21,017 nucleotides of DNA from a virus (IMGVR_UViG_3300044824_000221:1-21017); one strand, 5' to 3'. Counted from the first letter of the stretch, positions 1 through 21,017 are shown. The notes: generated from the sequence alone by a model not told the origin. Translations and numbers: made by a program.

Positions 1-63
1 CATGGCCTGCCGCCGATTATACTGAAGGGCGGTCCGCATCCGCACGACCCGCGAGCATCATGA
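1..63 (+). CDS. 3' end of an unidentified upstream gene (partial)
   Basis: The first frame is open from the window edge to a TGA at 61-63 and encodes about 20 residues ending in HPHDPRAS. The stop lies 7 bases before the ATG of the GHKL-ATPase gene, a spacing typical of genes in one operon. The fragment is too short to assign to a family. It does not resemble a terminase C-terminus that I recognise, so it could equally belong to the same accessory block as the next gene. It could also be a chance open frame. Confidence 0.35.
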   Translation, partial: HGLPPIILKGGPHPHDPRAS

Positions 64-70
64 GCTTACG

Positions 71-2074
71 ATGAGCAACGTCAACATCAAGAGAGCCGTC
101 GAGAACATACGGGCGAAAACGACCGTTTATTCACCGATTGTCGAAGTCGTCGTCAATGCGATTCAGGCGATTGAAAGCACCAGCGGAAAACACGGGAAAA
201 TTGCCATACGCGTCCACCGGGCCGAACAGCTTGAAATGGATGGCAGTCTCAGCGAGGTCCGCAGCTTTGAAATTGAAGACAACGGCATCGGGTTCACCGG
301 TGAAAACCGTGAGGCTTTCGACACGCTCTATACCGATCTCAAAATCAGCGAAGGCGGAAAGGGGTTTGGCCGGTTCATTTGCCTGAAATATTTCGAGAAT
401 CTGCAGGTCGAGAGCGTCTATAGGGACGAGGAGGGCTTTAAGCAGCGAAAATTCTCGATGGGCAAGGTGAATGACATAATCGTCAATGAAACAGTATCAG
501 CGTCGAAGGAGCAAAGATCGGGCACGACAGTTCATCTTGGCACTCTGAAAGAAGGGACATCGATCGACAAGACGCTCATTACGATTGCGAGAAACCTAGT
601 CGAGAAACTTCTTCCGTACTTTATAACGAAAGATTATTGTTGTCCCGAAATCATTCTATCTGAAAAGGATGGCGCAGAGCCCATCCGCCTGAACGCCTTT
701 TTCACTAATGAGCTAGCTGACGCAATCGTGGAGCTGCCGCTCCAAACCGGTGCTTTTACCCTGCGGGGCAATCAGGCCGACGAGGAGTTCCTTGTCCGGG
801 TCTTTAAGCTGTACTCGCCAAGAAATCAGAAAAGTAAGGTCAGCCTTGTCGCTCACAAACGAGAGGTTTCCGGGTCGCCAATTCACCATTATGTCCCAGA
901 GTTCATCGACGAGTTCTATGAAAACGACGCCGCTGGAAATGCCAATCACGATAGAAACTACATCGTCAAAGCCTACGTTTTCAGCCCGTACCTTGATCGT
1001 AATGTATCGCTCGAGCGAAGCGGATTCGACTTTCAGATGGAAAACGACCTTCAGCAAGGCATATCACAGGTCGACATTGAAAGGCGAGCCGCAATTATTG
1101 CCAAAGATGCCGTTGGCCCGGATATCACGAGCCGGCAGGAGAAGAAGAGAGAACGCGTTCAATCATACGTCGATGATGACGCGCCTTGGCACAAGGGCAT
1201 ACTCGACAAGATCGACTTGACCGGACTGGCGTACAACGCTACTAAGGAAGAAATTGAAAGCCGGTTACAGAAGGAAAAATTCGTCCAGGAAGCTCAGATC
1301 AAAAGGGACGTTACGACACTACTCGCCGGGGGCAGCCTCAAGAGCCTAACAACTGATGTCCTTGAGATCGTCGGCAAGATCTCCGGAACTAGCAAGAACG
1401 ATCTGATCCATTACATCGCGCTTCGGCGAAACATCCTGGACCTTTTCGGGAAGAGCCTTGAGTTGGACGAAGGAGGCGCTTACTCGTCCGAGGGCATCGT
1501 GCACGATATCATCTTCCCCCGCAAAGGCGATACCGAGATCACGTCGTTCGACAACCACAATTTGTGGATCATTGATGAGCGTCTGAATTTTACCAATTAT
1601 GTGTCTTCCGACCTACCTCTTGACGGGGGATCTTCAGAACGCCCTGACTTGCTGGTATACAACAAGCGTATTCTTTTCCGTGGCGACAATGAGGCGAGCA
1701 ATCCGGTAACGATTTTTGAGTTCAAGAAGCCACAGCGAGATGATTTCGTTAACCCTTCATCGAAGGAAGACCCCGTTCAGCAGATTGTGCGGTACGTCAA
1801 TGACATTCGCGACGGAAAATACAAGACGCCTGAAGGCCGGAAGATGCTGATTGCCCAAAACACCCCGTTTTACGGATTTGTCGTTTGCGATCTGACGCGC
1901 AAGGTTGAAACGTGGCTGGAGCGGGAAAAGAACTTTAAGCCCATGCCGGATCGGTTGGGCTGGTTCCAGTGGATTGAAAACATCAATCTCTATGTTGAAG
2001 TGATCAGTTGGGATAAAGTGCTCAGGGATGCGAAGATGCGTAATCAGGTCTTCTTCCAGAAACTCGGCATTTAA
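71..2074 (+). CDS. GHKL (HSP90/MutL/MORC-type) ATPase fused to a PD-(D/E)XK nuclease-like domain
   Basis: This 667-residue protein starts with a Bergerat ATP-binding fold. The N-box has E25 and N29 (VEVVVNA), the G1 motif is DNGIGF at 70-75, and the G2-type glycine lid is GGKGFGR at 95-101. The middle (about 180-480) is unassigned, with charged, probably helical stretches at 370-420. The C-terminal part carries a nuclease-like signature: P525-D526, then E550-F-K552 in a hydrophobic strand (TIFEFKKP), then Q570/Q571 on the following helix. Family knowledge: GHKL ATPases joined to nucleases occur in prokaryotic conflict and restriction-like loci, where nucleotide-driven dimerisation is thought to gate DNA cleavage. 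The inference here is an intracellular defence or DNA-processing enzyme, not a virion protein. The base composition is clearly more A+T-rich than the head genes that follow. The ATG at 71 has only a weak Shine-Dalgarno. The domain calls are fairly sure; the biological role is not. Confidence 0.8.
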   Translation: MSNVNIKRAVENIRAKTTVYSPIVEVVVNAIQAIESTSGKHGKIAIRVHRAEQLEMDGSLSEVRSFEIEDNGIGFTGENREAFDTLYTDLKISEGGKGFGRFICLKYFENLQVESVYRDEEGFKQRKFSMGKVNDIIVNETVSASKEQRSGTTVHLGTLKEGTSIDKTLITIARNLVEKLLPYFITKDYCCPEIILSEKDGAEPIRLNAFFTNELADAIVELPLQTGAFTLRGNQADEEFLVRVFKLYSPRNQKSKVSLVAHKREVSGSPIHHYVPEFIDEFYENDAAGNANHDRNYIVKAYVFSPYLDRNVSLERSGFDFQMENDLQQGISQVDIERRAAIIAKDAVGPDITSRQEKKRERVQSYVDDDAPWHKGILDKIDLTGLAYNATKEEIESRLQKEKFVQEAQIKRDVTTLLAGGSLKSLTTDVLEIVGKISGTSKNDLIHYIALRRNILDLFGKSLELDEGGAYSSEGIVHDIIFPRKGDTEITSFDNHNLWIIDERLNFTNYVSSDLPLDGGSSERPDLLVYNKRILFRGDNEASNPVTIFEFKKPQRDDFVNPSSKEDPVQQIVRYVNDIRDGKYKTPEGRKMLIAQNTPFYGFVVCDLTRKVETWLEREKNFKPMPDRLGWFQWIENINLYVEVISWDKVLRDAKMRNQVFFQKLGI

Positions 2075-2275
2075 CCCTAGCCTGCGCTGTTGATAAGTCT
2101 TCCTATCCTACACGGAACGCTACGCAGGACGCCCTTTCGGGAATTCTGCTCTTGCATACGGATCTGCCAACTGTCTGCGTAGTTGGCACCTCGGAAAACT
2201 GACCCATATCTAACGGGCGCGGCTATGCGCGACGCCCTGATTCTGCTGGATGGAATCCAGCCCAGTACACTCACA

Positions 2276-2488
2276 ATGCCGTTCGTTCAGTCCGACCTCG
2301 ATGCTCTCGACGCCGCGCGCAAGCAGGGGGCGAGGCGCGTTCGCTTTCAGGATCGTGAGTTCGAATTCGATTCCGTAGATGACTACTTGAAACTCCGGAA
2401 TCTGATCCTGAACGACATCGCCCAGCAGAGCGGTCCGCAGCAAGTGCGCCAGGTTCGCATCTACACGACGAACGGTTGGGGCCACTAA
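2276..2488 (+). CDS. gpW-like head-tail connector protein
   Basis: This small protein of 70 residues has the layout of the phage lambda gpW family: an N-terminal helix (SDLDALDAARKQGARRVRF), a short beta hairpin (FQDREFEF), a second helix (SVDDYLKLRNLI) and a basic C-terminus ending RIYTTNGWGH. In that family the protein closes the head after DNA packaging and forms the platform for tail attachment. I chose ATG 2276 because it gives the usual family length of about 68-70 residues. The frame is open further upstream (ATG 2225, TTG 2183), but those residues do not look like gpW, and none of the starts has a good Shine-Dalgarno. The portal gene follows after 6 bases, the usual gpW-portal order. 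The large terminase expected just upstream is absent; the GHKL-ATPase gene sits there instead. Confidence 0.82.
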   Translation: MPFVQSDLDALDAARKQGARRVRFQDREFEFDSVDDYLKLRNLILNDIAQQSGPQQVRQVRIYTTNGWGH

Positions 2489-2494
2489 AGCACA

Positions 2495-4093
2495 GTGCCA
2501 ATTGAAACGCTGATGACGCTCGCCCGCCAGGCCGGGCATGAGCTGATGCCGATCCTGCGCGTGCCGCGCACCCGCGCGATGGGGACATTCCCGTTCGATG
2601 CCGCCGGGCGCGGGCGTCGGGGAATCGGATGGAATCCGCCGTTCCTCGGCCTGAACACGCTCCTGTTCTCGCACGGCCTGGAGTTGCAGGCGCGGAATCG
2701 GGACGCGGTTCGCAATAGCGCCTGGGCGGCGGGGGCCGTGGATTCGTATGTGGCCAATGCGATTGGACGTGGGATTCGCTTGGTTCCCCACCATCCCGAC
2801 GAGAAGGTGCGCGACCTGATCACCAGGAAGTGGAATCGCTGGACTCGCGAATGCGACGTCGAGTACGACCCGCGGAATCCCGCATCGGGCCAGACAGATT
2901 TCTACGGCCAGCAGATGGTAATCGCGCGCGAGGTCATGGAGGCTGGCGAGTGCTTCGTCCGCTTCCGGCCGCGCTCGGTGAAGGAAGGACTCACGGTTCC
3001 GCTGCAACTCCAGTTGATCGAAGCCGAGCAGTTGCCTCTGTGGCGCACGGCGGTCGAGCAACTCCCGCCCAAGAATTCGGTGCGATGTGGAATCGAGTTT
3101 CAGCCAGACGGACGGCGCGCGGCATACCACTTCTGGAAGGCGCATCCGGGCGAGACGATGTTCTTCCCGATGGACGCGCTCTCGGTCGAGCGAGTGCCCG
3201 CCACCGAAGTGCTGCACGTATACAAGCCGATTCGCGCCGGGCAATTTCGAGGACAGCCGTGGCTCACATCGGTGATCGCGAAGCTCTACGAACTGGAGCA
3301 GTACACGGACGCGGAGATCGTCCGCAAGAAACTCGCGGCGATGATCACCGGGTTCATCACGCAGGCCAGCCCGGACAATCCGATCATCCCGCCGGATCAG
3401 TATCAGAACGGGCCGAGCCAGACCGAGCAAGGGACGCAGATCAGCAAGCTCGAACCCGGCACGTTCCAGGTCCTGAACTTCGGAGAAGAAGTGCAGTTTG
3501 CCGAGGCGAAGGACAGCGGCGATTTCAAATCGTTCATCAGGAGTTGCCTGCAAGCTTTCGCGAGCGGCGCCGGGCTTGCCGAGTACCAGATCAGCGGCGA
3601 CCTGTCGGGGATCAACTACTCGTCGATCCGCGCCGGCCTGCTGGAGTTCCGCCGCAAGTGCGAGCAGTATCAGCATTCTGTTTTTATCTTCCAGGTCTGC
3701 CATCCGGTGTATAGACGCTGGCTGCGCGATGCAATGCTGGCGCTCGTGTTCGGCATTGATCTGTTGAACGCATACAACAAAGATCCCGAGCCGTTCGAGG
3801 AAGTGCAGTGGGTCACGCCCGGCTGGCCCTGGGTCGATCCGGAGAAGGACATCAAGGCCTCCAACGACGCCATTCGCAGCGGCCTCTCCACCCGCTCCGG
3901 CGAGGTTGCGGCGCAAGGGCGCGATTCCGGGGCGGTGGACGCCGAGCAGGCAGCGGACAACAAACGCGCCGACAAGCTTGGGCTGTCCTACGACAGCGAT
4001 GGCCGCAAGGTCCTCACCGGGCGCAACGCCGGATTGACGGAAAGCGAGATCCAGACGGACGCGAGCAAGGGAGAGGTGGATGTGAAGCCGTGA
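2495..4093 (+). CDS. Phage portal protein, lambda-type family
   Basis: This 532-residue protein has the length and layout of lambda-family portals. An N-terminal segment with RDAVRNSAWAAGAVDSYVAN is followed by REVMEAGECFVRFRPR, the long clip/stem region rich in polar and aromatic residues, and a C-terminal tail rich in Lys, Gly and Asp. The portal is a dodecameric ring at one capsid vertex; DNA enters and leaves through it and the connector docks on it. The start shown is GTG 2495, six bases after the connector stop. ATG 2513 is an in-frame alternative that would remove six residues. Neither has a strong ribosome-binding site, so translation is probably coupled to the connector gene. The stop overlaps the protease start by GTGA. 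The neighbours on both sides match the standard lambda-like head order. Confidence 0.92.
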   Translation: MPIETLMTLARQAGHELMPILRVPRTRAMGTFPFDAAGRGRRGIGWNPPFLGLNTLLFSHGLELQARNRDAVRNSAWAAGAVDSYVANAIGRGIRLVPHHPDEKVRDLITRKWNRWTRECDVEYDPRNPASGQTDFYGQQMVIAREVMEAGECFVRFRPRSVKEGLTVPLQLQLIEAEQLPLWRTAVEQLPPKNSVRCGIEFQPDGRRAAYHFWKAHPGETMFFPMDALSVERVPATEVLHVYKPIRAGQFRGQPWLTSVIAKLYELEQYTDAEIVRKKLAAMITGFITQASPDNPIIPPDQYQNGPSQTEQGTQISKLEPGTFQVLNFGEEVQFAEAKDSGDFKSFIRSCLQAFASGAGLAEYQISGDLSGINYSSIRAGLLEFRRKCEQYQHSVFIFQVCHPVYRRWLRDAMLALVFGIDLLNAYNKDPEPFEEVQWVTPGWPWVDPEKDIKASNDAIRSGLSTRSGEVAAQGRDSGAVDAEQAADNKRADKLGLSYDSDGRKVLTGRNAGLTESEIQTDASKGEVDVKP

Positions 4094-5763
4094 GGAATCT
4101 GACTCGTCTTGCATCGCGGTTCGTGAACACGCCGCTCATGATTCACCCGCCCAAGCTGGAAGTGATAGTCCAAGCGCTGGGGCCACGGCTGGGCATCATT
4201 CCGCTGACCGGCGTAAAGCCCGTTGAGCCGTTCGCCACCGCTTACATCGAGCAGGCCGATGATAGCGGCTACCAGGTGATCGACGGTGTGGCGATCATTC
4301 CGATTCAGGGTGTCCTGACGAAACAGGAGTCCTGGGTTTCGGCACTGAGCGGTTGCAGCTCCTATGCGCAGATCGGGGGCAACCTTCAGGACGCCGTGAA
4401 CGACGCCGGAGTGCGGGCGATCCTCCTACAGGTTGATTCGCCGGGTGGCGAGACCACGGGCTGCTTGGAACTGTCCGACTTCATCTACTCGATTCGCGGC
4501 GCGAAGCCGATCTATGCGGTCGCTGACGACTTCGCGTTCTCGGCGGCTTACGCTCTTACCAGCGCGGCCGACAGGATCTTCGTCACGCGCATGGGGGCGG
4601 TCGGGTCCGTCGGCGTGGTGGTGCTGCATACCGAGGATTCGAAATTCAACGACGAGCAGGGGTTCAAGTACACCTACATCTTCAAAGGCGACAGGAAGGT
4701 CGATGGGAACCCGCATGAACCGTTGTCGGAGCGCGCCGAGAAAGACATCCAGTCCGAGATTGACCGGCAGTATGACCAGTTTGTAGCAACGGTCGCGCGG
4801 AACCGCAAGGCCCACGCAGAGAAGATCGTCGCGACGCAGGCCGGCGTGTTCTGGGCGGAGAATGCCATTCCGCTCCTGGCCGACGAAGTCGGAGCGCTGG
4901 GCGATGCCATGAACGCGCTTCGGAAACTGCTCGGCGAGCCGGTCCAGAATTCAACGGCGGCGATTGCCGCAATATCCACAACCAGGGAGGTAACAGCAAG
5001 TATGCCCAATGAAACGCTCACCATCGCCGCCGAGGGTAAGAAGCCGGGTGACGGCGACGGCGACGAGAAGACCAACAACGAACCGAAGTACTGCCACGCA
5101 TGCGGTACCAAGCTTCACGCGGATGCGACGTTCTGCCATGCCTGCGGCACGAAGGCCGAGGGCGAGGCGTCCGGCAAGTTCTGCCACGCCTGCGGTGCCG
5201 AGCTGCGGAAGGGTGCAGAGTACTGCCACGCCTGCGGCGAGGGCGCAAAGAGCGATGCCAAGAAACCGGAGGGCGCGGCTCCTCTTGCGGGCATCGCTGC
5301 CGTGGCGGGTCTGCCGTTAAGGATGCGTCCCGAGGGCGACATCGAAGCCATCGGCGCGCTGTGCAAGATGGCGGGCTGTCCCGACAAGGCCGCGGAGTTC
5401 CTCACGAAGAAGAAACCCAACGGCCAATATTTCAGCGTGGCGGATGTCAGTGAGGAACTGACCGCCGCCCGCGTGACCGAAAGCGAGAGGAGCATGATTA
5501 CTTCGCACGTCAACCCGAACCAGGGCGCAACAGGCTCGCTTCAGGAACTTGAAGCCCAAGCCACCAGCTACGCCCGCCAGAATCGCGGCAAAGAGACTCC
5601 GAATCTTTACGCCGAAAGCGGTACCACCAAGCTGACCAAGGAGCGCGCCTACGCCCAGATGCTCGAAGAGCATCCCGAGGTTTACGGCGCGTTCGTCGCG
5701 CAGCATAACGCGAAGGGCCTGATCGCCACGCTCGAACGGGCTGGCATTCGCCTCGCCCGGTAG
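4090..5763 (+). CDS. S49-family (SppA/ClpP-fold) prohead protease with C-terminal scaffold region
   Basis: This 557-residue protein processes the prohead and corresponds in position and design to lambda gpC. The N-terminal 300 residues are an S49 peptidase: LQVDSPGG at 113-120, the candidate nucleophile Ser151 in FSAAYALTSAAD, GAVGSVGVV at 169-177, and the candidate general base Lys203 in KGDRKVDG, which lines up with the Ser-Lys dyad of short SppA proteins. Residues 335-382 carry four CHACG knuckles. The C-terminal region (about 415-557) is charged and ends in YAQMLEEHPEVYGAFVAQHN, consistent with a scaffold. GTG 4090 overlaps the portal stop as GTGA and keeps the N-terminus LASRFVNTPLMIHPPKLEVI, which resembles phage S49 proteins; ATG 4138 is the alternative. 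A second in-frame start at 5002 has its own Shine-Dalgarno (listed separately). The zinc knuckles are unusual for this family. Confidence 0.9.
   Translation: MRNLTRLASRFVNTPLMIHPPKLEVIVQALGPRLGIIPLTGVKPVEPFATAYIEQADDSGYQVIDGVAIIPIQGVLTKQESWVSALSGCSSYAQIGGNLQDAVNDAGVRAILLQVDSPGGETTGCLELSDFIYSIRGAKPIYAVADDFAFSAAYALTSAADRIFVTRMGAVGSVGVVVLHTEDSKFNDEQGFKYTYIFKGDRKVDGNPHEPLSERAEKDIQSEIDRQYDQFVATVARNRKAHAEKIVATQAGVFWAENAIPLLADEVGALGDAMNALRKLLGEPVQNSTAAIAAISTTREVTASMPNETLTIAAEGKKPGDGDGDEKTNNEPKYCHACGTKLHADATFCHACGTKAEGEASGKFCHACGAELRKGAEYCHACGEGAKSDAKKPEGAAPLAGIAAVAGLPLRMRPEGDIEAIGALCKMAGCPDKAAEFLTKKKPNGQYFSVADVSEELTAARVTESERSMITSHVNPNQGATGSLQELEAQATSYARQNRGKETPNLYAESGTTKLTKERAYAQMLEEHPEVYGAFVAQHNAKGLIATLERAGIRLAR
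4985..4990 (+). promoter_or_regulatory. Internal Shine-Dalgarno for a nested scaffold start
   Basis: GGGAGG lies inside the protease coding sequence, 11 bases before an in-frame ATG at 5002. It is better than the site in front of the protease's own GTG start. It falls exactly at the boundary between the peptidase domain and the zinc-knuckle/scaffold part, which argues for a functional second start. Confidence 0.6.
5002..5763 (+). CDS. Nested scaffold protein (Nu3-like internal start) with four zinc knuckles
   Basis: An in-frame ATG at 5002 inside the protease gene would produce a 253-residue protein identical to the protease C-terminus. Lambda makes its scaffold Nu3 in the same way from within gene C, so by analogy this product would be the bulk prohead scaffold, later degraded by the protease. 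Its first part (about residues 31-78) has four CHACG motifs. These could bind one zinc ion per pair as two tandem zinc ribbons. The rest is polar and probably helical. I see the start, its ribosome-binding site and the domain boundary directly. That the shorter product is made, and that it acts as scaffold, is inference. A lambda-type scaffold with zinc ribbons is not something I recognise. Confidence 0.6.
   Translation: MPNETLTIAAEGKKPGDGDGDEKTNNEPKYCHACGTKLHADATFCHACGTKAEGEASGKFCHACGAELRKGAEYCHACGEGAKSDAKKPEGAAPLAGIAAVAGLPLRMRPEGDIEAIGALCKMAGCPDKAAEFLTKKKPNGQYFSVADVSEELTAARVTESERSMITSHVNPNQGATGSLQELEAQATSYARQNRGKETPNLYAESGTTKLTKERAYAQMLEEHPEVYGAFVAQHNAKGLIATLERAGIRLAR
5089..5237 (+). repeat. 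Four-copy coding repeat encoding CHACG zinc knuckles
   Basis: The near-identical 17-base unit (consensus TNCTGCCACGCCTGCGG) occurs at 5089, 5131, 5179 and 5221, with start-to-start distances of 42, 48 and 42 bases. The distances are multiples of three, so the repeat is a protein repeat. Each unit gives one CxxC half-site; units 1+2 and 3+4 would each make one zinc ribbon. Confidence 0.85.
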
Positions 5764-5784
5764 CGACAGAGGAGAACAACAGAT

Positions 5785-6168
5785 ATGGCATTCGAACAGA
5801 CATTACGATCAGTCGGGCTTCCGGCGGCGGCGGACCTCACGAGCGGTGGAACTGTGAACCCGCAGTTCTACTTCGTGACCGTCAACTCGTCCGGACAGAT
5901 CAACTTCTCGGGCGCTGGAGCCGTCGCCGATGGCGTGGTCCAGGACAAGCCCAACGCACAGGGAGTCGAGGGCGAGGTCGCGATCCTTGGAATCACCAAG
6001 CTGGTGACCGGCGCTGCGGTCAACAACGGCGACCAGCTCATGGCCAACGCCAGCGGCCAGGCCATCACTGCGACCTCCGGCAATTTCGTGCGGGCGCGCG
6101 CGCTGGCGGCATCGGGCGGCGCTGGCGTGATCATCCCCGCGCTGCTTCTCGGCCCGTACAAGATGTAG
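5785..6168 (+). CDS. Capsid decoration (cement) protein, DUF2190-like
   Basis: This 127-residue protein is rich in Gly, Ala, Val and short beta-strand segments (VADGVVQDKP, GEVAILGITKLVTGAAVNNGDQLMA), the pattern of DUF2190-type capsid cement proteins. These are small proteins that bind the outside of expanded capsids. It lies between the protease/scaffold gene and the major capsid gene, the position of lambda gpD. A clear Shine-Dalgarno (AGAGGAG) precedes ATG 5785. No signal peptide or membrane segment is seen. Confidence 0.75.
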   Translation: MAFEQTLRSVGLPAAADLTSGGTVNPQFYFVTVNSSGQINFSGAGAVADGVVQDKPNAQGVEGEVAILGITKLVTGAAVNNGDQLMANASGQAITATSGNFVRARALAASGGAGVIIPALLLGPYKM

Positions 6169-6194
6169 CCGTTCATCAATAGGAGAAATCACAA

Positions 6195-7208
6195 ATGCCT
6201 CAGCCAACACTACAAGACGTCCACGTCAATCGCCCGCTGACGAATGTTTCAGTGGCCTACCTTCAGGAGGCCGCCGGAGTCGAATTCGTCGCCGACAAGG
6301 CCTTCCCGGCGGTGCCGGTCGAAAACAAGAGCGATCTCTACTACACCTACGCGCGGGCCGACTTCAACCGCGACGAGATGCAGAAGCGCGCTCTCGCAAC
6401 CGAATCCGCCGGCACGGGCTACAACCTGAACTCCACCGGCACTTACAACTGCGATGTGTGGTCGCTGCACAAGGACGTGGATGATCAGATCCGCTCCAAC
6501 AGCGACTCGCCGCTCGCACCTGACCGCGACGCCACGATCTTCCTGACCCAGAAGGCCCTGATCCGCCGCGAAAACCAGTGGGTCACGAAGTTCTTCGGCA
6601 CCGGCATCTGGACCAACAACGTCAGCGGCCAGGCGACCGCGGACTCCACGCACGTCATCTATTGGGACTCCGGGAACTATCCGAACGGCAACCCGATCAC
6701 GGACATCCGCCACGCGAAAACCCAGATGCGGCTGTCGAGCGGTGGCTTCGCGCCGAACATCTTCGTGGTCAGCCGCCCGGTGTTCGACAAGCTCGTCGAT
6801 CATCCCGACTTCATCGACCGCACCAAGTACGGCCAGACCGCGCCGAACCCGGCAGTGGCCACCCGCCAGATCATGGCAGAGATTCTCGAACTTGAGGATG
6901 TCCTGGTCATTGACGCCGTCTACAACACGGCGGCGGAAGGCGCGGCCGAATCCAACGCGTTCATCGGCGGCATGAGCGCGGCGCTGTTCTACCGCCCCAA
7001 GAATGCCGGCCTGATGACACCCAGCGCCGGGTACGTCTTCAACTGGACAGGTCTGATCGGAACGACCGGTGGCGCCGGTGTCCGCATCAAGACTTTCCGC
7101 ATGGAGCACCTGGCTTCGGATCGCGTCGAGATCGACTCGGCGTTCGATATGCGCCTGGTCTCCCCGGACCTGGGCTTCTTCTTCAACAACGTGATCTCGG
7201 CGGTGTAA
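6195..7208 (+). CDS. Major capsid protein
   Basis: At 337 residues the protein is close to the length of lambda gpE and similar capsid subunits. It directly follows the protease, scaffold and decoration genes, where the major capsid gene is expected. The N-terminal part (AYLQEAAGVEFVADKAFPAVPVE) and the central part (FLTQKALIRRENQWVTKFFG, then FVVSRPVFDKLVDHPDF) fit an HK97-fold coat protein with a long helix and a beta-rich P domain. The sequence near NTAAEGAAESNAF resembles the conserved C-terminal stretch of such capsids. A good Shine-Dalgarno (AGGAG) lies before ATG 6195. There is no obvious long N-terminal delta domain, which agrees with a separate scaffold. Confidence 0.85.
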   Translation: MPQPTLQDVHVNRPLTNVSVAYLQEAAGVEFVADKAFPAVPVENKSDLYYTYARADFNRDEMQKRALATESAGTGYNLNSTGTYNCDVWSLHKDVDDQIRSNSDSPLAPDRDATIFLTQKALIRRENQWVTKFFGTGIWTNNVSGQATADSTHVIYWDSGNYPNGNPITDIRHAKTQMRLSSGGFAPNIFVVSRPVFDKLVDHPDFIDRTKYGQTAPNPAVATRQIMAEILELEDVLVIDAVYNTAAEGAAESNAFIGGMSAALFYRPKNAGLMTPSAGYVFNWTGLIGTTGGAGVRIKTFRMEHLASDRVEIDSAFDMRLVSPDLGFFFNNVISAV

Positions 7209-7210
7209 CT

Positions 7211-7501
7211 ATGATGCTCCGTCGCGAATCATGGGCGCGGCTGACCAGGGGTCTGGTTCCGCCGCTTTATGTCCTGCGCCCGTTGCAGGGCTTTACGCCG
7301 TCTGACATCGGCGACGAGTACCCCGCGCCGGAGTCCGCAAACAAGGTCCAGTTGACGCGGGCGCGGCAGCTCTACGAGCAACGCCGGATCGGGACGCAGG
7401 CAGAAGCGGAGCGGGCGCTCTCCAGGCTTCCAAAGCAGGAACCGGCCAAGCCGGGAAAGGAGAAGAGACATGGCAATCAAGGTGGAAAAAACACCCGTTA
7501 A
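7211..7501 (+). CDS. Small basic protein of unknown function in the head-completion region
   Basis: This 96-residue protein begins two bases after the capsid stop. It has a hydrophobic-basic N-terminus (RLTRGLVPPLYVLRPLQGF) and a charged helical part (TRARQLYEQRRIGTQAEAERAL), and it ends in a Lys/Gly-rich tail. I do not recognise the family. The last 32 bases overlap the next gene in another frame. The close packing between capsid and connector genes makes a small virion or assembly role plausible. ATG 7211 and ATG 7214 are both possible starts, neither with a strong Shine-Dalgarno. Confidence 0.6.
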   Translation: MMLRRESWARLTRGLVPPLYVLRPLQGFTPSDIGDEYPAPESANKVQLTRARQLYEQRRIGTQAEAERALSRLPKQEPAKPGKEKRHGNQGGKNTR

Positions 7502-7778
7502 CGCTCCGGAGTTTCAGAGCGCGGGTCCGCAGGCAAACTTCAAAGGCACCTATCCATCGAAGCAGAAGCAGTTCCTGTCGGCGGTGCAAACGGGCAACGG
7601 CGCGCAGCAAAGCATCGCGCACGGTCTGGGTGCAGTGCCTGCGGGGGTGCTGGTCTCCTGCACCGACAACAGCGGGAGCACCAACGTCTTCACGGTCGCC
7701 GAAGGTACGCACACCGCGACCAACGTGCTCGTGACGGTGACCACGGGGGCCAAGTACAAGGTTCTGGCCTGGCTCTGA
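7470..7778 (+). CDS. Hypothetical phage structural protein, beta-rich
   Basis: The 102-residue product is rich in Thr, Val, Gly and Asn with alternating hydrophobic residues near the end (TNVLVTVTTGAKYKVLAWL), which suggests a small beta-sandwich. The strong AAGGAG eight bases before ATG 7470 lies inside the end of the previous gene, so the start is well supported. It is placed between the capsid and connector genes and could be a second decoration or a fibre-like protein. No family is recognised. Confidence 0.65.
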   Translation: MAIKVEKTPVNAPEFQSAGPQANFKGTYPSKQKQFLSAVQTGNGAQQSIAHGLGAVPAGVLVSCTDNSGSTNVFTVAEGTHTATNVLVTVTTGAKYKVLAWL

Positions 7779-7783
7779 TTCCG

Positions 7784-8110
7784 ATGAAAGCAAACTCGTT
7801 CGGCAATATCCCGGTTCCGACGCCCGGCACGCCCATCCCCGTTTCCAGTGATCCGAATTTGCGGGTGGAGCGGATGCGCTTCGCCGCAGTGATCGGTCAG
7901 ACAGGGCGCGTGTTTCTCGGCGTCTCCGGCATGAACAAGGCGAACGGCACGGGCGTGATCAAGGAGTTCTGGCCCACCGGTTCGGGTGGCGGCGTAGCGG
8001 ATTCATTCGACATCTGGGCGGAAGACTCCAGGCACTTGCTGCTGCCATCGGATTACTACGTCGATGCCAACAACGCGGGCGATGGACTGATCGTCGCCTA
8101 CTGGACCTGA
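7784..8110 (+). CDS. Hypothetical phage structural protein
   Basis: This 108-residue protein follows the previous gene after five bases and precedes the next by one base, so it belongs to the same transcription unit. It has a Pro-rich N-terminus (GNIPVPTPGTPIPV) and short predicted beta strands (VERMRFAAVIG, VFLGVSGM, GLIVAYWT). The beta-rich character suggests a virion accessory protein. No catalytic motif or known family can be named from the sequence. Confidence 0.6.
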   Translation: MKANSFGNIPVPTPGTPIPVSSDPNLRVERMRFAAVIGQTGRVFLGVSGMNKANGTGVIKEFWPTGSGGGVADSFDIWAEDSRHLLLPSDYYVDANNAGDGLIVAYWT

Positions 8111-8111
8111 G

Positions 8112-8438
8112 ATGGGGAACTGGCCCACCATCGAGGCGCTGGTAGACGGCGTCATGCTGCAAACCTTCGGCGAACCGGTCGTGTACCAACCGTTGCAGGC
8201 CGGCGCGGCCCAAGGCGACCCGTTCACGGTAACAGCCATTCGTCACCTTCGTCCGCGCGAGGAGTCCGGCGCGGTGGCGAACTTCGAAGAGATCTCCGTG
8301 AACCCATCCGACTTCTCGAATCCGCCAGCGAAGGGCGATTGGGTGACTGCCTGGGGCATGCAATACGTGGTGACGACGGTGCGGCAGCCGGATGCCTACG
8401 GCATGCTCAACCTGGCACTGCTGCAGCGCGCGAGTTAA
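8112..8438 (+). CDS. Head-tail joining / head-closure protein (gpFII-like position)
   Basis: The 108-residue protein has the feel of small beta-barrel connectors: an N-terminal helix (TIEALVDGVMLQTFG), strands around FTVTAIRHLRPREES, the segment SNPPAKGDWVTAWGMQYVVTTVRQP, and a C-terminal strand (GMLNLALLQRA). This matches the pattern of phage head-closure proteins, in which a short loop is followed by GD.(V/I)...G..Y.V. It directly precedes the tail-terminator candidate. There is no strong Shine-Dalgarno, and the start is one base after the previous stop, which fits coupled translation. Confidence 0.68.
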   Translation: MGNWPTIEALVDGVMLQTFGEPVVYQPLQAGAAQGDPFTVTAIRHLRPREESGAVANFEEISVNPSDFSNPPAKGDWVTAWGMQYVVTTVRQPDAYGMLNLALLQRAS

Positions 8439-8449
8439 TTAACGCCTCC

Positions 8450-8953
8450 GTGATCAATCCGAAAACAATACTTGGCGAGTGGGTCACCGCGCTCCAGTCT
8501 TGCCCGGACTTGGTGACTGCGGTCGGCGGCGACGGCAACAACATCCGCGCGTTCATGGAAGGACTGGCTACCGACAACAATCTTCGGTTGGCCATCCTGC
8601 AAATGCCGCCTGGCTCGATTCTGGTTGCCTGGAACGGCACCACCCCGCGGCGTCTCACTGGCGGCGCACTGCACTTTGCGCATCGATTCTCGATCTACCT
8701 GCGCGCGCCGGAACAGAACTCCACCGCCACGTATGCCGATCTGTTCTGGCTGCTGGTCAGTGCAATACCAACGGGTGCTCCATCGTGGTCATCGCTTTTG
8801 CATTTCCAGATCGATCCCGATTGTTACCCGATGGACATGGATCTTCCGTCCGCGCAGCGAAACACGGTCGTGGTCAGCGCAGACGGCGCGACGCTCGACT
8901 ATTTCGAGGTGCAAGCAACGCTGGTGGAGCAAGGCAATCCCGGTGGGGAGTGA
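8450..8953 (+). CDS. Putative tail terminator / neck protein
   Basis: With GTG 8450 as start the product is 167 residues (INPKTILGEWVTALQSCPDLV...). The frame is also open upstream, but there it overlaps the connector gene, and the upstream residues look like out-of-frame translation. The N-terminal helix, the GDGNNIRAF turn, central strands (GSILVAWNGTTPRRLTGG, HRFSIYLRAPE) and late strands (TLDYFEVQATLVEQ) give an alpha/beta layout like phage tail terminator proteins. In siphophages this gene lies between head closure and the tail tube, as here. The family assignment rests on position and size more than on motifs. Confidence 0.65.
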   Translation: MINPKTILGEWVTALQSCPDLVTAVGGDGNNIRAFMEGLATDNNLRLAILQMPPGSILVAWNGTTPRRLTGGALHFAHRFSIYLRAPEQNSTATYADLFWLLVSAIPTGAPSWSSLLHFQIDPDCYPMDMDLPSAQRNTVVVSADGATLDYFEVQATLVEQGNPGGE

Positions 8954-8964
8954 AGGAGAACGTC

Positions 8965-9123
8965 ATGGATTGGGTTTTCATGCAATCGCCCGAGGGCGAA
9001 GTGAAGGAAGTCGAAGCAACTGCCGCAGAGCTCACGCCGCTCATGGTCGCCGGGTGGCGTCAGGTTCCCCCGCCAGCGGCCACTGGCCCAAAACCGGCAA
9101 CTCCGGTTCAGGAGATAAAGTAG
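8965..9123 (+). CDS. Small phage protein (52 residues), unknown function
   Basis: AAGGAG lies six to seven bases before ATG 8965, and the 52-codon frame ends one base before the tail-tube start. The protein (MDWVFMQSPEGEVKEVEATA...) has one compact N-terminal part and a Pro/Thr-rich tail. Small genes with Gly/Trp patterns of this type (LMVAGWRQV) are frequent just before tail-tube genes. The gene is real by its ribosome-binding site and fit between neighbours; no function can be given. Confidence 0.6.
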   Translation: MDWVFMQSPEGEVKEVEATAAELTPLMVAGWRQVPPPAATGPKPATPVQEIK

Positions 9124-9124
9124 C

Positions 9125-10153
9125 ATGGCAAACATCAATGAACTGCTCAATGGCTGGGGATTCGGCAAGCAGACCGCCATCGGGACGGCGAATGCTTCCA
9201 CTGCAATCTGGCGTCACACGAACCTCAATACCAAGCCGTGGGCCAAGGTCCCGGTGAACGAGGACGACCGCGCTGAAATCGGCAAGGGCCACGAGTTCCC
9301 TACGCAGCTCTTCAAGTCGCACTACAATATGCCGACTTACGAGTTCTCGAAATACGCATCGTCGGAAATTCTCGCGTGGGCGATGGCCTTCTCACTGGGC
9401 AACGTCACCGTGAGCGGCAGCGGTCCCTACACCTACACCATCATCCCGGCTCTGGGGGCGACGAACCCGACCGGCCTGGAGTTGCCCTACTTCTCGTTCG
9501 TGCAGCAGATCCGGCCTGGTGGCTCGGCGGTGCTGGACGAAATGCTGGTGGGCTGCGCCGTCAAATCGTGGAAGCTGTCCATCAAGAACTCCCCTGGCCG
9601 CGCCAGCGCGATGTGCGCCGCGGAATGCGTCACCACCGGCCAGTACACCTCACCTAGCGGCATCACGCTTCCCGCCGTCTACGCGCCGCACGAATTCAAC
9701 GCCGGCATGATCACCGCGTTGACGTTCAACGGCATCAACTATCTCTCCGGCGGCAGTGCCAAGGATTTCGTGTCCATGGAAGCGTCGTGGGACAACAACT
9801 TCCGCCCCGGCTTTTTCCCTGGCTCGGGAACGCAGGATGGCTACCAGGTCCAGGGGCGTTTCGAGTGGGGCGACCGCGTCTTCGCGGTGCAGTTCGTGGT
9901 GCGCGTCGAGGCAGGATCGGTCGAGTACTCGAACCTGATCAATCTGACGACCGGGACCGCCACGTTCACCGTGACCCGCGACGCCAACAACTCGTTCACG
10001 ATGCTCATCCAGAAAATGGGCTTCAACGTCGCGGAACTCAGCAACACCGACGGAATCGTGACGCTCCAGATCACCGGGGTGCAACTCTACGATTCCACCA
10101 ACGGCATGGTGACAATGACCGTCGTCACGCCGCAAACGGGTATTTGCCAATAG
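9125..10153 (+). CDS. Major tail tube protein
   Basis: At 342 residues this is a large tail-tube subunit. It is dominated by Thr, Ser, Gly, Asn and short strands, and it has the tube-like organisation of an N-terminal arm (NINELLNGWGFGKQ), a core beta sandwich (SWKLSIKNSPGR, RVFAVQFVVRVE) and a C-terminal beta domain (TATFTVTRDANNSFTMLIQK). Hexamers of such proteins stack to form the siphophage tube. Position after the terminator and before the chaperone/tape-measure genes supports this. GGAG lies about ten bases before ATG 9125. Confidence 0.82.
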   Translation: MANINELLNGWGFGKQTAIGTANASTAIWRHTNLNTKPWAKVPVNEDDRAEIGKGHEFPTQLFKSHYNMPTYEFSKYASSEILAWAMAFSLGNVTVSGSGPYTYTIIPALGATNPTGLELPYFSFVQQIRPGGSAVLDEMLVGCAVKSWKLSIKNSPGRASAMCAAECVTTGQYTSPSGITLPAVYAPHEFNAGMITALTFNGINYLSGGSAKDFVSMEASWDNNFRPGFFPGSGTQDGYQVQGRFEWGDRVFAVQFVVRVEAGSVEYSNLINLTTGTATFTVTRDANNSFTMLIQKMGFNVAELSNTDGIVTLQITGVQLYDSTNGMVTMTVVTPQTGICQ

Positions 10154-10162
10154 GAGGTTCGA

Positions 10163-10771
10163 ATGGAGACCGAAAAGAAAGTGGGCTTCGATGCGTCGAA
10201 GCCGTTCGTAGTGCCGATCCTGTCGGGCGGCGAGAAGAGTTGCGAGGTGCGGTTCCCTTCGGACAAGGAGTGGTGTGCGTGGGCGCGCGCGCAACGCACC
10301 GTGCGGCATTTCCTCGGACGTGGGAAGTCCCAGAGCGAGGATGTGGACCTGCCGAAAATCAATGCGGAACTGTTCAGCAAGATCCGCACGGACAAAGACG
10401 GGCCCGAGTTCGACGATGCCGAGGCCGGGATGGTGATCGGCCGCATCGAGCGTTGCGCCGTGGCCAGTGTCGAGCGCGAAGGCATCAACTACCGGATCGA
10501 AATGAAGGTCCCTGGCACCCGCGTGGTCCATGTGCTGCGCATGCCGACCGCCAAGGAGATGCAGGACCACGAACGGGCTTCCACCAGCGTCGTCGCCGCG
10601 CGGCGGTCGGTCGAGACGAGGGCGTTCCTGGAGCCGAGCGGCGCGCTCTACGACAAGCTGCACATCTCGCACGATGGCTACGCCGGCGCCGTGCCAATCG
10701 TCCACAAGTCGGCCGCGGTGTCCGAGGTCATCGCGCAACTGGCAATCGAAGCCGATGAAGACCCGGAATAG
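10163..10771 (+). CDS. Putative tail assembly chaperone (G-like position)
   Basis: This 202-residue acidic protein starts with one of the best Shine-Dalgarno sequences of the window (AGGAGGT before ATG 10163). It lies between the tail tube and tape-measure genes, as expected for the abundant tail assembly chaperone. It has an N-terminal beta segment (KPFVVPILSGGEKSCEVRF) and helices afterwards, and it ends in an acidic tail (IEADEDPE). I recognise no named family. The next gene lies in the -1 frame, which is open back to 10759 and therefore overlaps the end of this gene, but no canonical slippery heptamer is present. Confidence 0.6.
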   Translation: METEKKVGFDASKPFVVPILSGGEKSCEVRFPSDKEWCAWARAQRTVRHFLGRGKSQSEDVDLPKINAELFSKIRTDKDGPEFDDAEAGMVIGRIERCAVASVEREGINYRIEMKVPGTRVVHVLRMPTAKEMQDHERASTSVVAARRSVETRAFLEPSGALYDKLHISHDGYAGAVPIVHKSAAVSEVIAQLAIEADEDPE

Positions 10772-10812
10772 CCGCGCCCGGCGACTGGCCGGAAAAGCCG
10801 GGCGTTGGTTTC

Positions 10813-11190
10813 TTGATCCGGTCGGTGCTGCACCAGGGCGGGCTGTGCGGACGGGAGGAAGAGTGCCCCGACCGCGTCTTCCGCTGCCGGAAGTGCGGGT
10901 ATTCGGCGCAGACGGAATTGAATGGCTGCCCCGCTTGCGGCGCGGATTGGAAGGCCATCGATGTCAGCCACGGGCCGGGATGTCCCAAGAACCTCCTCGA
11001 AGAGGCGATGGACACGCCGAACGGCGCTCTCGTGCGGCGATGCTTTCGCATTCTGAACGCGAAGAGTATCGGGCTGACAATCACGCTGGCGGATATCACG
11101 GAGGAGGAGTTCCGGGTGCTGGAGTTGATAGAAGCGGAGCGTCAGGAGCGTTTCAAGAATGGGGATGGCGGCGCGCAGAGCTCTCGGTAG
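10813..11190 (+). CDS. Zinc-ribbon protein in the second tail-chaperone position
   Basis: Six cysteines stand in the N-terminal half. C25-x2-C28 and C39-x2-C42 (CRKCG and CPACG) make a zinc ribbon; C12 and C18 precede it. The C-terminal half is helical (ITEEEFRVLELIEAERQERF). With TTG 10813 as start it has 125 residues, but the frame is open back to 10759 without a conventional start codon. In lambda-like phages the second chaperone is made by -1 frameshifting from the first, and the frame relation here (from frame 2 to frame 1) is the right one. No ATG or good ribosome-binding site stands in front of it, which also points to frameshifting or coupled re-initiation. The assignment is inferred from position. 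Confidence 0.6.
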   Translation: MIRSVLHQGGLCGREEECPDRVFRCRKCGYSAQTELNGCPACGADWKAIDVSHGPGCPKNLLEEAMDTPNGALVRRCFRILNAKSIGLTITLADITEEEFRVLELIEAERQERFKNGDGGAQSSR

Positions 11191-11305
11191 CGGGCCAAGT
11201 TCCGGTTTGGCGACTTCCCTGACCAGTGGTTTCGAGCACCGCCCCCTTGTCTATGGCCCTTCCACGGACGATGCAAACCTTACCTTTGTGGAACTCTCCT
11301 GCGAT

Positions 11306-11340
11306 GATGCCTCGCGTTAAGGCATCCGTTCAAAGAACGG
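11306..11340. terminator. Two adjacent short hairpins, possible weak terminator
   Basis: GATGCC (11306-11311) pairs with GGCATC (11321-11326) over a nine-base loop that contains the stop of the minus-strand gene. CCGTTC (11326-11331) pairs with GAACGG (11335-11340) over AAA and is followed on the plus strand by TTTAAG. This could end transcription of the plus-strand chaperone genes before the convergent minus-strand gene. The stems are only six base pairs long and the T-run is short. Confidence 0.3.
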
Positions 11341-11790
11341 TTTAAGAAATAGCTCTGCTAAAGCACTGCGGGACACGCCAATATTGTTTTCCTTCAGGAC
11401 CATTCCGTGATCTTCCAAGGCGAGATCGTACCGCTTTTCTACCTTGTGATAATCATTGGCCTTCCCTCTGCCGCAATAGCTGCAAGTGATGTACCCGCCG
11501 GCGGTCGGATACGAGTCGAGATATCCGGCGAAGTCCATCACACATGTTAGATCGCTTGCGAGATGGGCTCTAAACCAGTATCCTTCCCTCTTGTAGGAAA
11601 TTCTATAGAGGCCGGCCACGGGCAGCTCCGCATTGTAACTATTGATAGCCGTCACCACAGTAACAACTAGAGCGTCAAAGAACTTGTAGTAATGATCCGC
11701 GAACCTGGTACAACGTTCCAGGTCTGCTGGGTCGTACTCATGCTTGGCTTGTCGTGCCCGTGCTTCTGTCTTTAGCCAATCGTCCGCCAT
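11317..11790 (-). CDS. Minus-strand accessory gene (moron) of unknown function
   Basis: This is the only convincing minus-strand gene. It interrupts the plus-strand tail module between the chaperone-position genes and the tail completion gene. ATG at 11790 gives 157 residues; a GTG at 11865 would add 25, but the -10 box described separately supports the shorter form. The protein has helices (ADDWLKTEARARQAKHEYDP, TRFADHYYKFFDALVVTVVTAI), a beta-rich middle (LYRISYKREGYWFRAHL), one CSYC pair at 103-106 near YITCSYCGRG, and a helical C-terminus. I do not recognise the family. Base composition is lower in G+C than the flanks and the gene has its own promoter, both typical of phage-borne cargo that can be expressed from a prophage. 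A host-modifying or exclusion role is possible but unproven. Confidence 0.7.
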   Translation of the reverse strand: MADDWLKTEARARQAKHEYDPADLERCTRFADHYYKFFDALVVTVVTAINSYNAELPVAGLYRISYKREGYWFRAHLASDLTCVMDFAGYLDSYPTAGGYITCSYCGRGKANDYHKVEKRYDLALEDHGMVLKENNIGVSRSALAELFLKPFFERMP

Positions 11791-11796
11791 GTGGCG

Positions 11797-11802
11797 ATTA
11801 TA
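11797..11802 (-). promoter_or_regulatory. Perfect -10 box next to the minus-strand gene start
   Basis: On the minus strand TATAAT ends six bases before ATG 11790. A transcript from this -10 would begin at or within a base or two of the ATG, giving a leaderless message. I see no -35 resembling TTGACA at the proper distance, and no Shine-Dalgarno before the ATG, which agrees with leaderless translation. Confidence 0.5.
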
Positions 11803-11948
11803 AAGCACCGCGCGGAGGGCAGGACAGCACGAAACTCGCCCTTTCTGCAATGTCGCTTCGTCCACTTTGCCGTATCACGTCCATCTCGAACACTGACCCG
11901 CATGCCGTCGGTTGCGCGGCTGTTCGCAGCGACCTCACGAAGATAGTC

Positions 11949-12407
11949 ATGGCCAGATTTCAAACCGTTATCAAGCATGCTCGTTTTGTCTATTCCCCGC
12001 ACACCGCGACCGAAATGCAGGGCTTCGCGCAGGTGCTGGCGGATTCGATCCGCGCTCGCATCCAACACGGCCAAAATATCTACGATCAGGCAGCAGCACC
12101 GCTGAAGCCTGGACTGCCTGGCCGGCGCGGTTACCCCGACTACAAGGCGACTCGCGGCCTCCAGCCCATCCGCGATTGGACCTGGAGCGGGCATACGCTG
12201 CGCTGCCTCAAGGTCCTGACCGCAAACGAGAACCGCGCGGCGATTGGGTTTCTCGACGAAGCCCATCCTGGCCGGCGGCTGACCGCTTCGCAAATCGCCG
12301 CATTCAACAACCGGCGCGAGGCGCAATGGGGCGTGTCGCCGCGCGACCGCCAGGCGGTTCTCGCCGCATTCCAGGCACGTCCTTTCGTGATGCTCAAGGC
12401 AGCGTAA
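11949..12407 (+). CDS. Putative tail completion / virion morphogenesis protein
   Basis: From ATG 11949 the product has 152 residues. The core IYDQAAAPLKPGLPGRRGYPDYKATRG followed by PIRDWTWSGHTLRCLKVL and NRAAIGFLD is very like the 'phage virion morphogenesis' pattern, in which a pair of strands follows (I/L)..G.P.(K)PL and RDWT..G.....L.V. These proteins help complete the tail or join it to the head. The frame is open back to 11754, but upstream residues overlap the minus-strand gene and look non-coding. The stop touches the tape-measure ATG. Its location after the chaperones is later than in lambda, but not exceptional. Confidence 0.65.
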   Translation: MARFQTVIKHARFVYSPHTATEMQGFAQVLADSIRARIQHGQNIYDQAAAPLKPGLPGRRGYPDYKATRGLQPIRDWTWSGHTLRCLKVLTANENRAAIGFLDEAHPGRRLTASQIAAFNNRREAQWGVSPRDRQAVLAAFQARPFVMLKAA

Positions 12408-15400
12408 ATGGCAGACCAAGCAGAGCGCGTAATCCTCGAAGCCGAAGACCAGGTCACGCCAATAGTGGACAAGGCCAACGCCGGCCTGGACAGCTTCGAG
12501 AAGAAATCCGAATCGTCGCATGGCAAGGTGATCCGGATTTCGGACCAGACGCGAACCAGCGTCCAGCGCCTGATTGCCTCCCTGGAAAAACAGGCCGAGA
12601 CGTATGGCAAGTCGGGTGTGGACCGGCTGATCACCCAACGGGAGCAACTTCTCCAGCGGTACAACCGCGAGCCGCAGGCCATCGACGCGATCACGAGGTC
12701 CTACGAAAAGATGATCGCCATGGAGGAGAAGGCCGCGCGCGAAGCTCTCGCGGTCAAAGCGGCCAAGGAAGCTGAAGAGGCCCTGCGGAAGCAATCCGAA
12801 TCCATCAAATCGTTTGGGGACCGTGTCAGCCAATTCATGGAGAACCCGCTTCAGGGGGCGCGGGGCGCACTGTCGTCCCTGCTTTCCGCTCTTGGTCCCT
12901 TCGGTGCGGCCGTCGCAACCGGCGCTGCGGTCCTTGGCGGCATTGCTGCGGCCGCATTCGAGGCAGCGAAAAGTCTCGGGGAATATGGCACGCGCGTGAA
13001 GGATGCGGAACTGCGAACCGGTTTGACAGCGAAGGAAGTCGGGCAGTTCGGCTTCGCGACGCGCGCGGTCGGGCAGGACATCTCGATTGTCGAGCGCCTC
13101 ATGCGCGGCCTGTCCCAAGCGGCGAACGACAATTCCACCGAAGGCGAAAAGGCGCGGACCACTTTGCGCGCGATGGGCATCGATTTCCATACTGCCACGG
13201 GAGAGATGAAACCCACCTCCGAGATCCTGGTGGAAATCTCCGAGGGTTTGAACAAGCTCCCTGAAGGATTTCAGCGGGACGCAGCCGCCATGGACCTGTT
13301 CAAGCGGGTGGGCGTGGAGGCGATTCCGTTCATGACGGAACTCAACGAGAACCTGCGCGTGGCTCACGAGCAGGGCTTCGGGCCAACCGAGGAGGACATT
13401 CGCCGCTTCACCGAGTACCAGCGTGAAGTGACCGTGCTCGAAACCAAGTGGGACGCGCTGGTCCGCAAGTTCAAAGAAGGGCTGGTCGTCACGGTAACCT
13501 GGGTTGGGAAAGGCGTCGATTGGTTCCTCAACAACATCTCGACTGCCGGCGATGAAGAACGGCAGCGCCGCGAAGAGGAACAGGCAATGCAGGATGCCGT
13601 CGACATTCGGGCGGCGGGCGGCATTGGAGCGAAGATGTCGATCTCCGGTCACCGCCAGGAGGTGGCCGACCTGGAACGCCGGGCACCGGACATCATGAAG
13701 AACCGCGATGCCACATTGAAGCGCATCGAGGATTTGCGGGCCCAACAGCAAGTGCTGGTTGGCGATTTCGGCATTCTGCAAGCCATCGCTCCCACGCGCG
13801 ACGAGGAGGCACGGGCGAAGCACGCGAGCGATATCCAGGCCCAGATCCAGCAGTTGCAGAAGATGCTGGAGGGTGCCGAAGCCGCCACCAAGCGGACAGA
13901 CATGCGTTCAGGCAAAGAAGAGACGGATCGGCTTCGTGCCCGGTTCTTTGGCACGCACGAGGGCATGGAGAGGGCCTACGCCGACGCCAAGAAGGATGTC
14001 GAGCGGCTGCAGAAGCAACTGCTTGAACCGGACAAGCCGTTGACGAAGGCCCAGGCACAGGATCTGGGGCAACAACTCCATACCGCAGAAGCTACCGAAG
14101 CGCGCCGCAAAGCCGCACTGGATGCGGTCGCGAAGGGCGCGGAGCAGCTCAAGGATTTCCGCCGCCAGGCGGCCGAATTCGAGAAGAAGGGCGATGAAGC
14201 CGAACTCGACGCAATCGGCAAGATCTACTTTCAGCGGGACCAGCTTCTGAAACAGGCAGCGCAAGTGAAGGCATCGGAATCGGAGATTGCGGCGATCCGC
14301 AAGGCGGCCGACGAGCAGGCAGCCGTCATATCGAAGAAGGCATGGGAGGAATTTGAGAAGTATGACGAGAAGCAGCGAGCCGAGCAGAGCAAGAAAATGC
14401 TCGCCCTCATGATGCCTTCGAAGGAGCAGATGAAGGAGTGGGAGGAAGGCTTCGCCGCGCAGGAACGGATCGAGGACATTGGAGTTCAGGAGCAAAGGGA
14501 CGAACTGCGGCGGCGCGCCGCGCGATCCGGGCGCATGGCGGAACTGACTGCCGGTCAGGAAACGCCGATGGCAATGTCCGAGGCCGAAAAGCGGGAGATG
14601 GCGGCGCGAAAAGAAGAGGCAGCGGCGCAGCAAGCCTACCAGATCAGACTCGATCTGGCCGTGCAGTTGGCGGGCATCGAAGCGGAGCGGATATCGAAGG
14701 AAGAGAACGCGGCCAAGCGCTCCGTCCTGGCGGCGCAGGCGCAGAAGGATCTGTTCACGGAAATCGCCCAAGCGCAGGATCAGCTTGAGGAAAAGGAGGC
14801 GCAGATCCAGCAGAAACGTCAGCAGGAGATCCAGTCGCAGTTCGACAACCTGCAGAAACAGGCCGAGAAGCTGTTCGACGTTCTGTTCACGAAGCCTAAG
14901 AACTTCGGCAAGGACTTGGTGAACACGATCCACTCCGCGGTGCTCAAGCCGGTGACCGAGACGCTGGGCGGCATGGCGGCGAACGCTCTGCATCCGATCA
15001 TCTATGGCGCGGACGGGCAGGGCGGGCTCGCGGGCATTTTCAAGGGATCGGTCGGCGGTAAGCAGGACCCGGTGCGCGTGTCCACCGACCAGAATACCAC
15101 AGCGACCATGCAGAACAGCGCGGTGATGGCGGCGCTCACGGCTGTCCTGGCGGCAGGCTTGGGAGTGGCGGCTCCATCCTTGCAGAGTCGCGCCGGCGGC
15201 GCAGCGGGCGTTTTGGGCATTTCCATTCCATCGATCTCGGCGCCGGCCAAGATGAGCGCACCTATGGGTGCGGGCGGCTACTCCCTCGCTCCTTGGAGTT
15301 CCAGCGGCACTGGATTCAACCCGATGGCAATGCTGTTCAGCGGCGGCACGCGTAGCGGCTCCGGAGCGGCTGGCGGCGGGACTGGGTTCAGCGGGACGGG

Positions 15401-16493
15401 TGACTCCTCGTCGGGCGCGGCCACCGGCGGTTATACTCCCGCTCCTTGGGCTGCTGGCGGCGGAGATTGGTCCGGTGCACCGGCGGGGACGGCGACGTTG
15501 AACCGGGCGCCAGGCGGGACGGGCGGATTCAATCCGCTGGCCCTGCTGTTCGGCGGGGCGCGCGGCAGCGGGGCCGGCGCGAGCGGGCCGAGCGGTCTGG
15601 CGGGAATCGTCAGCAACCTCAAGAGCACGAACTGGGGGAGCTTCAAGCGGAGCCCGTCCAGTCCGACCTACGGCACGGATGAGAACGGCAACGATGTCCA
15701 GACCGGAGATTCCGGCGGCAAGATCACGGGCGTAGGTGGCGTGGCCGGGGCTGCGCTTGGTGCTGGCGGCATGATGCTCGCTAGCGCTGGTTTGATGGGG
15801 AACAACCGCGGCACGTGGGGCGGCATCGCCGAGGGCACTGTCGGCGGAGCAATGATCGGAATGCAGATGGGCGGGCCGCTGGGGGCGGCGATTGGCGCTG
15901 GTGCGGGCTTTGCTATCGGCGGGATGGAGATGTTGCTCGGTATTGTGTCGCCGGCGCAGAAGGCGCACGACGACATCAAGTCGATCTATAACGTGAGCAT
16001 CCCGACCAACAGCGGCACGATCAAGCAGGTGGTGCAGATCGCGCAGTCGCAGTTCGGCGGGGATATTGCGGTGGCCGTGCGGTCGCCGAGCGTCCGTCAA
16101 CTCGTGATGCTGTACTCGGAGGCCACTGGCCAGAAGATGCCCCTGTCGGCCACGACGCCCTATGCCGGGAGCTTGGTCGAGCAGGGCGGCAAGCTCTACC
16201 AACAAGCCAGCTACCAGGATGGCCAGGCTCATGTGTACGCTTCGAACATCCCCACGCTCGGCGGGATCGCAGCGGGGACCTATCCCACTCCCGGTGGCCC
16301 GAACACGTCTGGCGGCACCGGCGCGACGTACATGTCGCTGAGCATCAGCGGCAACGACGCGGCCAACTTCATGACGGGCCAGTTTGTGACGCCGCAGTTC
16401 GTTACCGACCAGGCGATGGCCGCCCAGTATTCGAGTTACGGGCGCACGCAGCAGTCGGCCAACATGCAGCTACCCGGATTGACGGTGGCGTGA
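12408..16493 (+). CDS. Tail tape measure protein
   Basis: This is the longest gene (1361 residues) and fits a tape measure protein in position and build. The N-terminus has helical segments rich in Lys, Glu and Gln. A hydrophobic Ala/Gly stretch follows at about 150-195 (GPFGAAVATGAAVLGGIAAA). Then come tape-like parts with LVRKFKEGLVVTVTWVG and a long coiled-coil region of charged residues (about 410-830). The Gly/Ser-rich C-terminal third has a second hydrophobic part at about 1105-1185 (GAALGAGGMMLASAGLMG, GAAIGAGAGFAIGGM). The protein spans the tail lumen and sets tail length; by the usual 0.15 nm per residue the tail would be roughly 200 nm. The Gly-rich part contains an imperfect duplication (residues 956 and 1007, 969 and 1040). 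ATG 12408 directly follows the previous stop. Confidence 0.9.
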   Translation: MADQAERVILEAEDQVTPIVDKANAGLDSFEKKSESSHGKVIRISDQTRTSVQRLIASLEKQAETYGKSGVDRLITQREQLLQRYNREPQAIDAITRSYEKMIAMEEKAAREALAVKAAKEAEEALRKQSESIKSFGDRVSQFMENPLQGARGALSSLLSALGPFGAAVATGAAVLGGIAAAAFEAAKSLGEYGTRVKDAELRTGLTAKEVGQFGFATRAVGQDISIVERLMRGLSQAANDNSTEGEKARTTLRAMGIDFHTATGEMKPTSEILVEISEGLNKLPEGFQRDAAAMDLFKRVGVEAIPFMTELNENLRVAHEQGFGPTEEDIRRFTEYQREVTVLETKWDALVRKFKEGLVVTVTWVGKGVDWFLNNISTAGDEERQRREEEQAMQDAVDIRAAGGIGAKMSISGHRQEVADLERRAPDIMKNRDATLKRIEDLRAQQQVLVGDFGILQAIAPTRDEEARAKHASDIQAQIQQLQKMLEGAEAATKRTDMRSGKEETDRLRARFFGTHEGMERAYADAKKDVERLQKQLLEPDKPLTKAQAQDLGQQLHTAEATEARRKAALDAVAKGAEQLKDFRRQAAEFEKKGDEAELDAIGKIYFQRDQLLKQAAQVKASESEIAAIRKAADEQAAVISKKAWEEFEKYDEKQRAEQSKKMLALMMPSKEQMKEWEEGFAAQERIEDIGVQEQRDELRRRAARSGRMAELTAGQETPMAMSEAEKREMAARKEEAAAQQAYQIRLDLAVQLAGIEAERISKEENAAKRSVLAAQAQKDLFTEIAQAQDQLEEKEAQIQQKRQQEIQSQFDNLQKQAEKLFDVLFTKPKNFGKDLVNTIHSAVLKPVTETLGGMAANALHPIIYGADGQGGLAGIFKGSVGGKQDPVRVSTDQNTTATMQNSAVMAALTAVLAAGLGVAAPSLQSRAGGAAGVLGISIPSISAPAKMSAPMGAGGYSLAPWSSSGTGFNPMAMLFSGGTRSGSGAAGGGTGFSGTGDSSSGAATGGYTPAPWAAGGGDWSGAPAGTATLNRAPGGTGGFNPLALLFGGARGSGAGASGPSGLAGIVSNLKSTNWGSFKRSPSSPTYGTDENGNDVQTGDSGGKITGVGGVAGAALGAGGMMLASAGLMGNNRGTWGGIAEGTVGGAMIGMQMGGPLGAAIGAGAGFAIGGMEMLLGIVSPAQKAHDDIKSIYNVSIPTNSGTIKQVVQIAQSQFGGDIAVAVRSPSVRQLVMLYSEATGQKMPLSATTPYAGSLVEQGGKLYQQASYQDGQAHVYASNIPTLGGIAAGTYPTPGGPNTSGGTGATYMSLSISGNDAANFMTGQFVTPQFVTDQAMAAQYSSYGRTQQSANMQLPGLTVA

Positions 16494-16497
16494 TCCC

Positions 16498-16914
16498 GTG
16501 CCAGGCAACCTCACACAAGTCGAACCCAACGGGGTGATGCCCGCGTCGCTTTGCACCGCGTTCACGGAGTTGCGGGAGTACGCTCAACTCCAGAACCAGT
16601 ATCACGACGGCACGATCCAGCGGTCGCAACTCGCGCAGACCTCGCGGCGGACGTTCCGGCTCAGCAAACGATTGAGCGCGTCGCTGCTTTCGGCGCTGTA
16701 CAGCTTTTGGGTCTCGCAGAATGCCGGGCTGACGCCGTTCGCATTCTACAACCCGTTCGACGTGTCGGCGGGCCAGCAGATCGGCAGCAACTACGATCCG
16801 ACCGGCAACGACACGCAAGGCCGCGTGACGGCCGTGTTTCGCGGCAACTGGGCGCAGGCCACGGATATCGCGCGGACGAACTTGCAGGCACTGGAACTGG
16901 TGGAGGTGGCGTGA
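16498..16914 (+). CDS. Distal/minor tail protein
   Basis: The 138-residue protein has FTELREYAQLQNQYHDGTIQ near the N-terminus, then SRRTFRLSKRLSASLLSALYSFW and PFAFYNPFD, and ends in FRGNW...NLQALELVEVA. That pattern is typical of small tail-tip proteins downstream of tape measures (tail assembly proteins of the gpM/DUF2460-like type). GTG 16498 follows the tape-measure stop by four bases and preserves an N-terminus (GNLTQVEPNGVMP) that fits the family. ATG 16537 is the alternative. Immediately at its stop a TGATG gives a mini-ORF Met-Gln-stop, which may be the broken start of the original next gene. Confidence 0.72.
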   Translation: MPGNLTQVEPNGVMPASLCTAFTELREYAQLQNQYHDGTIQRSQLAQTSRRTFRLSKRLSASLLSALYSFWVSQNAGLTPFAFYNPFDVSAGQQIGSNYDPTGNDTQGRVTAVFRGNWAQATDIARTNLQALELVEVA

Positions 16915-16938
16915 TGCAGTAAAGCCTAAACGGCCAGA

Positions 16939-16966
16939 TTGACTTCGGCATCCATATTGCTGTAAA
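16939..16966 (+). promoter_or_regulatory. Promoter of the accessory cassette
   Basis: TTGACT (16939-16944) and TGTAAA (16961-16966) are separated by 16 bases and lie just before the repressor-like gene at 16984. The match to -35 is five of six and to -10 four of six. The -10 lies within the inverted repeat described next, so a protein bound there would block transcription. Confidence 0.5.
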
Positions 16967-16980
16967 AACAGTTATACAGC
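16959..16980. promoter_or_regulatory. Probable operator: inverted CTGT/ACAG repeats
   Basis: GCTGTA at 16959-16964 and TACAGC at 16975-16980 are perfect inverted copies. Between them an additional ACAG at 16968-16971 forms CTGT-AAAA-ACAG with the first arm. Three half-sites over the -10 region, four bases before the start codon of a ribbon-helix-helix gene, look like an autoregulatory operator. RHH dimers commonly bind short tandem or inverted boxes of 4-6 bases. Confidence 0.6.
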
Positions 16981-16983
16981 GAT

Positions 16984-17181
16984 ATGGCTAAAACTATCGC
17001 ATCAAGCACTGCTGCGCGGATCGGTGCCAAGAAGAAGGCAACGTTCAATCTGAATGCAGCCTTGCACCAGAGGCTCAAAATCGCTGCTGCGGTGTCCGGG
17101 CGCGAAATGAGTGACATCGTAGAAGAGGCATTGGAAACGCATCTTGATCAAATGGATAAGCAATTGAGGAAAAACGCGTGA
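16984..17181 (+). CDS. Ribbon-helix-helix DNA-binding protein (repressor or antitoxin-like)
   Basis: This 65-residue basic protein has a flexible N-terminus and then one RHH unit: strand KKATFNLNA (about 17-25), helix ALHQRLKIAAAVS (26-38), a GRE turn, and helix MSDIVEEALETHLDQMDKQL (42-61). The pattern fits the ParG/CopG/MetJ class, which acts as dimers or higher oligomers on short repeats. It is the first gene of the cassette, has its own operator, and its stop overlaps the next gene's GTG by GTGA. It is therefore likely to control the cassette. In toxin-antitoxin loci a similar protein would be the antitoxin, but the cargo genes here are larger than typical toxins. Confidence 0.8.
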   Translation: MAKTIASSTAARIGAKKKATFNLNAALHQRLKIAAAVSGREMSDIVEEALETHLDQMDKQLRKNA

Positions 17182-17933
17182 ACACGGGAGCGAGAGGTCC
17201 GAGTCGGGTCACCGTCGTTGACAGTAGCGGCGGAGGTGGATTTGCTGGGCCGTCATTTAGGTCACTGAGGCTTGGCCCAGAGGGGGAGCTGCTGGAGCGC
17301 TTCTTGAGCGCACCGCTGTTTGATGTGCCTTCAGGATGTGAGGCGGTTGTCTTTCGGGAGCCCCGCCTGCCGTCCGGCTTTCCGGATCTGGTTATCGTGA
17401 TTTGGGATCGGAAGAAGACCGCGCGATGGCTCCCAGCTCGGGAAGCATTAACTCGCGAGGATGTGCGGGTGGCCCATTACATGTACCACAAGGGAGCGTG
17501 TTCCGATAAGCAGCTAAAGGCTATCTTTACGGGTTCGGTGAGTAAGAACTTAGAGCGTCTGGACGCTGCCGGAGTTTTACGTGCCGATGGGGCGCGTTGG
17601 CACTTGCGGCCGATGGCGAACGTGTTCGCAGCGCGACAGATCATTGCGGTGGAGGCGAAAATCAGCGAGTGGAAAGTGGGACTGGAGCAGGCAGTGTTGA
17701 ACACTTGGTTCGCTTCGGAGTCGTACATGCTCGTCCCGAATCTGTCTAGCCGGAGTTCATTGCTGGAGCGAGCAAAAGCGCTTGGTATCGGCGTCTGGGC
17801 GAACGATCATACTCCTGTTAAGCCCGAGAGAGCGAAGCGCCTGCCACGTTCCTATGCGTCATGGTTGTTCAACGAGTGGGCTTGGCGCGTAAGCGCAGGA
17901 AGCAGAGTGAATGGCGAATGGTGTTCGGCTTGA
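17178..17933 (+). CDS. PD-(D/E)XK nuclease-like protein interrupted by a winged-helix domain
   Basis: The 251-residue protein shows a split nuclease-like signature: E55 in GCEAVVF, P69-D70 in SGFPDLVIVIWD, then, after an inserted segment, E159-A-K161 in IIAVEAKISEW and E170-Q171 in VGLEQAVLNTWFASESYMLVP. This strand-helix-strand layout is that of the restriction endonuclease-like fold. The insertion at about 92-145 (TREDVRVAHYMYHKGACSDKQLKAIF...VSKNLERLDAAGVLRADGARWHL) looks like a winged helix, which could bind DNA or a partner. The start overlaps the RHH gene and the end overlaps the kinase gene by 23 bases, indicating coupled translation. The likely activity is DNA or RNA cleavage, or target recognition if catalytically dead. 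The residues for catalysis appear present. The fold assignment is from motif reading, not a search. Confidence 0.7.
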   Translation: MNTGARGPSRVTVVDSSGGGGFAGPSFRSLRLGPEGELLERFLSAPLFDVPSGCEAVVFREPRLPSGFPDLVIVIWDRKKTARWLPAREALTREDVRVAHYMYHKGACSDKQLKAIFTGSVSKNLERLDAAGVLRADGARWHLRPMANVFAARQIIAVEAKISEWKVGLEQAVLNTWFASESYMLVPNLSSRSSLLERAKALGIGVWANDHTPVKPERAKRLPRSYASWLFNEWAWRVSAGSRVNGEWCSA

Positions 17934-18771
17934 CACGGGTTGGGTCCAGGCACACTTCCCAGACCTAACAAATATCGCTGCCTTGAATTCGGGCGGCCAG
18001 AAAATCGTATTCGCGGCAACGCATCCGGTTGATGGTGACGTTGTCCTGAAGCTTATCAATCCAGGCCAGCCGAATGAGACGACTGATCGTGAGGTCCTCG
18101 CTGTCCAAATAGTCCAGTCCCCGAGGGTTCCCCGCATCTTGGACCAGGGCCGGGTTCAGATTGCAACCGGGGAGCTTGTTTGGTTGCGAGAGCAACGCAT
18201 CGTCGGGGAGACGGTCAGGCAAGCCCTCACGGGCGGCGCATTTGATAAACGAAAACTCTTGCGACTGGGGTTGCACGTCCTTGAGGCTCTGATAAAGGCA
18301 GAGGAAGCCCAAATCGTCCACCGGGATATCAAGCCAGACAACGTGATCATCGATGGAAGTGATGATTGTTGGCTGCTAGACTTTGGCATTGCGCGGCACC
18401 TCACTTTGAGGTCACTGACTGGCACGGGACAGATCTGGGGCAAGTTCACTCTCGGGTATTCACCGCCCGAACAAATGCGCAATCTCAAGCCTCAAATAGA
18501 CTCGCGAGCGGACCTATTCGCTTTGGGAGTCACCCTTTACGAATGCGCCACGGGGCGGCACCCTTTCCGCCAGCCACCTGCCGGCGACCTTGAGATTCTC
18601 AAGCGGGTCGAGACTCTAACGTTGACCCCATTGAATTTGACTTTTTCAACCGCGACCGAGTTTCGCGATCTCGTGGACGCTATGACGCAGAAGAGGCGGG
18701 ATCTGCGTCCAGCTTCGGTGAAGGAGGCGTTCGCGTGGATGCAGGAGATATGTACAAGAGAGCAGGTGTGA
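17911..18771 (+). CDS. Hanks-type serine/threonine protein kinase
   Basis: A 286-residue single-domain kinase with all catalytic landmarks: a glycine-rich loop (NSGGQKIVF, 26-34), ATP lysine K47 (VVLKLI), helix C glutamate E61, HRDIKPDN at 137-144, DFG at 157-159, SPPEQ at 184-188 and D201 in SRADLFALGV. It is expected to phosphorylate Ser/Thr on a protein partner in the cytoplasm. There is no membrane segment and no PASTA or other sensor domain, so it must sense its signal through a partner. The gene overlaps the nuclease-like gene by 23 bases and is followed by the conserved 401-residue gene. Kinases linked to nucleases occur in defence systems such as BREX (PglW) and Stk2-type abortive infection. 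The ATG at 17911 keeps the N-terminal lobe complete. Confidence 0.92.
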   Translation: MANGVRLDTGWVQAHFPDLTNIAALNSGGQKIVFAATHPVDGDVVLKLINPGQPNETTDREVLAVQIVQSPRVPRILDQGRVQIATGELVWLREQRIVGETVRQALTGGAFDKRKLLRLGLHVLEALIKAEEAQIVHRDIKPDNVIIDGSDDCWLLDFGIARHLTLRSLTGTGQIWGKFTLGYSPPEQMRNLKPQIDSRADLFALGVTLYECATGRHPFRQPPAGDLEILKRVETLTLTPLNLTFSTATEFRDLVDAMTQKRRDLRPASVKEAFAWMQEICTREQV

Positions 18772-18836
18772 ATGAATGGAGGTCTTTCTTCACGCTGGCA
18801 TGGTCCTTCGGCGAAGGCGCCGCCGCTTTGAAATTC

Positions 18837-18845
18837 GAGGGGAGG
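18837..18845 (+). promoter_or_regulatory. Strong Shine-Dalgarno deciding the start of the 401-residue gene
   Basis: GAGGGGAGG ends eight bases before ATG 18854. It picks this ATG over ATG 18776, which overlaps the kinase end region, has no site and would add an odd stretch of six arginines. Confidence 0.7.
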
Positions 18846-18853
18846 AAAGTCTG

Positions 18854-20059
18854 ATGCAGCTACACCTTCAATTCGGATACGGCATGATGGAACATTGCCG
18901 TTCGTTGATCTCGTTGTGGAACGGCGGGACGGCAATCCTTAGCCCGCGCGATCTCGATGACGAACAGCTAGAAAGACTAGCCGGGAGCATTAACGCATTG
19001 CCCGGTGGTGAGTGCTTGCTCGATCCGCAGTTCTATTTGCCACATGCGGACCACGAGCGGCTATGCTCTCACGATTACTGGCCAGCGGAATACGAGACGG
19101 GGGTGTTCTTTCAAGGGCCTGCGTTGACGAACCTCCTGCGAAAGCTACGAGAGCTGAATGTTCGCCTGGGTTGCCGCGCGTTCATATTGCCCGGACTTCT
19201 GGCCGGCTCGGTTGACGACGACTGGCTAGCAACACAGCGAGCCATCATTGAAGAGGCACAGGCGAAGGAGAAGCAGTTTCCCCTAATCGCGACGATTGCG
19301 TTGTCGGCGGAAGCGGCGAAGGATGAAGATCAGATTGCGCTTCTGCTGGAGGCAGCAGAGCAGTGGAGTGTCCAACGGTATTACGTTGTTTGCGAGCACC
19401 CGAACGGACAATACCTAGTCGCCGAACCGAACTGGGTAGCCAATGTCATTGATCTAGCTGCAGGGCTGCGCCTCCGAGGCGCCAATGTTGTGTTGGGCTA
19501 CTGCAATCACCAAATGTTAATTGCTGCCCTCGCGAAAGTGAACGCCATTGCCTCAGGTACGTGGATGAACGTTCGCTCATTTCCACCGGACAAGTTCAAG
19601 GCTCCGTATGAGGATGAGATCAAGCAACGGGCCACTTGGTATTACTGCGCCCAAGCCCTTTCCGAATATAAGATACCCTACCTTGATATTGCGAGACGGC
19701 AGAAGGTTCTGCCTCTGATGGCTCCTCCAGCAGATCTTGATGGCGGATTTGTCACTGCGCTCTTTAGTGGAGTCCAACCGTCATCGGTGCCCTTCAGTGA
19801 ACAGGCGGCGTTTCGGCATTATTTGCACTGCTTGCGCGGACAATGCCTAACGGCGACTGAGACGAGCTTCGATGCTACCGTGGCTAGTCAGGAACAGTTG
19901 CTAGACAATGCAGAAGGCCTATTGCAACGCCTTGCGACGTCTGGAATCCGTGGCAATCTGCGCGATTTCGGGGAGATCGTTGAGGTAAATCGAGCAGCTT
20001 TGGTTCTCTTCAAGACTCTCCGTGGCGCAGTCTTGCGGCGCCGCTGGTCAACACTTTAG
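18854..20059 (+). CDS. Protein of unknown family, possibly TIM-barrel fold, third enzyme-like member of the cassette
   Basis: The 401-residue protein has strands and helices in alternation: LHLQFGYG, TAILSPRDL (27-34), GECLLDPQFYLP (52-63), RLGCRAFILPGLL (104-116), FPLIATIALS (142-151), VQRYYVVCEHP (173-183), GANVVLGYCNH (209-219), ASGTWMNVRSFP (233-244) and YKIPYLDIA. An eight-fold beta-alpha order is possible, so a TIM barrel is my best guess; tRNA-guanine transglycosylase-like barrels have similar size, but no diagnostic motif was seen. The His/Asp/Cys-rich stretches (LPHADHERLCSHDYWP; GYCNHQM) might form an active site or bind metal. The C-terminal 100 residues are helical. ATG 18854 is supported by a strong Shine-Dalgarno. 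It lies 82 bases after the kinase and presumably on the same transcript. I do not know a named family. Confidence 0.75.
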   Translation: MQLHLQFGYGMMEHCRSLISLWNGGTAILSPRDLDDEQLERLAGSINALPGGECLLDPQFYLPHADHERLCSHDYWPAEYETGVFFQGPALTNLLRKLRELNVRLGCRAFILPGLLAGSVDDDWLATQRAIIEEAQAKEKQFPLIATIALSAEAAKDEDQIALLLEAAEQWSVQRYYVVCEHPNGQYLVAEPNWVANVIDLAAGLRLRGANVVLGYCNHQMLIAALAKVNAIASGTWMNVRSFPPDKFKAPYEDEIKQRATWYYCAQALSEYKIPYLDIARRQKVLPLMAPPADLDGGFVTALFSGVQPSSVPFSEQAAFRHYLHCLRGQCLTATETSFDATVASQEQLLDNAEGLLQRLATSGIRGNLRDFGEIVEVNRAALVLFKTLRGAVLRRRWSTL

Positions 20060-20120
20060 GTATTCGTTGCGGTTGGCGACAAGCGCTGGTAGACGTCGCC
20101 ACTCGCGCTGATCGGAGAAG

Positions 20121-20744
20121 GTGTTGGAAGATAGACCCCACCGGACGAGCTACCTCTCGGAACACACGATTGAGTTCTACCTCGTGCCGCGATTCCGACG
20201 GACCCTAGCCGCAGATTTCAGATCGACTCTCGCATTCTACTTCTGGGCATCGCGAGAGGGTTCAATCGCCTCCCGATCAGTTTGCGCTCCTGAACGAGTG
20301 CGGCTGGTTGCTGTTTACCCTCGTCGTCCCAAGCTCGGGGTCGACCGCGGAATGCCGATCATGAAGGTCAACGCCGGACTTTTTCGCTGCGCCGCCGAGT
20401 TTCGGCGCGTCGGGGTCCCGGTGTTCGTAGGTTTCCCGCTGGTGAAATCGATCTTCGAGTTTTCTGACGACGTCGAGTTCCTTTGGTTCGCTTTGCGCGG
20501 CGACGAAACTGAAGGAGATATTGAGGTCGAAATGAGAGCAATCACCAACTTTCAATCCAAGACCCCTTCACTTCAAGGCCCGCTAAGCGATCAGGATATT
20601 TGTCGGCTAGTCACGCAAGAGTCAGAGCCTGTGCCCTGGGACAGAGCAATCGAAGCCATCAATCATGTTCGCCGGCAGGATGCGGATAACGGGCTGTGGC
20701 CTCTAGGACGGGGCTATAAGCCTGTGTATTTTCTCGCGTGGTAG
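20121..20744 (+). CDS. 207-residue protein of unknown function, last gene of the cassette
   Basis: The gene starts at GTG 20121 or, with better spacing to the GGAG upstream, TTG 20124. It follows the 401-residue gene by about 60 bases. The sequence has an N-terminal part rich in Arg and Phe (EFYLVPRFRRTLAADF), a beta strand (RVRLVAVYPRR), a central alpha/beta part (GVPVFVGFPLVKSIFEF; VEFLWFALRG), and an end with PLGRGYKPVYFLAW. No transmembrane segment or known motif is visible. Conservation cannot be judged here. Its place at the end of the same strand and the absence of a separate promoter suggest that it acts with the kinase, nuclease-like and 401-residue proteins. It might instead be an independent cargo gene. 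Confidence 0.65.
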   Translation: MLEDRPHRTSYLSEHTIEFYLVPRFRRTLAADFRSTLAFYFWASREGSIASRSVCAPERVRLVAVYPRRPKLGVDRGMPIMKVNAGLFRCAAEFRRVGVPVFVGFPLVKSIFEFSDDVEFLWFALRGDETEGDIEVEMRAITNFQSKTPSLQGPLSDQDICRLVTQESEPVPWDRAIEAINHVRRQDADNGLWPLGRGYKPVYFLAW

Positions 20745-20940
20745 CTCATTATCTGTTCCCTCACGATCCAAGACGCATCGATCAGGACCATTCTCTTGGC
20801 AGCCGGGCAAGTAAATTCCTTGCGACCTCACCAGGTTGACTTAACGATTTAACAGCCGGTTCACTCGAGGACCATGCGTTGACGCGCTGGGCGTTAGAGC
20901 GTGGATGTTGCCGCCCTCATCACCTCGGTTCCAACAAAGA

Positions 20941-21017
20941 AATGTCAGACACCATCGGCCGCATCACCGTCCCCGCGGTGATTAACTCCAGCCAGACATT
21001 CCCGCTCACCACGCGAT
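20941..21017 (+). CDS. 5' end of a phage tail protein (partial, runs off the window)
   Basis: ATG 20941 opens a frame with 25 complete codons (SDTIGRITVPAVINSSQTFP...) to the end of the window. The GRITVP...SQTFPL start is similar to short minor tail proteins that follow the distal tail protein in siphophages. The virion module therefore resumes here after the accessory cassette. Its G+C content returns to the level of the head genes. Confidence 0.55.

What the first reader, a model, noticed from the sequence alone, without database searches (positions are those of the whole stretch)
16915..20940. Five-gene accessory operon inserted in the tail module: repressor, winged-helix nuclease-like protein, Ser/Thr kinase, 401-residue enzyme-like protein and a 207-residue protein
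Plus-strand virion genes stop at 16914 and resume at 20941. In between lie five codirectional genes with translational coupling (GTGA overlap, then a 23-base overlap), their own promoter and operator, and a visibly lower G+C content. None has a virion role. Nuclease plus kinase is a pairing seen in anti-phage systems, yet I do not recognise this exact set with a possible TIM-barrel partner. I infer a self-regulated defence or superinfection-exclusion system, carried between tail genes.
Basis: partly seen in the sequence, partly recalled or inferred. Interest (0 to 1): 0.85.

Follow-up and report, generated by a model that had tools for sequence, protein, structure and literature searches.

The report
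Phage-borne nuclease–kinase–TGT-fold defence cassette
A virus of soil bacteria carries, in a slot between two tail genes where its relatives each carry different (often known) anti-virus genes, a three-gene set – a DNA-cutting-type enzyme, a protein kinase and a protein with the fold of a tRNA base-swapping enzyme – that recurs as a unit in bacteria and archaea and is most likely an undescribed system for excluding competing viruses.

Summary
(1) A PD-(D/E)XK-type nuclease with an inserted winged helix, (2) an intact Hanks kinase and (3) a TIM barrel recur side by side in phages, plasmids, many bacterial phyla and haloarchaea. All 18 loci from a scan keyed on gene 3 alone have the kinase, 16 the nuclease; in an independent draw, 15 of 18 new loci have all three. 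Catalytic residues are invariant in 26 trios and the genes co-evolve (Spearman ~0.82). The repressor and the 207-residue protein are not core. The TIM-barrel model matches tRNA-guanine transglycosylases best (Z 19.9), but no sequence homology is detectable, and it lacks the zinc triad and apparently the nucleophilic Asp. The site is a cargo hotspot: of 57 related phages, 5 have the tail genes abutting and 50 carry 0.6–4.7 kb of mostly unrelated cargo, including Lamassu-, TIR- and HEC-like defence genes. Best reading: a kinase-controlled nuclease defence system with a TGT-fold sensor. Defence is inferred from context; no activity has been tested.

The parts
16498..16914 (+). Conserved tail gene, left border of the cargo hotspot
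   Evidence: 70 viral contigs encode a relative; in 5 related phages its stop abuts or overlaps the start of the next tail gene
16959..16980 (.). Dyad GCTGTA-N10-TACAGC, possible operator of the ribbon-helix-helix repressor
   Evidence: Read from sequence; function inferred, chance not assessed
16984..17181 (+). 65-aa ribbon-helix-helix protein, local repressor; not core
   Evidence: Arc-like phrog_3180 E 3.5e-7, RH3 domain E 9.6e-6; among the first relatives found only in twin phage L002
17178..17933 (+). Core gene 1: PD-(D/E)XK-type nuclease with inserted winged helix (251 aa)
   Evidence: AF2 pLDDT 88; E35, D70, E159, K161, Q171 invariant in 26 trios; winged helix inserted between PD and ExK; VIA matches to PaqCI (Z 8.5, 130 aligned) and 3dnx
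17911..18771 (+). Core gene 2: Hanks-type Ser/Thr protein kinase (286 aa)
   Evidence: Pkinase E 2.7e-23; Lys47, Glu61, HRD, Lys141, Asn144, Asp157 and Gly159 invariant in 26 trios
18854..20059 (+). Core gene 3: TIM-barrel protein of TGT-like fold (401 aa), unclassified family
   Evidence: AF2 pLDDT 91.4, pTM 0.92; top 50 structural matches all tRNA-guanine transglycosylases, best Z 19.9; no Pfam or PADLOC family; invariant Q6, G8, S30, P31, D57, P58, Q59, Y61, P113, Y177
20121..20744 (+). 207-aa ORF of unknown nature, probably not part of the system
   Evidence: No family; only in twin phage L002; 9 synonymous vs 17 nonsynonymous codon differences
20942..21017 (+). Start of the next conserved tail gene, right border of the hotspot (truncated by the window end)
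   Evidence: Homologous to the tail gene of L002; located in 57 related contigs

Best explanation
A temperate phage carries, in a defence-cargo hotspot between two tail genes, a three-gene anti-phage (superinfection-exclusion) system. Proposed mechanism: the TGT-fold barrel protein binds a nucleic acid or base-like ligand at the conserved mouth of its barrel and acts as sensor or adaptor. The Hanks kinase turns that into phosphorylation of a partner. The PD-(D/E)XK nuclease, with its winged helix for DNA contact, then cuts the invader's (or the host's) nucleic acid. In some loci a PP2C phosphatase probably resets the switch. Shown: the trio, its recurrence, invariant catalytic residues, co-evolution, a kinase-barrel fusion, the hotspot and the restriction-modification or phosphatase neighbours. 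Inferred: defence, sensing by the barrel, and the order kinase then nuclease.
For: Scan keyed on the barrel alone: kinase beside it in 18/18 genome loci, nuclease in 16/18. Independent draw of 1,574 genomes in five phyla: 23 hits; of 18 new loci, 15 have all three genes, including one kinase-barrel fusion. Distances of the three proteins correlate, Spearman 0.82-0.83, 0 of 5000 permutations. Nuclease and kinase catalytic residues invariant in 26 trios. Hotspot: 5/57 related phages with the flanking tail genes abutting, 2 with under 200 nt between them, 50/57 with 595-4687 nt of cargo, all 50 lower in G+C. Cargo proteins match PADLOC LmuA/LmuB, TIR-TM, PD-T4-2, HEC-05, HEC-09 and GajB-like models. 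Elsewhere the trio neighbours type I/IIG restriction-modification genes and a convergent PP2C phosphatase in 4 loci. The twin phage has an integrase. The trio is 98-99% identical between the twins while the flanking tail genes are 87-89%: recent transfer.
Against: No phage-resistance data exist. Hotspots also hold non-defence genes. Overall nuclease fold support is moderate: no Foldseek hit below E 0.001. The barrel's substrate is unknown and its link to TGT is structural only. A few loci lack a gene (L154: no kinase; L166: fragment only; L017: nuclease remnant).
Confidence: 0.6

Rival explanations
1. A restriction-modification-like system: the TGT-fold protein exchanges a base in self DNA (as DpdA does), the nuclease cuts unmarked DNA, and the kinase regulates.
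For: TGT homologues mark DNA in Dpd systems and are proposed to do so in BRC systems (PMC12839542; PMC6884629 listed). TGT-like fold.
Against: The beta-8 position where TGT and DpdA have the nucleophilic Asp is Ala/Ser/Cys/Gly in all 21 full-length members, and none has CxCxxC (Asp equivalence placed by eye). No profile homology to TGT or DpdA. No 7-deazaguanine genes were recognised beside the trios.
Confidence: 0.12
2. An abortive-infection system acting on RNA: the TGT-fold protein binds tRNA, and activation by the kinase lets the nuclease destroy tRNA or mRNA.
For: The fold is that of tRNA-binding enzymes. Kinases often act in abortive systems (general knowledge).
Against: The winged helix and the match to restriction enzymes suggest DNA. 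No RNA evidence.
Confidence: 0.13
3. A counter-defence or lysogeny-control module that helps the carrying phage, not an exclusion system.
For: It is carried by phages. The RHH gene upstream could tie it to lysogeny.
Against: It is also on plasmids and chromosomes of distant phyla and haloarchaea. Other cargo of the same site matches defence families.
Confidence: 0.1
4. A stress or metabolic regulation cassette without a role in conflict.
For: Hanks kinases and PP2C phosphatases are common in ordinary signalling (general knowledge; PP2C neighbours).
Against: Patchy distribution (about 1% of sampled genomes), a mobile setting, a nuclease with an invariant active site and the defence hotspot.
Confidence: 0.05

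Closest known systems
tRNA-guanine transglycosylase (TGT) superfamily, including DpdA of Dpd systems and the TGT of BRC systems
   Same: TIM-barrel protein of TGT-like fold (VIA Z up to 19.9 over 306 residues, 3.5 A); invariant Asp after the third strand (DPQxY here, DSGG in TGT); two remote members (L153, L154) keep a CxCxxC motif
   Different: No sequence homology detectable; no Asp at the inferred nucleophile position; no zinc triad in 22 members; partners are a kinase and a nuclease, not DpdB/DpdC or PglZ
Phage and satellite defence hotspots (P2/P4, Rousset et al. 2022, PMC9122126)
   Same: Short, 1-5 kb class locus of high turnover between two conserved phage genes, holding anti-phage systems
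   Different: Located between two abutting tail genes in an uncultured soil phage group
PD-T4-6 and other single-kinase defence genes; MAD6 and PglW kinases
   Same: Hanks-type kinase related to these models (PD-T4-6 E 4e-39)
   Different: Compact 286-aa kinase in a fixed three-gene set; matches far below NCBIfam cut-offs for MAD6 and PglW
PD-(D/E)XK restriction-type nucleases (PaqCI, NERD, TnsA class)
   Same: E, PD, ExK and Q motif and fold order
   Different: Winged helix inserted between PD and ExK; some relatives are 133-158 aa without it

Membership tests
TGT enzyme family (PF01702) | Sequence profile match | tested here: not met
   No Pfam TGT hit in 22 members or in remote members; hhalign probability below 1%
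TGT enzyme family (PF01702) | TGT-type TIM-barrel fold | tested here: met
   Top 50 VIA matches all TGT, Z 18.0-19.9; margin over other TIM barrels not shown by the tool
TGT enzyme family (PF01702) | Zinc site CxCxxC with His | tested here: not met
   No CxCxxC in 22 members; present in remote relatives L153 and L154
TGT enzyme family (PF01702) | Nucleophilic Asp at the end of beta-8 | tested here: inconclusive
   Column 233/234 never Asp; equivalence placed by eye
Dpd system | DpdA with DpdB/DpdC and 7-deazaguanine supply | tested here: inconclusive
   No PADLOC Dpd hit for the barrel; no profile match to phage DpdA; neighbours read only by the 25 most frequent families
PD-(D/E)XK nuclease superfamily | E, D, ExK, Q motif in an alpha-beta-beta-beta-alpha-beta core | tested here: met
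   Invariant in 26 trios; order of elements in the AF2 model
PD-(D/E)XK nuclease superfamily | Nuclease activity | not testable with these tools
   Needs biochemistry
Hanks-type protein kinase | VAIK Lys, HRD and DFG motifs | tested here: met
   Invariant in 26 trios except the middle residue of DFG
Phage defence hotspot | High-turnover locus between conserved genes with known defence systems | tested here: met
   57 sites, 5 with abutting tail genes, 50 filled, 75 clusters of 91 ORFs; PADLOC hits
Anti-phage defence system | Reduces phage infection | not testable with these tools
   Needs plaque assays

The most novel reading that the evidence does not exclude
A new class of immune system in bacteria and archaea in which a TGT-fold protein that has lost its base-exchange chemistry senses foreign nucleic acid or a modified base, and a kinase/phosphatase switch licenses a nuclease.
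Probability: 0.3. Interest if true: 0.9.

Novelty: new variant of a known kind. Interest (0 to 1): 0.76.

Why it matters
It defines an undescribed, testable three-gene candidate immune system shared by bacteria, archaea and phages, built around a TGT-like barrel with no assigned family. It also reveals a defence-cargo hotspot between tail genes of an uncultured soil phage group, which can be mined for further systems. If the barrel is a degenerate base-exchange enzyme used as a sensor, it links the modified-base arms race to phosphorylation-controlled immunity.

Tried and rejected
Family libraries (Pfam, NCBIfam, PADLOC, PHROGs) gave nothing for genes 1, 3 and 5. phmmer and hmmsearch against PDB chains gave nothing for the barrel and only winged helices for the nuclease. 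Foldseek alone ranked mixed TIM barrels with low TM for the barrel and no significant hit for the nuclease. hhalign to TGT and DpdA was negative. Paper searches for kinase + TIM barrel or TGT + phage defence found only BRC/Dpd. The idea that the RHH and the 207-aa gene belong to the system was dropped. The promoter scan was empty. A virion role was rejected: five related phages have the tail genes directly adjacent.

Full report
WHAT IS THERE. The window is a 21 kb viral record. The third core gene most likely starts at 18854 (401 aa), since its relatives start at that Met. Pfam, PADLOC, NCBIfam and PHROGs recognise only the ribbon-helix-helix protein and the kinase.

THE UNIT IS THREE GENES. 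Searches with the 401-aa protein found relatives in phages L002, L003, L006 and L007, a Polaromonas plasmid and a haloarchaeal plasmid. A scan of the genome collection returned 18 loci, from Myxococcota, Gemmatimonadota, Armatimonadota, Nitrospirota, Campylobacterota, Bacillota, Pseudomonadota, Elusimicrobia, Acidobacteria and Halobacteria among others. The query was this protein family alone, yet the kinase lies next to it in all 18 and the nuclease-like protein in 16. Of the two others, L017 keeps a nuclease fragment and L025 ends at a contig edge. An independent profile search of 1,574 genomes in five phyla gave 23 hits, 5 of them the known centres, so about 1% of genomes. Of the 18 new loci, 15 have all three genes. 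In L153 kinase and barrel are one 690-aa protein. Pairwise distances of the three proteins correlate at 0.82-0.83 across 26 trios, with no permutation in 5000 reaching it. The RHH and the 207-aa gene occur only in the near-identical phage L002 among the loci compared.

THE PROTEINS. Nuclease: an AF2 model (pLDDT 88) shows helix, strands with PD70, an inserted winged helix (about residues 86-143), then a strand carrying E159-x-K161, a helix with Q171, and two more strands. E35, D70, E159, K161 and Q171 are invariant in 26 trios. The second-look aligner gives the type IIS enzyme PaqCI (Z 8.5, 130 residues, 3.1 A) and 3dnx (Z 8.8, 133 residues, 4.8 A); the other top rows are winged helices. Foldseek found nothing below E 0.001, so the nuclease call rests on motif plus topology. 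Short relatives of 133-158 aa lack the winged helix, and one matches NERD at E 0.001. Kinase: all catalytic residues are invariant. Barrel: AF2 pLDDT 91.4, pTM 0.92. VIA-align ranks tRNA-guanine transglycosylases first to fiftieth (Z 19.9-18.0, about 300 residues), and the best viral match is annotated queuine tRNA-ribosyltransferase. Sequence profiles do not detect this. An invariant Asp follows the third strand (DPQxY, compare LTDSGGFQ in TGT). At the end of the eighth strand, where TGT has FDCVxPTR and phage DpdA has DSSTW, this family has ASGxxxN, so the nucleophile appears lost; this equivalence is by eye. None of 22 members has CxCxxC, but remote relatives L153 and L154 do, which supports descent from the TGT superfamily. 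The pocket residues are strongly conserved, so the barrel is probably a binding protein or an altered enzyme and not mere scaffold (inference).

THE SETTING. The left-border tail gene was found in 70 viral contigs. In 57 both borders could be placed. In five the two tail genes abut or overlap by a few bases, which gives the empty site and excludes a virion role for the insert; two more have 153 and 183 nt between them. Fifty carry 595-4687 nt of cargo, and 91 cargo ORFs fall into 75 sequence clusters. Cargo G+C is 55.5% against 63.6% in the flank, lower in 50 of 50. A few of the 57 contigs carry the same cargo, so they are not all independent. Fifty-nine representative cargo proteins (trio left out) include strong PADLOC matches: LmuA/LmuB, TIR proteins, PD-T4-2, HEC-05, HEC-09, GajB-like and methyl-directed restriction enzymes, with GmrSD_N and TIR domains in Pfam. 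This is the pattern described for P2/P4 hotspots (PMC9122126). L002 carries an integrase. Its trio is 98-99% identical in DNA to the window's while the flanking tail genes are 87-89%, so the cassette moved recently. The trio shows purifying selection (37 synonymous vs 9 nonsynonymous codon differences) and the 207-aa gene does not (9 vs 17). On chromosomes and plasmids the trio often has type I/IIG restriction-modification genes nearby. In L006, L015, L016 and L019 a PP2C phosphatase converges on it.

INTERPRETATION. Most likely a mobile anti-phage system: barrel as sensor or adaptor, kinase as switch, nuclease as effector, phosphatase as reset where present. The defence role is inferred from context and domain logic; the order of events is a proposal. 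Restriction-modification-like, RNA-directed, counter-defence and non-conflict readings are weighed as rivals. No described system with this set was found in the libraries or in the open papers searched, which does not cover subscription journals or preprints.

Noticed in passing
window 71-2074: 667-aa GHKL-type ATPase (HATPase_c E 1.1e-8) with a weak HSDR_N-like C-terminal region, in 49-52% G+C DNA against about 62% around it: looks like a second accessory, possibly defence, gene.
   Followed up: no
tail-module hotspot in L062-L131: Fifty related phages carry mostly unrelated low-G+C cargo at this site, many ORFs without a PADLOC or Pfam family listed: a source of candidate defence systems.
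   Followed up: partly
L154:709-5429: A remote barrel relative with CxCxxC and a short nuclease sit directly beside TnsA and a TnsB-like transposase of a Tn7-like element, without a kinase.
   Followed up: partly
L153:3972-6044 (-): Natural fusion of kinase and barrel in one 690-aa protein that keeps a TGT-like CxCxxC.
   Followed up: partly
L030:7323-8422 and L031:7953-9430: Remnants of the cassette in other phages: intact nuclease gene, truncated kinase, no barrel, next to terminase or head genes.
   Followed up: partly
L015:8186-8956, L016:8185-8916, L019:8181-8927, L006:4990-5733 (all -): A PP2C phosphatase gene converges on the trio; it matches the PADLOC candidate PDC-M21C.
   Followed up: partly
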